64,000 nt of DNA from Capnocytophaga sp. oral taxon 878 (GTDB lineage Bacteria > Bacteroidota > Bacteroidia > Flavobacteriales > Flavobacteriaceae): the NCBI RefSeq assembly GCF_002999135.1, contig NZ_CP027229.1:930001-994000 (forward strand). The letters are read 5' to 3'. A program made the translations under genes and the position numbers. Positions 1 to 64,000 of the stretch are shown here, piece after piece. The notes beneath the pieces were generated by a model. It searched no databases, had not been told where the DNA came from, and worked only from the letters and a program-made list of their open reading frames with translations. Within the stretch, counting starts at the first letter, position 1, and every line of letters starts with the position of its first letter.

Positions 1-191
1 GATATTTATCTTTCTCTTATTTTTTAGCTCTATTAGACTCTCGTCAGACAGTTTATCTTCTATTTTTATATTTTATAACATTCGTATTTTACTATAATGA
101 GCTTGTAGCTCGTACCTTATCAATAAGGATTTTAAAAATGCTTCTCTTTAAAGTACAATATTTTGAATGTACTAAAGATTTTCTTGATACA

Positions 192-983
192 TTACCAACT
201 TGTAATAGGTCGGTGTATATTTCCCCAAAAAGAAGCTACATATTCATTGTAAAAACACAACTTTGTTAGATTATCTCCTTCAATACTAATTCCTAAATCA
301 GGGAGTACTATCCAATGAGCGTGATATAATACTTTTTCAGTGCTTATAAGTCTTTTTATATCTTCTTGAGTATTCAAATCATAATCCTTTACAAGTATTT
401 TATCAAATAAGTGAGGTGTTTTTACATATATGCTACAAAGCACCTGATTGTAAAATTCAAACAATAAAGAAGCACTTTCCAATATCTTCTTTCCTCCTAT
501 TCCTTCAATAGGCGTCGAGGTAAGGTTATATTCCTTTTTAAAACTCTCTATAGTAGTATCAAACACATATTGATTAACAGCTTTAAAAGGCTTCAATTCC
601 AAGACGTTAGAACACCTCAGCAAGCTATCCTCTATCAGTTTATTTTCTTTTGGAACATATAAATCTACTAACGAACTATCAAAAACTAATACTTGTGCAA
701 AGATTTTATTTTTAAAATCAATGTACAACGACAGCTGTAAGTTAGGATAAATATAGAAGTCTCCATCTATAATAGGCTTTTCTTGTGTAATGGTATCAAG
801 AGTAGCTACTGTAACCACTTTTCCATATACTTCAATCTCTTTTACATCACGAACAGAAATAGTTTGAATACGTTTGTTTTCTATTTCAAAGAAAAATGTA
901 AAAGCTTTACTTTCTAGTTTTGTTATATCAGAAAAATCTCCCACTTGAAATGTATCAATCTTCCCTTTTTCAATATGAATCAT
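192..983 (-). CDS. Hypothetical protein, 263 aa
   Basis: I do not recognise this protein. It is soluble-looking: no signal peptide and no membrane segment are visible. It alternates beta-rich stretches with charged ones and ends in a Trp-rich tail (about residues 250-263, YVASFWGN then ITSW). It is the last of a minus-strand run of small genes, one of which looks like an Imm9-type immunity protein, so an immunity role is possible, but only by context. Codon use is A/T-rich like its neighbours. The 191 bases before it hold no gene I can support. Confidence 0.6.
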   Translation of the reverse strand: MIHIEKGKIDTFQVGDFSDITKLESKAFTFFFEIENKRIQTISVRDVKEIEVYGKVVTVATLDTITQEKPIIDGDFYIYPNLQLSLYIDFKNKIFAQVLVFDSSLVDLYVPKENKLIEDSLLRCSNVLELKPFKAVNQYVFDTTIESFKKEYNLTSTPIEGIGGKKILESASLLFEFYNQVLCSIYVKTPHLFDKILVKDYDLNTQEDIKRLISTEKVLYHAHWIVLPDLGISIEGDNLTKLCFYNEYVASFWGNIHRPITSW

Positions 984-1039
984 AGTCTATGTTTTAATTG
1001 TATATTCTACTGCTAAATGTTTTTGGATTTTAGAGTTAA

Positions 1040-1106
1040 GTTCTTGTTTTGTTAGCTTAAATCTATGATTTTACCTGATGCCTATATCTCCGTTCTTGTT
1101 TTGTTA
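1040..1106. repeat. Direct repeat pair, 15 bp
   Basis: The 15-mer GTTCTTGTTTTGTTA occurs at 1040-1054 and again at 1092-1106, in the gap between two small minus-strand genes. A short repeat between small orphan genes fits serial insertion of gene cassettes, but chance in AT-rich DNA is not excluded. Confidence 0.6.
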
Positions 1107-1133
1107 ATTTACTCATTATATTAATATACTCCC

Positions 1134-1568
1134 CTATTCCTTATAACTAATTTTATACAGATAGGAACATACATCGTAATTAAAATGAAATACTAACGCA
1201 CCAACCTCCAATAGTATGATTTTATCACTCATTGTTTCTTTAAATCTCCATTCTATCTTACACTTTTCCAATTCCTTTATAAAAGCATCTATGCCATTAT
1301 TCTTTACTTTATGTTCTTTAAAAAAATAAAAGGTATCATACATCTCAAGAAAGATATTTGAAACAGTATCGCCATAAAATAAGATTTGTATTCTTGAATG
1401 CTTGTTTATACAAACGAAAACACATTGCAAATCCAACTCATAAGTACTTTCTATATCATATTTTATATGATTCTCAGCCAGATAAGCAAGCATTTCTTCT
1501 CTTCCCATATAACAATCATTATATGTCAGAAAATGACGTTTTTCTATCAAATCAAACAAATCAATCAT
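1134..1568 (-). CDS. Hypothetical protein, 144 aa
   Basis: Small acidic soluble protein with no recognised domain, signal or membrane segment. Cys residues are scattered and do not form a metal-binding pattern. It begins MIDLFDLIEK and ends KISYKE. It lies between two other small minus-strand genes in what looks like an immunity-gene array. Function unknown; an immunity role is inferred only from neighbours. Confidence 0.55.
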   Translation of the reverse strand: MIDLFDLIEKRHFLTYNDCYMGREEMLAYLAENHIKYDIESTYELDLQCVFVCINKHSRIQILFYGDTVSNIFLEMYDTFYFFKEHKVKNNGIDAFIKELEKCKIEWRFKETMSDKIILLEVGALVFHFNYDVCSYLYKISYKE

Positions 1569-1641
1569 TGATCACTATTTTTTGAATATTGTTTTATTTC
1601 TCTTACTTTTTTCAACTATTGTCTATCTTGTTCCTCCTCAC

Positions 1642-2046
1642 CTATGTGAATCGCTCTTTTGAATATTGCTTTATTGCAGAAGTAAGTTTCTCTATAGTAT
1701 TACAAATTTGTTTTTCACTAAATAGTTCCTCTACTTTTAGCAAATTTGCTGCTACTTCCTCTTGATAAGAAAGTTCTTTTATTTCTTCAAATCTTCTCTC
1801 TGGATATAGAACTTTTAAAATATAGAAAAAGTCAAAGGAAACCTTTTTCTCTAATAGTTCTTTTGTTGTAACTGCTATTGATAAAACACCTTTCTCTATT
1901 GAAAAATTAAAGATAAGCCCTACTTCTGGATGGCTACAGGTTAAAGATGAAAACAATAAACCTTCTTCTACAATTTCATTCCTATACCCTTTATCATATA
2001 ATAGGCTATATTCTTTACCTATTTTATTTCTTATATGTAACATCAT
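1642..2046 (-). CDS. Hypothetical protein, 134 aa
   Basis: Soluble small protein of unknown function. Its start overlaps the end of the upstream gene (2024-2551) by 23 bases, so the two are probably translated in series. It starts with two Met codons and either could be used. The middle (residues 35-75) is predicted-beta in character, followed by charged helices. Overlap with an Imm9-like gene suggests one immunity operon, but I see no diagnostic motif. Confidence 0.55.
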   Translation of the reverse strand: MMLHIRNKIGKEYSLLYDKGYRNEIVEEGLLFSSLTCSHPEVGLIFNFSIEKGVLSIAVTTKELLEKKVSFDFFYILKVLYPERRFEEIKELSYQEEVAANLLKVEELFSEKQICNTIEKLTSAIKQYSKERFT

Positions 2047-2551
2047 TCAAAAATATAATCTTTTTCCCATTACAACTAATGCCTTTTGTAAAAGCCAAAT
2101 GAATGGCAAGCTTACTACTCTCCAATATATATTCGTACAGATTGCTATAGTTCTCAAAATTACGCTCTAATATATAAAAGTTCTTATCATTCAGTGGCAC
2201 ATAAAACGCCTCTTCTACTTTTTTAGAAACCCCATACGAAGCCTCCTTTTCATTAGGTATGGTAACAGAAATAGAAAACTCAAATTCTTTATCCGAAGGG
2301 TAGCGCATTGCTCGTTTAAAGATGCCTATTCCATTAGTAGAGCGTAAAGTTACCCTTATCAAAAGCCTCCAATCCCCTAAATCTGCAACATTAATCCCCG
2401 AAATAACAGTTTTTACATACTCATTTAATCCCTCTCGCACAGAATCTATATCCACATCCTCACTCAAACGAGGAATTTCAACTTGTAAACAAACTTTAAC
2501 TTTTTCATCCATAACTTTTTCTATTATTGTCAGATAGCAATCTTTAACCAA
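2024..2551 (-). CDS. Imm9-like immunity protein, 175 aa
   Basis: The pattern resembles the Imm9 family of polymorphic-toxin immunity proteins: an N-terminal beta strand with an acidic segment, a central KRAMRYPSDKEFEFSISV stretch (about residues 79-96), then a SYGV turn, and a C-terminal helix followed by FTKGISCNGKKI near residue 157. No signal peptide, so it should act in the cytoplasm, where it would bind and neutralise a toxin. No cognate toxin is adjacent. The assignment is from memory of the family consensus and should be checked with a profile search. Confidence 0.55.
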   Translation of the reverse strand: MVKDCYLTIIEKVMDEKVKVCLQVEIPRLSEDVDIDSVREGLNEYVKTVISGINVADLGDWRLLIRVTLRSTNGIGIFKRAMRYPSDKEFEFSISVTIPNEKEASYGVSKKVEEAFYVPLNDKNFYILERNFENYSNLYEYILESSKLAIHLAFTKGISCNGKKIIFLNDVTYKK

Positions 2552-2582
2552 CAGCTACCCCCTAAACTAAAAAATTCTCATT

Positions 2583-2776
2583 CTTTTCTCATTTTTATTA
2601 CCAATCTCTCAAAAATTGCCACCCCCTATATCACTTTTTGGAAAAAAATATAATCCATTAATAATCAGACTTTTTGGCAACTAACATACCCCACACTCTT
2701 ACCTCTTACCTCTTATCTTTCACCTACTTTAAACGAACCTATAACGAACTATAAACGAACTATAAACGAAGGATAA
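2583..2776 (-). repeat. Long dispersed repeat, copy A
   Basis: Read on the minus strand, this segment matches 62579-62780 closely over about 200 bp. Both contain 11-bp units (TATAGTTCGTT type, at 2731-2776 here), then TTTAAAGTAGG, then AGGTAAG heptamers, then an AT-rich tail ending GATTGGTAATAAAAAT. The copies are inverted with respect to each other and about 60 kb apart. This explains most of the otherwise geneless 2552-3046 interval. The remainder of that interval has no gene I can support. Confidence 0.85.
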
Positions 2777-3046
2777 GCGTCAAAAATCTGATTATCAGCT
2801 ATTTCACAACCAAACCTTCTCTTTGAAAAAATCGCAACAAAACCACCCAAAAACTACATTTTCCTCATCCCTCTTATCTCTTTGCTACCTCCTACTGTAT
2901 TCTTTAGCTACTTTATACCCAACATCATTCAGATATAAATCCTTGTATTACCTAATTAAGAAAAAAGACACTATTCCTTTTAATCCATCTATATCCGCAA
3001 AAAAAGCACTTCTTGGCATTATATTTTTAGTACCCAAACCCATACA

Positions 3047-3634
3047 TTACCATGAGCCCTCCGATGTACCATCAACTTTAAAATTAATATCATCAATATT
3101 TAAGTTCTCTATCAATGGTAAGTCCAAAACTTTCTTGAAAAAGAATTCATATCCACATTCTCTATTATCAACATCAGCATTCAAACTATCTCTAAAACCT
3201 AAAATATCAACCGAATAATTTCCTTTAGGAATTGTAAAATTATCATCCACACCTATTCGTTCTTCTTTAGGCGGGAAGTTCAAATAATAATCCGGTTTCC
3301 AATTCATTATAGCATAAATATCACTTATTATAACATTTTCACTCTCTACTCTAAAAGGAAATGATAACAAGGTTTTAAAAAGTTTCCATTCAGGGGCTAT
3401 TGCACTCTCCTCTCCCAAATTAACAATTATTTTATAATCCCAAATCTCAATAGTGTAAATAGGCAATATAACTCCTTCATTTATAGCTGCATTACCTACC
3501 TCAGGGTTCTGAATAAAATAATCCAAAAGGTTCGCATCTTTTATACCTTTTGATTGCACAAAATTATCTAAAACAAGAGGATCAAAAATAACCATCCCTT
3601 GCATATTCAATGAAATCTTTGTCTTATAAAACAT
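3047..3634 (-). CDS. Hypothetical protein, possible immunity protein, 195 aa
   Basis: Not firmly recognised. It is soluble, without signal peptide. Visible features include FDPLVLDNF near residue 17, DYFIQNPEVGNAAI near 39, a VIISDIYAIMNW stretch near 105 and CGYEFFFKKV near 160. The composition resembles large Bacteroidota immunity-like proteins found next to secreted toxin fragments, and it sits in the immunity-like cluster, but that is inference. It ends TSEGSW. A longish plus-strand frame over the same bases looks like antisense noise. Confidence 0.55.
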   Translation of the reverse strand: MFYKTKISLNMQGMVIFDPLVLDNFVQSKGIKDANLLDYFIQNPEVGNAAINEGVILPIYTIEIWDYKIIVNLGEESAIAPEWKLFKTLLSFPFRVESENVIISDIYAIMNWKPDYYLNFPPKEERIGVDDNFTIPKGNYSVDILGFRDSLNADVDNRECGYEFFFKKVLDLPLIENLNIDDINFKVDGTSEGSW

Positions 3635-3811
3635 ATTTTAATAATTTTATCCTTATTTATTATTGCTATGAGCGTTTTTTCCTCACTCACAGAGTTGTAA
3701 CTCATACGCTATCAAGCCAGCTCAAAAAACACCTCTCTCTACCCATAACATTTCAATATATACATAAATAAAATTAGCAAATGAACCACAATCCGTTCAT
3801 TTGCTAATCTA

Positions 3812-4348
3812 CTAATTTTCAAACATACTGAACACACAGCCCCCATACTTTTTAGCTTCCGAAAAATGTGGCAACTCCGATAAGTCTGTTCTAGATGAAT
3901 GTTCTATAATAAGAGTACCATTCTCAGCAAGAAGATTGTTGGCAAAAACAAGCTCCGCTATAAGCCTAAATTTCTCTATAGGAAAGTCGTACGGAGGGTC
4001 AGCAAAAATAAGATCAAAAGGCTGTGTAGTACGTTTAAGGTATTCATACACATCACCTTTCAGAGCTGTAATATTATAGTCCAGTTCACGTGCCGTTTTG
4101 CTTATGAACTGCACACAGCCGTTATGACTATCAATAGCCACTACCGAGGGGCACCCTCTACTGGCAAACTCATAACTGATATTCCCCGTACCAGCAAAAA
4201 GGTCTAATACCACAAGTTCATCAAAATAATAGTAGTTGTTAAGAATATTGAAGAGGGCTTCTTTGGCGAAGTCAGTAGTAGGGCGTACAGGCAGTTTAGC
4301 AGGTGCAATAAGTTGCTTGCCCTTGTTCTTTCCAGAAATAATCCGCAT
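3812..4348 (-). CDS. rsmD: 16S rRNA (guanine(966)-N(2))-methyltransferase RsmD
   Basis: Methylates G966 of 16S rRNA in the small subunit using SAM. The N-terminus MRIISGKNKGK is typical of the family. A SAM-binding strand VLDLFAGTGN lies near residue 47 and the catalytic amino-methyltransferase motif DPPY near residue 117. The 178-residue length is normal for the family. Divergently transcribed from lgt, with both promoters in the short gap. Confidence 0.95.
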   Translation of the reverse strand: MRIISGKNKGKQLIAPAKLPVRPTTDFAKEALFNILNNYYYFDELVVLDLFAGTGNISYEFASRGCPSVVAIDSHNGCVQFISKTARELDYNITALKGDVYEYLKRTTQPFDLIFADPPYDFPIEKFRLIAELVFANNLLAENGTLIIEHSSRTDLSELPHFSEAKKYGGCVFSMFEN

Positions 4349-4370
4349 AAGTCTATGATTTTTAAGGGCA

Positions 4371-4401
4371 CAAAGATATTAATAAATACATTAGTAACCA
4401 A
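4371..4401 (-). promoter_or_regulatory. Promoter of rsmD
   Basis: On the minus strand the -7 element TATCTTTG (4371-4378) lies 20 bases from a TTG (4399-4401). This is the Bacteroidota sigma-A pattern, and it sits just upstream of the rsmD start at 4348. Confidence 0.6.
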
Positions 4402-4407
4402 AAAAAC

Positions 4408-4437
4408 TTGTAGGTTCCATAAAAAGTTGTACTTTTG
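4408..4437 (+). promoter_or_regulatory. Promoter of lgt
   Basis: TTG at 4408-4410, 19 bases, then TACTTTTG at 4430-4437. Transcription would begin near 4443-4446, which rules out the upstream in-frame ATG at 4313 and supports the start at 4457. Confidence 0.7.
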
Positions 4438-4456
4438 CACTTCAAAACTATCACGT

Positions 4457-5422
4457 ATGATTACTTTGAATTTTATATGGAACTCTAACGAAATACTCGC
4501 CACCATCCCCATTCCCTTTTTAGGCATTGGCGATTTTCAATTGCGCTATTATAGCTTAATGTTTATAATTGCTTTTAGCTTAGGTTGGTTTCTCACTAAA
4601 AAAATATACCTCAACGAAGGTAAAACCGTAGCACAGCTCGATACTCTGTTTGTATACACAGCCGTAGCTACTTTAGTAGGGGCCCGTTTAGGCGACTGCT
4701 TCTTCTATAACTGGGACTATTTTAAAGACCACCTTTTGGAAATCTTCCTCCCTATAAAAGAAAAACCAGGCGGGGGCTGGGAACTTACAGGCTTTTCAGG
4801 CTTAGCAAGTCACGGGGCTGCTATAGGTATCATCATCGCAATGATATTGTATGTACGCAAATACAAAGATATTAGCCTCTCTTGGATATTGGATCGTGTA
4901 GTCATTCCTATCACCATAGGCGGAATGTTTGTACGTTTTGGTAACTTCTTTAATTCCGAAATTAATGGCAAAATAGCAAGTAACTCCTACCCTCTTGGAG
5001 TGAAATTCGTACAAGGTGGAGCCCTATCAGCACGTAAGGCTATGGAAATTACGGAACAAACCGACCCTCAAGCCGCTTACAAACTCATAGTTCACGATCC
5101 TCGCTACACCGATGTACTAGCCTCTATCCCCTACCAGCACCCAGCTCAGCTATACGAAGCTTTTGGCTATTTCTGCCTTTTCTGGGTATTGTGGTATGTG
5201 TATTGGAAAACCGATAAAAAACAACAGCCTTACTTCATCTTTGGTATCTTCTTAGTAGCTTTATGGAGTATCCGTTTTCTAGTCGAGTTTGTAAAAGAAA
5301 GTCAAGGAGGCTTTGAAAACACCTTAGGTTTACTTTCCACAGGCCAATGGCTTAGCATCCCGTTCATTATAGCTGGCTTTTATTTATTGTTTAGAAAAAA
5401 GGAGTTAATCGTTAAGGATTAA
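4457..5422 (+). CDS. lgt: Prolipoprotein diacylglyceryl transferase
   Basis: Transfers diacylglycerol from phosphatidylglycerol to the lipobox Cys of prolipoproteins in the inner membrane, the first step of lipoprotein maturation. Several membrane helices are visible. The family motifs are present: LRYYSLMF near the N-terminus, SGLASHGAAIG with the essential His, and RFGNFFNSE (the G-N-F-x-N-x-E signature). I use ATG 4457 (321 aa) because the longer frame from 4313 starts upstream of the predicted transcription start and overlaps the rsmD 5' end. The stop codon abuts the start of the next gene (TAAATG), so the two are probably cotranscribed. Confidence 0.95.
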   Translation: MITLNFIWNSNEILATIPIPFLGIGDFQLRYYSLMFIIAFSLGWFLTKKIYLNEGKTVAQLDTLFVYTAVATLVGARLGDCFFYNWDYFKDHLLEIFLPIKEKPGGGWELTGFSGLASHGAAIGIIIAMILYVRKYKDISLSWILDRVVIPITIGGMFVRFGNFFNSEINGKIASNSYPLGVKFVQGGALSARKAMEITEQTDPQAAYKLIVHDPRYTDVLASIPYQHPAQLYEAFGYFCLFWVLWYVYWKTDKKQQPYFIFGIFLVALWSIRFLVEFVKESQGGFENTLGLLSTGQWLSIPFIIAGFYLLFRKKELIVKD

Positions 5423-5998
5423 ATGAAAAAGCTGTACATTATAGCGGGTTGTAACGGAGCAGGTAAAACTACGGCTTCATTTACCATTTTGCCTGAAGTG
5501 CTAAATTGTAGAGAATTTATCAATGCCGATGAAATAGCAAAAGGACTATCGCCTTTTCAGCCTGAAACTGTAGCTGTACAAGCTGGTAGAATTATGCTCA
5601 CCCGTATGGATGAACTACTCCACCAAGGAGTTGATTTTGCCTTTGAAACAACCTTAGCTACTAAAAGTTACAAACAAAAAATAATAGAAGCACAAGCCAA
5701 TGGCTATGAGGTTACATTATTGTTCTTTTGGTTGCGGAATGTAACAATGGCTAAAGAACGTGTTGCCCAACGAGTCGCAGAGGGAGGACATAACATTCCC
5801 ATTGAAACTATTGAAAGAAGATATTATAATGGTATCATTAATCTGTTTAATCTCTATATAGATATTGTAGATATTTGTCAGATTTATGATAATTCAAGCG
5901 GAGTTTGTGTTCTTATAGCAGAAAAATATAAAGAGGAAGAGCTTGTATGCTATGACATAGATACTTATAATAAAATTAAAAACAGCTATGAAAGATAG
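5423..5998 (+). CDS. Zeta-toxin-like P-loop kinase
   Basis: P-loop ATPase of the zeta-toxin/UDP-N-acetylglucosamine kinase-like group. Walker A GCNGAGKTT lies at residues 9-17, followed by INADEIAKG near 33-41, FAFETTL near 73, and a lid region with paired arginines RVAQRVAEGGHNIP near 114-127. It begins immediately after lgt with no gap and overlaps a 50-codon gene at its 3' end by 11 bases. Similar proteins in Bacteroidota are annotated as zeta toxins. Whether this one is toxic is not known; cotranscription with a small gene suggests a toxin-antitoxin pair with the small gene second. Confidence 0.8.
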   Translation: MKKLYIIAGCNGAGKTTASFTILPEVLNCREFINADEIAKGLSPFQPETVAVQAGRIMLTRMDELLHQGVDFAFETTLATKSYKQKIIEAQANGYEVTLLFFWLRNVTMAKERVAQRVAEGGHNIPIETIERRYYNGIINLFNLYIDIVDICQIYDNSSGVCVLIAEKYKEEELVCYDIDTYNKIKNSYER

Positions 5999-6140
5999 AA
6001 ATACAGAAAAACAGCTATTTCGAGAAAAACTTTTAAAAGGTTTATCACTTGCTTATGAGCGAATGATAGCTGAAAAACGCAAGAACAAACAGAAAGTAGT
6101 AATCTGGAAAGAAGGTAAAATCGTAACAATACAACCATAA
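5988..6140 (+). CDS. Small protein, possible partner of zeta-like kinase, 50 aa
   Basis: Short ORF starting inside the end of the kinase gene (11-base overlap, translational coupling likely). It begins MKDRNTEKQL, has a charged helical body (LLKGLSLAYERMIAEKRK) and ends in a short basic beta-like tail (VVIWKEGKIVTIQP). A small protein in this position recurs, as I recall, behind similar kinases in Bacteroidota, and the HxxLxxAYxxM-like helix plus 'V..GKIV...P' tail looks like a conserved family. An antitoxin role is inferred, not shown. Confidence 0.65.
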   Translation: MKDRNTEKQLFREKLLKGLSLAYERMIAEKRKNKQKVVIWKEGKIVTIQP

Positions 6141-6299
6141 TGAGGTCTTCTAAAAAAAGCCTCTTTGCTTAGTAACAAAACCTTCTATATACTAAACTAA
6201 CAATGGCAGAAGGCAAATATCAATTGTGCCTATAACAAACAATTGTAGATTTCTTTTCAAAAAAGACAAAATTAATTCATAATTCAAATTTAGCAAAAA

Positions 6300-6830
6300 A
6301 TGAACTTTTTCAGAAAACACTTTGTAACAGTAGCATTAGCCTTAGTAGCCTTAGCTGCTATTGCTTTGGTACTACCTCGCTTTTTCAGTAATGAAAAAAC
6401 TAATAATTACATACAAGAAGTAGAAATTACCCCTCAAGAAATAGAGTTTAGTCGTGATGGCGACCTTTCTTTATTTAAGAATGATAGCCTTATCAAAACT
6501 ATTGAAGTAGAGTTTGCAAGAAACGATATGGAACGTTCATTAGGCTTAATGTACCGCTCACAAATGGGAGAACTACAAGGAATGTGGTTTATCTTCCCCG
6601 AAGAAGCTCCTCGCTCTTTCTATATGAAAAACACCGAAATTCCTTTGGATATTATCTATTTAAACAAAGATAAAAAAGTAGTAAGTATAGCTAAAAATGC
6701 ACGTCCTTATGATGAAACCTCTCTCCCTTCCGAAGCTCCTGCTATGTATGTGCTGGAAATTAATGGAGGATTGGCTGATAAGTGGGGTATTGAAAAAGGT
6801 GATAAAGTAGAAGTAACTCAAGTAAAATAA
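6300..6830 (+). CDS. DUF192 family protein, membrane-anchored
   Basis: A 176-residue protein with an N-terminal membrane anchor or signal (residues 8-28, VTVALALVALAAIALVLP) and a C-terminal DUF192 domain (about residues 65-175). The family core is visible: EFARNDMERSLGLMYRS, then MWFIFP, then FYMKNTEIPLDIIYL. The domain is predicted to lie in the periplasm. The biochemical role of DUF192 is unknown. It is followed 23 bases later by idi, so it may be cotranscribed with it. Confidence 0.85.
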   Translation: MNFFRKHFVTVALALVALAAIALVLPRFFSNEKTNNYIQEVEITPQEIEFSRDGDLSLFKNDSLIKTIEVEFARNDMERSLGLMYRSQMGELQGMWFIFPEEAPRSFYMKNTEIPLDIIYLNKDKKVVSIAKNARPYDETSLPSEAPAMYVLEINGGLADKWGIEKGDKVEVTQVK

Positions 6831-6853
6831 AGCTTTTTAGCTTACCTAAAACT

Positions 6854-7366
6854 ATGGAAGAGCAAGTAATATTAGTTGATGAACAGGATAACCCTATAGG
6901 GCTTATGGGCAAATTAGAAGCACACCAAAAGGCTGTGCTACATAGGGCATTCTCAGTATTTATACTAAATGATAAAGGAGAACTTATGCTGCAACAACGT
7001 GCTGCCGGAAAGTACCATTCACCTAATTTATGGACCAATACCTGCTGCAGTCACCCCAGAGAGGGCGAAACTACTGTGGAGGCAGGCAAACGCCGCTTGC
7101 AAGAAGAAATGGGCTTTGTAACTGATCTTACCGATGTGCAAACCTTCATCTACAAAGCTCCTTTTGATAACGGACTTACTGAACACGAGCTCGACCATAT
7201 TCTTATTGGCTATTATAACGAAGCCCCCAATATCAATCCTGATGAAGTAGGTGATTGGTGTTGGGAGCTTCCTGAAAATATAAAAAAAGATATAGCGGCA
7301 CATCCGCACCGCTATACCGAATGGTTTAAAATCATATTTGATAGGTTTTACGCCTTCTTCTTCTGA
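6854..7366 (+). CDS. idi: Isopentenyl-diphosphate delta-isomerase, type 1
   Basis: Interconverts isopentenyl and dimethylallyl diphosphate for isoprenoid synthesis; cytosolic, metal-dependent Nudix enzyme. Seen: the catalytic Cys in NTCCSHPREGE near residue 60, the Nudix-like GKRRLQEEMGF near residue 76, and the catalytic Glu region TEHELDHILIG near residue 112. Length 170 is typical of type 1. The 3' end overlaps the convergent speB gene by 19 bases, so the two transcripts are antisense at their ends. Confidence 0.93.
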   Translation: MEEQVILVDEQDNPIGLMGKLEAHQKAVLHRAFSVFILNDKGELMLQQRAAGKYHSPNLWTNTCCSHPREGETTVEAGKRRLQEEMGFVTDLTDVQTFIYKAPFDNGLTEHELDHILIGYYNEAPNINPDEVGDWCWELPENIKKDIAAHPHRYTEWFKIIFDRFYAFFF

Positions 7367-8220
7367 TATTTAAAGTAGTAAGCTAACATTTTATAATATA
7401 ACTTAGCTGCCAAGAAAGCCGTTGGTTTTGCTTGGGGGCTATCCATTAATTCTACTATATCAAAGGCTACTACATTACACTTCTTAAATACTTTGCGCAA
7501 TAGCTTAAGGGTGGGATACCATTGTAATCCTCCTGGCTCGGGGGTACCTGTTGAGGGTGCTATGGCAGGATCAAAGGCATCCAAATCAATAGTGATGTAT
7601 ACGTTACCCGATACTTTGTCTAGCACATCGTTAATCCATTTCTTTTCTTTAGCTTTGGCTATCTCGTGAGCGAAGAATACACGTCCTTTGGGGAGGTATT
7701 GTTTTTCTTCGGCATCCATTGAGCGTATCCCTACTTGTACTAGTTTGTGTTTTTGGTTTGCCTCAAAAACAGCACAAGCGTGATTGGAGGTAGAGCCGTG
7801 AAATTCTGGACGCAAATCGGTATGGGCATCTAATTGCAATACGGTTAGCTTTTCATACTTCTCTCCTACTGCACGAATGGAGCCTATGGATACAGAGTGC
7901 TCACCTCCAAAAAGGGTAAAGAGTTTATCTTCGTGTTTGAGTAGTTCTTTAGTGGTTTGGTAAACTGCTTCGGTCATTGCCTCAGGCGAACTATTTTCGG
8001 TTACTTCACCTGCTAAATATACTCCATTGAGGTAAGGCTCGGTATCGGTTTCGATGTCGTAAAGTTCCATATTTTCGGAAGCGTCTAAGAAGAGTTCAGG
8101 TCCTTTATCGGCTCCTTTACCCCAAGTGGAAGTTCCGTCGTAAGGTACGGTTACTAAGGTTACTTTTGAGTTTTCAAGAGTAGCATTCTCTTCGGGAATG
8201 CCTGCATACGTTCTTTTCAT
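7348..8220 (-). CDS. speB: Agmatinase / arginase-family ureohydrolase
   Basis: Manganese-dependent ureohydrolase, probably agmatinase (agmatine to putrescine plus urea). The family metal-binding motifs are all present in order: GGEHSVSIG near residue 104, DAHTDLR near 131, the paired aspartates of TIDLDAFDPAIAP near 210, and EPGG shortly after. Length 290 is normal. Other arginase-family substrates cannot be excluded from sequence. Its promoter probably uses TATATTTG on the minus strand at 8251-8258. Overlaps idi tail to tail. Confidence 0.9.
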   Translation of the reverse strand: MKRTYAGIPEENATLENSKVTLVTVPYDGTSTWGKGADKGPELFLDASENMELYDIETDTEPYLNGVYLAGEVTENSSPEAMTEAVYQTTKELLKHEDKLFTLFGGEHSVSIGSIRAVGEKYEKLTVLQLDAHTDLRPEFHGSTSNHACAVFEANQKHKLVQVGIRSMDAEEKQYLPKGRVFFAHEIAKAKEKKWINDVLDKVSGNVYITIDLDAFDPAIAPSTGTPEPGGLQWYPTLKLLRKVFKKCNVVAFDIVELMDSPQAKPTAFLAAKLYYKMLAYYFKYQKKKA

Positions 8221-8284
8221 TGTTTTTGACTTTGTTTATAAAATAGGGTGCAAATATACATTATTTTTCTGAAAATGAATTATT

Positions 8285-8926
8285 TTATTTTACGCGACAT
8301 ACGGTAATGCCATCGCGTATGGGTAGTAGGACGGTCTCCACACGGGGGTCGTCTTTTATTTTTTGGTTGTATGCCATTAGGGCTTGGGTGTGCTTGTCGG
8401 ATGGTTTTACCTCTTCTGCTACCTTGCCGCTCCAGAGTACATTATCGGAAAGGATGATGCCTCCTGGGTTCATTTTTTGGATCACTAAATCGAAATAAAG
8501 GGCATAGTTTTGTTTATCGGCATCGATAAAAACAAGATCAAAAGTTGATGATAGGGTGGGGATAATATCGGCTGCTTTGCCCAGATGTTGTACTATTTGG
8601 CTACCGTAACCGCTGCGGTTAAAAAACTCGGTTTGCAAATCGATAAGTTCTTCTTTTACATCAATAGTGTGAAGGGTGCCGTTGGGGGCTAAACCTTCGG
8701 CTAAACAGAGGGTTGCATAGCCGGTATAGGTGCCTATTTCTAAGATTGTTTTGGGGCGTACTAATTTAGAGAGGAGGCTTAAAAATCGCCCTTGCAAGTG
8801 CCCGCTAAGCATACGTGGTTGGAGTACTGATAGGTGGGTGCGGCGGGTGAGTTCTTGCAACAAAAGAGGCTCATTATCAGTATGTTGATTAGCGTATTCT
8901 TCTAAATCAATAGATAAAAAATGCAT
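8285..8926 (-). CDS. Class I SAM-dependent O-methyltransferase
   Basis: Belongs to the caffeoyl-CoA/catechol O-methyltransferase-like family (Methyltransf_3). The SAM motif ILEIGTYTGYATLCLAEGL is near residues 56-74, the acidic TIDVKEEL motif follows, and the metal-site motif VFIDADKQNY is near 131-140, with DNVLWSGKV after it. Length 213 is typical. The natural acceptor is unknown. A likely promoter element CAAAGATA (minus-strand TATCTTTG) sits at 8946-8953. Divergent from pncA. Confidence 0.9.
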   Translation of the reverse strand: MHFLSIDLEEYANQHTDNEPLLLQELTRRTHLSVLQPRMLSGHLQGRFLSLLSKLVRPKTILEIGTYTGYATLCLAEGLAPNGTLHTIDVKEELIDLQTEFFNRSGYGSQIVQHLGKAADIIPTLSSTFDLVFIDADKQNYALYFDLVIQKMNPGGIILSDNVLWSGKVAEEVKPSDKHTQALMAYNQKIKDDPRVETVLLPIRDGITVCRVK

Positions 8927-9017
8927 ATTTAAAATATTTTTGCGGCAAAGATAGTAATAATATTGAAAAAAGCTGTATTTTTGCGGCAGGATTTAGGATG
9001 GGTGTGAAAGTTTACAG

Positions 9018-9054
9018 CTATCCTTCGTTTATCCTTCGTTATTCGTTCGTTCAT
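9018..9054 (+). repeat. 11-bp-period repeat, copy B
   Basis: Reads CTATCCTTCGT then TTATCCTTCGT then TATTCGTTCGTTCAT in the gap between the O-methyltransferase and pncA. Same units as at 15325, 20442, 29274, 2731 and 62579. Confidence 0.85.
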
Positions 9055-9163
9055 CCTTGCTTGTAGGTTGGGGATAGTATTAAGCTGATTTTAAAAAGCT
9101 TTGGGAGAAGGAAGGGAGAGGATTGAGTTTTTCTATTTGATAATTTTGATAAGAAAAGATATT

Positions 9164-9703
9164 ATGAAAGCACTTGTGATTGTAGATGTACAAAATGATT
9201 TTATGCCTACAGGGGCGTTACCAGTACCTGAGGGTGATGTTATTATTCCGTTTATCAATGCTGAAATGAGAAATGGTTATGACCTTATTGTGGCTACACA
9301 GGATTGGCATCCTGCTAATCATAAGAGTTTTGCTAGCAATCATTGTGGTAAAAAGCCTTTTGAAGTGATTAAACTTAATGGCATTGACCAAATACTATGG
9401 ACTGACCATTGTGTACAGGGTACTTTTGGTGCTGAGTTGCACAAAGATTTGGATATTCGACCTATATCGGCCATTTTTAGAAAAGGTATGAATCCTGAAG
9501 TGGATAGTTACAGTGCTTTTTTTGATAATAATAAGCAAGGGAACACTGGATTGCATGGATTTTTACAAGATAGAGGTGTAAAAGAGCTTGTGTTTTGTGG
9601 TTTGGCAGGTGATTTTTGTGTATCTTATAGTGCTAATGATGCGAGAGAACTGGGATATAAAGTAAGTTTGTTTGAAAAAGGTATCAAATCAATTAACAAT
9701 TAA
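9164..9703 (+). CDS. pncA: Nicotinamidase
   Basis: Hydrolyses nicotinamide to nicotinate in NAD salvage; isochorismatase-like cytosolic hydrolase. The catalytic triad is visible: Asp in VDVQNDF (residues 5-11), Lys in FRKGMNPEVDSYSAF near 105, and Cys in GLAGDFCVSYSA near 150. Metal-binding residues fall in DWHPANHKS. I choose ATG 9164 because it gives the family-standard MKALVIVDVQ N-terminus; the frame is open 21 codons further upstream. Followed 23 bases later by the M14-like gene, and then by an aminotransferase, in a probable operon. Confidence 0.9.
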   Translation: MKALVIVDVQNDFMPTGALPVPEGDVIIPFINAEMRNGYDLIVATQDWHPANHKSFASNHCGKKPFEVIKLNGIDQILWTDHCVQGTFGAELHKDLDIRPISAIFRKGMNPEVDSYSAFFDNNKQGNTGLHGFLQDRGVKELVFCGLAGDFCVSYSANDARELGYKVSLFEKGIKSINN

Positions 9704-9726
9704 TAATTGGCATATAAGAATTAATA

Positions 9727-11298
9727 ATGAAAATGAAATACTTTATATACGCTTTATTGATTGTAGTGATGGTGGGATGTGAAACTCCATTCTTTTCGAC
9801 AGCTGATAATATTTTCAGGACACCATTTGAAAAATCGGATGGAGAGAAAAGTTCGGAATATGAGGAGGTGATTGATTACTACAAGGATTTGGCAAAAGAG
9901 TTTGCCTCTATTTCATTCAAAACAATGGGCAAAACCGATAGTGGCAAGCCTCTACACTTGGTAATTTACAGTCCGGATGCAGAGTTTAACCTTGCTAAAT
10001 ACCGGAAGGATAGAACTATTATTCTTATTAATAACGCTACGGATGGACTTGGTATTGAGGGGGTAGATGCTACGATGGTATTGTTTAGAAATTTGGCACA
10101 GAAAAAAATTAGAGTGCCTGATAATGTAATAGTAGTAACAATACCTGTATATAACATAAGTGGAAAGCTTAGAGCAAGAAACTACAGTGAAGCTGATTAC
10201 GACCTAAACAGCGACTTGATAAAGGGTGATGTAGAGAATACTTTTTCATTTGTTAAGATATTTCAGGAAGTACAACCCGATATTTTTATTGAAAATGGGT
10301 TTACAAGCAAAAAAGAAAAGGATTTTGCACATTCACTAACCTATAGCACATTACAGAAAGAACAGCAAGGAAGTTTTTTGGGAGGATATATTGATGAGGT
10401 GCTGATACCACGCGTAACCGATACTCTTTTAAAACGACAAGAACAATTTAAGAATGATAGCCTGCCCAAACCCTTTTGGCGACCTTTACTAATACCTACT
10501 ACCGATACGCCGAGGAGTACTGTAGGTTATGCTAGCTTGTGGAATTGTATGGCTATACGTATAAATACACATTCTTATCATCAAAAGCCTTATAAACAGT
10601 TGGTGGAGGCTAATTATGAGATGATGAAAGCTATAGTAGAGGTAGCTAATGCCAATAATGCTTATATTAAACAGCTAAAAATAAAGCAAGCAGAGGCTTT
10701 AACCTCTCTAAAAGAATACCCTATACGTTGGGAAATAGATTCGACCCAACAAACAACCGTTGATCTTCATACTTTTGAAATAGATACCATTACTGAGATT
10801 GTGCACTTAGATCATAATAAGCCTATTGTAAAACAAAGAACTTACTATAATAAGTTAAAAGTTGCTGATAAAGTGAGTGTTCCTGAGAGCTATATAGTAC
10901 CACAAATATGGGACAAAGTAATAGATAGACTAAAAGCTAATAATGTAGAAATGACTACCTTAGATAAGGATACTACAATGACTGTAAGTAGCTATGGAAT
11001 AGATAGCTTTAAAACAGTTGCTATTCCGTTTGAAGGACATTACTTACATTATGACACTAAAGTAGCCGTTTTCGAGGTAAAGAAGCACTTTTTGAAAGGT
11101 GATTATATTATAAAAATAGCACAACCAGCTAAGCAATACTTATTACAGACTTTAGAACCCCAAGCCCCAGATTCATTTTTTAACTGGAACTTTTTTGATA
11201 TTATTATTCAGCAACGACTTATAGATGAGTTAAAAGAAGAGTATAAAGAGGAAGATGCGCGACTTTTGTTCTCATACCCTATTTACAGAATAAAATAA
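9727..11298 (+). CDS. M14-like carboxypeptidase pseudoenzyme, lipoprotein
   Basis: A 523-residue protein with a lipoprotein signal (lipobox VMVGC, Cys at residue 18) and an M14-type peptidase fold: ILINNATDGLGIEGVDATM near residue 92, IPVYNISGKLRARN near 130, PDIFIENGF near 165, and a C-terminal accessory region. In active Bacteroidota relatives the first motif reads NNGIHPGEPEGID. Here the zinc His and Glu are Asp and Gly. The later zinc His (DNH) is Gly (ENG), and the catalytic Glu position (ETHMLKP) reads NTHSYHQKP. I infer a catalytically dead, membrane-anchored binding protein. The alignment is by eye. Confidence 0.8.
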   Translation: MKMKYFIYALLIVVMVGCETPFFSTADNIFRTPFEKSDGEKSSEYEEVIDYYKDLAKEFASISFKTMGKTDSGKPLHLVIYSPDAEFNLAKYRKDRTIILINNATDGLGIEGVDATMVLFRNLAQKKIRVPDNVIVVTIPVYNISGKLRARNYSEADYDLNSDLIKGDVENTFSFVKIFQEVQPDIFIENGFTSKKEKDFAHSLTYSTLQKEQQGSFLGGYIDEVLIPRVTDTLLKRQEQFKNDSLPKPFWRPLLIPTTDTPRSTVGYASLWNCMAIRINTHSYHQKPYKQLVEANYEMMKAIVEVANANNAYIKQLKIKQAEALTSLKEYPIRWEIDSTQQTTVDLHTFEIDTITEIVHLDHNKPIVKQRTYYNKLKVADKVSVPESYIVPQIWDKVIDRLKANNVEMTTLDKDTTMTVSSYGIDSFKTVAIPFEGHYLHYDTKVAVFEVKKHFLKGDYIIKIAQPAKQYLLQTLEPQAPDSFFNWNFFDIIIQQRLIDELKEEYKEEDARLLFSYPIYRIK

Positions 11299-11313
11299 AA
11301 TATTTAAATCAAT

Positions 11314-12504
11314 ATGAAAAACTATTTATCAGAGCGTATTAACGCTATGGAAGCATCAGCTACCCTTGCTATGGCGGCAAAAACACGTGAACTAAAAGCT
11401 GAGGGTAAAGATATTATTGGACTCAGCTTAGGTGAGCCTGATTTTAATATCCCAGACTTTATTAAAGAAGCTGCTAAAGCAGCCATAGACCAAAACTACA
11501 GCAAATACACACCTGTAGAAGGATATTTGGACCTGAGAGAAGCTGTATGCCAGAAGTTGCAACGTGATAATGGACTTACCTATAAACCGTCACAAATAGT
11601 AGTATCAACAGGGGCTAAACAATGTTTGGCAAATGCAGCTTTGGCAATGATAAACCCTGGTGATGAAGTAATTTTCCCTGCTCCCTACTGGGTGAGTTAT
11701 AAAGAAATAGCTAAATTGGCGGGCGGTGTACCTGTAGAAGTATTGGCTACCATCGAAAATGACTTTAAAATGACTCCAGCCCAACTGGAAGCTGCTATTA
11801 CCTCCAAAACAAAGATGGTGTGGTTTAACTCACCTAATAACCCAAGTGGTTCAGTATACAGTAAGCAGGAGCTAGAAGCCCTTGCCGAAGTACTTAAAAA
11901 ACACCCTAATATTTTTATTTTATCAGATGAAATATATGAATATATTAATTTCACAAATGAATCTTATTGTAGTTTTGCTGCCATAGAAGGGATGTATGAA
12001 CGTACGATCACTATCAATGGGCTTTCAAAAGCTTTTGCTATGACTGGTTGGCGTATTGGTTATTTGGCAGCCCCTGAATGGATAGCCAAAGCTTGTAATA
12101 AAGTACAAGGACAAATGACTAGCGGCACTAATGCTATAGCACAACGTGCTGCTATTGCTGCCTTAAAAGCTCCTAAAAGTGAAATACAATATATGATAGA
12201 CGAGTTTAAAAAACGTAGAGATTTGGTATTGCAATTATTAGGAGAGATTGATGGCTTACAATTGAATGTGCCTGAAGGAGCTTTTTATGTATTCCCAAAT
12301 GTATCAGCATTTTTTGGTAAAACTTTAAGAGGACATACTATAAACAATGCTTCGGATTTTTCTTTATATTTGCTAGAAAAAGCACAAGTAGCAACAGTTA
12401 CTGGTGAGGCTTTTGGTGATGGTAACTGTATTCGTATTTCGTATGCAGCAAGTGAAAAAGAATTAAGGGAAGCTATCAGGAGGATTAAAGAAAGTTTGCA
12501 ATAG
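11314..12504 (+). CDS. aspB: Aspartate aminotransferase, PLP class I
   Basis: Cytosolic PLP-dependent transaminase of the Asp/aromatic subgroup. Seen: the substrate-loop NSPNNPSGSVYS near residue 170, SDEIYEY near 205, the PLP-lysine segment NGLSKAFAMTGWRIGY near 233, and FCIRISYA-like terminal Arg segment (CIRISYAAS) near 377. Length 396 is standard. Lies 15 bases after the M14-like gene, probably in one operon with pncA. Exact amino-acid preference cannot be read from sequence alone. Confidence 0.9.
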   Translation: MKNYLSERINAMEASATLAMAAKTRELKAEGKDIIGLSLGEPDFNIPDFIKEAAKAAIDQNYSKYTPVEGYLDLREAVCQKLQRDNGLTYKPSQIVVSTGAKQCLANAALAMINPGDEVIFPAPYWVSYKEIAKLAGGVPVEVLATIENDFKMTPAQLEAAITSKTKMVWFNSPNNPSGSVYSKQELEALAEVLKKHPNIFILSDEIYEYINFTNESYCSFAAIEGMYERTITINGLSKAFAMTGWRIGYLAAPEWIAKACNKVQGQMTSGTNAIAQRAAIAALKAPKSEIQYMIDEFKKRRDLVLQLLGEIDGLQLNVPEGAFYVFPNVSAFFGKTLRGHTINNASDFSLYLLEKAQVATVTGEAFGDGNCIRISYAASEKELREAIRRIKESLQ

Positions 12505-12536
12505 GGAAAAGATTTTACAAAAAAATACCTTTTTTA

Positions 12537-12567
12537 TTTGGTAATTTACTGAAAAGCATTACCTTTG
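12537..12567 (+). promoter_or_regulatory. Promoter of the yitT-like gene
   Basis: TTTG at 12537-12540, 19 bases, TACCTTTG at 12560-12567: a full match to the Bacteroidota promoter consensus. Confidence 0.75.
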
Positions 12568-12624
12568 CGCCGTCAAAAAAAGAAACAAAATTAATATTAA
12601 TCATTCACAAAAATTATTGTAACT

Positions 12625-13530
12625 ATGTCAATATCCGACAGCAAAACTATTAAATATTTAAAATCTTTTTACATAAAAGATTACCTCATTATAGTGTTGG
12701 GGCTTATCTCTTATGCGGTAGGTATTACCGGATTTATAATGCCTAATGAGATAGTAACAGGAGGCTTGGCAGGTATCTGTCTAATTTTGAACTATAAATT
12801 AGGAGCAAATTTAGCTATCACTTATTGGATTATAAACTTCTGCCTTTTAGTATTAGGCTTTAAAGCAATGAGTAGGCAATTTACTTACCGTACTCTTATC
12901 TCGATTTCTATCTTATCAACACTAATATGGGCAGGGAAAGAGTACCTTATGCCTTACTTTATTGAGCACCCTCCTTTGAGAGATGATTTTTTAAATGTTA
13001 TAATGGGAGGATTGCTTTGTGGTACTGGTTTAGGACTAGTATATTCAGCTAATGGTAGTACTGGTGGTACTGATATTATAGGTTTTGTAATTACTAAATA
13101 TTGGAGCATTAGCATTGCAAGAATCTTATTAGTAGTGGATGTGTGTATTGTACTATCATCATTCTTTATTTTAGAACATAAAGATGATACTTTAGAGAAA
13201 ACTATTTATGGACTTATATTATTACCACTAATGTGGCAAATGGTAGAGATAGTAATTAATGGTGCACGACAATCGGTACAGTTGTTTATTTTCTCTAAAA
13301 ACTATGATGAGATTGCCAACCATATTAATAGTGAATTAAAGAGAGGTTGTACTATCATTGATGGTTTGGGATGGTACTCAAAATCATCACAAAAGATAGT
13401 GATTGTTATTGCTCGCAGAAATGAAGCTACTTCAATTTTCCGCTTGGTACGCAGTATTGACCCAGCTGCGTTTGTAACAAAAACCAACGTAATGGGTGTA
13501 TATGGTAATGGTTTTGACAAATTAAAATAA
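12625..13530 (+). CDS. YitT family membrane protein (DUF161/DUF2179)
   Basis: Inner-membrane protein with five or six hydrophobic helices (about residues 18-195), including the family glycine-rich stretch GTGLGLVYSANGSTGGTD near 133-150, and a C-terminal cytosolic DUF2179-type domain (about 215-300) with RGCTIIDGLGWYSKS. Transport role is suspected for the family but no substrate is established. It has its own promoter and is followed 3 bases later by a DUF4293 gene. Confidence 0.88.
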   Translation: MSISDSKTIKYLKSFYIKDYLIIVLGLISYAVGITGFIMPNEIVTGGLAGICLILNYKLGANLAITYWIINFCLLVLGFKAMSRQFTYRTLISISILSTLIWAGKEYLMPYFIEHPPLRDDFLNVIMGGLLCGTGLGLVYSANGSTGGTDIIGFVITKYWSISIARILLVVDVCIVLSSFFILEHKDDTLEKTIYGLILLPLMWQMVEIVINGARQSVQLFIFSKNYDEIANHINSELKRGCTIIDGLGWYSKSSQKIVIVIARRNEATSIFRLVRSIDPAAFVTKTNVMGVYGNGFDKLK

Positions 13531-13533
13531 AAT

Positions 13534-13902
13534 ATGATTCAAAGAATACAAACTGTGTATATGGCAGGTGCTGCTATAGTGGCTATTTTGGCAGTAATTA
13601 TTAACTTAGATTGGCTTAGAATGGCTCTTTTATGTGCTTCGGCAGTGCTGGCTATTTACGCTATATTTAGATATAAAGCAAGAAATGTTCAGATGTGGTT
13701 AAATTGGCTGAACATAGCTATAAATTTTACTTTACTAGGAATATTTGTATATCGAATGCTAACTACATCTGGAGAAGGTTTCCTTTCTGAGAAAGGTGTT
13801 GGGGTTTTCGTACCCGTGTTATCTATCGTTTTTTTGTTTTCGGCTAATAAAGCCATAAAGCGGGACGAGAAGCTTGTAAAATCAGCTGACCGATTGCGAT
13901 AA
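13534..13902 (+). CDS. DUF4293 family membrane protein
   Basis: A 122-residue protein with four hydrophobic segments (MAGAAIVAILAVII, MALLCASAVLAIYAIF, LNIAINFTLLGIFVY, VPVLSIVFLFSA) and the conserved MIQRIQTVYM start seen in the flavobacterial DUF4293 family. The usual C-terminal ANKAIKRDEKLVKSADRLR tail is present. Function unknown. Three bases after the yitT-like gene, so cotranscribed, and followed by a strong terminator. Confidence 0.85.
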   Translation: MIQRIQTVYMAGAAIVAILAVIINLDWLRMALLCASAVLAIYAIFRYKARNVQMWLNWLNIAINFTLLGIFVYRMLTTSGEGFLSEKGVGVFVPVLSIVFLFSANKAIKRDEKLVKSADRLR

Positions 13903-13930
13903 GCCTATAATCTTAGTAGTGTTGTGCGTT

Positions 13931-13968
13931 AAAAAAATCCTAAGCAGTAGTGCTTAGGATTTTTTTAT
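13931..13968 (+). terminator. Rho-independent terminator after DUF4293
   Basis: Perfect stem AATCCTAAGC / GCTTAGGATT with a short loop, flanked by A-run and T-run, so it can act on both strands (also for the convergent cbpM side). Confidence 0.9.
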
Positions 13969-14005
13969 TTCTAATATTTGAGGTTTGTGTAAGGAGTAAT
14001 TGAGC

Positions 14006-14257
14006 TTAAAGTTGTGTTTTGAGTTCTTGGATTTGTTGTAATAGGCGATGAATAATTTCTAGTCCTGCCATATTAACATCAAGGTCATAATGCCAATTGG
14101 TAAAGCGCTCAAAGGCTGAGAGCTGATCATAATGGAGGTAGGTAGTGTTGTTAATTACCTCAGTTTGTATAAGTCCGCTGGAGGCTAAATCATCGAAGAA
14201 TGTGATTTCGATGTTATAGAGGCGGATAATATCTTCTTTTGAAATTCTTTCTTCCAT
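14006..14257 (-). CDS. CbpM-like chaperone modulator
   Basis: 83-residue MerR-like helix-turn-helix protein of the CbpM family, which binds and tunes the J-domain of CbpA-type co-chaperones. Visible: EDIIRLYNIEITFFDDLASSGLI, then HYDQLSAFERF and NWHYDLDVNMAGLEIIHRLLQQI, all typical. It lies 5 bases after the dnaJ-like gene in the same operon, which fits a CbpA-CbpM pair. Confidence 0.85.
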   Translation of the reverse strand: MEERISKEDIIRLYNIEITFFDDLASSGLIQTEVINNTTYLHYDQLSAFERFTNWHYDLDVNMAGLEIIHRLLQQIQELKTQL

Positions 14258-14262
14258 AGTTT

Positions 14263-15159
14263 TTACGAATTTTTAAGCTGTTCAAATAATTCTTTTTGTT
14301 TAGGGGTAAGGTTTTTAGGCAAATCAACCTGATAGGTTACAAATAAATCGCCGTGGAGGTTTTCTTGCTTGTATGCTGGTAGTCCTTTGCCTTTGAGGCG
14401 TACGATAGTGCCGTTTTGGGTTTCGGGGGCTACTTTCATTTTAACTTTACCGCTAAGGGTGTCTATTTGCACTTCGCCGCCGAGCATAGCGGTATAGAGG
14501 CTGATATGTACGGTGGTGTGCAAATCATTATCGGTGCGCTGGAAGGTGGCGTCGGGCTGGATATGGAAGGTAATGTATAAATCGCCGTGAGGGCCGCCGT
14601 TGTGACCTTGGTGTCCGTAGCCTTTGAGCTTGATTTGCAATCCTTCATAGGCGCCTGCGGGGACGGTAATGCGTATGTTATTACCATTTACGTTAAAGGT
14701 GCGTTGTTGTGCTGTGGCTACTTCGCGCAAGGGCAGAGATAATTCGGCGTAGATGTCTTGTCCTTTAAACTTTCCTGCTGCGCTGCCATAGCCACGACCG
14801 AAGCCTGAAGCGCGTCCGCCAAACATATCTTTAAAGAAATCGGAGTAATCTTGCTCGGAGAAGTTGCCGTTATTAAAGTTATTGAAGTCTTGGAAGCCTG
14901 AGTATTGGTTTTGTTGTTGGGCTTGTTCGTACTGTTCGCCGTATTGCCAATGTTCGCCGTATTTATCGTATTTAGCTCGGTTTTCGGGGTTTGAGAGTAC
15001 TTCGTTGGCTTCGTTGATTTCTTTAAACTTTTGTTCAGCTGTTTTGTCGTTGGGGTTCATATCGGGGTGATATTTGCGCGCCAACTTGCGGTAGGCTTTT
15101 TTGATGTCGTCGGGGGTAGCATCTTTATTTATGCCTAATGTTTTATAGTAATCTATCAT
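14263..15159 (-). CDS. DnaJ/CbpA-type co-chaperone
   Basis: Hsp40 co-chaperone stimulating DnaK. J-domain at residues 1-70 with the HPD motif (KYHPDMNP), then a G/F-rich linker (about 85-130) and two C-terminal beta-sandwich substrate domains. There is no Cys-rich zinc-finger region, so it is of the CbpA class. I start at ATG 15159 (298 aa): the frame extends 12 codons upstream but the promoter -7 element at 15180-15187 would place the RNA start downstream of that ATG. Paired with CbpM. Confidence 0.93.
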
Positions 15160-15179
15160 TTCTGTGAATTTTGTGAGTA

Positions 15180-15210
15180 CAAAGGTACAAAACAATTATA
15201 AAATAACAAA
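15180..15210 (-). promoter_or_regulatory. Promoter of dnaJ-cbpM
   Basis: Minus strand: TTTG (15207-15210), 19 bases, TACCTTTG (15180-15187). A clean consensus match that also fixes the dnaJ start. Confidence 0.75.
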
Positions 15211-15324
15211 TTTTTTTTTGTTAGTTTTTGGGCGTTAGCTTTCAGACATTAGAAGGGAGAAAGTATAATTTTGTACCTAAATAGAGTGTATTCTTCGCTA
15301 CCTACTTAGCTGGGGGAGCTCGCC

Positions 15325-15374
15325 AACTATCCTTCGTTTATAGTTCGTTTATCCTTCGTTATTCGTTCGTTCAG
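15325..15374 (+). repeat. 11-bp-period repeat, copy C
   Basis: AACTATCCTTCGT, TTATAGTTCGT, TTATCCTTCGT, TATTCGTTCGTTCA in the 400-base gap between dnaJ and yraN. Apart from this and the two promoters, nothing else in the gap is identifiable. Confidence 0.85.
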
Positions 15375-15507
15375 GCTAAATTGATCTTACTGTAATATCA
15401 CACTGATTTTTTATTGGAAGTAGAAGGTATGTGTAATTAAGTTTTTTGGTACTTTGATATAGATATGGCTTTGGATAGGCTTGGAATGGATGTATTTTAA
15501 TTGTTTA

Positions 15508-15537
15508 TTGTTATTTGTAAATTATTTTGTACTTTTG
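15508..15537 (+). promoter_or_regulatory. Promoter of yraN
   Basis: TTG at 15508-15510, 19 bases, TACTTTTG at 15530-15537, just upstream of the ATG at 15562. Confidence 0.65.
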
Positions 15538-15561
15538 TAGCTGTTTTTAAAAAATGGTATC

Positions 15562-15921
15562 ATGGCTGTACATAACGATTTTGGAAAAGAGGGTGAGGAA
15601 GATGCTGTGAATTTTCTTTTGGGGGAAGGTCATACTATCTTGGAGCGCAATTTTAGGTTTGGACATGCTGAAATTGATGTAATTACGCTGAAAGATGAGG
15701 TGGTGCATATAGTGGAGGTTAAGACTCGTACGAGTAGTGCCTATGGAGAACCTGAATCGTTTGTGAATAAGCAGAAGGTGGAACTTTTGGTGAAGGCTGC
15801 TAACTTTTATGTTGAGAAGATGGATTTGGATAGGGAGGTGCAGTTTGATATTGTTTCGATTGTGAAAAACAATGTGGAGTTCACGATAAACTATATTGAA
15901 GATGCTTTTTATCCGTTTTAA
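15562..15921 (+). CDS. YraN family protein (UPF0102), endonuclease-like
   Basis: 119-residue protein of the YraN/UPF0102 family, related to Holliday-junction-resolvase-like nucleases. The core motif is visible: GKEGEEDAVNFL, ILERNFRFGHAEIDVI, then VEVKTRTS with the E-x-K nuclease motif (about residues 51-57). Function in cells is not settled. Single gene with its own promoter. Confidence 0.88.
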   Translation: MAVHNDFGKEGEEDAVNFLLGEGHTILERNFRFGHAEIDVITLKDEVVHIVEVKTRTSSAYGEPESFVNKQKVELLVKAANFYVEKMDLDREVQFDIVSIVKNNVEFTINYIEDAFYPF

Positions 15922-16021
15922 TTTTTGCGTAATCTTGTAGATTGTTTTGGTGTTTTGGTTTAGAAAGAGGGACGAAATTAATTTGTTTGCTATTCATAGG
16001 AAATGTTAAAAAATTATGGTT

Positions 16022-16055
16022 TTTGTGCTTAGATAAATTATTTTTAGTACCTTTG
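16022..16055 (+). promoter_or_regulatory. Promoter of the ACT-like gene and gltX
   Basis: TTTG at 16022-16025 and TACCTTTG at 16048-16055 with 22 bases between; the -7 element is a full match, the spacing slightly long. Confidence 0.6.
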
Positions 16056-16080
16056 TGCCTGTTTTATAAATTTTGCAGAA

Positions 16081-16764
16081 ATGAAGACTATAGCAGCCGC
16101 CGTGGAGCATTATATTAAGAGCAAACCCTTTTTGCAGACAGCTCTTTCTGAAGGGATTATTAACTTAACTTCGCTAGCGCGTATTATCCGGAAGGATTTG
16201 ATAGAAGCTAATGTTTTGAGTAATGAACAGCGCGAGGATAGGGAGGTGCGTAATGGGGCTATTGTAATGGCTCTGAAACGATTGTCGGCAGATATGGAAT
16301 TTAGGTCAACACATAAGATTGTTAAGATACTGAAGAATATAGGGGAGATTACTGTTCGGGGAGACCTTACGGATTATACTTTTTTAGTATCGGAAACGCT
16401 GATGAATTGCCAAGCGGAGTTACTGCAGAAGTTACAGAATAGCAAAGATGTATTTTATGCTACTACACGTGGAGTTAATGAGACAAATTTGATTATTAGC
16501 AGCCATAAGGAGCCTTTGGTAGAGAGTATTTTTAAGAAGGAACGTAATTTGTACAAATTTGATAAATTGGGAGCGATAAGTGTAAAGCTACCTGAAGAAA
16601 ACGTATCGGTTCCTGGTATTTATTATTTTATATTTCAGCGTTTGGCGTGGGAGGGAGTTACACTGAATGAAGTGATTTCGACTACAAATGAATTTACAAT
16701 AGTGATGCCTGAGACACAGGTGAATATAGCATTCAAAGTTATTAAGGATTTAAAAATATTATAA
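16081..16764 (+). CDS. ACT-like/aspartokinase-regulatory-like protein, 227 aa
   Basis: A flavobacterial conserved protein sometimes named as aspartate kinase although it has no kinase domain. Visible are a helical N-terminal part (residues 1-90) and two C-terminal beta-alpha-beta modules: GAISVKLPEENVSVPGIYYFIFQRL and NEVISTTNEFTIVMPE, which read like ACT domains. It may sense an amino acid. It lies 7 bases upstream of gltX, so it is probably cotranscribed; the link to glutamyl-tRNA synthesis is unexplained. Confidence 0.65.
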   Translation: MKTIAAAVEHYIKSKPFLQTALSEGIINLTSLARIIRKDLIEANVLSNEQREDREVRNGAIVMALKRLSADMEFRSTHKIVKILKNIGEITVRGDLTDYTFLVSETLMNCQAELLQKLQNSKDVFYATTRGVNETNLIISSHKEPLVESIFKKERNLYKFDKLGAISVKLPEENVSVPGIYYFIFQRLAWEGVTLNEVISTTNEFTIVMPETQVNIAFKVIKDLKIL

Positions 16765-16771
16765 TATAAAG

Positions 16772-18277
16772 ATGGTAAGAGTTAGATTTGCCCCAAGTCC
16801 GACAGGGGCACTACACATAGGAGGTGTACGTACTGCGTTATTTAATTATTTATTTGCTAAGAAACACAAAGGAGAGTTTTTGCTTAGAATAGAGGATACT
16901 GACCAAAACAGGTATGTGGAAGGTGCTGAGCAGTATATTATTAACTCATTAAACTGGTTGGGACTTACTTATGATGAAGGAGTAGGTATAGAAGGAGGCA
17001 AACACGCCCCTTACCGCCAGAGTGAACGCAAGCCTTTGTATCGCCAATATGCTGATGAGCTTATTGGTAATGGCTGGGCGTATTATGCTTTTGATAGTGC
17101 TGAAGCTCTTGATGCAGCACGTGCTGAGGCAGAGGCTAAAGGAGAGACTTTTATATATAATTGGGCTACACGTGATGGATTGCAGAATTCATTATCACTT
17201 TCGGAAGAGGAAGTGAAAGCACGACTAACACGTGGTGATGAGTATGTAATTAGATTTAAAATGCCTCATACTGAAGTGCTTAAAATGAATGATATGATTA
17301 GAGGTGAGGTTACTATTGATACTAGTACCCTTGATGATAAGGTATTATTCAAAAGTGATGGAATGCCTACTTATCACTTGGCTAATATAGTAGATGACCA
17401 CCTTATGGAAATCACACACGTGATACGAGGTGAAGAATGGTTACCCTCAATGGCATTACACTTATTACTATATCGTGCTTTTGGTTGGCAAGCGCCTGCT
17501 TTTGCACATTTGCCGCTGATACTAAAACCTGTGGGCAATGGCAAACTGAGCAAGAGAGACGGTATTAAGTTAGGTTTCCCTGTATTTCCTATGGATTGGA
17601 CAGAGAATGGTGAGACTTTAAAAGGCTTTAGTGGTGAGGGGTATTTTCCTGAAGCCCTTATTAACTTTTTAGCTTTGCTAGGATGGAACCCAGGTACTGA
17701 TGAGGAAATTTTCAGTATGGAGCAACTTATCGAGTTATTTGACCTAGAAAAGGTACATAAGGCAGGAGCTAGGTTTGACCCTGAAAAGATAAAGTGGTTT
17801 AACCATCAGTATTTGCAGATGAAGCCTAATACTGTATTGGCAGAGCCTTTCAGGAAAGAGCTTATAGAGAGAGGTGTTAATGTGCCAGCAGCAACTGTAG
17901 AGAAAGTAGTAGGACTAATGAAAGAAAGAGCTACTTTTGTGAGTGATTTTTGGGAGTTAAGTAAGTTCTTTTTTGAAGCGCCTGCCCAATACGATGAGAA
18001 AGCTATTAAGAAACAATGGAAGGAACAAACACCTACTATTGTGAAAGAGATAGCTGATGTAATTGCTAATACTACTGATTTTACTGCTGCAACATTGGAA
18101 GAGGCTGTAAAGAGATATATGGAAGCTAAATCGTTGGGATTTGGACAGGTAATGCCTCCTTTGCGATTGGCCTTAGTAGGAGAGCTAAAAGGTCCGCATG
18201 TATTTGACATTATTGAGGTGATAGGAAAAGAAGAAACTCTACAAAGATTAAACACGCTTCTTTCTTCCAAAATATAA
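16772..18277 (+). CDS. gltX: Glutamate--tRNA ligase
   Basis: Class I aminoacyl-tRNA synthetase that charges tRNA-Glu in the cytoplasm. HIGH-type motif PSPTGALHIGG at residues 7-17 and KMSKS-type motif KLSKRDG near residue 258. The C-terminal anticodon-binding helical domain is intact. Length 501 is normal. Follows the ACT-like gene with a 7-base gap. Confidence 0.97.
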   Translation: MVRVRFAPSPTGALHIGGVRTALFNYLFAKKHKGEFLLRIEDTDQNRYVEGAEQYIINSLNWLGLTYDEGVGIEGGKHAPYRQSERKPLYRQYADELIGNGWAYYAFDSAEALDAARAEAEAKGETFIYNWATRDGLQNSLSLSEEEVKARLTRGDEYVIRFKMPHTEVLKMNDMIRGEVTIDTSTLDDKVLFKSDGMPTYHLANIVDDHLMEITHVIRGEEWLPSMALHLLLYRAFGWQAPAFAHLPLILKPVGNGKLSKRDGIKLGFPVFPMDWTENGETLKGFSGEGYFPEALINFLALLGWNPGTDEEIFSMEQLIELFDLEKVHKAGARFDPEKIKWFNHQYLQMKPNTVLAEPFRKELIERGVNVPAATVEKVVGLMKERATFVSDFWELSKFFFEAPAQYDEKAIKKQWKEQTPTIVKEIADVIANTTDFTAATLEEAVKRYMEAKSLGFGQVMPPLRLALVGELKGPHVFDIIEVIGKEETLQRLNTLLSSKI

Positions 18278-18303
18278 AAAAACAAAAAATATTTTTCTTT
18301 TTA

Positions 18304-18334
18304 TTTGGTAATTAGAAAAATATTCTTACCTTTG
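18304..18334 (+). promoter_or_regulatory. Promoter of the cys leader
   Basis: TTTG at 18304-18307, 19 bases, TACCTTTG at 18327-18334. It places transcription just upstream of the leader ORF at 18361. Confidence 0.75.
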
Positions 18335-18360
18335 CATCGTGAAAATAGAATAAACAACTA

Positions 18361-18441
18361 ATGAGACAATATACTTTTGAAATAATGATGATGATGTGTT
18401 GCACGCTTGGCACAAGCAGTGCAAGGCTTGTTATTTCTTAA
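18361..18441 (+). CDS. Cysteine leader peptide, 26 aa
   Basis: Short ORF reading MRQYTFEIMMMMCCTLGTSS and then ARLVIS. Two adjacent Cys codons (TGT TGC, 18397-18402) follow four Met codons. It sits between a consensus promoter and a terminator directly ahead of cysE. I infer a ribosome-stalling sensor of charged tRNA-Cys (and perhaps Met). Nothing in the peptide suggests an independent function. Short leader ORFs can arise by chance, but the RNA structures around it match the role closely. Confidence 0.8.
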   Translation: MRQYTFEIMMMMCCTLGTSSARLVIS

Positions 18442-18515
18442 AAAGTATATATTTATAGGAAGAGAATAACAACTGCCCCCACTGCTTTATAAAAAGTTAG
18501 TGGGGGCATTTTTTT
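18399..18515 (+). promoter_or_regulatory. Transcription attenuator of cysE-cysM
   Basis: Four mutually exclusive segments. 1:2 hairpin: TTGCAC-GCTTG (18399-18409) with CAAGC (18413-18417) and GTGCAA (18419-18424); arm 1 overlaps the Cys codons. 3:4 terminator: TGCCCCCACT (18474-18483) with AGTGGGGGCA (18499-18508), followed by seven Ts. 2:3 antiterminator: AAGCAGTG (18414-18421) pairs perfectly with CACTGCTT (18480-18487). A ribosome stalled at the Cys codons would hide arm 1, free arm 2 to pair with 3, and prevent the terminator. The pairings are read directly; the mechanism is inferred. Confidence 0.8.
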
Positions 18516-18526
18516 ATATTATTATT

Positions 18527-19360
18527 ATGGATTGTGCAAAATTATTGATAGAGGAACTTTATCAAGAGAGTAAAGAGGTAAAGCATCATATTGGTAAAAA
18601 GCGAATTACAAGCTTTGTAGAAGAGCTTTTTCAGTTCTTTTTTTTGATAGACAAACGAACTTGCTTATCAAAAGCTAATATAGAAGCCCAATATGAGGAA
18701 TTGCGATATGATTTCACTAATATAGTAGCTGATTTTTTATCGGAAGAGAAAAAGAAACAAGAAGTAGGTAGTTATTACGATTGCATTTTGCCAGCTATCT
18801 ACAATAAATTAAAGCAAGATGCACAGTATATTATTGATAGCGACCCTGCTGCGGCTTCATTACGTGAGGTGCAAAGTACTTACCCTGGTTTTTTTGCTAT
18901 AATGGTATACCGCATTGCTCACGAGCTATGGGAACGAGGTATCCCCCTCCTACCCCGTATACTGACTGAATATGCCCATAGTAAAACTGGAATTGATATA
19001 CACCCAGGGGCAAGGATTGGTGTACCGTTTATGATTGACCACGGCACTGGAATAGTAATAGGTGAAACTACTGTGATAGGTGACTATGTGAAATTATATC
19101 AGGGGGTTACGCTGGGAGCTTTATCAGTTTCGGTAGATAAAGCGCATACTAAGCGACACCCTACTATTGAGGATAATGTGGTTATATACTCGGGGGCTAC
19201 TATACTGGGTGGTGAAACTGTGATAGGACACGATAGTATTATTGGAGGAAATGTGTGGCTTACTAATAGTATTGAGCCTTTTACAAAGGTTTTTCATAAA
19301 AGCCAGATAATAGTGAAAGATAATATGATGTATGAAGAGCCTATCAATTTTGTGATTTAG
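18527..19360 (+). CDS. cysE: Serine O-acetyltransferase
   Basis: Makes O-acetylserine from serine and acetyl-CoA, the first committed step of cysteine synthesis. N-terminal helical domain (1-150) and a C-terminal left-handed beta-helix with hexapeptide repeats; catalytic [10 protein letters not shown] near residue 166 and [10 protein letters not shown] near 192. I start at ATG 18527 (277 aa), giving [11 protein letters not shown]. The upstream in-frame ATG at 18500 lies inside the attenuator terminator and is unlikely to be used. The final residues keep no obvious feedback-loop oddity. Followed 20 bases later by the O-acetylserine sulfhydrylase gene. Confidence 0.93.
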
Positions 19361-19380
19361 TAACTAAATTAATTAATTAT

Positions 19381-20289
19381 ATGTCGTACAAAAATGTTCT
19401 AGAAGTAATCGGGAATACGCCCGAGGTGAAAATTAACAGATTGTTTGGCAAAGATGCCAACGTATTTATCAAACTGGAGCGCTTGAATCCGGGTGGTAGT
19501 ATTAAAGACCGTATTGCACTTGCAATGATTGAGGATGCTGAAAATAAAGGTATCTTAAACAAAGACACGGTGATAGTGGAGCCTACCTCGGGCAATACAG
19601 GAGTGGGATTGGCATTGGTGGCGGCTGTGAAAGGCTATAAGCTAATTGTAGTTATGCCAGAATCGATGAGTATTGAGCGCAGGAAACTGGTAGCTGCTTA
19701 TGGGGCAGAAGTAGTGCTTACGCCTAAAGAAAAAGGTACTGGTGGTGCTATAGCTAAAGCGCTTGAAATTGCTGAAGGTAAGGCTAATTACTGGGTGCCA
19801 CAGCAGTTTGAGAACCCTGCTAACCCTGCTGTACACGAACGCACTACTGCTTTGGAGATTTTAAAATCGTTCCCTGAAGGGTTTGACTATTTTGTAACAG
19901 GAGTAGGTACTGGAGGACACATATCTGGAATTTCAAAAATATTGAAACAACATTTTCCTAACCTTAAAACAATAGCTGTAGAACCAGAGCTATCGCCAGT
20001 ACTTAGTGGAGGTAAAGCAGGTCCGCACCCTTTGCAAGGGATAGGGGCTGGTTTTGTGCCTACGAACTACAATGTTAAGCTAATTGATGAGATACTTTTA
20101 ATAAGCAAAGATGAAGCTTTTGATTATGCTCGTAGATTGGCCAGAGAGGAGGGTATTTTAGGAGGAATTTCGACAGGGGCATCGTTGGCTGCTGTAGCTA
20201 AGGTGTTGGGGAGAGACCCTAAAGCCCGTATTTTGACTGTGAATTACGACACAGGAGAGAGATACTGGTCGGTAGAAGATCTTTATTAA
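19381..20289 (+). CDS. cysM: Cysteine synthase (O-acetylserine sulfhydrylase)
   Basis: PLP enzyme converting O-acetylserine and sulfide to cysteine. PLP lysine in [12 protein letters not shown] near residue 41, substrate loop PTSGNTGVG near 68, and phosphate-binding GTGGHISG near 176. Length 302 fits CysK/CysM; I use cysM because of its N-terminus and length, but cysK is an equally valid label. Cotranscribed with cysE, so both are under the leader attenuator. Confidence 0.9.
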
Positions 20290-20441
20290 TAATTTAAAGC
20301 AAAAGCACGAAATTGGAGTTGGGGAGTTTTCTGTTTTTCAGGCGAAAATAGAAAATGTTATATTGGATAGATTTATACTTTTGAGACATACTTGGGTGGC
20401 TAACTATATTTTGAGAGATACCCAGCAGCTACAGCCTACTG

Positions 20442-20479
20442 ACTATCCTTCGTTTATCCTTCGTTATTCGTTCGTTCAG
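20442..20479 (+). repeat. 11-bp-period repeat, copy D
   Basis: ACTATCCTTCGT, TTATCCTTCGT, TATTCGTTCGTTCA in the 458-base gap after cysM. A 62-codon frame spans it but is an accident of the repeat. Confidence 0.85.
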
Positions 20480-20568
20480 CCTATAAGAAGACTGAAAGGT
20501 GGTTTCAATAGAGTTTATTTGTGTATAGAGATAAAGGAGCATTTCGTGTGATTGAGCTATTAATGATT

Positions 20569-20606
20569 AAAGCTGCTTGGCTGATGCTAAGCGGCTTTTT
20601 CATTTT
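20569..20606 (+). terminator. Terminator hairpin downstream of cysE-cysM
   Basis: AAGCTGCTT (20570-20578) pairs with AAGCGGCTT (20589-20597) with one G-T wobble, then a T-rich tail. Confidence 0.7.
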
Positions 20607-20694
20607 ATTATGGCACAGGTATTGCAGTATATAAGGGTATTGGTAATACAATACTTAGTAAATCATTATAATTCAATAAGATAACAAAAGATGG

Positions 20695-20740
20695 GTAGTA
20701 TTGCCTTGTAAGTTTTTCTGGAGACAGACAAGGTTACTAC
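20695..20740 (+). promoter_or_regulatory. Leader hairpin upstream of lon
   Basis: GTAGTA (20695-20700) pairs with TACTAC (20735-20740), and CCTTGT (20704-20709) with ACAAGG (20728-20733), separated by a small internal loop. The stem ends 7 bases before the lon ATG, so it could mask the translation start region. Confidence 0.5.
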
Positions 20741-20747
20741 TGACAAA

Positions 20748-23225
20748 ATGACATATTTCAAGCATATGGAAATGACAATAGGAAATTTTGACAGCCTTAT
20801 GGCTGAACATATAGACGATAATACTGATTTTATTCCGCTACTTACTGATGAAGATGAGCAGGAGATAGCTCGTGAGGAAACGCCACAAGTGTTGCCTATT
20901 TTACCTTTGAAAAATACGGTTCTTTTTCCTGGGGTGATTGTTCCTATTTCGGCAGGAAGAGATGCTTCTATCCGTTTAATTAATGATGCGTATGAAACAA
21001 CTCGTACTATTGGAGTTGTAGCACAGCTGAATGAGGATACTGAAGTGCCTGAAGGGAAAGATGTGTATAGGCTGGGTACTGTGGCTACGATATTGAGAGT
21101 GCTGAAAATGCCTGATGGTAGTGTAACTGTTATTATTCAGGGTAAAAAGCGTTTTCTTATAGAGGGTATTGTTGAAGAAAAGCCTTACTTGAGAGCGGCT
21201 ATCAGAGAGGTATCGGATGTGAAGCCAGAGCCTAATGATAAGGTTTTTGAGGCTACTATTGAAGAGGTAAAAGACTTGGCTATCAAGATTATACAAGCTA
21301 ATCCTAATATACCATCGGAAGCAGCTTTTGCTATTAAGAATATAGAAAGCACTTCGTTCCTTATCAATTTCATTGCATCAAATATGAATGCTACTGTGCT
21401 TGAGAAGCAAGCTGTATTGGAGATTGATGAACTGAAAGAAAGAGCTACTTCTATCTTGAAATATCTGAATATAGACTTGCAAAGGCTTACTTTACGCAAT
21501 GAAGTTCAGTCTAAAACTCGTATTGATATTGATAAACAGCAACGAGAATACTTTTTGCATCAGCAGATGCGTACTATTCAAGAAGAATTGGGAGGAGTAT
21601 CATACGAGCAAGAAATAGAGCAGCTTAAGGAGCGAGCTAAGAAGAAAAAATGGGATAAGAAAATAAAGGAACTCTTTGAAAAAGAACTAAATAAACTGCA
21701 ACGTACGAATCCTAATAGTCCTGATTATGGTATCCAACGGAATTACTTAGATGTGCTATTGGAGCTGCCTTGGAATGAATATTCTAAAGATAATTTTGAC
21801 CTGAAAAGGGCTCAAAAGATTTTAGATAAGGAGCATTATGGGTTGGAAGAGGTAAAACGTCGTATTATTGAGTATTTGGCGGTATTGAAATTGCGCAATG
21901 ATATGAAATCGCCTATATTGTGTTTTTATGGTCCTCCAGGGGTTGGTAAGACATCTTTGGGGCGTTCGATAGCTAAAGCGTTAAATAGAGAATACGTACG
22001 AATGTCGCTTGGAGGATTACACGATGAGGCGGAGATACGAGGACACCGAAAGACCTATATAGGTGCAATGCCTGGACGTATATTGCAACAGCTGAAGAAA
22101 GTAAAGACTTCTAACCCTGTATTTGTGCTAGATGAAATAGATAAATTAGGTAATAACAGTTACCAAGGAGACCCTTCGGCAGCTATGCTTGAGGTGCTTG
22201 ACCCAGAACAGAATAAAGAGTTTTATGACAACTTTTTAGAGATGGGATATGACCTATCAAAAGTGATGTTTATTGCTACAGCTAATGACCTATCGACTAT
22301 ACAGCCAGCTTTGCTTGACCGTATGGAGATTATTAATGTTTCGGGCTATACTATTGAAGAAAAAACAGAAATAGCCAAACGCCATTTGATACCTAAACAG
22401 CTGAAAGAGCATGGAATGAAATCAGCAGATATTCAACTTGGTAAGAAGGAGATAGAGCGTGTAGTAGAGGGATATACACGTGAGTCGGGAGTGCGTTCAT
22501 TGGAAAAGCAAATAGCAAAAATAGTGCGTTACGGGGCTAAAAACTTAGCTACTGAAGAAGAGTATGACCCTAAACTAAACATAGAGACTATAGAGAAAAT
22601 ATTAGGTCCTGCCCGCTTAGAACGAGATAAATATGAAAATAATGAAGTAGCAGGTGTAGTTACGGGTTTGGCTTGGACAAGTGTAGGAGGTGATATACTT
22701 TTTATAGAGTCGGCTTTATCTAAAGGAAAAGGAACACTAAATATTACAGGTAATTTGGGGCAGGTTATGAAAGAATCGGCTACCATAGCATGGGAATACT
22801 TAAAAGCTAATGCTGAGCGCTACAATCTTAATAATAAGCTATTTGACAACTACGATGTGCATATACATGTGCCTGAAGGGGCTACCCCTAAAGATGGACC
22901 TAGTGCAGGAATAGCTATGCTCACCTCATTAATGTCGATATTCACTCAAAAGCGTGTAAAAAAACACTTGGCTATGACAGGGGAAATTACCTTACGTGGC
23001 AAAGTATTACCTGTAGGAGGGCTTAAAGAAAAAATATTGGCAGGAAAACGAGCTGGTATTAAAGAATATATATTGTGTAAGGATAATGAAAAGGATATTT
23101 TGGAAATTAAGCAAGATTATCTTAAAGGATTAACCTTTCACTATGTGACTGATATGGAGGAAGTAATACGCTTAGCTATTACAAATGAAGACGCTAAATA
23201 CAAAAAAGTTTTATCTTTTGAGTAA
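20748..23225 (+). CDS. lon: ATP-dependent protease Lon
   Basis: Cytosolic AAA+ serine protease degrading misfolded and regulatory proteins. N-terminal LON substrate domain (about 45-250), AAA+ module with Walker A GPPGVGKTS near residue 395 and Walker B FVLDEIDK near 460, and a C-terminal S16 protease domain with the catalytic Ser in PKDGPSAGIAM near 715 and the Lys in VGGLKEKILAGKRAG near 757. Length 825 is normal. ATG 20748 and 20772 are both possible starts; a leader hairpin precedes the first. Confidence 0.96.
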   Translation: MTYFKHMEMTIGNFDSLMAEHIDDNTDFIPLLTDEDEQEIAREETPQVLPILPLKNTVLFPGVIVPISAGRDASIRLINDAYETTRTIGVVAQLNEDTEVPEGKDVYRLGTVATILRVLKMPDGSVTVIIQGKKRFLIEGIVEEKPYLRAAIREVSDVKPEPNDKVFEATIEEVKDLAIKIIQANPNIPSEAAFAIKNIESTSFLINFIASNMNATVLEKQAVLEIDELKERATSILKYLNIDLQRLTLRNEVQSKTRIDIDKQQREYFLHQQMRTIQEELGGVSYEQEIEQLKERAKKKKWDKKIKELFEKELNKLQRTNPNSPDYGIQRNYLDVLLELPWNEYSKDNFDLKRAQKILDKEHYGLEEVKRRIIEYLAVLKLRNDMKSPILCFYGPPGVGKTSLGRSIAKALNREYVRMSLGGLHDEAEIRGHRKTYIGAMPGRILQQLKKVKTSNPVFVLDEIDKLGNNSYQGDPSAAMLEVLDPEQNKEFYDNFLEMGYDLSKVMFIATANDLSTIQPALLDRMEIINVSGYTIEEKTEIAKRHLIPKQLKEHGMKSADIQLGKKEIERVVEGYTRESGVRSLEKQIAKIVRYGAKNLATEEEYDPKLNIETIEKILGPARLERDKYENNEVAGVVTGLAWTSVGGDILFIESALSKGKGTLNITGNLGQVMKESATIAWEYLKANAERYNLNNKLFDNYDVHIHVPEGATPKDGPSAGIAMLTSLMSIFTQKRVKKHLAMTGEITLRGKVLPVGGLKEKILAGKRAGIKEYILCKDNEKDILEIKQDYLKGLTFHYVTDMEEVIRLAITNEDAKYKKVLSFE

Positions 23226-23265
23226 TAATTCGTACCTTTGCCCCCTCAATAAAGATTAAAATAAG

Positions 23266-23937
23266 ATGAATAAAAATCAAGAAGACGATATATTAGGTGA
23301 AAACCATATTGCTACTTCGGCAATAACACCTCTAAGAGCAGATGCTTTTATAATGAGTGATGCTGAAAAAATAGCTGATATTGAACAACATGTACGTGCT
23401 ATACTCCACACTTTGGGTATGGATTTAACTGATGACAGCCTAAAAGGAACTCCTAAACGTGTAGCAAAAATGTTTGTAAAAGAGATTTTTGGAGGTTTAT
23501 CACCTGAACGTAAACCTTCAATGTCTACCTTTAATAATTCATACCGTTATGGTGAAATGCTGGTAGAAAAAAATATAGTGGTATACTCTACCTGCGAGCA
23601 TCACTTGCTACCCATTGTAGGACGTGCTCATGTGGGATATATATCTAATGGTAAGGTATTAGGTTTATCAAAAATGAACCGTATTGTAGAATATTATGCT
23701 AAACGCCCTCAAGTACAAGAGCGCTTAACTATGCAAATAGTACAAGAGATGCAACGTGCTCTTGGCACTGAAGATGTAGCTTGTATTATTGATGCAAAAC
23801 ACCTATGTGTAAACTCACGCGGCATTGAGGATATTGACAGTAGTACTGTTACTGCTGAATTTGGCGGAAAATTTAAAGATCCTGAAGTAAGAAAGGAGTT
23901 TTTGGAATATATCAAGTTAGAAACAAGGTTTCATTAA
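23266..23937 (+). CDS. folE: GTP cyclohydrolase 1
   Basis: Converts GTP to dihydroneopterin triphosphate, first step of folate/tetrahydropterin synthesis. Zinc and catalytic residues are visible: Cys and His in YSTCEHHLLPIVG near residue 107-119, KMNRIVEYYAKRPQVQERLT near 137, and CVNSRGI near 184. Length 223 is typical; the first 30 residues are a poorly conserved tail. A TACCTTTG promoter element lies at 23233-23240, between lon and folE, without a well-spaced -33 box. Confidence 0.95.
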   Translation: MNKNQEDDILGENHIATSAITPLRADAFIMSDAEKIADIEQHVRAILHTLGMDLTDDSLKGTPKRVAKMFVKEIFGGLSPERKPSMSTFNNSYRYGEMLVEKNIVVYSTCEHHLLPIVGRAHVGYISNGKVLGLSKMNRIVEYYAKRPQVQERLTMQIVQEMQRALGTEDVACIIDAKHLCVNSRGIEDIDSSTVTAEFGGKFKDPEVRKEFLEYIKLETRFH

Positions 23938-23998
23938 TTTGTAATAGAGATTTCTTGGTTACTTTACTAAGTAAACTTTAAAATAAGATATAAAGTTA

Positions 23999-24030
23999 GG
24001 GCTGAATCTATAAAAGATTTCAGCCCCTTT
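23999..24030. terminator. Terminator between folE and dcp
   Basis: GGGCTGAATC and GATTTCAGCCC form a stem with one bulged A, placed between convergent genes. A nearly identical stem occurs at 62361-62393. Confidence 0.65.
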
Positions 24031-24064
24031 CTCTAAAGTTTTTAAGGAGAAGCCTTTATACTTT

Positions 24065-26107
24065 TTATTCGTATTTTAAACCTCTTGCTTTCAATAAAGA
24101 TTCTATAGAAGGAGCTTTACCTCTAAAATTAAGATACATCTGCTCATAATCCATAGTGTTACCTTTAGATAGGATAAGCTCTCGGAAACGCTGCCCATTG
24201 GCACGAGTAAGTCCACCATTTTCTTCAAACCATTGGTAGGCATCGTGGCAAAGCATTTCTGTCCATTGGTAAGAATAATAGCCTGCTCCATAGCCTCCTC
24301 CAAAAATATGTACAAAATAAGAAGAACGATAACGTGGAGGTACCTCTTTCATCCATAAACCTGTCTTTTGTAGGGCTGTTTTTTCAAAATCACTTACATT
24401 GGTTATAAGTGTATCAGAAGGGATAGTATGCCACTGAAGATCTAAATTAGCTGCTGCTAATACCTCAGTGAAAGCATAGCCCTCATTGAAGGTACTTGCT
24501 TTTTTTATTTTATCAATAAGAGTTTGAGGTATGAGCTGCTTAGTTTCATAATGTATAGCATAATTCTTTAATATATCAGGATATAGAGCCCAATATTCAT
24601 TGAACTGTGAAGGTAACTCTACAAAATCACGTGCTACAGCTGTACCTGATAAACTAGCATACTGCTGATTAGCAAAGAAACCGTGCAGAGCATGACCAAA
24701 CTCATGGAAAAGAGTAGTAACCTCATCATAGGTAAGGAAAGTAGGCTTTCCTTGGGCTGTTTTCACATAATTACATACATTATAAATAACTGGTTTTGTA
24801 CCCAGTAGTTTAGATTGATTCACAAAATTACTCATCCATGCCCCTCCTCGTTTGCTTTCACGAGCATAGAAGTCACCATAGAAAAGCCCTAGCGGACTAC
24901 CATCTTCTTCAAAAAGCTCATATACTAGCACATCAGGATGATATACAGGTATATCATTACGCTCTTTAAAAGTAATACCATAAAGTTTGGTAGCTGCATA
25001 AAACACTCCTTTTTCTAAGACAGTCTTCAACTCAAAATAAGGCTTGATTTTATTCTCATCAAGATCATATTTAGCTTTACGTACTTGTTCAGCATAGAAA
25101 TTCCAATCATAAGGTTCTAAAACAAAACTACCTCCTGTTTTAGCTATTTGTGCTTGTATTTCTTTAGCTTCAGCCTTAGCCTTTTCTACTGAAGCAGGCA
25201 CCAAATCTTTGAAAAACTGATAAATAGCAGTTGGATTCTTAACCATAGTACGTTGTAAGCTCCATTCAGCATAGTTCTTAAACCCTAAAAGTTCTGATTT
25301 CTTAGCACGAAGTAATGCTATACGTGTAAGAATATCATTGGTATTATAATCACTTCCTTCAGTACGATACCAAGCAGCTTCAAAAAGTTGTTTACGAGCA
25401 TTACGATCAGCTAAATTACTAAGCATAGGCTGCTGAGTAGTATTCACAATAGCCACCTTCTCTCCATTAATAGTTGGTGCTGCTGCTAATGTTCCCTCTA
25501 AAAGAGTCTGGTTAAAATTAGTCTCTAATGAAGCTAACTCACTATTGTATCGCTTTAAAATCTCTTTATCAGCTGCAGAGAGGTTTGCTCCTGCTATTAT
25601 AAAATCATCATAATAGTTCTCCAATAGTTTTAATGATTCAGGATCCAAATGCAAACTTTCACGCTTATTATATAATTTCTTAATACGTTCAAACAGCTTT
25701 TCATTAAGGTGAATACCATCGATATGTTCTGAAAACTTAGGTGAAAGCTCTTTTTGTAGTAGTTTTAAGGTATCATTTGTATGAGCTTCAGTAAGAGCAT
25801 GATATACTGCTGAAGTACGTTCCAACTCTACCCCACTCTTCTCTAAAGCTACTATTGTATTCTCAAAAGTAGGATCTTCTGAATTTTCTACTATTGCATT
25901 AATACGCTCATTTTGTAATGCCATATCTTTCAACAAAGCAGGACGATAATGTTCATCCTTAATCTTTGAAAAATCAGGAGCACCATAAGGTAATTTACTT
26001 ACTTCTAACAAAGGGTTTTGTTCACTATTATCTATCATTTCATTATCTTTTGAAGTGTTACAGCTAATTGCTATAAGCAATACAGCTGATAATATCGGTA
26101 ATTTCAT
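24065..26107 (-). CDS. dcp: M3 family peptidyl-dipeptidase (Dcp-like), lipoprotein
   Basis: Zinc metallopeptidase that removes C-terminal dipeptides from oligopeptides. The catalytic site HEFGHALHGFF is near residue 463, followed by the third ligand Glu region about 25 residues later (VELPSQFNEYW). Length 680 is normal. The N-terminus carries a lipoprotein signal (LLIAISC with Cys at residue 16), so the enzyme is probably anchored facing the periplasm rather than cytosolic. Last gene after the pyrophosphatase, separated from it by a terminator. Confidence 0.92.
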   Translation of the reverse strand: MKLPILSAVLLIAISCNTSKDNEMIDNSEQNPLLEVSKLPYGAPDFSKIKDEHYRPALLKDMALQNERINAIVENSEDPTFENTIVALEKSGVELERTSAVYHALTEAHTNDTLKLLQKELSPKFSEHIDGIHLNEKLFERIKKLYNKRESLHLDPESLKLLENYYDDFIIAGANLSAADKEILKRYNSELASLETNFNQTLLEGTLAAAPTINGEKVAIVNTTQQPMLSNLADRNARKQLFEAAWYRTEGSDYNTNDILTRIALLRAKKSELLGFKNYAEWSLQRTMVKNPTAIYQFFKDLVPASVEKAKAEAKEIQAQIAKTGGSFVLEPYDWNFYAEQVRKAKYDLDENKIKPYFELKTVLEKGVFYAATKLYGITFKERNDIPVYHPDVLVYELFEEDGSPLGLFYGDFYARESKRGGAWMSNFVNQSKLLGTKPVIYNVCNYVKTAQGKPTFLTYDEVTTLFHEFGHALHGFFANQQYASLSGTAVARDFVELPSQFNEYWALYPDILKNYAIHYETKQLIPQTLIDKIKKASTFNEGYAFTEVLAAANLDLQWHTIPSDTLITNVSDFEKTALQKTGLWMKEVPPRYRSSYFVHIFGGGYGAGYYSYQWTEMLCHDAYQWFEENGGLTRANGQRFRELILSKGNTMDYEQMYLNFRGKAPSIESLLKARGLKYE

Positions 26108-26130
26108 AGTTTATGGATTATGGATTATAA

Positions 26131-26172
26131 AAAGGGTGCTGGGAGGAAAATATTCCCCCAACACCCCTTTTT
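26131..26172 (-). terminator. Terminator between hppA and dcp
   Basis: GGGTGCTGGG and CCCCCAACACCC form an imperfect GC-rich stem; on the minus strand it is followed by a T-run from the AAAA at 26130. It ends the hppA transcript. Confidence 0.7.
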
Positions 26173-26199
26173 GAGGTTATATTAGTAACTAAAATATTA

Positions 26200-28956
26200 T
26201 TATTTAGCAGTTAAACGTACATCAATACGTCTATTTTTAGCTTTGCACTCAGGTGTATCATTTGCTTCACACAAAAAGTGATTAGCTCCATAACCTTCAG
26301 CACTTAGCTGTTCTTTATTGGCACCAAGCTCAATAAGTTTTTTCATTACTGAATCAGCACGTTGCTGAGAAAGTTTCAAATTACCTTCAGCACTACCTGT
26401 ATTATCAGTATAACCACCTAAACGAATAGCCGCTTTAGGGTAAGCTTTCAAAATAGTTACAATATTCTTTAATTGTTGTTCTGAACCTTCAGTAAGTTCA
26501 TCACTTCCTGATTTGAAATAAGTTCTATCCAAAGTAACCCAAGTATTTTTAAACTGATCTGCAGTGAAAGTAGGGTCACTTAATAAGCGTACAATATTAC
26601 GCTCTGATGAATTTTCTCCCACTTTTAAAATAGCATTACTTAATTGTAAATCAGCAATCTCACCTACATTATATTCAAAGTTCCCATCAGCATTAAGCAC
26701 ACCATCAGCTATAGGAGTAGCAATATCTTGTATCTCAACCATTTCTACAACTCCTCCTTGCTTAAGTTCTGCTTCCGCTGGCGTAGTGCTTGCGCTAGTA
26801 GTATGTCCTCCCAAGATAGGAGCGATTACCAAACCTACCAAGCAAGTCAATTTAATAAGAATATTCATTGAAGGTCCTGAAGTATCTTTAAATGGATCAC
26901 CCACAGTATCACCTGTTACGGCAGCTTTATGAGCATCAGAACCTTTATAAGTCATCTGTCCATTAATTTCTACACCTGCTTCAAATGACTTCTTAGCATT
27001 GTCCCAAGCTCCACCAGCATTGTTTTGAAATATAGCCCAAACTACTCCTGATACAGCTACACCAGCCATATAAGCTCCTAAGGCTTCTGCTCCCATCACA
27101 AATCCAATAATAATAGGGGTAATAATAGTAATAGCACCTGGCAACATCATCTCACGCAAAGCTGCTTTGGTTGAGATTGCCACACATTTACCATATTCCG
27201 GAGTACCTTTCCCTTCCATAATACCAGGTATCTCACGGAACTGTCTACGTACTTCATTCACCATATCCATAGCAGCTTTACCTACTGATTGCATAGCCAA
27301 AGCCGAGAATATTACTGGAATCATACCTCCTATAAACAAGGCTGCCAATACATCTGCTTTAAATATATTGATACCATCAATACCTGTAAATGTAACATAA
27401 GCAGCAAACAATGCCAAAGCTGTAAGTGCTGCCGAAGCAATAGCAAAACCTTTACCTACAGCTGCTGTAGTATTACCTACAGAGTCTAAAATATCTGTAC
27501 GCTGACGTACTTCTTTTGGTAATTCACTCATTTCAGCTACACCACCAGCATTATCAGCTATAGGACCAAAAGCATCAATAGCCAACTGCATAGCAGTAGT
27601 TGCCATCATAGCCGAAGCAGCAATTGCAACACCATAAAAACCTGCTAATGAATAAGAACCCCAAATAGCTACTGCAAATAGTAATACCGAACCAAAAGTC
27701 GATTTCATACCTGTAGCTAAACCTGCAATAATATTAGTTGCTGCACCTGTTGATGAGTTCCGAACTATATTAAGAACTGGCTTTCTACCCAAAGCAGTAA
27801 AATGTTCAGTAATAGCCGAAATAAGCAACCCTACTGCCAATCCTACAATAGTAGCATAGAACACATTAATGCTCGCAATAGTTTTTACTCCTTCACCAAA
27901 GAAACTCATTTGAATAGTTTCAGGCAACATATATTGAATAAGGAAATAGCAAGCTACCAAAGTAAGCCCTAAAGCCACATAGTTACCTACGTTAAGGGTA
28001 CCCTGTACTTGTTTTTCTTTAGCCTCATTGTTCTTGATACCTACAAAGAAAGTACCTATAATTGATGCAACAATACCTACACCAGCAATCACCAAAGGTA
28101 ATAAAATAGGACCTAAACCACCAAAAGCATCAGTAAATTCAGCACCATTAGCAGTAGCAATATCCTTAATAACATAGTTACCAAGTACCATTGAAGCAAG
28201 TACTGTAGCCACGTATGAACCAAACAAGTCAGCACCCATACCAGCCACATCACCCACGTTATCACCTACGTTATCAGCAATAGTAGCAGGGTTACGAGGG
28301 TCATCCTCAGGAATACCAGCTTCCACCTTACCTACAAGGTCAGCACCTACGTCAGCAGCTTTGGTATAAATACCACCACCTACACGAGCAAACAACGCAA
28401 TTGATTCAGCCCCCAATGAGAAACCTGCTAAGGCCTCAAGCACAAGGGTCATTTCATCATAAAACGGCTTGTTACCCAATACAAAGGTGTTTAAGAAAAG
28501 AATAAAAAACAAGCTCAAGCCTAAAACAGCCAAACCTGCAACACCCAAGCCCATAACAGTACCACCACCAAACGATACCTTCAAAGCTTTAGGTAAGCTC
28601 GTACGAGCTGCTTCGGTAGTGCGTACGTTCGCATTAGTAGCAATACGCATACCTATATTTCCCGCTAAGGCAGAAAAAAGAGCTCCAAACACAAATGCCA
28701 CAACAATGAGCCAGTGAGAAGTTTCTACCATACGAGAAACGATGAATAAGGCAATGGAAGCAATAATCACAAACAGCCCCAAAATACGATATTCAGCATT
28801 CAAAAATGCCATCGCACCTTCCTTAATACTTTTTGAAATGCTTTGCATTCTGTCAGTACCAGTAGTCTGTTTGTTCACCCATAAAGCCTTTGTAATCATA
28901 AAGATAAGCCCCAGAATAGCAAGGGCTAACGGCAGATATAACATCATTTTATCCAT
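26200..28956 (-). CDS. hppA: Membrane pyrophosphatase fused to OmpA-like domain
   Basis: Ion-pumping pyrophosphatase of the inner membrane that couples PPi hydrolysis to Na+ or H+ export. The active-site motif [11 protein letters not shown] lies near residue 206, followed by [19 protein letters not shown]. The [10 protein letters not shown] segment has Ala where K+-independent enzymes have Lys, so K+-dependence is expected. The pump occupies about residues 1-705. It is extended to 918 residues by a linker and a C-terminal OmpA-type peptidoglycan-binding domain (about 800-918: [34 protein letters not shown]). Because M-PPase C-termini face away from the cytoplasm, the domain should sit in the periplasm. 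Confidence 0.93.
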
Positions 28957-29273
28957 ACAAATATTTAGTAATTAGTTAAAATTAGGGCGTAAAATTACAA
29001 AAGATAATTGTAATAGCGAAATAAAATCACATTTTTTTTATTCTCACTTCAAAAAAACTCTCTCCAAACACTACCCACCAAGCCCTATTTATACATCAAA
29101 CACAACCTCATTTTTAGGGGCAAATTTTCACACATCAGCCCATCATTCATCTTCTCCCCACATCTATAACTCCCCTACCCCACTTCAAGCAAAAGATGAA
29201 TACAAGCAGCAAGCAACCACAACTTAGCATAACCATAGCTCAAATACACCCTTAGTAACTCTACAATATAAGA

Positions 29274-29323
29274 TGAACGAACGAATAACGAAGGATAAAC
29301 GAACTATAAACGAAGGATAGTTA
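29274..29323 (-). repeat. 11-bp-period repeat, copy E
   Basis: On the minus strand: AACTATCCTTCGT, TTATAGTTCGT, TTATCCTTCGT, TATTCGTTCGTTCAT. Almost identical to copy C. It is the only identifiable element of the 480-base gap before hppA on this strand. Confidence 0.85.
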
Positions 29324-29437
29324 GTGCGATTCTCTGCCTAAATATATCACCAAGAAAAGGACAAATGAAGAATAACTTCTAAGCAGACAAAAAAAATATG
29401 CTGTCGAAATATAAAATCTCAACAGCATTGATGCCAA

Positions 29438-29926
29438 TTACTTATTAATCGACAAAATATATTGTCTTTTAAACTCAGAAAAGGAATTTGCAATCAGTAT
29501 AGGCTCCTCATACATAGGCTCATACCCACGATAAATATTACCAAAATTATGTTTAGCAATCCCTATAGCTACATATTCATAACCATTTTTAACCGACATA
29601 AGAAAAGGCAAATGAGCTTCCCAAAACTCAGTCACGTTATGCCTTTCATCATCATTTTCCGAAAACTCTAAGCTCTGTCGTTCAAATTCATTCCAAGCAA
29701 AACAGTCATCCTCCCTATTTTGGTAGTCTCTAACTGATAAAAACCATATAGTATCCTCTTTGTTACTACACACACTAAATGAACTAATAAACTCCCGAAA
29801 TTCTTCCGTAGTATCTCGGATTCTTCCATTAGCCAAATCTACTATACAGTACACATTGGGTTGTTTTTCTAAGCAAACATTCCAATCCAAATTCTTCAAT
29901 GTTTCTAAAAAAAGTAAATTTTCCAC
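29438..29926 (-). CDS. SMI1/KNR4-like (SUKH superfamily) immunity protein
   Basis: 162-residue soluble protein. The C-terminal half has the SUKH pattern as I know it: EFWEAHLPFLMSVKNGYEYVAIGI (about residues 103-126), a GNIYRGYEPMYEEP segment, then an aliphatic strand and SFSEFKRQYI. SUKH proteins bind and neutralise nuclease or other toxins. It lies 6 bases after another small gene in a two-gene unit between hppA and gltS, with no toxin nearby. Assignment is from consensus memory. Confidence 0.65.
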   Translation of the reverse strand: MENLLFLETLKNLDWNVCLEKQPNVYCIVDLANGRIRDTTEEFREFISSFSVCSNKEDTIWFLSVRDYQNREDDCFAWNEFERQSLEFSENDDERHNVTEFWEAHLPFLMSVKNGYEYVAIGIAKHNFGNIYRGYEPMYEEPILIANSFSEFKRQYILSINK

Positions 29927-29932
29927 TATTTT

Positions 29933-30289
29933 TTACTCTAACCAATCCCAAATCCTGTGAATCAAATCATTATCAATCTCTTTACTTATCAACAATGTTT
30001 TTTGGACACCATTTTCAACAGAAAGCTCAAAACTCATATTGCCTTTACCATTTTCCAACAGATTGATAAACTTAAAAAGAGAAAGCTCAACACAGTACTT
30101 TAGTCCTTTTTGCAGTTTCATAAAAGCCTCATCATCCAATAATTGCAATAACTCTACAAGAGCCTTTTGCTCCTCATCAGGATTTTTAATAGTTTTAGGA
30201 TCATTTCTAAATGCTATAAGCATATCTAAAGACGTATCTCTACTACTTCTCACACACTGCCCAAAAGCCTCAATTAGTTTATCTTCCAT
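29933..30289 (-). CDS. Hypothetical protein, possible immunity partner, 118 aa
   Basis: Acidic, largely helical small soluble protein. Residues 36-90 are leucine-rich (EEQKALVELLQLL, LQKGLKYCVELSLFKFINLL). No recognised domain. Cotranscribed with the SUKH-like gene (6-base gap). Unknown function; immunity by association only. Confidence 0.55.
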   Translation of the reverse strand: MEDKLIEAFGQCVRSSRDTSLDMLIAFRNDPKTIKNPDEEQKALVELLQLLDDEAFMKLQKGLKYCVELSLFKFINLLENGKGNMSFELSVENGVQKTLLISKEIDNDLIHRIWDWLE

Positions 30290-30310
30290 AATTACACTAA
30301 TTATTCATCA

Positions 30311-31543
30311 CTATAAGAAACTTATAAATGTGGTCAAAATAAAGGCATTAATAAAATCTATAAAGAAAGCCCCTACCATTGGTACAATCAAAAAGGCTTT
30401 ATGCGAAGGTCCAAAACGCTCCGTAACCGACTGCATATTGGCTATAGCTGTAGGGGTAGCTCCCATACCAAAACCACAATGTCCAGCAGATAGTACAGCC
30501 GCATCATAATTACTACCCATCAAACGGAAAGTAACAAAATAAGCATAAGTACACATTACAAAAGTTTGTGCTGCCAAAATAATAAGCATTGGGAGAGCTA
30601 AATTTAGTAAATCCCACAATTTAAGATTTAAGAGGGCAATCCCCAAAAACAAATTCAATGAGGCATTACCAAACACATCAATAGCACGATCAAACACATT
30701 TACGCTAAAGCCCTTAGTAAGAATATTACGTAACAAAACACCGAAGAATAGTGCCCATACAAACTGAGGTATTGTAAATTTTTCAGGCAAGTAAGCCGTA
30801 ACTTGTGGAGAAGTCATTATAGCCGAAAAAGAAAGACAAGCAGCAAATAAAGCCATTGTTTCTATTGCCGATTTAGCTGTAATAAGGCGTTGCTTATCAG
30901 CTTTTTCAAATATTTGAACAGTAGTATCACCAGCATTATCTGCTTGTTGGGGTTCAACAACAGGTTTCCTGCCCAACTTGTTTACCAGCTTACGCGCTAC
31001 AGGGCCACCTATAAGGCCACCAAGTATAAGTCCAAAAGTAGCTGAAGCCATACCTATATCAGTAGCCCCTTTAATAGCATACTTTTGCCCTTCTAATATT
31101 TTACCCCAAGCACCAGCAGTTCCGTGCCCACCAGTAAGTGTTATAGAACCTGTTATAAGCCCTACAATAGGATTTTCACCTAAAGCAGTAGCTAATCCTA
31201 TACCTACGGTATTCTGTACTATAATAAATAAGGCTACTACTCCTAAAAAAATAACAAGTCCTTTACCTCCTGCTTTTAGTCTAGAAAAGTCGGCACTTAA
31301 ACCTATAGATGAAAAGAAGAAAAGCATAAAAGCATCACGTAAGCCTTTATCAAACTCTAATGAAGTTTTATTATAGGCATATAAAAGGCACATAAAAACC
31401 GCTGCCAGCAAGCCGCCAGCAACGGGTTCAGGTATATTGAAGTCTTTTAAAAACTTCACTTTATGTACTAAAAGCCGCCCTACAAGTAGTACTATAGTAG
31501 CTGCTATAAGGGTGAAATAAGGATCAATAATAAGGGTATTCAT
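30311..31543 (-). CDS. gltS: Sodium/glutamate symporter
   Basis: Inner-membrane Na+/glutamate carrier of the GltS family. 410 residues with about ten helices in two inverted halves. Family signatures are visible: IPEPVAGGLLAA near residue 37, GHGTAGAWG near 119, and the second-half GHCGFGMGATPTAIANM near 355. Downstream of yebC with a one-base overlap (TAATG), so translation is coupled. Confidence 0.92.
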   Translation of the reverse strand: MNTLIIDPYFTLIAATIVLLVGRLLVHKVKFLKDFNIPEPVAGGLLAAVFMCLLYAYNKTSLEFDKGLRDAFMLFFFSSIGLSADFSRLKAGGKGLVIFLGVVALFIIVQNTVGIGLATALGENPIVGLITGSITLTGGHGTAGAWGKILEGQKYAIKGATDIGMASATFGLILGGLIGGPVARKLVNKLGRKPVVEPQQADNAGDTTVQIFEKADKQRLITAKSAIETMALFAACLSFSAIMTSPQVTAYLPEKFTIPQFVWALFFGVLLRNILTKGFSVNVFDRAIDVFGNASLNLFLGIALLNLKLWDLLNLALPMLIILAAQTFVMCTYAYFVTFRLMGSNYDAAVLSAGHCGFGMGATPTAIANMQSVTERFGPSHKAFLIVPMVGAFFIDFINAFILTTFISFL

Positions 31544-32259
31544 TATTCCGTTTCTTTCATAGTATGATAAACATTCTGGACGTCATCGTCCTCTTCTATT
31601 TTCTCAAGAAGCTTTTCTACATCAGCTTGTTCTTCAGGAGTTAGCTCTTTAGTTACTTGCGGAATACGTTCAAATCCTGATGATAAAATTTCTATACCAC
31701 GACCTTCTAATTCTTTTTGTATTGCACCAAAGCTTTCAAAAGGTGCATAGATAAGGATACCATCTTCATCTACAAACACTTCCTCAGCTCCAAAATCTAT
31801 CATTTCAAGCTCTAACTCCTCTGGGTCAATACCATTAGCATTGATACGAAAGTTACAAGTATGGTCAAACATAAATTCTACTGAGCCTGAAGTACCTAAA
31901 GTACCATTACATTTGTTAAAATAACTGCGAATATTGGCTACTGTACGATTATTATTATCGGTAGCTGTTTCAATAAGTAGTGCTATACCATGAGGGGCGT
32001 ATCCTTCAAAAAGTACTTCCTTATAGTTAGCTGTATCCTTTTCACTTGCTTTTTTAATTGCGCGCTCAATATTTTCTTTGGGCATATTGGCAGCTTTGGC
32101 GTTCTGTATTACAGCACGTAGGCGAGAATTACTTTCAGGGTGAGGTCCTCCTTCTTTCACTGCCATTACGATATCTTTCCCTATACGGGTAAATGTTTTT
32201 GCCATTGCAGCCCAACGTTTAAATTTACGGGCTTTTCTAAATTCAAATGCTCTTCCCAT
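31543..32259 (-). CDS. YebC/PmpR family DNA-binding / translation factor
   Basis: Cytosolic YebC-family protein, 238 residues. Signature MGRAFEFRKARKFKRWAAMAKTF and the TRIGKDIVMAVKEGGPHPESN segment are present, with GTSGSVEFMF near residue 121. The family was named as transcription regulators and more recently linked to translation of difficult sequences. Overlaps gltS by one base. Confidence 0.92.
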   Translation of the reverse strand: MGRAFEFRKARKFKRWAAMAKTFTRIGKDIVMAVKEGGPHPESNSRLRAVIQNAKAANMPKENIERAIKKASEKDTANYKEVLFEGYAPHGIALLIETATDNNNRTVANIRSYFNKCNGTLGTSGSVEFMFDHTCNFRINANGIDPEELELEMIDFGAEEVFVDEDGILIYAPFESFGAIQKELEGRGIEILSSGFERIPQVTKELTPEEQADVEKLLEKIEEDDDVQNVYHTMKETE

Positions 32260-32318
32260 TTGCTCTATATTTAAATTTAATGTTTAATGATAATTTTAAT
32301 CTATTATACTTTATTACT

Positions 32319-33398
32319 TTACTCCTTAATTTTTATTTGATTATCTTCAAAAAGTAAAGGTGTTTCAGGAAAATCTAACTCTGTAAGATATTTTATCTCA
32401 CTAAATACCTTACAATTAGTATCAAGTTCTAAGCCATTAGCTTTTGTTTGTTTTACCGAAATGACATTTGCATACAAAAAGTTACCTTTTCGGTCTATTT
32501 TAATATCAAACAAAGGGGCTATTCCATTTGCTCCTTGTAGGTTAAACCTACCATAAGTATTGAAATTACCCATACTATAAGTTATAAATTTCCCATTATA
32601 TAATTCTACTGCACGTGTTACATGAGGACCATGACCTAATACAATATCAGCACCTGCATCTATTACTGAGTGTGCAAATTCATACACATTACCTCTGTTC
32701 TCTCCATAAAAGAACTCATTAGCCCTAGGTACACGTGTATTTTTAGAACCCTCTGCCCCTCCGTGAAATGAAACAATAAGTATATCTACCTGAGGGCGCA
32801 ACTCCTTTACTAAATCAGTTGCTTGTTCTATATTGTTTACTGATAGCATATTACTATTAGGTGAAAAAGCACAAAAGCCATACTTTATACCATCTTTTTC
32901 AAAGATAACTGATTTGTTTTCTATAGGTCCTGCGTGATAAATACCTACTTCATCTAATATTTTAGCAGTATTTTTTCGTCCTTTTTCTCCAAAATCATTA
33001 GCATGATTATTGGCTGTACTCATTAAGTTAAAGCCTGCATCTTTGATAATTTTCCCATAACGATTGGGCATACGAAAAGCATAACAAGTACCTTCTGCAG
33101 CTTTTTTACATTTATCAGAACTACCACTATCTAATATTGCTCCTTCTAAATTACCAAATACTATATCACCTTTTAGATAAGGCTTTACATATTTAAAACT
33201 ATCAACAGCATCATCTTTAGGCAAATAACCTTCAGGAAACCCTGAACCTATCATTACATCTCCTACAGCTACTATTGTTAGTGTATCCTTAGTGTACATT
33301 AGAGCTAAAGTATCTATAGGAATATGTCTTAAACTATCTATTTGTGCTGTTACATACCCACTTATACTTAAAGCTATCAGTAATAGAATTTTTCGCAT
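32319..33398 (-). CDS. CapA family secreted metallophosphatase-like protein
   Basis: 359 residues with a cleavable signal peptide (residues 1-18, ending YVTAQ). The PGA_cap metallophosphatase-like domain covers most of the protein, with ordered metal motifs VAVGDVMIG near 44, FGNLEGA near 83, ANNHANDFG near 128, VSFHGGAEG near 214, and LGHGPHVTRA near 253. Family members act in poly-gamma-glutamate capsule or similar periplasmic processes, but no pgs genes are nearby, so the substrate is unknown. Lies 5 bases after psd. Confidence 0.85.
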   Translation of the reverse strand: MRKILLLIALSISGYVTAQIDSLRHIPIDTLALMYTKDTLTIVAVGDVMIGSGFPEGYLPKDDAVDSFKYVKPYLKGDIVFGNLEGAILDSGSSDKCKKAAEGTCYAFRMPNRYGKIIKDAGFNLMSTANNHANDFGEKGRKNTAKILDEVGIYHAGPIENKSVIFEKDGIKYGFCAFSPNSNMLSVNNIEQATDLVKELRPQVDILIVSFHGGAEGSKNTRVPRANEFFYGENRGNVYEFAHSVIDAGADIVLGHGPHVTRAVELYNGKFITYSMGNFNTYGRFNLQGANGIAPLFDIKIDRKGNFLYANVISVKQTKANGLELDTNCKVFSEIKYLTELDFPETPLLFEDNQIKIKE

Positions 33399-33403
33399 TT
33401 CTT

Positions 33404-34054
33404 TTACTTTTCAGCAATTACATCAATACCTCCTTTTACTATCTGGTTGAGCTGTACATTTACTTTTGTTCCTAAAGGTAAGTAAACATCTACACGTGAG
33501 CCAAATTTTATAAAACCTGCATCTTCACCTTGTATTGCTGTATCTCCTACTTTAGCGTAATTCACAATACGTTTTGCTAATGCTCCTGCTATTTGCCTAT
33601 ACAATACCTTGCCAAAAACTGGGTTATCTACAACTATTGTAGTACGCTCATTTTCTTCTGAGGCTTTGGGATGCCATGCTACTAAATACTTACCAGGATG
33701 GTACTGACTATATACAACCTTACCTCCTAAAGCATAACGTGTAACGTGTACATTTAAAGGAGACATAAAGATAGATATCTGTAAGCATTTATCATTAAAA
33801 TATTCTTTTTCAAACACTTCCTCTATCACTACTACCTTACCATCAACAGGAGCAATAATGTGATGGTCATTTTTAGGAGTTTTACGTTTAGGGTTCCTAA
33901 AGAACTGCAAAACAGCTATTAGAAACACAATAGATAGTAGTTGTATAGCTTTTTTAAGCCATACTATATCAATAAAATAATGAGCTATAAGCGATATACC
34001 TATTACCACAAATAGCGTAATGAGAATAATTTTAAATCCTTCTTTGTGAAACAT
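33404..34054 (-). CDS. psd: Phosphatidylserine decarboxylase proenzyme
   Basis: Makes phosphatidylethanolamine by decarboxylating phosphatidylserine at the inner membrane. Short form, 216 residues: N-terminal membrane segment, IAPVDGKVV near residue 70, FMSPLNVHVTRYAL near 100, YHPGK, and the self-cleavage Gly-Ser in FIKFGSRVDVYLP near residue 184, where Ser becomes the pyruvoyl group. Start ATG 34054 chosen because the promoter -7 box at 34074-34081 excludes the upstream in-frame ATG at 34084. First gene of a likely psd-capA-yebC-gltS operon. Confidence 0.93.
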   Translation of the reverse strand: MFHKEGFKIILITLFVVIGISLIAHYFIDIVWLKKAIQLLSIVFLIAVLQFFRNPKRKTPKNDHHIIAPVDGKVVVIEEVFEKEYFNDKCLQISIFMSPLNVHVTRYALGGKVVYSQYHPGKYLVAWHPKASEENERTTIVVDNPVFGKVLYRQIAGALAKRIVNYAKVGDTAIQGEDAGFIKFGSRVDVYLPLGTKVNVQLNQIVKGGIDVIAEK

Positions 34055-34073
34055 TACCTTTTTTTTTAGATTG

Positions 34074-34104
34074 CAAAAGTACAAATATTTTTTTAAACTA
34101 GCAA
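34074..34104 (-). promoter_or_regulatory. Promoter of psd operon
   Basis: Minus strand: TACTTTTG (34074-34081) with TTG about 20 bases upstream (34102-34104). It fixes the psd start at 34054. Confidence 0.65.
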
Positions 34105-34140
34105 AAAAAGTTCTAAGCTGATTGGCTTAGAACTTTTATT
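34104..34140. terminator. Terminator between nagB and psd
   Basis: AAAAGTTCTAAGC and GCTTAGAACTTTT form a perfect 13-bp stem with a short loop and T/A-rich flanks. It ends the nagB transcript on the minus strand. Confidence 0.85.
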
Positions 34141-34167
34141 ATTATCCTCTTTCAAAGAGTTGAGAGA

Positions 34168-36111
34168 CTAAAAGAAGTATCTTTTGAATGCCTCAATAGC
34201 AGCATAGTCTGCCAAACCTAAATTGCGATAACGGCGTGCTGTTTCGCTATTGCGAGCTTCAGCACGTTGCCAGAACTCACGCAAGTCATCACCCTGGAAC
34301 ATTGCACCGTCTTTTTGTGATTGGTGGAAGAAGATAGCTTGACGTTTTTTAAGTACTTGTGCTGGACTCATAGGAACTGCCATTTCAATTTCATGAATAT
34401 CCCATTCGTGCCAAGCACCACGATATAACCACAACCAGCAGTCTTTCATATAATCCTTTTCTTTCAAGTTTTTCACAGCAGCAAAGATAGCATCCAAGCA
34501 TACTTTGTGAGTACCATGAGGGTCGGCTAGGTCACCTGCAGCATAAATTTGATGTGGTTTTACCTCTTCAATCAAATCCATAATAATTTTGATATCAGCT
34601 TCACCTATAGGATTCTTTTTCACGCCACCTGTTTCATAAAAAGGTAAGTTAAGGAAGTGTACACGATTATCAGGCACGCCTTCATAACGAGTAGCTGCCA
34701 ATGATTCATGGCGACGAATATTGCCTTTTAATTGGCGTACTAATAAGCTATCAATTTCATTTGATTTTTTATTAGTAATATTGCTAATTATTTCATCAAG
34801 TACTGCTACCTCAGCTTTATTTTCTTTTACTATATCTTTGAATACTTCTGCAAACTTGAGCGCTTCGTGATCGGATACAGCAAAGTTACCTGAAGTTTGG
34901 TAAGCAATATGTACTTCATGACCTTGTGATACTAGACGATCAAAAGTACCTCCCATTGAGATTACATCATCATCAGGGTGTGGACTAAAGATAATAATAC
35001 GTTTTTTATGAGGTTTCTCGCGCTCTGGACGATTAGTATCATCAGCATTAGGTTTACCTCCTGGCCAGCCAGTAATGGTGTGTTGCAAACGGTTAAACAT
35101 TGCAATATTCAAATCATAAGCAGGACCTGATTCGGCAAGGAGTTTAGACATACCATTTTCATTATAATCAGAATCGGTAAGTTTAAGAATAGTTTTGCCA
35201 AGGTGCTCACATAGCCATACGATAGCTTTAGCTTTAAGGTCTTCATTCCATTTCACATCTTTCACCAACCAAGGGGTATTAATGCGGGTTAGGAGAGCAG
35301 AAGCTTCTTCATCTAATACAAAAGTAGTATTTTCGTGTAATTGTAAATAACTTGAAGGTACTTCGGAAGTTACCTCACCTTCAACAGCTTTAGCAACAAT
35401 TGAAGCTTTGCTACTACCCCAAGCAAGCAATACAATACGACGTGCTTTCATTACAGTACGGATACCCATAGTAATAGCTTGGCGAGGTACATTGTCGATT
35501 CCATGAAATGCTTCAGCTGCATCGGAACGAGTGATATGATCAAGGGTAATGTTACGTGTACCTGAGTTTCGGTTAGAACCTGGCTCATTAAAACCTATGT
35601 GTCCTGTCCTACCAATACCTAAAAGTTGGAAATCAATACCTCCGCATTCTTCAATTTTCTTGTCATAAGAAGCGCAGTAAGCATCAAGTTCATCATGAGA
35701 CACTGTTCCGTTAGGTATATTGATATTTTCTTTTGGAATATCAATATGGTTGAACAAATGCTCGTGCATAAAGTACCAATAGCTTTGCAAATCTTGCTTT
35801 TCCATTGGGTAGTACTCATCTAAGTTAAAGGTAATAACATTTTTAAAGCTAAGACCTTCTTCTTTGTGCATACGTACTAACTCATCATACACTTTAACTG
35901 GTGAAGAACCTGTGGCTAAGCCCAACACACAAGTTTTACCCTCTGATTGTTTTCTTCTGATAAGATTAGCAATTTCATGAGCGACACTAACAGAAGCGGT
36001 TACGGAATTTGAGAAAACAAGATTATCTATTTTCTCAAAACGAGTTTCTTCAACAGCCCCAGCAGGGTGATGAGCAATCGATGAAACTTCTTTTTTAATA
36101 TCTGTTCTCAT
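34168..36111 (-). CDS. nagB: Glucosamine-6-phosphate deaminase fused to PIG-L deacetylase-like domain
   Basis: N-terminal NagB domain (about residues 20-290) converts glucosamine-6-phosphate to fructose-6-phosphate and ammonia: LGLATGSSPVKVY near 59, TFNLDEYYPM near 94, GIGRTGHIGFNEPGS near 163. The C-terminal part (about 370-647) is a PIG-L/LmbE deacetylase-like domain with the zinc motif SPHPDDDVISMGG near 374 and a downstream AAGDLADPHGTHK. This long two-domain form is, to my knowledge, known in Bacteroidota and suggests coupled N-deacetylation and deamination of amino sugars. Own promoter at 36153-36183. Confidence 0.92.
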   Translation of the reverse strand: MRTDIKKEVSSIAHHPAGAVEETRFEKIDNLVFSNSVTASVSVAHEIANLIRRKQSEGKTCVLGLATGSSPVKVYDELVRMHKEEGLSFKNVITFNLDEYYPMEKQDLQSYWYFMHEHLFNHIDIPKENINIPNGTVSHDELDAYCASYDKKIEECGGIDFQLLGIGRTGHIGFNEPGSNRNSGTRNITLDHITRSDAAEAFHGIDNVPRQAITMGIRTVMKARRIVLLAWGSSKASIVAKAVEGEVTSEVPSSYLQLHENTTFVLDEEASALLTRINTPWLVKDVKWNEDLKAKAIVWLCEHLGKTILKLTDSDYNENGMSKLLAESGPAYDLNIAMFNRLQHTITGWPGGKPNADDTNRPEREKPHKKRIIIFSPHPDDDVISMGGTFDRLVSQGHEVHIAYQTSGNFAVSDHEALKFAEVFKDIVKENKAEVAVLDEIISNITNKKSNEIDSLLVRQLKGNIRRHESLAATRYEGVPDNRVHFLNLPFYETGGVKKNPIGEADIKIIMDLIEEVKPHQIYAAGDLADPHGTHKVCLDAIFAAVKNLKEKDYMKDCWLWLYRGAWHEWDIHEIEMAVPMSPAQVLKKRQAIFFHQSQKDGAMFQGDDLREFWQRAEARNSETARRYRNLGLADYAAIEAFKRYFF

Positions 36112-36152
36112 TTTTGTTTGATAAATGATTTTTTATTATTTTTTTAACAGGG

Positions 36153-36183
36153 CAAAGGTAAACAACTTTTATGAATTACACAA
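36153..36183 (-). promoter_or_regulatory. Promoter of nagB
   Basis: Minus strand: TACCTTTG (36153-36160) and TTG (36181-36183) with 20 bases between. Confidence 0.65.
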
Positions 36184-36203
36184 AAATAATTTTAAGTTTT
36201 TTT

Positions 36204-38084
36204 TTATTTTTTCCTTTGCTGAGATTGTTGCATTTTACGTTGAGCTTCAGCTTGCTCCATCATTTCACGCATTTTGGCTTGGAACTTACTTTCTTTTTTC
36301 GGTTTTTTCTTATTTTCTTGTATTTGTGCATGTATCTTCTTTTCATCAATAATCCAATACTTAATAGCTAACATAATAAATATGGTAAGCAAGTTTGATA
36401 TAAAGTAATACAAACTAAGTCCACTGGCATAGTTATTAAAGAAGAACAACATCATCACGGGAGATAAGTAAATGAGGAACTTCATACTAGGCATACCAGG
36501 CTGTTGAGGCTGTACAGTTTGTGCCATTGTCATCAATGAATAGATGAGAATAGCTACTGAAGCTAAGAATGGGAACAAACTTACATGGCTACCATAGAAA
36601 GGAATAGAGAAAGGCAACTGTAGGACTGCATCATAAGATGAAAGGTCATCTGCCCAAAGGAAGCTCTTCTGTCTTAATCCAAACTCGGCTGGAAAGAAGT
36701 TGAACAATGCCAAGAATACAGGCAGCTGTAACAAAGCAGGTATACAGCCACTTAAAGGGTTTACCCCCGCTTTGCTGTATAATGCCATAGTTTCTTGCTG
36801 ACGTTTCATAGGCTCTTCATATTTCTTATTGATTTCTTCAATTTCTGGGCGCAATACTTTCATTTTAGCCTGTGATAGATATGACTTATATACAATAGGT
36901 GATAAGAGTAAACGTACTATAATAGTCATTAAGATAATTACCAATCCTACTGAAAAATATTGTGCTAAGAAGTTGTACAATGGTATGAATAACCACTTAT
37001 TAAGCCAGCCAAAAATACCCCAACCGAGTGGAATAGATTCGGTAAGCTGATATTTATCATCATACTGCTTTAGAATATTGTAATCACTTGGACCAAAATA
37101 GAAGTGCAAGGACTCACTTAATTCTCCTCCTTTGGTTTTAAGAGGGAAAGTAGACTTAATATTTTTAGTGAATTTAACGTCTTTACCCTCATTGGTAGCG
37201 ATATTGTAGGACAAGAAGTCGCCTTTTTCAAAAGGAGCATCATTAATAAGTATAGAGGAGAAAAGATGTTGCTTATAAGCTACCCAGCGCACTTGCTCTT
37301 CTTTGCCTCCATCATTACCACCTTGACTTAGGCGTTGTACTTTATCATCTCCAAATAGTATAGAGGCTTGAGTATAGCGGTTTTCATAAGTAACGCTTTT
37401 TTCCATACGGCGTGCTTTTACACCCCAATCGATTGTAAGAGGTTGATTGGTATTGAGTACGCCAGAAAGTCCCTGACTACGTATTGCCATATCAAGCATA
37501 TAACCTTCGGCAGGAAGGGTATAAAGATATTCTAAGTAGACATTTTCGGAAGTCTTAAGCTTCATTGACACTACTTGTTTACCTCCTTCATTTTTCAATT
37601 CGGGCTGAAAGAACAAGTTACGTGTATTCAATTTTTGTCCTTGTGCAGTTGTAAAATCAATACCAAAGAGTGCATTACTATCTTTTACAAGGTATACGGG
37701 TAAAGTATCATAGGTTTGGAAATGTTTTAGCAATACTTCTTTCAGTTCTCCTCCTTTATTACTAATAGTAATTTTAACATCTTTGTTCTCAATTATTGTA
37801 AGCTCATCTTTAGCTGATGGCAATGATGCTGAATAAGCAAATGCGCCTAAAGTAGCTTTATATTGAGCTAATGCTACTGAATCGGTAGGTATTTGTTGGA
37901 ATGCTTGAGCTGTAGTAGCTGTATTTTGTTGTTGTTTGGCTTGAGCTTCAGCTTGTTCTTGGGCGGCTTTGCGTTTAGCTAATTCTTCCTGAGAGGGCTT
38001 ATTGTTCTCCATTACCCATAATAGTAAAAAGAATATAAGTACAAAGCCTATAATTGTTTTAGCATCAAATTTCTTTTCTTCCAT
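36204..38084 (-). CDS. yidC: Membrane protein insertase YidC
   Basis: Inserts and folds inner-membrane proteins, with or without SecYEG. 626 residues: N-terminal membrane anchor (12-28), a large periplasmic P1 beta domain (about 70-360), then the conserved 60KD_IMP core with helices; YSKAGVNPLSGCIPALLQLPV near residue 437 and MFFFNNYASGLSLYYFISN near 545. The C-terminus is a basic, Gln-rich tail that can contact ribosomes. Cotranscribed behind pyrG (49-base gap). Confidence 0.95.
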   Translation of the reverse strand: MEEKKFDAKTIIGFVLIFFLLLWVMENNKPSQEELAKRKAAQEQAEAQAKQQQNTATTAQAFQQIPTDSVALAQYKATLGAFAYSASLPSAKDELTIIENKDVKITISNKGGELKEVLLKHFQTYDTLPVYLVKDSNALFGIDFTTAQGQKLNTRNLFFQPELKNEGGKQVVSMKLKTSENVYLEYLYTLPAEGYMLDMAIRSQGLSGVLNTNQPLTIDWGVKARRMEKSVTYENRYTQASILFGDDKVQRLSQGGNDGGKEEQVRWVAYKQHLFSSILINDAPFEKGDFLSYNIATNEGKDVKFTKNIKSTFPLKTKGGELSESLHFYFGPSDYNILKQYDDKYQLTESIPLGWGIFGWLNKWLFIPLYNFLAQYFSVGLVIILMTIIVRLLLSPIVYKSYLSQAKMKVLRPEIEEINKKYEEPMKRQQETMALYSKAGVNPLSGCIPALLQLPVFLALFNFFPAEFGLRQKSFLWADDLSSYDAVLQLPFSIPFYGSHVSLFPFLASVAILIYSLMTMAQTVQPQQPGMPSMKFLIYLSPVMMLFFFNNYASGLSLYYFISNLLTIFIMLAIKYWIIDEKKIHAQIQENKKKPKKESKFQAKMREMMEQAEAQRKMQQSQQRKK

Positions 38085-38133
38085 ATAATTAATTATAATT
38101 CTGTTTTTTAAACCTATGTTTATTTATAAGATT

Positions 38134-39804
<1,671 letters not shown>

Positions 39805-39955
39805 CTATTAACATTTATTTTTAGAGATTGGTTATTAGGTTAAAGATAAGAAAAAAGGAAATTACACATTTTTCTGTTTTTTATTGTGAAAATAGATTTT
39901 TTTCTGCTTTTTGTTTATTTAGCAGAAATTGAGAGTTCAGAGATTCTTTACTTAA

Positions 39956-40004
39956 GCTCTAAGGTTCCTCCAAGGTAGCTCTAAGGTAGCTCCAAGATAG
40001 CTTT
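39956..40004 (+). repeat. Tandem 11-bp repeat, second family
   Basis: Four consecutive 11-mers: AAGGTTCCTCC, AAGGTAGCTCT, AAGGTAGCTCC, AAGATAGCTTT (39961-40004), preceded by a partial unit. It lies in the 690-base gap between pyrG and the metal-efflux module, bracketed by CAGAAAAA/TTTTTCTG-like bases. No gene is visible in this part of the gap. Confidence 0.8.
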
Positions 40005-40274
40005 AACAGAAAAATTTTCTGTTTGGAGGGTTGAGATTAGAAGACAAGGATTAGACAGGAAGAAAAATAGTAATAGTGGTGAGAAGTAAAAAAACTTGCT
40101 AATTAATTTTTTATTTGTACTTTTGCCCCAAAATTGAAACTACTTTTATAATCTATTTTAAATAAAGAAGATACAGGAATTACAAGAAGATTAGGTAATG
40201 ATTTAGTAATAGCTCTTATTTCATTTGATTATACCTATTTTCTCAGTAACTTCTAGGTGAAAAGGTACAACATC

Positions 40275-40336
40275 TTGACAATATAACCAAAAAAATTTAC
40301 CTTTGCACCCGCAGACGTGCAGCAACGCACGTCTGC
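40275..40336 (+). promoter_or_regulatory. Promoter followed by strong hairpin
   Basis: TTG (40275-40277), 20 bases, TACCTTTG (40298-40305), then at the expected RNA start a near-perfect stem CGCAGACGTGC / GCACGTCTGCG (from about 40310 to 40336). This may cap a 5' leader or a small RNA ahead of the efflux module, because a second promoter follows. Confidence 0.55.
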
Positions 40337-40343
40337 GTGGAGC

Positions 40344-40367
40344 TGGTAATGTGTCAGATGTGTTATT
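40344..40367 (+). repeat. Flanking repeat, left copy
   Basis: TGGTAATGTGTCAGATGTGT then TATT; matches 46374-46397 at 20 of 24 positions in the same orientation. The two copies bracket the three-gene efflux module exactly. Confidence 0.6.
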
Positions 40368-40388
40368 TTTAATTATGTAGTAGAATGC

Positions 40389-40434
40389 GACAAAATCAAA
40401 AAATTTTGTCAGATTGAAAAAAAATGTATCTTTG
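40389..40434 (+). promoter_or_regulatory. Promoter and operator-like palindrome of the efflux module
   Basis: TTTG (40405-40408), 18 bases, TATCTTTG (40427-40434) directly before the first gene at 40443. A perfect inverted repeat GACAAAAT-N6-ATTTTGTC (40389-40410) covers the -33 element, a good position for a repressor site. No regulator gene is adjacent. Confidence 0.65.
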
Positions 40435-40442
40435 CTCCCAAT

Positions 40443-40763
40443 ATGAGATTTTTCACCTTCATACTTAGCTTATATCTGTTGGCACTCACTGGGCTGCCTT
40501 GTACGGATATGCTTGAAGGTGAGGAGTCTTCAGCTTCTTATGAATTTGTAACAGCCCCAACTGGGGAACACTCTCATTTTCATTTGGATAGCTGTTCATC
40601 TTTCTGCATTTGCACTTGCTGCCAAATGGTAATCAGCACGCCCACTACTTATGAGGCCTTAACCATTGCTCAAGCCACCGCAACCATTCCCTCCTATAGC
40701 TATCCCCTGACCGTATGGTCTTCGAACTGCTATGGGAATATCTGGACTCCTCCCAAGATATAG
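40443..40763 (+). CDS. DUF6660-like small exported Cys/His protein
   Basis: 106 residues with a signal peptide (residues 1-20) and a Cys/His-rich centre, EHSHFHLDSCSSFCICTCCQ near residues 42-61. Such proteins are found ahead of metal-efflux RND genes in flavobacteria, and the Cys/His cluster suggests metal binding in the periplasm, which is inference. The start is very close (about 9 bases) to the promoter's -7 box, so the leader is extremely short. Confidence 0.65.
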   Translation: MRFFTFILSLYLLALTGLPCTDMLEGEESSASYEFVTAPTGEHSHFHLDSCSSFCICTCCQMVISTPTTYEALTIAQATATIPSYSYPLTVWSSNCYGNIWTPPKI

Positions 40764-40848
40764 TCTTTTCTTTCTTCATCTCAAGTGATTGTTCATTAGT
40801 CATCTCACCCATCATTAGTCATTAACTAATCATTAATTCTTATTAGAA

Positions 40849-43800
40849 ATGTTAGACAAAATCATACTATTTAGCATCAAAAATAAGCTATTTGTAGGAT
40901 TCATGACCCTTATGCTTATTTTTTGGGGCGTATGGAGTGCTACAAGGCTCCCCATTGATGCCGTTCCAGATATTACTAACAACCAAGTACAAATCATCAC
41001 CTCTACCCCTACTTTGGCCTCACAAGAGGTAGAGCAACTGGTTACTTTTCCTATTGAGCAAGCCATCGCCAATATTCCTGGGCTGGAGGAAACACGCAGT
41101 ATTTCCCGCTTTGGTCTCTCGGTCATCACAGCCGTCTTTAGCGAGGATATGGACATCTACTTTGCCCGCCAGCTAGTCAATGAAAAGCTCAAGGAGGCAC
41201 AGGAGCAAATCCCTCAAGGCATAGGCTCGCCCGAACTCTCACCCGTGAGTACCGGACTGGGGGAGGTATATCAGTATATCATTCGCCCTACGGAACAGAG
41301 CAAAAACAAATATTCCGCCAAAGACCTCCGCACCATGCAGGACTGGATCGTGGCTCGCCAACTCTATGGTACCAAAGGAATAGCCGAAATCAACAGCTTT
41401 GGAGGCGAACTCAAACAGTATGAGGTGGTTATAGACCCCGATCGCCTCCGTGCCATGGGGGTGAGTGTCAGTGATATTTTCACTGCTTTGGAGCAGAACA
41501 ACCAAAATACAGGAGGTGCCTATATCGACAAGCGCCCCAATGCCTACTTTATCCGAGGAATAGGCATGGCTCGCTCCCTTGAAGACATAGGCAATATAGC
41601 CGTAGGCAAGCACACCCCTCCCCTCTTTATCAAGCATGTAGCCGAGGTACGCTTGGGCAGTGCCCTCCGCTATGGTGCCCTTAGCTATAATGGCGAGGTG
41701 GATGCCGTAGGTGGGGTAGTGATGATGCTCAAGGGCGAAAACAGCCACGAGGTAGTCAGTCGTATCAAAGAAAAACTGCCCACCATACAGCAATCCCTAC
41801 CTGAAGATGTAGTGATAGAGCCATTCTTAGACCGCACGGACTTGGTACAACGCGCCATCCATACAGTAGAGAAAAACCTCTTAGAGGGGGCGCTGATTGT
41901 CATCTTCATCTTAGTACTTTTCTTAGGGAACCTGCGTGCCGGACTGATTGTTGCCACAGCCATTCCGCTCTCCTTGCTCTTTGCCTTAGGAATGATGAAC
42001 CTCTTTGGAGTAAGTGCCAACCTGATGAGCTTGGGAGCGATAGATTTCGGAATTATCGTAGATGGATCGGTTATCGTGGTAGAAGCAGTGATGCACCACT
42101 TGGCGATCCGAAAGAACCACCAACGACTTACCCAAACACAAATGGATGAGGAGGTATTCCATTCCGCTTCCAAAATACGCAGTAGTGCCGCCTTCGGAGA
42201 GATTATCATCCTGATGGTGTATATTCCCATTCTTACCTTGGTAGGAGTAGAGGGCAAGATGTTCCGCCCTATGGCACAAACCGTCGTCTTTGCTATTTTG
42301 GGTGCCCTGATCCTTTCCCTGACTTATATCCCTGCCATGAGCGCTTTGCTCCTACCTAAAACAGTAAGTGACAAGCGCAGTTTTGCCGAGCGAATGATAA
42401 GCTGGCTCTACCGTCACTACCAACCGCTCTTTGTCCGTTCTATCCGCCTTAGGGGATGGATAATAGGCAGTACCGTGGTACTGTTCGTTCTTGCGGTAGG
42501 CATTTTCAGCCGTATGGGAGGTGAGTTTATTCCACAACTACAAGAAGGCGATTTTGTTTTTGAATGTATTCTGCCACCGGGCACTTCCCTGAAGCAGAGC
42601 TTGGAGACTTCCATGCAGGCCTCTCGCCTGATTCGTGAGTTCGACGAGGTGAAAATGGTGATAGGCAAAACAGGTTCTGCCGAAATACCTACCGACCCTA
42701 TGCCGCTGGAAGCCTCCGATATTGTGATCGTACTCAAGAGCCAAGACCAATGGAAAAGTGGTCGCTCCTATGAGGAATTAGGAGATGCCATCATTGAGCG
42801 GCTCAAGGATATTCCTGGGGTTTTCTTTGAGAAAAGCCAGCCTATACAAATGCATTTCAACGAATTGATGACAGGTGTCAGACAGGATGTAACGATAAAA
42901 ATCTTTGGAGAAAACATGGATACCCTCGCCCACTACGCCCAAAGAGTAAGCCAACTTATCCAGAAAACAGAAGGTGCTACCGCCCCACAGGTCGAAAAAG
43001 TAAGCGGACTTCCGCAAATCAATGTTACTTACGATCGGGTACGCTTGGCCAACTACGGACTTTCGGTGCAAGAGGTCAATGAGGTACTCAGTACCGCCTT
43101 TGCTGGTAAGAAGGCTGGGGTTGTCTTCGAGAACGAACGAAGGTTCGACCTTGTGGTGCGCCTCGATAGCCTCCATCGTACCGGAATTGACGATGTACAG
43201 CATATGATGGTAGCTACCGAAAATGGGCAGGTGCCGATGAGCCAATTGGCCACTATCAAATATGAATTAGGCCCCGCACAAGTAAGCCGTGAAGCAGGCA
43301 AGCGCCGTATCGTCATTGGCTTCAACGTGCAAGGGCGCGATGTGCAGAGTGTGGTGAGTGATATAGAACAAAAATTAAAGGGCGTAAAGCTCCCTACGGG
43401 CTATTACTTTACCTATGGCGGTCAGTTTGAGAACCTACAACAAGCCACCGACCGACTGCTCATAGCCGTGCCTGTAGCCCTACTTTTAATATTTTTCTTG
43501 TTATACCTTGCTTTCCACTCTATAAAACAATCATTGCTCATCTTTAGCGCTATCCCGATGAGTGCCATTGGGGGCGTATTTGCCTTGCTTCTTCGGGGAA
43601 TGCCTTTTAGTATTAGTGCGGGTATTGGTTTTATCGCGCTCTTTGGGGTAGCAGTGCTCAACGGTATAGTGCTTATTGGCACTTTCAACCAGCTGAAAAA
43701 AGAAGGAATGACCAACCTTTTGCATCGCGTGATTACGGGTACCGAAATGCGTTTACGCCCTGTGCTAATGACGGCTATGGTGGCGAGCTTAGGTTTCCTA

Positions 43801-45180
43801 CCTATGGCACTCAGTCAAGGAGCAGGAGCAGAAGTACAACGCCCCTTAGCTACAGTGGTTATTGGGGGGTTAGTATCGGCTACCTTCCTCACCCTCTTCG
43901 TGCTTCCGTTGCTTTACATCGCTTTCAATAGTACCTTTTCTTGGCGCCGTCCTTCAGCTAAAGTACTCACGATAGTCCTATTGCTTATCAGTCCTATAGC
44001 GCTACACGCTCAGCAGTCTTACTCGCTACAAGAAATAGAGCAAATAGCCCTTAAGAACAATGGAGTGATTAAGGCAGCACAACTCAAGCTACAAGGAGCA
44101 AGTGCTAAAGAGCGAACCTCTTTTGAATTGGCTAAAACAGACTTTACAGGGCAATACGGGCAGTACAGCAGTGCTGAAAAAGACCTTTCAGTAGGTGTAT
44201 CACAATCTATTCCTTTGCCTACAGTATTTGCTGCTCGCAAAAAGCTCTATCAAGCAGAGACACAATTACAACAAGGGCAATTAGCCCTTCAGCAGAATGA
44301 ACTGAAGCGGCAAGTGCGCAACGCATATCAGCAATTGCAATATTTGACTTTTAAAGAGGAACAGCTCTTGCAGCTTGATAGTCTCTACAATAATTTTATT
44401 CGCATTGCTGAAGTACGCTATAAAGCAGGGGATACCAAGAAGATAGATATTAACACTGCCCAAGTGAAGAAAGGAGAAATAAGTTTGTTACTTCAACAGA
44501 ACAAAACTATACAACAAGCTACCTATCGCAACTTGCGTACGTTAATGCAAACAGAAGAAGCATTTACCATTACCAAGTCGCCCGTGTATGAGCCTTTGTT
44601 ACTCAGTGAGCCTTCGGATGTACAACTCTCTCAGCACCCTTTGGTACAACTCAGCTATCAAGAAGCAAACATAGCTGAGCACAACAAACGTCTAGAGCGT
44701 GCCCAAGCCCTGCCCGACCTTACATTGGGCTATACCAATCAGTCTCTTATAGGAATGCAAACCATTGGAGGGGTAGAGACCTATACTGATAGAAGTAAAC
44801 GTTTTCACTTTGCCACCATAGGGCTTTCAGTTCCTATTTTTACCGCTACCCGTGCCAAGGTGAAAGCTTATAAATATCAGAAAGAAGCAGCTATAGAAGA
44901 AGCCCAACAAACAGAAAAACAGCTTAAAACTCAATGGATAAATCTGCAAGAGGAATACCAACTGAATTTGCAAAAATATCAGTTTTACAAACAAGAAGCT
45001 CTACCCGAAGCCGAGCGCATTATCCGAGCCAATCAGTTAGGGTATAGCGCAGGTGAAATAAGCTATGTGGAGTACCTTTACACCCTACAGACAGCCGTAG
45101 ATACCCGCTTAGCATACCTTGAGAGTATCGAGGCGCTTAATCAAAAAGTAATAGAAATACAATCCCTTTTAAACCAGTAA
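40849..45180 (+). CDS. HME-type RND metal-efflux pump fused to TolC-like outer-membrane factor
   Basis: 1443 residues. Residues 1-1035 are a CzcA/CusA-type heavy-metal RND pump of the inner membrane; the TM4 motif DFGIIVDGSVIVVEA near 402 matches the divalent-cation (CzcA-like) group rather than CusA. A hydrophobic segment, VLTIVLLLISPIALHA (about 1039-1054), then leads into a TolC-like outer-membrane factor (about 1055-1443) with two helical-hairpin repeats. LHA-Q looks like a signal-peptidase site, so the chain may be cut into pump and channel. Bases 41-43.9 kb are visibly richer in G/C than the neighbours. Exact metal unknown. Confidence 0.9.
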   Translation: MLDKIILFSIKNKLFVGFMTLMLIFWGVWSATRLPIDAVPDITNNQVQIITSTPTLASQEVEQLVTFPIEQAIANIPGLEETRSISRFGLSVITAVFSEDMDIYFARQLVNEKLKEAQEQIPQGIGSPELSPVSTGLGEVYQYIIRPTEQSKNKYSAKDLRTMQDWIVARQLYGTKGIAEINSFGGELKQYEVVIDPDRLRAMGVSVSDIFTALEQNNQNTGGAYIDKRPNAYFIRGIGMARSLEDIGNIAVGKHTPPLFIKHVAEVRLGSALRYGALSYNGEVDAVGGVVMMLKGENSHEVVSRIKEKLPTIQQSLPEDVVIEPFLDRTDLVQRAIHTVEKNLLEGALIVIFILVLFLGNLRAGLIVATAIPLSLLFALGMMNLFGVSANLMSLGAIDFGIIVDGSVIVVEAVMHHLAIRKNHQRLTQTQMDEEVFHSASKIRSSAAFGEIIILMVYIPILTLVGVEGKMFRPMAQTVVFAILGALILSLTYIPAMSALLLPKTVSDKRSFAERMISWLYRHYQPLFVRSIRLRGWIIGSTVVLFVLAVGIFSRMGGEFIPQLQEGDFVFECILPPGTSLKQSLETSMQASRLIREFDEVKMVIGKTGSAEIPTDPMPLEASDIVIVLKSQDQWKSGRSYEELGDAIIERLKDIPGVFFEKSQPIQMHFNELMTGVRQDVTIKIFGENMDTLAHYAQRVSQLIQKTEGATAPQVEKVSGLPQINVTYDRVRLANYGLSVQEVNEVLSTAFAGKKAGVVFENERRFDLVVRLDSLHRTGIDDVQHMMVATENGQVPMSQLATIKYELGPAQVSREAGKRRIVIGFNVQGRDVQSVVSDIEQKLKGVKLPTGYYFTYGGQFENLQQATDRLLIAVPVALLLIFFLLYLAFHSIKQSLLIFSAIPMSAIGGVFALLLRGMPFSISAGIGFIALFGVAVLNGIVLIGTFNQLKKEGMTNLLHRVITGTEMRLRPVLMTAMVASLGFLPMALSQGAGAEVQRPLATVVIGGLVSATFLTLFVLPLLYIAFNSTFSWRRPSAKVLTIVLLLISPIALHAQQSYSLQEIEQIALKNNGVIKAAQLKLQGASAKERTSFELAKTDFTGQYGQYSSAEKDLSVGVSQSIPLPTVFAARKKLYQAETQLQQGQLALQQNELKRQVRNAYQQLQYLTFKEEQLLQLDSLYNNFIRIAEVRYKAGDTKKIDINTAQVKKGEISLLLQQNKTIQQATYRNLRTLMQTEEAFTITKSPVYEPLLLSEPSDVQLSQHPLVQLSYQEANIAEHNKRLERAQALPDLTLGYTNQSLIGMQTIGGVETYTDRSKRFHFATIGLSVPIFTATRAKVKAYKYQKEAAIEEAQQTEKQLKTQWINLQEEYQLNLQKYQFYKQEALPEAERIIRANQLGYSAGEISYVEYLYTLQTAVDTRLAYLESIEALNQKVIEIQSLLNQ

Positions 45181-45185
45181 AACAA

Positions 45186-46370
45186 ATGAAAAAATATAGT
45201 ATAAAAATCGCTTTTATCCTTATAGGAATTAGTCTATCAGCCTGCAATGGCACTCCTACAACTACCAATAATCAAAAGCTCGAAGAGCGCGAAGAACACC
45301 ACGAAGAAGGAGGCAACCTCACCACCCTTACCCAAGCTCAAATCCAAACTGTAGATATTCGTTTGGGACATATAGAAGAAAAAGCTCTTGCCGCTACCCT
45401 CAAAGCCAATGGAATACTGAGCGTGCCTGCCGACCATCAGGCGAAGGTATCGACTGTATATGCGGGGATTATCAAGAGCGTAAAGGTAGAGATAGGCAGT
45501 TATGTGCAAAAAGGGCAAGTAATCGCTACTGTTTCTAACCCAGAATTCTTGCAACAACAACAGCGCTTGCTCACCGTTAATAGTCAGATAGAACTTGCTA
45601 AACAAGAACTTGACCGTCAGCAAACCCTCTATGAAGGTAATGCTGGTACTGGTAAGAACCTACAAGCCGCTACTACTCAGCTACGCACCCTCCGTACCGA
45701 AAAAGCTTCACTTGAAGAACAAATACGCCTAATGGGCTTAAACCCTCAAACACTCACCGATAAGGGAATGCAATCTACTTTGGCGATAGTGGCTCCTATT
45801 AGTGGGAATATCAGTGCGGTATATACTAACAAAGGGGCTTATGTAGATGCCTCCACCCCTATTGTGGAAATCATCGACAACAGTTCGCTGCACCTGCACT
45901 TGCAAGTGTATGAGCGAGACTTGCCTTACATTAAGGTAGGACAACAAGTGCACTTCAACCCTACCAATAACACCTCTCGCGAATATGATGCCCAAGTGTA
46001 TAACATTGCGGCTTCGTTTGAAAACGAAAGCAAAAGTATCATTGTACATTGCCACGTAGAGGGTGACAAACAAGGGCTCATCAATGGAATGAATGTAACA
46101 GGGGTTATCAGTCTTGACAAACAAACGACCCCTGCTGTACCTAACGAGGCTATCGTAGAGGATGCTGGTAAATCCTACATTTTTCTGGTAACCCAAACTT
46201 CGGATAAAGAAACCTCTTTTGAGAAAGTGGAGGTAGTAAAAGGAGCTTCCGAAAGTGGGTATACTGCCATTGCCCCTGTAAAACCTATAGCCCCCGAACA
46301 GACTATTGCTACCAAAGGAGCATTCTTTATCAACGCAACCTTAGTAAATGCTGAAAAAGATAGTGATTAG
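45186..46370 (+). CDS. RND periplasmic adaptor, lipoprotein
   Basis: Membrane-fusion protein (CusB/CzcB-like, 394 aa) linking pump and channel. Lipoprotein signal ending SLSAC (Cys 20), a short acidic His-containing stretch EEREEHHEEGG near residue 34, barrel-sandwich (lipoyl) halves VSTVYAGIIKSVKVEIGSYV near 87 and IVAPISGNISAVYTNKG near 200, an alpha-helical hairpin between them, and beta-barrel domains after. Starts 6 bases after the pump gene. Confidence 0.92.
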   Translation: MKKYSIKIAFILIGISLSACNGTPTTTNNQKLEEREEHHEEGGNLTTLTQAQIQTVDIRLGHIEEKALAATLKANGILSVPADHQAKVSTVYAGIIKSVKVEIGSYVQKGQVIATVSNPEFLQQQQRLLTVNSQIELAKQELDRQQTLYEGNAGTGKNLQAATTQLRTLRTEKASLEEQIRLMGLNPQTLTDKGMQSTLAIVAPISGNISAVYTNKGAYVDASTPIVEIIDNSSLHLHLQVYERDLPYIKVGQQVHFNPTNNTSREYDAQVYNIAASFENESKSIIVHCHVEGDKQGLINGMNVTGVISLDKQTTPAVPNEAIVEDAGKSYIFLVTQTSDKETSFEKVEVVKGASESGYTAIAPVKPIAPEQTIATKGAFFINATLVNAEKDSD

Positions 46371-46373
46371 AAT

Positions 46374-46397
46374 TGGTAATGTATCGGATATATTATT
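46374..46397 (+). repeat. Flanking repeat, right copy
   Basis: TGGTAATGTATCGGATATAT then TATT, 4 bases after the adaptor stop codon; same orientation as the copy at 40344. Confidence 0.6.
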
Positions 46398-46480
46398 AAA
46401 ATTTTATTACATTAGAAATACAATAAAAATATAAAAGTAAAAAACCACGACTTCGGAGTGTGTTTTAAGCTCCCTGCAAG

Positions 46481-46534
46481 GGCAAGTGGTTTTGAGGTGC
46501 CTACACGCCTAATGCGTGCCTCAAAACACAACTT
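46481..46534. repeat. Large imperfect inverted repeat
   Basis: GCAAGTGGTTTTGAGG (46481-46496) pairs with CCTCAAAACACAACTTGC (46518-46534 area), and an inner CACGC/GCGTG stem lies between. No T-run follows, so it is not a standard terminator. Confidence 0.6.
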
Positions 46535-47242
46535 GCTCTGTTCCGGTGAACAGAAGATTCTCCCTAAAGGTCAAATTTTAATTAACCATAAGAAAAGAAG
46601 ATAAATACTACAAGCTCATAAAGTGATTTAGGGCATATTAGCAATATATTTAATCACTTACTTACAGAGTTATTTACAATTCTATGTAAAGCTATATGTA
46701 TATTTGTACATTACTTTGCATTCACGCATCAAAGCAAGCAAGTATGTACGAAGGTAAAAACGTAATTAGGTAGCTACATAGTTTGAAATTTTTATTCGAC
46801 AATGGGAGGAAAAGCGGTATTCGTTTCAAAAAACAATCTGTAAGAAGCGGCATTTTTCTCATATTTGACATTTTTTTTATTCGCTTAAAGGTCGGAATGA
46901 GCTGGTTTCGTTTCGAGTGCCATAAAAGGTCTGTGTTTAGCTTCTACAAGGTTTTTCAAAAAAAATACTACCCGCAGGACAACGGACAAGGGCTGGAGAT
47001 TTTTTGAAAACCCATCGGGCTTGACCTTGCAAGAAGCGTTAAGAACACAGAAATACCTTTGCACTCGAACAACGAACCGCCATTACGTGCCTTAAGTGTT
47101 TAAAACAGGGAAAATAGGTAAGTCTTAATAACACTCTTATCTTTGTGAGATAGCTTTTTGTAAGGCAACAAAAAAATCCATTGACACATCTCTTTTTGAA
47201 ATATTATCAATGGATTTCTAATTTTTAAAAGACACTGAGAAG

Positions 47243-48478
47243 CTATCCTATCTTTAAATTCTTTAATCGTTCGGCAGCAATTTCCATATCCTTGCTGATT
47301 TTCTCATTGGTGATTTTAGCATAAATCTGGGTAGTTTTGATATTCTTATGTCCCATCATCTTGCTAACACTTTCCAAGGGAACCCCTTCTGTTAAGAACA
47401 GAGTACCAAAGGTATGGCGTGCCCAGTGAAATGAAATGGGTTTTTCACGAATGATGTTACAATCTTTCATCATCTTTCTGATTAAGAGATTGCAATTAGT
47501 GTTGGAGGGTGTAGGAAACAATGCCTCTGTACGAGTCGTACCTTCATATTTTTCAATAATTTTCTCGGCTATATCCAACAGACGTACATTACAGGGCACA
47601 TCAGATTTCTGACGGCGTTTGATAAGCCATTTGTTGCCGTCAAAGAACGATTGTAAGTGGCTTCTTTTAAGTTGTTTGATATCAATATAAGAGAAGCCTG
47701 TAAAGCAACTAAAAACAAATAGGTCTCGTACTAATTCAGCAGAAGCACTCTTAGGGTGATATTGTAAAAGAGTTTCTACTTCCTCTCTAAGCAAATAGCC
47801 TCTATCTTTCTCCTCCATAGAACTTATATAATTCTTAAAAGGATTGCGATAGATAATTCCTTTGTCTATGGCTATTTCTACCATTTTACAAAGGGGCATC
47901 ATATAAACCCATATTGTGTTGTGAGTAAGACTTTTATTAACTCTAAGATAGAAATCAAAATCGTTGATAAAGTCTTCTGTAAGCTCTTTGAAAGAAATAT
48001 CACTTCTGCGGTATTTATACTGGATAAACTCGCTCAAATGAGTATATACATTCTCATATTTGTTAAGAGTGCTGTAACTTCTAACACCTTTTTCTACCAT
48101 CAAGGCAAAGCCTTCTTTGAAATTCTCATAGACTTTTAGCAAGGAATCTTCCATTACTCCTATGCCTAGAAAAGTAGCTTTTAGCTTCTGAGCAGTAACC
48201 ACTCCCTCGTACTTCATCAGTTCCTTGTAATGAGTAATAATACGTGAGCGAATCTCTTCCAGCTTGCGATTAAGTTGGGTAGCTTCTTCTGTTTTACCTG
48301 TTACCCTTCCGTACTTCAAATCCCATTTCTGTGGAAGGATTTCAAGTTTGGTACTAAACTGAGCTACCTGATTGTCAATGGTAATACGCCCCATAATAGC
48401 AACCTTACCGTTCTTCTTTGGGGCATTCTTTTTAAGGCAAAACAATACCTTAAAGGTTGAGCGTTTTACTTTTTTCAT
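47243..48478 (-). CDS. Tyrosine recombinase, CTnDOT-like integrase
   Basis: 411 residues: basic N-terminal arm-binding domain (1-100), core-binding SAM-like domain (105-205), catalytic domain (215-411). Catalytic signature HWARHTFGT near residue 345, GHKNIKTTQIYAK near 376 with the nucleophile Tyr. The first catalytic Arg region reads TGFSYIDIKQL, with Ser in place of Arg, a feature known from the CTnDOT integrase. Codes for site-specific integration or excision of an element, but no other conjugation genes are in the window, so the element is either mostly outside or decayed. Confidence 0.88.
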   Translation of the reverse strand: MKKVKRSTFKVLFCLKKNAPKKNGKVAIMGRITIDNQVAQFSTKLEILPQKWDLKYGRVTGKTEEATQLNRKLEEIRSRIITHYKELMKYEGVVTAQKLKATFLGIGVMEDSLLKVYENFKEGFALMVEKGVRSYSTLNKYENVYTHLSEFIQYKYRRSDISFKELTEDFINDFDFYLRVNKSLTHNTIWVYMMPLCKMVEIAIDKGIIYRNPFKNYISSMEEKDRGYLLREEVETLLQYHPKSASAELVRDLFVFSCFTGFSYIDIKQLKRSHLQSFFDGNKWLIKRRQKSDVPCNVRLLDIAEKIIEKYEGTTRTEALFPTPSNTNCNLLIRKMMKDCNIIREKPISFHWARHTFGTLFLTEGVPLESVSKMMGHKNIKTTQIYAKITNEKISKDMEIAAERLKNLKIG

Positions 48479-48709
48479 ACTCTAATTTTTTAATTTGCGA
48501 AAGTACTTTTTATCAAGTTACTGTACAATATGAAAAAAGGTGTAAAACACTGAAATATAACCTATTAATAAAAAATATTTTTCAGTATGGTAGGTAACGA
48601 TTTAGAAACCTAATTTTGAAAAAACCTATCTAAAACATCTAAGACTCTGTCTTCTCTTATCTTCCTGTCAAAAAATTAATCCTCTTTGTATGAGCTAATT
48701 ACATTATTT

Positions 48710-48740
48710 TTTGTAGTTTTGCTTTTTATTCGTAATTTTG
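48710..48740 (+). promoter_or_regulatory. Promoter of purH
   Basis: TTTG (48710-48713), 19 bases, TAATTTTG (48733-48740). It excludes the long upstream start at 48686. Confidence 0.65.
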
Positions 48741-48772
48741 CCGAAAAATTTAAATTATCATCATTTCAAGAA

Positions 48773-50305
48773 ATGAGTACTTCAAAACAAGCCAAATCAG
48801 CCTTAATTTCTGTTTTTGACAAAACAGGACTAGAACCTATCATTCACCGAATGAAAACTTTGGGTATCACTATCTACTCTACTGGTGGTACTGAGAATTT
48901 TATCAAAAAATTAGGAGTGGAAGTTATTCCGGTAGAAACGATTACTGACTATCCTTCTATTTTTGGTGGTAGAGTAAAGACCTTACACCCTAAGATTTTT
49001 GGTGGTATTTTGAACCGCCAAGACAATGCACAGGATATAACAGAAATGAAGCAATACGGTATTCCGCAAATAGATATTGTGATTGTGGATTTATATCCTT
49101 TTGAAAAAACTGTTGCTAGTGGGGCTCCTGAGCAAGATATTATAGAAAAAATAGATATTGGAGGAATTTCTCTTATTCGTGCAGCTGCTAAAAACTTTAA
49201 AGATGTGCTTTGTGTGGCATCAGTAGACCAGTATGCTGACCTACTTCATATTTTAAACGAACAACACGGTAGTAGTACAGTAGAAGAACGCCGTACTTTT
49301 GCTGCTAAAGCTTTTCAAGTATCATCACACTATGATACAGCTATCTTTAACTATTTTAACCAAGCGGAATCTATTGCTTCATTGGCTATTAATGAGCGTA
49401 ATGGGCAAGTTTTACGTTATGGTGAAAACCCTCACCAGAAAGGCGAGTTCTATGGTGATTTTGAGGCTCTTTTTGACAAATTACACGGTAAAGAGCTATC
49501 ATATAACAACTTACTGGATGTAGATGCAGCAGTGAACCTTATGGCTGAATTTGCTAATGATGACCCTACTTTTGCCATACTGAAACATAACAATGCTTGT
49601 GGAGTAGCCACTAGAAAAACAATACTTGAGGCATATAAAGATGCTCTTGCTGGAGATCCTGTATCGGCTTTTGGTGGTATACTTATTTCTAATACTAAAA
49701 TAGATTCGGCTACAGCAGAAACTATTCATCCTTTATTTTTTGAGGTAATTATTGCACCTTCATACAGCGATGAGGCTTTAAAAATACTAGAACAGAAGAA
49801 AAATAGGATTATTTTAGTACAGAAGAAAGCCCAAATGCCAGCTGTTAGTGTTCGTTCATGCCTAAATGGTTATCTGTTACAAGAAAAAGACTTGAAAACA
49901 GATAGTCTTGCTGATGTGCAATATGTAACATCGGTAAGACCATCGGCTGAAGCGTTAGAAGACCTTTTCTTTGCTTCTAAAATATGTAAGAGCACAAAAT
50001 CAAACACTATTGTATTGGCTAAAAACAAGCAACTTATAGCAAGTGGCACAGGACAAACTAGCCGTGTAGATGCTTTAAAACAAGCTATTGAAAAGGCTAA
50101 AGAATTTCACTTTGACCTAAATGATGCTGTTATGGCAAGTGATGCTTTCTTCCCTTTCCCTGATTGTGTGGAGATTGCTCATAATGAAGGTATCCGCTCG
50201 GTAATACAGCCAGGGGGCTCTATCAAAGACCAAGCTAGCATTGACTATTGTGATGCACACCAAATGGGAATGGTATTCACTGGGGTACGCCACTTTAAAC
50301 ACTAA
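48773..50305 (+). CDS. purH: Bifunctional AICAR transformylase/IMP cyclohydrolase
   Basis: Carries out the last two steps of IMP synthesis. N-terminal IMP cyclohydrolase domain with SALISVFDKTGL near residue 8 and GGRVKTLHPKIFGG near 64. The transformylase part has LRYGENPHQKG near 207 and KHNNACGVA near 268. Start at ATG 48773 (510 aa) because it begins the conserved domain and lies downstream of the promoter; the frame is open to 48686. Followed by mlaE. Confidence 0.96.
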   Translation: MSTSKQAKSALISVFDKTGLEPIIHRMKTLGITIYSTGGTENFIKKLGVEVIPVETITDYPSIFGGRVKTLHPKIFGGILNRQDNAQDITEMKQYGIPQIDIVIVDLYPFEKTVASGAPEQDIIEKIDIGGISLIRAAAKNFKDVLCVASVDQYADLLHILNEQHGSSTVEERRTFAAKAFQVSSHYDTAIFNYFNQAESIASLAINERNGQVLRYGENPHQKGEFYGDFEALFDKLHGKELSYNNLLDVDAAVNLMAEFANDDPTFAILKHNNACGVATRKTILEAYKDALAGDPVSAFGGILISNTKIDSATAETIHPLFFEVIIAPSYSDEALKILEQKKNRIILVQKKAQMPAVSVRSCLNGYLLQEKDLKTDSLADVQYVTSVRPSAEALEDLFFASKICKSTKSNTIVLAKNKQLIASGTGQTSRVDALKQAIEKAKEFHFDLNDAVMASDAFFPFPDCVEIAHNEGIRSVIQPGGSIKDQASIDYCDAHQMGMVFTGVRHFKH

Positions 50306-50325
50306 TTAAACTCTTTTTTGAGCCT

Positions 50326-51063
50326 ATGAAACACGTTGCAGCCGTAGGAGGCTATTTTATAATGCTTTATGACATCTTTCGTAAGCGTACACGATGGTCA
50401 ATAACCAAAGACCTAATTTTGCGTGAGATAGATGACCTTATTTTTGGATCAATAGGTATTGTAGCTTTTATATCCTTTTTTGTAGGGGGGGTAGTAGCTG
50501 TACAAACGGCCTTGAATATTGATAACCCTTTTATACCTAAATACCTGATAGGTTTTGCTACACGCCAATCGATAGTATTGGAGTTTGCTCCTACCTTTAC
50601 AGCTATTATTTTAGCGGGAAAAATAGGGTCGTTTATTACCTCAAGCATAGGGACTATGCGTGTAACTGAACAGATTGATGCTCTTGATATTATGGGGGTA
50701 AACTCGGTGAACTACTTAGTATTTCCAAAAATAGTTGCCTTAATGCTAATGCCTTTTTTAATTGCCTTAGGAATGTATTTAGGTGTATTAGGGGGGTGGG
50801 CATCGGCTGTTATGAGTGGTTATACAACCTCAAGTGAGTTTGTACAAGGAGTTCAGTACGATTTTAAACCTTATAGTATGGTATATGCTTTTACTAAGAC
50901 AGCTGTATTTGCATTTTTCTTAGCTACTATACCTTCTTATCATGGTTATTATATGAAAGGGGGCGCACTAGATGTAGGAAAAGCTAGTACAGTATCGTTT
51001 GTATGGACAAGTATTGTAATTATTCTTGCCAACTCGGTGCTAACACAGTTGTTCTACGCTTAA
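50326..51063 (+). CDS. MlaE-type ABC transporter permease
   Basis: Inner-membrane permease of the MlaE/TtgB-like family (lipid or solvent transport), 245 residues with about five membrane helices. The conserved FFVGGVVAVQTALNI near residue 52, AGKIGSFITSSIGTMRVTEQIDAL near 102, and a C-terminal segment VGKASTVSFVWTSIVIIL are visible. Usually the ATPase gene (MlaF type) follows; here a strong terminator follows instead, so the partner must be elsewhere. Confidence 0.88.
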   Translation: MKHVAAVGGYFIMLYDIFRKRTRWSITKDLILREIDDLIFGSIGIVAFISFFVGGVVAVQTALNIDNPFIPKYLIGFATRQSIVLEFAPTFTAIILAGKIGSFITSSIGTMRVTEQIDALDIMGVNSVNYLVFPKIVALMLMPFLIALGMYLGVLGGWASAVMSGYTTSSEFVQGVQYDFKPYSMVYAFTKTAVFAFFLATIPSYHGYYMKGGALDVGKASTVSFVWTSIVIILANSVLTQLFYA

Positions 51064-51081
51064 TTAGGGAAAGAAGTAAAT

Positions 51082-51122
51082 AAAAAAGCTGACTGAGAAA
51101 TGAATCTCAGTCAGCTTTTTTT
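51082..51122. terminator. Bidirectional terminator after mlaE
   Basis: AAAAAAGCTGACTGAGA and TCTCAGTCAGCTTTTTTT form a perfect long stem, 19 bases beyond the permease stop; serves both the plus-strand mlaE and the minus-strand outer-membrane gene. Confidence 0.95.
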
Positions 51123-51138
51123 ATTTTATTAGTTGGAA

Positions 51139-51975
51139 TTAAAACCTAAATGTTCCACCAATACCTAATACAGTTTCAAAGAAGAAGAAATCATGTTTGG
51201 CCTTATCGGCTATATCATAAGTAGTACGTACATCATACATATTGATGTACCCTCCTTTAAGTTCACCTATGATAAGAAAATACTTGAAGAGAGTGAGATG
51301 TAAACCTGCTTTTGCATTTACTCCTATACCTGCTATGTGAAACTCATCATAACGTTCTTTATTCATTAGTTTAGTGTTAGATCTTGGATAGAGCACTCCA
51401 AAACCAAGTCCTTCAGTAAGATTTACTTGTAATACATCGGTATTACGAATACCTAAAAAACGAGAAACATCATCAACGCGAGCTCCTTCAACTACTACAT
51501 AGTTCAGTCCATCGGTATGTTCAAAAGTAAGGAAGTCTTCAGTAAGAACTTTATCAACATCATTGTAAATACCATCATGAGATGTCCCTGAGTTATTGAT
51601 ATAACCATTCATTTTCACTGTTTGGTTATTTTTCATAATATATTTCATGTGGTCTACTCCAGCTGAAATAGTATAATGGTCAGAAATGTAATACCCTACG
51701 TGACAGTTAGTTTGTGGGATAGTCATACGCAAAGGGTTGATATAGTCGATATGCCAACCTTTAGGACGGTCTATCGCAGCTACATCCTTAATAGTGAAGT
51801 TGTAATTATCACCAGTAAAAGTGATATCAGAGTTAGAGTAGTAACCTCTGTTCCCTCCCCAATAAAAGAAAAACTTCCCTTTGTTATGAGCGGTGTACCG
51901 ATTGGGTGTTGCATCCTGAGCTATAGCCATTAATGAGCTTATTGCCAAGGAAATAGTGATAAAAATCTTTTTCAT
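51139..51975 (-). CDS. Outer-membrane beta-barrel-like protein, 278 aa
   Basis: Signal peptide (residues 1-19, cut near AIA-QD), then alternating hydrophobic/polar strands, and a C-terminal Phe (GIGGTFRF) as expected for an outer-membrane beta barrel. I do not recognise the family. Aromatic strands such as GKFFFYWGGNRGYYSNSDIT near residue 33 suggest a porin-like or adhesin-like barrel; no function can be stated. Its own promoter lies at 52006-52036. Confidence 0.75.
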   Translation of the reverse strand: MKKIFITISLAISSLMAIAQDATPNRYTAHNKGKFFFYWGGNRGYYSNSDITFTGDNYNFTIKDVAAIDRPKGWHIDYINPLRMTIPQTNCHVGYYISDHYTISAGVDHMKYIMKNNQTVKMNGYINNSGTSHDGIYNDVDKVLTEDFLTFEHTDGLNYVVVEGARVDDVSRFLGIRNTDVLQVNLTEGLGFGVLYPRSNTKLMNKERYDEFHIAGIGVNAKAGLHLTLFKYFLIIGELKGGYINMYDVRTTYDIADKAKHDFFFFETVLGIGGTFRF

Positions 51976-52005
51976 TAATGATTTATTTTTTAATTATTAA
52001 GGGCG

Positions 52006-52036
52006 CAAAGGTAGTAATAATTAGCAAATTAGCAAA
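52006..52036 (-). promoter_or_regulatory. Promoter of the outer-membrane protein gene
   Basis: Minus strand: TTTG (52033-52036), 19 bases, TACCTTTG (52006-52013). Confidence 0.75.
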
Positions 52037-52308
52037 TTGGTTATTAGCAATTAACTATTTTATAACAGCTGTTTTTGAATTTAAATACTAATACTGTACA
52101 AGTGTAATTGTTATATTTTCTATTATTTATATGAAGGAAGTCGTTTTTGTTTCAAAAAAATCTATAAAAAGTATAGTTTCTAAATTGATAGTTACGATAG
52201 ATTTCGATTATTTTTGTAGAAAACGCTTGGTAATATAAACACTGCTATTACTTATAACTTCTAAGTATAAAACTCTTTCTATTTCTTGTTAAAATTGTTA
52301 ATTCCTAA

Positions 52309-52338
52309 TTGTTAATTTGTAATTATTTACTACTTTTG
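52309..52338 (+). promoter_or_regulatory. Promoter of the MMPL-like gene
   Basis: TTG (52309-52311), 19 bases, TACTTTTG (52331-52338); the two promoters face away from each other in a 395-base gap that holds nothing else I can identify. Confidence 0.7.
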
Positions 52339-52370
52339 CAACATTAATTCAAAAAAGAAGAATACAGAAG

Positions 52371-54779
52371 ATGTTTAAATGGATAAAAGCTAACTTTTGG
52401 GGTACAATTGCTGGCTTACTTTTGAGAAACCGAATTACTTTTTTACTACTTATAGTAGCTATTACTGGTGGCTTGGCTACCCAATGGAAAAATGTGCATT
52501 TTACCTTCACTGAAGCAAATATGCTGCCCGATGACCATCCTGTAAATATAGAATACAAACACTTCCTTACTAAATTTGGTGAAGAAGGGAACCTTATCTT
52601 AATGGCATTGGATGACCCTAAAATATACACTCCTCAAATACTAAATAAATGGATTGCACTTAGTGATGAACTTAAGCAATACAAACAAATAGATGCAGTT
52701 ATCTCTATCAATAACCTTCCTATTTTGGTGAAAGACACTACTGAGCAACGCTTTATTACCCACAAATTTATTGAAGGAGAAGTAAGAAATCAAGCTCAAG
52801 CTGATAGCCTTAAACAAATACTATCGGGTAAACTACCTTTTTACGAAGGACTTATTTATAACAAGCAAAACCACACCTTGCAAACAGCTGTGTATATGAA
52901 CAAAAAAATTGTAAATACACAAGCTCGGAAGGATTTTATACTGAATGATTTCATTCCTATAATTAATAAGTTTGAAACTGAAACAGGACTAAAAGTCCAT
53001 ACCTCTGGAATGCCTTATATTCGTACGCTAAGTGCTCAAAATATAATGGATGAAATAGGGTTATTCATCTTAGCAGCTTTACTTTCTACCTCGGCTATTT
53101 TCTTTTTCTTTTTCCGTTCCTTTAGGGCTATGTTTATCTCAATAGGTGTAGTATCTATTGCGGTAATGTGGGTATTTGGCTTTTTGGGACTTTTTGGTTA
53201 CGAAATTACTATACTTACAGGGCTTATTCCTCCTTTGGTGATTGTAATTGGGATACCGAACTGTGTATTCCTAATCAATAAATACCAACAAGAAATTAAC
53301 AAGCACGGAAATCAAGCTAAATCACTGATTAGGGTTATACGCAACGTAGGTAATGTTACCCTACTTACTAACCTTACTACAGCTATTGGTTTTGCTACTT
53401 TTATCTTCACAGAAAGCACTTTACTTAAACAGTTTGGGGTGATAGCCTCTATAAATGTGGTTTCTATCTTCTTCATCTCACTGTTGGTGATTCCTATCAT
53501 CTACAGTTATATGCACATACCACAGGAAAAACACCTAAGACACTTGAAGCGTAACTGGATGGGCGGACTTATCAAATTCATTGAGAATACTGTAAAACAC
53601 CATCGTATAGCAGTTTTCTGTACTGCTATTGCATTACTTATAGCAAGCATCATAGGTATTTATCAAATAAAAATTTCGGGTAGCTTAATTGAAGATATGC
53701 CTAAATCGGCAGCTTTTTTTGACGACATTACCTTCTTTGAGAAGAATTATGGAGGTATTATGCCTTTAGAAATTACCATTAACACAAAGCAAAAGAATGG
53801 CGTTACCAAATTAGCTAACTTGAAGCGTATTGATGAACTCTGTACGCATATTGAAGAAATACCTGAAATATCTAAACCTTTATCATTAGTAAATTTAGTA
53901 AAATACGCTAAACAAGCGTATTACAACGGAAATCCGCAGTACTACGCTTTACCGACTACGCAAGAACAGAACTTCATACTTTCATACGTAAAAAACTCTA
54001 AAGGCAATGCTAATATGCTATCTGCTTATGTAGATTCATTAGGACAAACAGCACGTATTACTACCTTTATGAAAGACATAGGCACAGAGAAGATGCAACA
54101 GATAGAAGAAAATATCTATAACAAGGCTCAGAAGCTATTCCCCAGTGATAAATATGAAGTAAAGATTACCGGTAAAGCCTATTTGTTCACTAAAGGTACT
54201 AATTATTTAGCTACCAACCTCATTTGGTCATTAGCTTTGGCTATTTTACTTATTGCAATTATTATGGCTTATATGTTCCGTTCATTCAAGATGATAGTAG
54301 TGTCACTTATACCTAACTTATTACCACTACTTATTACAGCAGGGCTAATGGGGTATTTTGGTATTCCGCTGAAACCTTCAACGATACTTGTATTTAGTAT
54401 AGCTTTTGGTATTTCGGTTGATGATACTATTCATTTCTTGGCTAAGTACCGTATGGAACTAGTAGCACGTAACTGGAAAATAAGCAAATCGGTATATGCT
54501 GCTTTGCGGGAAACAGGTGTAAGTATGTTCTATACCTCTATTGTTCTTTTATGTGGTTTCTCGGTATTCCTATTATCCAGCTTTGGAGGCACGAAAGCAC
54601 TTGGAGGGCTTATATCGGCTACCTTGCTTTTTGCTATGATGACTAACTTATTACTTTTACCAAGCCTATTATTATCATTAGAACGTAGCTTATCTAACAA
54701 AGATACTTTTAAAGAACCTAAACTAACCATTTTCCCTACAGAAGAAGAAACTACTGATAAAGAAAATAAAACTCTATAA
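52371..54779 (+). CDS. MMPL/HAE3-type RND family transporter
   Basis: 802-residue inner-membrane RND-superfamily protein of the MMPL/patched-like type: two repeats of six helices with large periplasmic loops after helices 1 and 7. TM segments near residues 15-35, 215-390 and 620-760; conserved GLIPPLVIVIGIPNCVFLINKY near 285 and FGISVDDTIHFLAKYR near 683. Probably exports lipids or hydrophobic compounds. The gene is alone, without an adaptor, as is usual for this class. The tail after residue 770 is charged and variable. Confidence 0.85.
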   Translation: MFKWIKANFWGTIAGLLLRNRITFLLLIVAITGGLATQWKNVHFTFTEANMLPDDHPVNIEYKHFLTKFGEEGNLILMALDDPKIYTPQILNKWIALSDELKQYKQIDAVISINNLPILVKDTTEQRFITHKFIEGEVRNQAQADSLKQILSGKLPFYEGLIYNKQNHTLQTAVYMNKKIVNTQARKDFILNDFIPIINKFETETGLKVHTSGMPYIRTLSAQNIMDEIGLFILAALLSTSAIFFFFFRSFRAMFISIGVVSIAVMWVFGFLGLFGYEITILTGLIPPLVIVIGIPNCVFLINKYQQEINKHGNQAKSLIRVIRNVGNVTLLTNLTTAIGFATFIFTESTLLKQFGVIASINVVSIFFISLLVIPIIYSYMHIPQEKHLRHLKRNWMGGLIKFIENTVKHHRIAVFCTAIALLIASIIGIYQIKISGSLIEDMPKSAAFFDDITFFEKNYGGIMPLEITINTKQKNGVTKLANLKRIDELCTHIEEIPEISKPLSLVNLVKYAKQAYYNGNPQYYALPTTQEQNFILSYVKNSKGNANMLSAYVDSLGQTARITTFMKDIGTEKMQQIEENIYNKAQKLFPSDKYEVKITGKAYLFTKGTNYLATNLIWSLALAILLIAIIMAYMFRSFKMIVVSLIPNLLPLLITAGLMGYFGIPLKPSTILVFSIAFGISVDDTIHFLAKYRMELVARNWKISKSVYAALRETGVSMFYTSIVLLCGFSVFLLSSFGGTKALGGLISATLLFAMMTNLLLLPSLLLSLERSLSNKDTFKEPKLTIFPTEEETTDKENKTL

Positions 54780-54828
54780 TCACTCTATTCATTAGCAAAT
54801 AATAGACTTTGCTAATAAAATAATCATT

Positions 54829-56103
54829 ATGAAAAACAAAAAACACATTGTAATTGTAGGTGGTGGCTTTGCTGGCCTAGAGCTAGTAAAAGAATTGAAC
54901 CGCTATGGAAAATACCAAATTACACTGGTGGATATGAATAACTATAATTTCTTTCCACCGTTACTATACCAGCTAGCAGCAGGTTTTATGGAGCCTTCGT
55001 CTATTTCATACCCATTTAGGCGTTTGTTCCGTAAGTATAAAAATGCACGTTTTAGAATGGCTACCTTACAAGAAGTAATACCTGCTGAAAACAAGCTCAT
55101 TTTAAGCAATGGAGAATTAGAGTACGACATATTGGTAATGGCTACAGGAGCTGAATCTAATTTTTTTGGTAACAAGAATGTAGAAGAGAAAGCTATGCCT
55201 ATGAAAACTGTAGGTGATGCCCTTATGCTGAGAAACTTAGTATATACGCGCTTAGAGCGTGCTACTCGGACTCAAGATAAAGAATTACGCCGCAAGTTAC
55301 TATCTTTTGCTATTGCAGGTGCAGGGCCTACTGGGGTAGAGTTATCGGGAATATTTGCTGAAATGAAACAGAACATTATGCGCAAAGATTATCCTGAACT
55401 TACTTATGAAGATTTGGGAGATATTTACCTGATAGATGGACAAGAAGCTGTACTAAGCCCTATGAGTAAAAAAACACAAGCTTATACTGAAAAATCTTTG
55501 CTTAAAAAAGGTGTAAAACTCAAATTAGGTGTATTGGTAACTGACTTTGTTAATGATGAGGTACACCTATCGGATGGGACTATACTTGATGCTAGAAACC
55601 TAATATGGGCTGCTGGTATTTCGGCTAAAACTTTTAAAGGTATTGATGACAAACAGCACTTAGGGCGTGGTAGACGTATGAAAACAGATGCTTATAACAA
55701 GACAGAAGGTTTTGATAACATCTACGCTATTGGGGACTCAAGTATTATGACTACTGACCCACATTTTCCTGAAGGACACCCTCAGCTTGCACAGGTAGCT
55801 ATACAACAGGCTAGCAACTTAGGGAAGAATTTCAATAAAGATTTTATAAACCCTACGCCTTTTAGTTATGTAGATAAAGGATCAATGGCAATTATTGGAC
55901 GCAACCAAGCTGTTGCTGATTTGCCTAAAAATATTTTTCTTAAAGGATTTATAGCATGGGCTATATGGGCTTTTGTTCATATTATGTCGTTAGTGAACTT
56001 CCGTAATAAGATGAGAGCTTTGTATAACTGGGTGGGGTATTACATCAGTAAGGACCAGTCATACCGTATGATACTACGCCCTAACGAAAAAGCAAAAGGA
56101 TAA
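54829..56103 (+). CDS. ndh: Type II NADH dehydrogenase
   Basis: Non-proton-pumping NADH:quinone oxidoreductase bound to the inner membrane. Two dinucleotide-binding motifs: FAD-binding IVGGGFAGLELVKEL at residues 8-22 and NADH-binding FAIAGAGPTGVELSGIFAEM near 162. FAD-site motif YAIGDSS near 301. A hydrophobic stretch WAIWAFVHIMSLV near 382 is the membrane contact. Length 424 is typical of the family. Confidence 0.92.
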   Translation: MKNKKHIVIVGGGFAGLELVKELNRYGKYQITLVDMNNYNFFPPLLYQLAAGFMEPSSISYPFRRLFRKYKNARFRMATLQEVIPAENKLILSNGELEYDILVMATGAESNFFGNKNVEEKAMPMKTVGDALMLRNLVYTRLERATRTQDKELRRKLLSFAIAGAGPTGVELSGIFAEMKQNIMRKDYPELTYEDLGDIYLIDGQEAVLSPMSKKTQAYTEKSLLKKGVKLKLGVLVTDFVNDEVHLSDGTILDARNLIWAAGISAKTFKGIDDKQHLGRGRRMKTDAYNKTEGFDNIYAIGDSSIMTTDPHFPEGHPQLAQVAIQQASNLGKNFNKDFINPTPFSYVDKGSMAIIGRNQAVADLPKNIFLKGFIAWAIWAFVHIMSLVNFRNKMRALYNWVGYYISKDQSYRMILRPNEKAKG

Positions 56104-56146
56104 TTATTAACTAGGAGAGAAGAGCCTAAGCCTGAGTAAAAAGATA

Positions 56147-57196
56147 ATGGATATAGCTGCAAAACAATGGAAACAACAACTACAATTTCAGCTGCAAGGT
56201 AAAGACTACGAATCATTAATAACCTTAGCAGGTGATATTCCTATCCTCCCTTTTTACACAGAAGAGAATGTTAAAAGTCCTTATACTATAACAACTACTA
56301 CTGAGGTAGCTGTATCTCTTTTTGTATCGGATAAGGAGCAAACCTTAAAGCGCATTGAGTGGTGGCAAAGCCTCTCGGTGCGCTTTTTTGTACTTACCCT
56401 ACACCCTAATCTGACCAAAGAAACGGTACTTCAATGGCTTCCCTCTTCCCTACCCTACTTATTGGCAGATACCCTTACTGTTGATACTACAAACTATCAA
56501 AATGCAGGAGCCTCTGTAGTACAACAACTGGCTTTTGGGATAGCTAAACTACAAGAAAATAGCCTTACTACAAAACCTATAACACTGAAAGTAGGTATAG
56601 GCAGTACACTTCTTTTGGAGATAGCCAAACTACGTGCCTTACGTAGGCTACTGGCAGAACAAACTCCTGCCCTACCCTTCTACTTGATAGCAGAGATATC
56701 TAACAGAGGGCTATCCTTATTTAAATCTACTTATAATGAACACTATGTACAGTTAGGATATGAGGCAGCTATATTGGGAGGAGCAGACTATTTGCTACCC
56801 AAACAACCTCTTTTTTTCAAGAAGAATAATCTTACTACAGAAAAAGAACAGGTAAACACTATAAGGCAGCTGGCTGCTACCCGTAAGGCAAGTGCTATGA
56901 ATGGAGTGTATGCCATTGAAACCCTTAGCTATGAGCTATATAAAAAAGCCCTCATACTACTGGAACAAGTACAAAAACAAGGAGGCTTAAAAACAATGCT
57001 AAAAAACCGCAACTTACAAAGGCAAATAGCTGAGAAAGCCCAAAAGGAACAAGAACATTTTAACAAACTATATCATAGCTATCTGTTACAAGAGACTTTG
57101 CCAGAGCAATACACTCGTAAAGAGTGGGACTTTTTTCCTTTTGGCAATCATAAAGACCAACTACCCCCGCGCAACCTATGGGAGCCTGAAAAATAA
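56147..57196 (+). CDS. mutA: Methylmalonyl-CoA mutase small subunit-like protein, 349 aa
   Basis: Resembles the non-catalytic small subunit of the mutase: WKQQLQFQLQGKDYE near residue 7, NYQNAGASVVQQLAFGIAKL near 116, LLEIAKLRALRRLL near 153, AAILGGADYLL near 206, and a C-terminal EKAQKEQEHF. It is roughly 100 residues shorter than flavobacterial relatives by my recollection. The large catalytic subunit, which normally follows, is absent here: the next gene is unrelated. It may be a relic or may pair with a mutB elsewhere. Confidence 0.8.
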   Translation: MDIAAKQWKQQLQFQLQGKDYESLITLAGDIPILPFYTEENVKSPYTITTTTEVAVSLFVSDKEQTLKRIEWWQSLSVRFFVLTLHPNLTKETVLQWLPSSLPYLLADTLTVDTTNYQNAGASVVQQLAFGIAKLQENSLTTKPITLKVGIGSTLLLEIAKLRALRRLLAEQTPALPFYLIAEISNRGLSLFKSTYNEHYVQLGYEAAILGGADYLLPKQPLFFKKNNLTTEKEQVNTIRQLAATRKASAMNGVYAIETLSYELYKKALILLEQVQKQGGLKTMLKNRNLQRQIAEKAQKEQEHFNKLYHSYLLQETLPEQYTRKEWDFFPFGNHKDQLPPRNLWEPEK

Positions 57197-57324
57197 AACA
57201 ATATATCAAAGAACGAACTATTGGAAATTCCCGCTGCAAAGGTGAGGTGTTTTGATAAAGTATACAAATAGTTGTTCCGTAGTGAAACATAGTTGTTAAA
57301 CTATTTATTGCTAAACTCCTCATT

Positions 57325-57846
57325 ATGAAAGAGACTAATGAACCTATAGCAGGCATATCGCCTTATGAACGTGGCTATAAGCCCATAGGGTATTTAGAGC
57401 AAATACCCCTATTACGCCTTATAGATGCTGATGAGAAGCTTATAGTGGTAAAAACTACAGAGGCTATGCTAGAAGCACTGCAACTTAGCCATACAGAGCC
57501 TATTTACATAGCTGCTGAAGTGCTTTTGGACGAGATTTCAAAAGAAGAATTTATAAGTAAGTTTGTACCAGATGAACGGCTACGTATTTTAGTAAGCTGT
57601 ACCTCTGACACTTTTGGCATCATAGCCCTGTTACGTAACTTACGTGCTATTTCGGGTAGGCTAACCCAGAACACACAGCTTCGAATTTGCTGTTATATTC
57701 ACTCGTTTGGAGAGTATTTGTATGCCCTTATAGCCCAAACGGATGAGCTTATAGCTGATGAAAGTGAGAGACACCTCATTAGCCCAGAAAACCAACTTTT
57801 ACTTGCCAACACTCTTATTTGCAATACTATAGATCCTTTTTACTAA
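57325..57846 (+). CDS. Hypothetical protein, 173 aa
   Basis: Not recognised. Begins MKETNEPIAG. Soluble, alternating strand/helix character (LIVVKTTEAMLEAL, LLRNLRAISGRL, TQLRICCYIHSFGEYLYAL), no signal peptide. Four Cys are scattered. Sits in the place where mutB would be expected, 128 bases after the mutA-like gene, so the two may be cotranscribed, but the function is unknown. Confidence 0.6.
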   Translation: MKETNEPIAGISPYERGYKPIGYLEQIPLLRLIDADEKLIVVKTTEAMLEALQLSHTEPIYIAAEVLLDEISKEEFISKFVPDERLRILVSCTSDTFGIIALLRNLRAISGRLTQNTQLRICCYIHSFGEYLYALIAQTDELIADESERHLISPENQLLLANTLICNTIDPFY

Positions 57847-57872
57847 TTCTTAATTCTTAATTCTTAATTCTT
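57845..57872 (+). repeat. Heptamer microsatellite in patatin leader
   Basis: Four perfect tandem copies of AATTCTT ending 5 bases before the patatin ATG. A change in copy number would alter the distance between upstream signals and the start. Confidence 0.9.
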
Positions 57873-57877
57873 TATTT

Positions 57878-60103
57878 ATGCGATTATTCACAACTTTTTT
57901 ATTAGTTATTGGCTTTGGATTGAGCAGTATAGCCCAAACTAATAGTGCTACGAAAGATGACATTAAAGTAGGCTTGGTACTGAGCGGAGGTGGCGCTAAA
58001 GGCTTGGCACACATAGGAGTGCTTAAAGTATTGGAAGAGGCTGGCGTACGTATAGACTATATTGGCGGTACGAGTATGGGAGCTATGGTAGGAGCTATGT
58101 ATGCCGCGGGCTATTCGGCTAATGAACTGGACTCCATATTCAGGCAAATGGACTTTGACAAACTACTACAAGATAAAACTTCTAGGAGTGCCAAATCATT
58201 ACACGAACGATATTTGTACGACCGCTATGCCATAGCCCTGCCTTTTAATGATTTTAAAGTGGGGTTACCCCGTGCCGTTTCTAAAGGGCAAAATGTGTAT
58301 AACGAATTTGTTAAGCTATTATACCCTGTAAGTGAAACTTATTACTTCTCACAACTTCCTATTCCTTTTCTTTGTGTAGCTACAGATATTGAAACGGGAA
58401 AGGGAGTAGTACTGGACAGTGGCTTTTTGCCCCAAGCCATTCAGGCTAGTGGTTCATTCCCTTCTTTATTTGACCTAGTAGAAATAGACGGAAAATTCCT
58501 TACTGATGGGGGGATAGCTGATAACTACCCCATAGATGAGATTAAAAAGAAAGGAATGGATATTATTATTGGGGTAGATGTACAGAGTCCGTTATCGAAG
58601 AAAGAAGACATCAGTTCGGTATTGAGTATTTTTTCGCAAATTACTACCTTTCCTATGGCAGATAATATGCCACGCAAGATAAAAGATACGGATATTTATA
58701 TCAAACCAAATATTGATGGTTTTAACGTTATTTCATTTGACAAAGGTGAGACAATAATTAATAACGGGAGGGTTGCTGCTTCATTATTTTTGCCTCGGCT
58801 AAGAGCTATTGCTGCCCAGCAAAAGCAAACTGAAAGACACGAGAAGGTAGAAAAAATAGACTCTATTTACCTAAAAGATGTGCATTTTCACGGGAATGAA
58901 CACTTTACGCGCAGTTACTTACGCGGTAAGTTACACTTAAAATATCTTGACCGTAAAATATCATTCGACCAGCTGAATGAGGGGCTTGCAAACCTAATGG
59001 CTACCAACAACTTCCACTCTATAAACCACCAAATACGCCATACTGATGAGGGTGAGCATATTGACTTTTTCTTGAGGGAGAACCCACAACGCACTTACCT
59101 AAAATTCGGGGTGCATTACGATAACTTGCTTAAAACAAGTTTTATGATGAACTATACCCGTAATTACTTTTTGCAAAATAGTGACTTTCTTTCATTGGAC
59201 GTTATTATTGGCGACAACCCGCGGTACCGTTTTGATTATTTTGTAGATAAGGGTTTTTATATTAGTTATGGATTTACTTCACGCTTTATGCAGTTCAGTA
59301 GGAAGCTGAATACTCGTAGGCTTGCTTACAACACTATTGAGGGCTCGGCTTTGAACCGTATGGATGTGGATGCTTACGACCTTGTGAACCAAGCTTACTT
59401 ACAAACCCTTTTGGGCAATGGTTTTGTGTTTGGTTTGGGCTTAGAACACAGGAAGATACGCTTTGAAGCTGAACAAGTGTATAGTGCGCCTAACAGCCTG
59501 GTATCCTACAAAGAAAACACCCACTTTGGGAGTTTGTATTCTTACATTAAGTACGATAGTTTTGACAACTCTTTCTACCCGACACGTGGTATGCTGCTAA
59601 AATCACATTTTAACCTTTATGCCTTTGCCTCTGGCTATAATCTGAACAAGTTTATTACTGGTAAAACTGAATTGGCTTTCGCCTTTCCGCTTCACGATAG
59701 AATATCGGCACGTGTAGGGCTGGAAGGAGGGGTAACAATAGGACACTCGGATGTTAATTCACTTGACTTTTTCTTTGGGGGATATAACAAGAACATTTTT
59801 GATAACTACAGTAGTTTTTACGGGTATGACTTCCTTAGTTTTGGTGCTAAAAACTATCTGAAATCGGAATTGGTGGTTGATATAAACACTTTTAAGAAAC
59901 AACACCTGTTACTATTGGCTAATATAGCAAAAGCTGACAACAATCTTTTTGAGAGTTTTAAATGGCATAAGTATCCTGACTATTCGGGGTATGGTATAGG
60001 CTACTGTATTGATAGTATTGTGGGGCCTGTAGAGTTGAAATGTACCTATTCACCTGAAATTAGGCAAGCGGTATGGCTGCTGAATATTGGTTATTGGTTC
60101 TAA
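57878..60103 (+). CDS. Patatin-like phospholipase with C-terminal beta-barrel
   Basis: 741 residues with a signal peptide (1-20). The patatin domain (about 28-330) has the oxyanion loop VLSGGGAKGLAHIGV near 34, the nucleophile Ser in GGTSMGAMVG near 67, and the catalytic Asp in TDGGIADNYP near 210. A POTRA-like stretch (about 320-400) and a BamA/Omp85-type barrel (400-741) ending GYWF follow. This is the PlpD/FplA-type (type Vd) layout: the barrel sits in the outer membrane and carries a lipase domain. In relatives the patatin domain is exposed outside; that is inferred here. Confidence 0.9.
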   Translation: MRLFTTFLLVIGFGLSSIAQTNSATKDDIKVGLVLSGGGAKGLAHIGVLKVLEEAGVRIDYIGGTSMGAMVGAMYAAGYSANELDSIFRQMDFDKLLQDKTSRSAKSLHERYLYDRYAIALPFNDFKVGLPRAVSKGQNVYNEFVKLLYPVSETYYFSQLPIPFLCVATDIETGKGVVLDSGFLPQAIQASGSFPSLFDLVEIDGKFLTDGGIADNYPIDEIKKKGMDIIIGVDVQSPLSKKEDISSVLSIFSQITTFPMADNMPRKIKDTDIYIKPNIDGFNVISFDKGETIINNGRVAASLFLPRLRAIAAQQKQTERHEKVEKIDSIYLKDVHFHGNEHFTRSYLRGKLHLKYLDRKISFDQLNEGLANLMATNNFHSINHQIRHTDEGEHIDFFLRENPQRTYLKFGVHYDNLLKTSFMMNYTRNYFLQNSDFLSLDVIIGDNPRYRFDYFVDKGFYISYGFTSRFMQFSRKLNTRRLAYNTIEGSALNRMDVDAYDLVNQAYLQTLLGNGFVFGLGLEHRKIRFEAEQVYSAPNSLVSYKENTHFGSLYSYIKYDSFDNSFYPTRGMLLKSHFNLYAFASGYNLNKFITGKTELAFAFPLHDRISARVGLEGGVTIGHSDVNSLDFFFGGYNKNIFDNYSSFYGYDFLSFGAKNYLKSELVVDINTFKKQHLLLLANIAKADNNLFESFKWHKYPDYSGYGIGYCIDSIVGPVELKCTYSPEIRQAVWLLNIGYWF

Positions 60104-60257
60104 TTAGGGGATAGGAGATAGAGATTAGGGAATAGGAGTTAGGAGATAGAGGATAGAGAGTAGGAGTTAGGAGTTAGGGGATAGGAGTTAGGGAGTAGGA
60201 GTTAGGAGATAGGGGATAGAGATTAGGGGATAGGAGATAGAGATTAGGGGATAGGAG
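60104..60257 (+). repeat. Heptamer minisatellite, 22 units of DTAGRRR
   Basis: Starts the base after the patatin stop codon and runs for 22 units of seven bases, such as TTAGGGG, ATAGGAG, ATAGAGA, GTAGGAG, in strict phase. Every unit holds TAG, and because 7 is not a multiple of 3, all three plus-strand frames are closed. Purine-rich on this strand. It ends directly at a start-less toxin fragment. Confidence 0.95.
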
Positions 60258-60259
60258 TT

Positions 60260-61138
60260 GTATCTAAAAAGGCAGATGATGGTGAGATAAAATATTTAGA
60301 AAAAAAATTAGACAATGTAGCTTCTGATGAGCACTTAGTAGCTGTTATTCCTGATGCTAACAAAACCAAAGCCTTTTTTATTGAAACTAAAAAACAGTTA
60401 GACCTCCATTCTATAAACACTCAGTTAGATAACTTAGGAAAAACTGGAAAACAAATAGCAAACCTTGCTGAAGACCTCTCTAAAAAAACAAACAACATAC
60501 TTACTAAAGCATTCTCCGAAGGCTCTAAATTTATAGATGATAAGAATGAGATACTCGAGAACTATATAGAAGCAGCCTATACTTTTAGAAACCGTCCTGA
60601 TTTATTTCTAAAAAACAGAGAGATTTCTCATAAAACTTTTTCTATTAACAATGAAAAATATGAAATTATAAAACTTCCTGATGGGTTATTAAAAAAAGCT
60701 AAAGAACAAGATAACCTAAAAGAATTTATAAAAACAACAAAACATCACATAAGGAATTACATCACAAAAGAAAAAGCTAATACAGATATAAATAGTTATA
60801 GAATATCTGATGATATATCAGGACCTCTTTATGATATATTTAAAAGTGCTAAAGGGCAATATGAAGTAAAAGTTATTACATTTGGAACAAGTAATACTGC
60901 ATTAACCTTATTAATGCACACCGTTTGGACATATAAAATATATATTCAAGATTATAATAAGGATACAGGAGAACTCACACTTCGATACTATCTTTATGAT
61001 CACTTTGGATTGGATGCTAATGATATTTTTGAACATAGGCAACAGTTTTTTCTTGACTGGTTCATATTACAGCATTTTTATGGATATAAACCTTTTGCTA
61101 CTGAGTTCTGCTTTGATGAAAAAATCATATTAAAATGA
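60260..61138 (+). pseudogene. Toxin C-terminal fragment, DUF3289-like, without a start
   Basis: An open frame of about 290 codons with no ATG until 60914 and a TAG at 60245-60247 in the minisatellite. It translates to VSKKADDGEIKYLEKK and onward, and has a helical middle (QLDNLGKTGKQIANLAEDL). The C-terminal part, TLRYYLYDHFGLDANDI and FFLDWFILQHFYGYKPF, matches my memory of the DUF3289 toxin-like domain. The N-terminal secretion part is missing. The stop codon overlaps the next gene by 4 bases, as in toxin-immunity pairs. I read it as a displaced toxin tip. Confidence 0.65.
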
Positions 61139-61479
61139 AATTTTTAAAAAACATATTATTTGTTATATTTCTAACAAAATTTTGCATAAGGTTTTGGTTG
61201 ATTCTTATTCGATCTATAATGTTTAATAGTAACTTTATAAAAGATTTTTTTCTAAATCCCGATGAATTCCAAGAGTATTTTTATACTACTGATGGGATTA
61301 TGAGGATAATAGGATTTTTTATAGTTTTTATAGTTATTAATCTTTTATTATTTTATCTTTTAAAATACTATATGCGGAAACAGTTTAATAAAAATAATTT
61401 TTACTTTATTTATATTTTTATTGTATTAGTATTAACAGTACCAATATTTAGCTTGCTTAAGTATGTTTTTAATTTATAA
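61135..61479 (+). CDS. Putative membrane immunity protein, 114 aa
   Basis: Overlaps the upstream toxin fragment by ATGA. Three hydrophobic segments (ILFVIFLTKFCIRFWLILI near 7-26, IIGFFIVFIVINLLLFYLL near 58-76, FIYIFIVLVLTVPIFSLL near 91-108). Small multi-pass partners placed this way usually protect against toxins acting at or in the membrane; this role is inferred from position and shape only. Confidence 0.6.
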   Translation: MKFLKNILFVIFLTKFCIRFWLILIRSIMFNSNFIKDFFLNPDEFQEYFYTTDGIMRIIGFFIVFIVINLLLFYLLKYYMRKQFNKNNFYFIYIFIVLVLTVPIFSLLKYVFNL

Positions 61480-61484
61480 AATAG

Positions 61485-61748
61485 TGGGCAAATACTGCAC
61501 TTTCTAACTTTATCAACTTTTTCCGAAAAATAGAAAAAGGTGCTTTAAGTAGCAATGCCGCTATGCGTGAAGGCACACAGCATTTGTTATCCACCTTTAA
61601 GAAAAACCCTAAGAAATATACGCCTGAAAACATTGAGCATTTAGATATGAAGTTTGAAAAAGGTTTAGATGATATCTGTGCTAACTGCCGTTATAACGTG
61701 AAGTTTAGGGAAGGACAAAAACCTTTTACTTGTGTTTTCAGGGATTGA
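61485..61748 (+). pseudogene. Second start-less toxin-like C-terminal fragment
   Basis: Opens right after an in-frame TAG (61482-61484) and reads WANTALSNFINFFRKIEKGA and onward through GTQHLLSTFKKNPKKYTPEN to a stop at 61748 (about 87 codons). Methionine first occurs at 61563. The last part (DDICANCRYNVKF) has two Cys. I do not recognise a family. It is followed 90 bases later by a SUKH-like immunity gene, so it looks like a second orphan toxin tip of unknown activity. Confidence 0.5.
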
Positions 61749-61838
61749 GCAGTACCTTTTATGATTTTTTGATTTTTACCAGACAGTAATAATTTTGAAT
61801 ATCCTTTTATACACCGAAGATACTAAATACTGATTAAA

Positions 61839-62228
61839 ATGAATATTGTAGAGATAGAAAATACTGTAAAGGATTTTTTAGACCTTACATTTATAGGTTT
61901 CTGCTTTGAACTTCCTATTCATATAGAAAATGATTTTTATATTATAGGACTTGATTACGAGGATAAAGTGGGTATTAGCTGTAAAAACAATTCTGTTTAC
62001 TCCCTTTCGGACTCTATTCTTTTTATAAATTCTTCCTTAAAACAATTTATTGATTGCTTATTATTTTTTAATGAAACTTTCAGTTTTGAGGAAGAGTATA
62101 GTGATGCTTTGCGATCTGAAAAAATGAAGGTGATAAGAAATCATTTTTTAAAAATAGACAAAGAGTGTTTGCTTGAAAATACTTGGTGGAGCTATATATT
62201 GGAACAAGTAGAAGATGGTATTTTATAG
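61839..62228 (+). CDS. SUKH-4-like immunity protein, 129 aa
   Basis: Soluble, acidic. The end pattern fits SUKH-4 as I know it: SILFINSSLKQFIDCLLFFNE near residues 54-74, then an EEEYSDALRSEKM helix, and WWSYILEQVEDGIL at the C-terminus. SUKH-4 proteins guard against co-encoded toxins. Placed behind the second toxin fragment, which makes it the likely cognate immunity gene, now without an intact toxin. Confidence 0.65.
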   Translation: MNIVEIENTVKDFLDLTFIGFCFELPIHIENDFYIIGLDYEDKVGISCKNNSVYSLSDSILFINSSLKQFIDCLLFFNETFSFEEEYSDALRSEKMKVIRNHFLKIDKECLLENTWWSYILEQVEDGIL

Positions 62229-62360
62229 GGTTATTTGAGGATGTGATAACTGTAGCCAAAATAGTGGATAAAGGGGGGATGTGGTAGCTATGTAGGATGG
62301 CGAATTGTTCTTAAAATTTAAAAGTGTATTTTTACGTATAAAAAATTGGGTATAAAATTA

Positions 62361-62393
62361 GGGCTGAATCATTTGTAAGATTCAGCCCTTTTC
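62361..62393 (+). terminator. Terminator after immunity gene
   Basis: Perfect GGGCTGAATC / GATTCAGCCC stem with TTTT after it, almost the same stem as at 23999-24026. Confidence 0.75.
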
Positions 62394-62578
62394 ATTTCTT
62401 TTGTACTGGCAAAACTACCAAAGGAAATGCTAATGGGTGGGCGTAGATATTATTTTGGATAGCTGCTATGGGGGCAAAGAAGTTTTTTACTTTATTTTTA
62501 GTGTTTTGGATATTTTGTTGCGAATTATGCAAAAAAAGAGTTGGGAAGAAAGAGGCTGAAATTCAGTAATATAGGTTT

Positions 62579-62780
62579 ACAGTTCGTTTAGAGTTCGTTT
62601 ATCCTTCGTTATAAGTTCGTTTAAAGTAGGTAAAAGATAAGAGGTAAGAGGTAAGAGAGTGAGGTATGTTGGTTGTCAAAAAAACTGATTACTAATGGAT
62701 TATATTTTTATGCTAAAAGTGAGATAAGGGGTATCAATTTTTGAAAGATTGGTAATAAAAATTGGAAAAAAAGTTGTTTT
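62579..62780 (+). repeat. Long dispersed repeat, copy F
   Basis: 11-bp units (AGTTCGTTTAG, AGTTCGTTTATCC, TTCGTTATAAG) then TTTAAAGTAGG, AGGTAAG heptamers, AATGGATTATATTTTT and GATTGGTAATAAAA. Same order as copy A at 2583-2776 on the other strand. It fills part of the 750-base gap before pepD; nothing else is recognisable there except the terminator and the pepD promoter. Confidence 0.85.
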
Positions 62781-62898
62781 CGGCAAAAAAGAGAATTGGT
62801 ATTTAAGAGGCTTATTATTTGGGAGGTATTGGGTGGGGGATGCTTATATTCTTTGCTAAAGAGAGGGAGAGCAGGGATAGAAAATTGTTAATAGTTAC

Positions 62899-62928
62899 TT
62901 GCTAATTGATATTTTTTTAATACCTTTG
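62899..62928 (+). promoter_or_regulatory. Promoter of pepD
   Basis: TTG (62899-62901), 19 bases, TACCTTTG (62921-62928). Confidence 0.75.
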
Positions 62929-62978
62929 TGCCTGAAAAAAGCTGATGAGAAAAAGCTAACAACTAAAAGTTATATATA

Positions 62979-64000
62979 ATGAAAATATCAGAATTAGAAC
63001 CAAAACAGTTATGGGCGAACTTTGCGAGCCTTAATGCCGTGCCTCGCCCCTCAAAGAAAGAAGAGAAAGTAATTGCCTTTATGGTGAACTTTGGGAAAAG
63101 TTTGGGTCTTGATACCTATCAAGACGAAGCGGGCAATGTAATTATTAAGAAACCGGCTTCGGCAGGGATGGAAAGTCGGAAAACGGTAGTATTACAGTCG
63201 CATTTGGATATGGTACACCAAAAAAATAATGATACGGTGTTTGACTTTGCTACTGAAGGTATTAAAATGCTAGTAGATGGCGAGTGGGTATGTGCTGATG
63301 GCACGACTCTTGGAGCTGATAACGGTATAGGGGTCGCGGCCATAATGAGCCTCTTGCAAAGTAAAGATATACCACACCCAGCTATTGAAGCCCTTTTCAC
63401 GATAGATGAAGAAACAGGAATGACCGGTGCTAAAGAACTAAAAGGAGGCTTACTTACTGGGGCTTACCTACTGAACTTGGATACCGAAGAAGATGATGAA
63501 ATAGATATAGGATGTGCTGGGGGTGTGGATGTATCGGCTTTTAGAGAATATGACCTTGTGCCTACGCCAAAAGATTCGGTAGCTTTTACTCTTACCATAA
63601 AAGGGTTGCACGGAGGACATAGTGGTACCGACATACATAAAGGCTATGCCAATGCTAATAAACTGATGAACAGATTACTGTTTGCTTGTACTGAGAAATT
63701 CGGTTTGCATATAGCACAAATAGATGGAGGCGGATTGCGCAATGCAATACCCCGAGAGAGTGTGGCTGTAGTTACCGTAGGCAAAGGTGATGAAGCTGCT
63801 TTTAAAGCAGAGATAGCTACCCTTACAAAACATTTAAAACACGAATTTGCTGGAACTGAACCAAGCCTTACAGTGCTGTTAGAAACAACACCTGTACCTG
63901 AAATGGTGATGGAAGAAGAGGAGCAAGCTGATATACTACGCGCTTTGTATGCGGCTTACAATGGGGTATACAAAATGAGCCAGACTATGGAAGACCTTGT
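62979..64000 (+). CDS. pepD: Aminoacyl-histidine dipeptidase PepD, 3' end outside window
   Basis: M20-family zinc dipeptidase (Xaa-His dipeptidase). Starts MKISELEPKQLWANF and remains open to the last base (about 340 codons). Zinc ligands and catalytic residues are visible: QSHLDMVHQ near residue 74, GTTLGADNGIG near 108, IDEETGMTGA near 141, NLDTEEDDE near 167. The C-terminal part including the last ligand lies beyond the window. Confidence 0.93.
   Translation, partial: MKISELEPKQLWANFASLNAVPRPSKKEEKVIAFMVNFGKSLGLDTYQDEAGNVIIKKPASAGMESRKTVVLQSHLDMVHQKNNDTVFDFATEGIKMLVDGEWVCADGTTLGADNGIGVAAIMSLLQSKDIPHPAIEALFTIDEETGMTGAKELKGGLLTGAYLLNLDTEEDDEIDIGCAGGVDVSAFREYDLVPTPKDSVAFTLTIKGLHGGHSGTDIHKGYANANKLMNRLLFACTEKFGLHIAQIDGGGLRNAIPRESVAVVTVGKGDEAAFKAEIATLTKHLKHEFAGTEPSLTVLLETTPVPEMVMEEEEQADILRALYAAYNGVYKMSQTMEDL

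Follow-up and report, generated by a model that had tools for sequence, protein, structure and literature searches.

A candidate cysteine attenuator ahead of cysE-cysK in Capnocytophaga

We analysed a stretch of 64,000 nucleotides (the window) from the 2.99 Mb genome of Capnocytophaga sp. oral taxon 878 (G000), and found that the leader preceding its cysE and cysK genes is very probably a ribosome-mediated transcription attenuator which senses charged tRNA-Cys. The anatomy of this leader, its conservation in the genus and, by calculation, the competition between its alternative folds are established here. Attenuation is favoured because the order and spacing of all the elements are kept in nine of nine leaders belonging to one CysE clade, because a modelled ribosome placed at the Cys codons yields the antiterminator in all nine, and because strand 2 of the structure is kept as RNA and Cys leaders recur before a receptor gene and before other cysE genes. 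If correct, this adds a biosynthetic operon of Bacteroidota to the range of Cys-codon attenuation with an intrinsic terminator, and a defined switch together with a set of targets is now at hand for testing.

Anatomy of the leader and its alternative folds

An earlier note on this DNA had described a leader ORF with adjacent Cys codons, an anti-antiterminator stem overlapping these codons, an 8-bp alternative pairing and a terminator with seven Ts, arranged in the proper order between a promoter and cysE. All of these segments were found in place (Table 1). The antiterminator proved to be longer than first noted, since an inner helix adds to the 8-bp pairing. The leader terminator was not picked up by a program scan for simple terminators, which covers loops of 3-8 bases only, and the accompanying promoter scan was of the sigma-70 type, with the leader promoter type outside its coverage.

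Table 1. Coordinates of the leader locus in the window and of Cys leaders in other genomes
Feature	Position	Strand	Remarks
gltX	end at 18277		upstream of leader
Promoter TTTG-N19-TACCTTTG	18304..18334	+	box match in sequence
Leader ORF MRQYTFEIMMMMCCTLGTSSARLVIS, 26 codons, TAA stop counted in	18361..18441	+	open in nine of nine genus leaders
Four Met codons	18385..18396	+	immediately precede the Cys codons; may be a second sensor
Tandem Cys codons TGT TGC	18397..18402	+	proposed sensor; kept in relatives
Strand 1 GCACGCTT	18401..18408	+	anti-antiterminator partner of strand 2; overlaps second Cys codon
Strand 2 AAGCAGTGC	18414..18422	+	common to anti-antiterminator and antiterminator
Inner antiterminator helix, 5' arm	18428..18435	+	overlaps final leader codons
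Inner antiterminator helix, 3' arm	18465..18472	+
Strand 3 CACTGCTT	18480..18487	+	strand 2 partner; overlaps 5' arm of terminator
8-bp alternative pairing, AAGCAGTG with CACTGCTT	18414-18421 with 18480-18487	+
Intrinsic terminator with seven Ts	18474..18515	+	stem 18474-18483/18499-18508, about -23 kcal/mol; Ts 18509-18515
cysE, serine O-acetyltransferase	18527..19360	+	ATG 18527; profile and PDB matches
cysK-type cysteine synthase	19381..20289	+	starts 20 bases past cysE
Receptor leaders L313, L314, L315, L316	G013:C82, G007:C17, G011:C7, G017:C136		about 180-315 bases upstream of receptor match
Flavobacterium Cys-rich leaders L086, L104, L112, L115	from 2768, 2591, 2835, 2794		cysE at 3001; e.g. 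MFLDQIYMACCKCCFRIREGLAMS

The product of the first gene clearly matches serine acetyltransferases in the PDB (E 5.9e-59) and scores 163 bits with the NCBIfam model TIGR01172, under the cut-off of 211. The second gene, previously named cysM, scores as cysK (405 bits with TIGR01139, cut-off 351; 253 bits with the cysM model TIGR01138, below the cut-off of 394), which is a matter of naming.

The promoter boxes are of the Bacteroidota -33/-7 type. Sites of the form TTTG-N18-20-TAnnTTTG number 12 in the window versus 1.75 expected, and this pattern is useful to mark transcription starts there. The same boxes, at a spacing of 19 nt, precede seven of the nine leaders identified in the genus; the promoters of L011 (TTTT, TACCTTAG) and L012 (TTGT, 20 nt) deviate. 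The distance from the -7 box to the ATG of the leader ORF is 26 nt, with the transcription start predicted.

In the mechanism that we propose, RNA polymerase would start at this promoter and a ribosome would follow on the leader ORF. With cysteine plentiful, the ribosome would pass the Cys codons and strands 1 and 2 would pair, leaving strand 3 free for the terminator, so that transcription would end before cysE. With cysteine scarce, it would stall on the Cys codons and cover strand 1; strand 3 would then be captured by strand 2, with the inner helix assisting, so that the terminator would be blocked and cysE-cysK transcribed. That the leader is translated, that ribosomes stall on it and that the polymerase terminates or reads through are all predictions of this model.

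The RNA of positions 18340-18515 folds at -54.0 kcal/mol, as compared with -30.8 +/- 3.86 for shuffled sequences (z -6.0); for positions 18390-18515 and for the antiterminator part alone the z values against shuffles are -5.55 and -3.56, respectively. When positions 18412-18485 are folded alone, they form the antiterminator (the 8-bp pairing, except for its last two bases, which this stretch excludes, and the inner helix). Folding of both states, as the earlier note had proposed, gave in calculation two mutually exclusive structures sharing strand 2. With the terminator arm taken as given, antiterminator duplexes as good as those of the nine genus leaders (L004-L012) arise in 10, 0, 2, 32, 3, 2, 14, 2 and 7 of 500 shuffles, the first value being that of the window. 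Each of the nine carries a terminator with a T-rich tail (-13.2 to -26.2 kcal/mol).

Structural conservation was assessed against 500 shuffles in an alignment of the nine leaders, in which the row of L009 is misaligned in the 3' arm of the terminator. In the terminator state 88.7% of pairs are standard, a value that no shuffle equals, and 90.5% of the cells of its anti-antiterminator helix (strand 1:2) are paired. For the antiterminator, 91.3% of cells are paired (reached by 3 of 500 shuffles) and the covariation score is reached by 12 of 500, both being measures that relatedness alone can inflate; the strand 2:3 helix reaches 97.2%, and the inner helix 83% with two pairs changed on both sides. 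Versions of the structures slid along the alignment pair at 33-69%, versus 89-91% in place. In L007, for which 32 of 500 shuffles gave as good a duplex, a single change in strand 3 disrupts one pair in each of the two states. Compensatory changes, which the earlier note had hoped to see in relatives, are evident in the terminator state (6 of 20 pairs with changes on both sides, reached by 4 of 500 shuffles), but in the antiterminator (3 of 14 pairs, reached by 82 of 500) they do not go beyond chance.

The nine leader ORFs, all open and all preceding cysE-cysK, contain a Cys-Cys pair (Trp-Cys in L010). The second Cys codon is conserved in all of them, with one synonymous change (TGC to TGT), and the first in eight; L010 has TGG there and another Cys two codons upstream. 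Codons 5' of the pair show 1 synonymous versus 114 nonsynonymous changes across all pairs of seven leaders, and the N-terminal part is therefore not conserved as protein. The core of strand 2, GC(A/G)GTG, begins 19 nt past the first Cys codon in eight leaders and 18 nt past it in L012; since its frame differs in L012, strand 2 is conserved as RNA.

The strong conservation of strands 2 and 3, in both structure and sequence, would also suit an RNA that binds a metabolite or a protein, in which the ORF would be incidental. We consider this very improbable, as no Rfam family matched at gathering threshold in the window or at E up to 1 in positions 15000-25000, and the Cys codons lie in an open frame in all nine leaders and also in different leaders before a second gene.

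The effect of the ribosome position, central to attenuation, was modelled by calculating pairing probabilities on transcripts ending before the 3' arm of the terminator, with a footprint, which we took to be 27 nt, held unpaired. In this model, which describes equilibrium only, the probability of the strand 2:3 pairing with no ribosome is 0-0.03 in seven of nine leaders, 0.77 in L012 and 1.0 in L006, the latter two preferring the antiterminator even in this state. With a Cys codon in the A site of a ribosome it is 0.82-1.0 in all nine. With the ribosome at the stop codon, the antiterminator probability is 0-0.06 in L004, L007 and L008 and 0.34-0.99 in the other six, so that the cysteine-rich “off” state of these six would need ribosome release and re-pairing.

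The Met codons before the Cys pair had led to the suggestion that methionine is sensed as well, in which case the leader would answer to shortage of either amino acid. An ATG at position -1 relative to the pair is present in nine of nine cysE leaders (at -3 in eight and at -2 in five), each of the four receptor leaders described below has a Met codon no more than two codons 5' of its first Cys codon, and a modelled ribosome on the -1 Met codon gives antiterminator probabilities of 0.81-1.0 in nine of nine. However, with stalls at earlier Met codons the antiterminator is only partly freed in some leaders (0.04 in L007 at -3; 0.65 at -3 and 0.75 at -4 in L004), the ATGs could be spare start codons, and the Cys leaders of Flavobacterium do not keep Met directly 5' of the Cys run. 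We regard a dual sensor as possible but rather unlikely.

Conservation with one CysE lineage of the genus

Matches to CysE were found in 16 of 20 genomes of the genus (15 clear; weak only in G019). The leader lies directly upstream of cysE in nine of the 15 (CysE identity 65-100%), with the order, the spacing and the alternative pairings kept in all nine; the earlier note had proposed to look for the leader in related genomes. The remaining six (L013-L018, CysE identity 49-52%) have no leader before cysE, which was counted as evidence against attenuation. In a CysE tree built from 47 chosen rows (15 from the genus, 22 taken from the 80 named loci and 10 from the 112 family loci), the nine leader-bearing proteins form one clade (100/99). 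Five of the six leaderless ones make up a second clade, and L016, the remaining one, clusters with the proteins of Cloacibacterium and Chryseobacterium; rows named Flavobacterium and Myroides are found among those of the family. On the basis of this tree, every one of the nine members sampled from a single CysE clade has the leader, and the leaderless genomes carry a different CysE. The earlier note had held that the attenuator would be refuted by relatives that keep cysE but lack the paired segments or the Cys codons; the six genomes do fit this description, but their CysEs are of other lineages.

At least three CysE lineages of the genus are recognisable in the tree (L013-L018, with L016 of G003 standing apart). 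The position of L016 in the tree may reflect a replacement or a transfer of cysE.

The start of CysK was found downstream of cysE in all nine leader loci, and the end of gltX was recognised upstream in six. The latter arrangement would be expected if the hairpin were a mere terminator of gltX and the short ORF a product of chance. In the other three (L005, L011 and L012), no gltX end was seen within about 440 bases upstream and the leader is nevertheless kept, so the element goes with cysE and not with gltX. Moreover, promoter-like boxes (two of them deviating) lie just 5' of the leader in nine of nine loci, the antiterminator complementarity exceeds that of shuffles, and the design recurs before a receptor gene. 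A simple gltX terminator is thus hardly credible, and we retain attenuation as the probable function of the element.

A covariance model built from the nine leaders was searched in 397 genomes of the family, only three of them from the genus, and matched 13: two strongly, both in the genus, and eleven at E 0.002-0.045. Inspection of all eleven revealed no tandem Cys codons in a short ORF. In a search within the genus, the nine strong matches were the training rows and hence match by construction; six weaker ones were also inspected, and one of these, L041, led to the receptor leaders. The pattern ATGATGTGYTGY (MMCC) gave 31 matches in 16 of the 20 genus genomes, and among 30 loci inspected seven were leaders with a terminator (five before cysE, two before the receptor), the others being chance or coding matches. 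A longer pattern, AAYATGATGTGYTGY (NMMCC), was present in 32 of the 397 family genomes; the 30 loci inspected included no convincing leader with a terminator (L286 has a weak hairpin only).

One of these eleven weaker family matches to the covariance model, L023 (G041:C2:27566-27669), contains a short ORF, MTIIYTNNKAMKMRYQKVQGLLFV, and a terminator, and resembles the N-terminus of the leader without its Cys codons. Two downstream frames were searched in Pfam: one has no family and the other is a periplasmic binding protein.

Cys leaders before a receptor gene

The weak covariance match L041 corresponds to a leader, MFLIQRNNMMMCCPMPYPCKTS, ahead of a gene for a TonB-dependent receptor with Plug and CarbopepD domains. 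This receptor occurs in four of 20 genus genomes (E <= 1e-100) and is absent from the window's own genome. A short Cys leader and a terminator precede it in all four (MFLIQRNNMMMCCPMPYPCKTS, MSIIRRNNMMCCSMAYP, MTFTSKNMMMLCSMVSP, which has a single Cys, and MEFILPAYQPTIMCCRFQPSGRNVV). For the antiterminator duplexes of these leaders, 8, 1, 0 and 11 of 500 shuffles were as good. With a modelled ribosome at Cys, the strand 2:3 probability is 1.0 in four of four; without a ribosome L313 and L316 already stand at 0.98 and 1.0, and the other two leaders at 0.02 and 0. The corresponding values for L313-L316 when the ribosome occupies the stop codon are 0, 0.81, 0.94 and 0.55.

In G017 the receptor gene with its own leader lies just 3' of cysK, so that this single locus has two Cys leaders. 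In G013 a gamma-glutamyltranspeptidase gene is situated upstream of the receptor leader, and the sequence upstream of the leader in G007 and G011 is similar to that of G013 by eye. Because of this neighbouring gene, the receptor may perhaps serve for glutathione or its fragments. We consider it an evenly balanced question whether the genus runs a small regulon for cysteine (perhaps also methionine) by attenuation, comprising synthesis by cysE-cysK and TonB-dependent uptake, perhaps of glutathione or fragments of it. The receptor leaders would hint at a way of taking up cysteine or a compound that contains it, and attenuation of an outer-membrane receptor by the ribosome would, if true, be a new use of the mechanism.

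Relatives of the receptor were present in 47 of 249 family genomes (E <= 1e-110), and 30 of these 47 loci were inspected. Eight of the 30, all from outside the genus, have a short ORF with 2-3 Cys in six codons; a convincing terminator was found in none. Within this sample of 30 relatives and the genus genomes, the receptor leader is known from the genus alone.

Known attenuators and Cys leaders in other Bacteroidota

In the his and trp attenuators of enteric bacteria, a leader peptide with regulatory codons, strands 1-3 and a terminator precede the first gene. The cysE-cysK leader shares this arrangement, but differs in having Cys codons, a stop codon located 3' of strand 2, and an inner antiterminator helix which overlaps the end of the leader ORF. 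Mycobacterial Cys leaders (Canestrari 2020) are said by citing papers to act by translation attenuation, with leaderless ORFs. The present leader is similar in placing Cys codons one after another in a short ORF upstream of cysteine genes; unlike those leaderless ORFs as so described, it has its ATG separated from the -7 box by 26 nt (predicted start), and a terminator follows. We know of little reported work on how Bacteroidota regulate their sulfur amino acids.

The closest counterpart is not in this phylum. The uORFC-8-2 motif, located before cysS of Rhodobacterales, has been proposed as a ribosome-mediated Cys attenuator that answers to charged tRNA-Cys (PMC8632094). According to its published description, it has a uORF with two tandem Cys codons in the first stem and an intrinsic terminator as the second, like the leader studied here (PMC8632094). 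It belongs to alphaproteobacteria and to cysS, whereas we found cysE-cysK and a receptor gene in Bacteroidota; as the gene that follows is cysE and not cysS, the leader differs from the motif in location. In Actinobacteria, poly-Cys leader ORFs which respond to cysteine precede cysteine genes, and the passage concerned reports no conserved terminator hairpin (PMC1262725).

Elements of this kind have been reported or suspected in Bacteroidota, as far as the relevant passages go: the Bacteroid-trp RNA (RF01692) is listed for Bacteroidetes (PMC2864571), leader-peptide attenuation before amino-acid operons, unnamed in the passage, is described in Flavobacterium psychrophilum (PMC9723704), and attenuation by leaders is suspected in Bacteroides thetaiotaomicron, where long 5' UTRs contain short ORFs (PMC7366714). 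Neither RF01692 nor any other Rfam model matched the leader. The statement of the earlier note that no cysteine attenuator had been described in the phylum was uncontradicted by the literature searched, which lay mostly outside subscription journals; the passages on leader-peptide attenuation in the phylum name no Cys cases. The same literature yielded no leader-peptide control of a TonB-dependent receptor. Within these sources, the mechanism is classical and a Cys attenuator with an intrinsic terminator had already been proposed (Rhodobacterales cysS); the interest of testing the present one lies in its target genes, in its phylum and in the receptor leaders.

Cys leaders were also sought before cysE in other Bacteroidota, among the best 80 named loci listed, none of which is named as Capnocytophaga; 77 were used, L069, L088 and L111 being skipped on account of short upstream sequence. 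Short ORFs with at least three Cys in six codons occur in 10 of these 77, where shuffles and other windows of the same loci each lead one to expect about 1.5; ORFs with at least four occur in five of the 77, as against 0.03 and 0.16, respectively. A terminator was recognised in six of the ten Cys-rich leaders (L082, L086, L092, L104, L112 and L115). L122 has a very weak hairpin only, and L059, L090 and L134 have no terminator. The antiterminators of the four Flavobacterium leaders (L086, L104, L112 and L115) are equalled by 5, 2, 47 and 8 of 500 shuffles, and these leaders differ from that of the genus. For L082 and L092, the antiterminator was not beyond shuffles (134 and 392 of 500).

Among family genomes, 113 of 199 matched CysE and 112 upstream regions were examined (two rows of the genus itself were left out, G145 was counted twice, and L194 and L196 show a stop in the matched start). 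Four of the 112 contain at least three Cys in six codons: L236, with a terminator and an antiterminator equalled by 23 of 500 shuffles, L224, whose Cys-rich ORF lacks a terminator, and L165 and L185, which look like chance and were set aside. Across the family such ORFs are therefore uncommon.

This distribution suggests repeated gain of Cys leaders, or their loss in most lineages, and Bacteroidota may have acquired them on several occasions. With their differing Cys leaders, these cysE genes may be an instance in which one form of control evolved repeatedly.

Several further ORFs were noted upstream of cysE. L082 and L092 come from two related Bacteroidetes MAGs and have CCCCC and CCC leaders with a terminator within about 200 bases of cysE. 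Poly-Cys ORFs are found in L059 (CCCC), L122 (CCCCCC) and L133 (CCICCC, with a TTG start); no convincing terminator was seen in L059 and L122, and from their sequences these three ORFs could act on translation instead. One of the two cysE genes of G145 is preceded, roughly 120-130 bases upstream of its inferred start, by a 5-codon ORF below the length cut used (L142, G145:C27), which reads ATG TGT ATG TGT TGT TAA (MCMCC).
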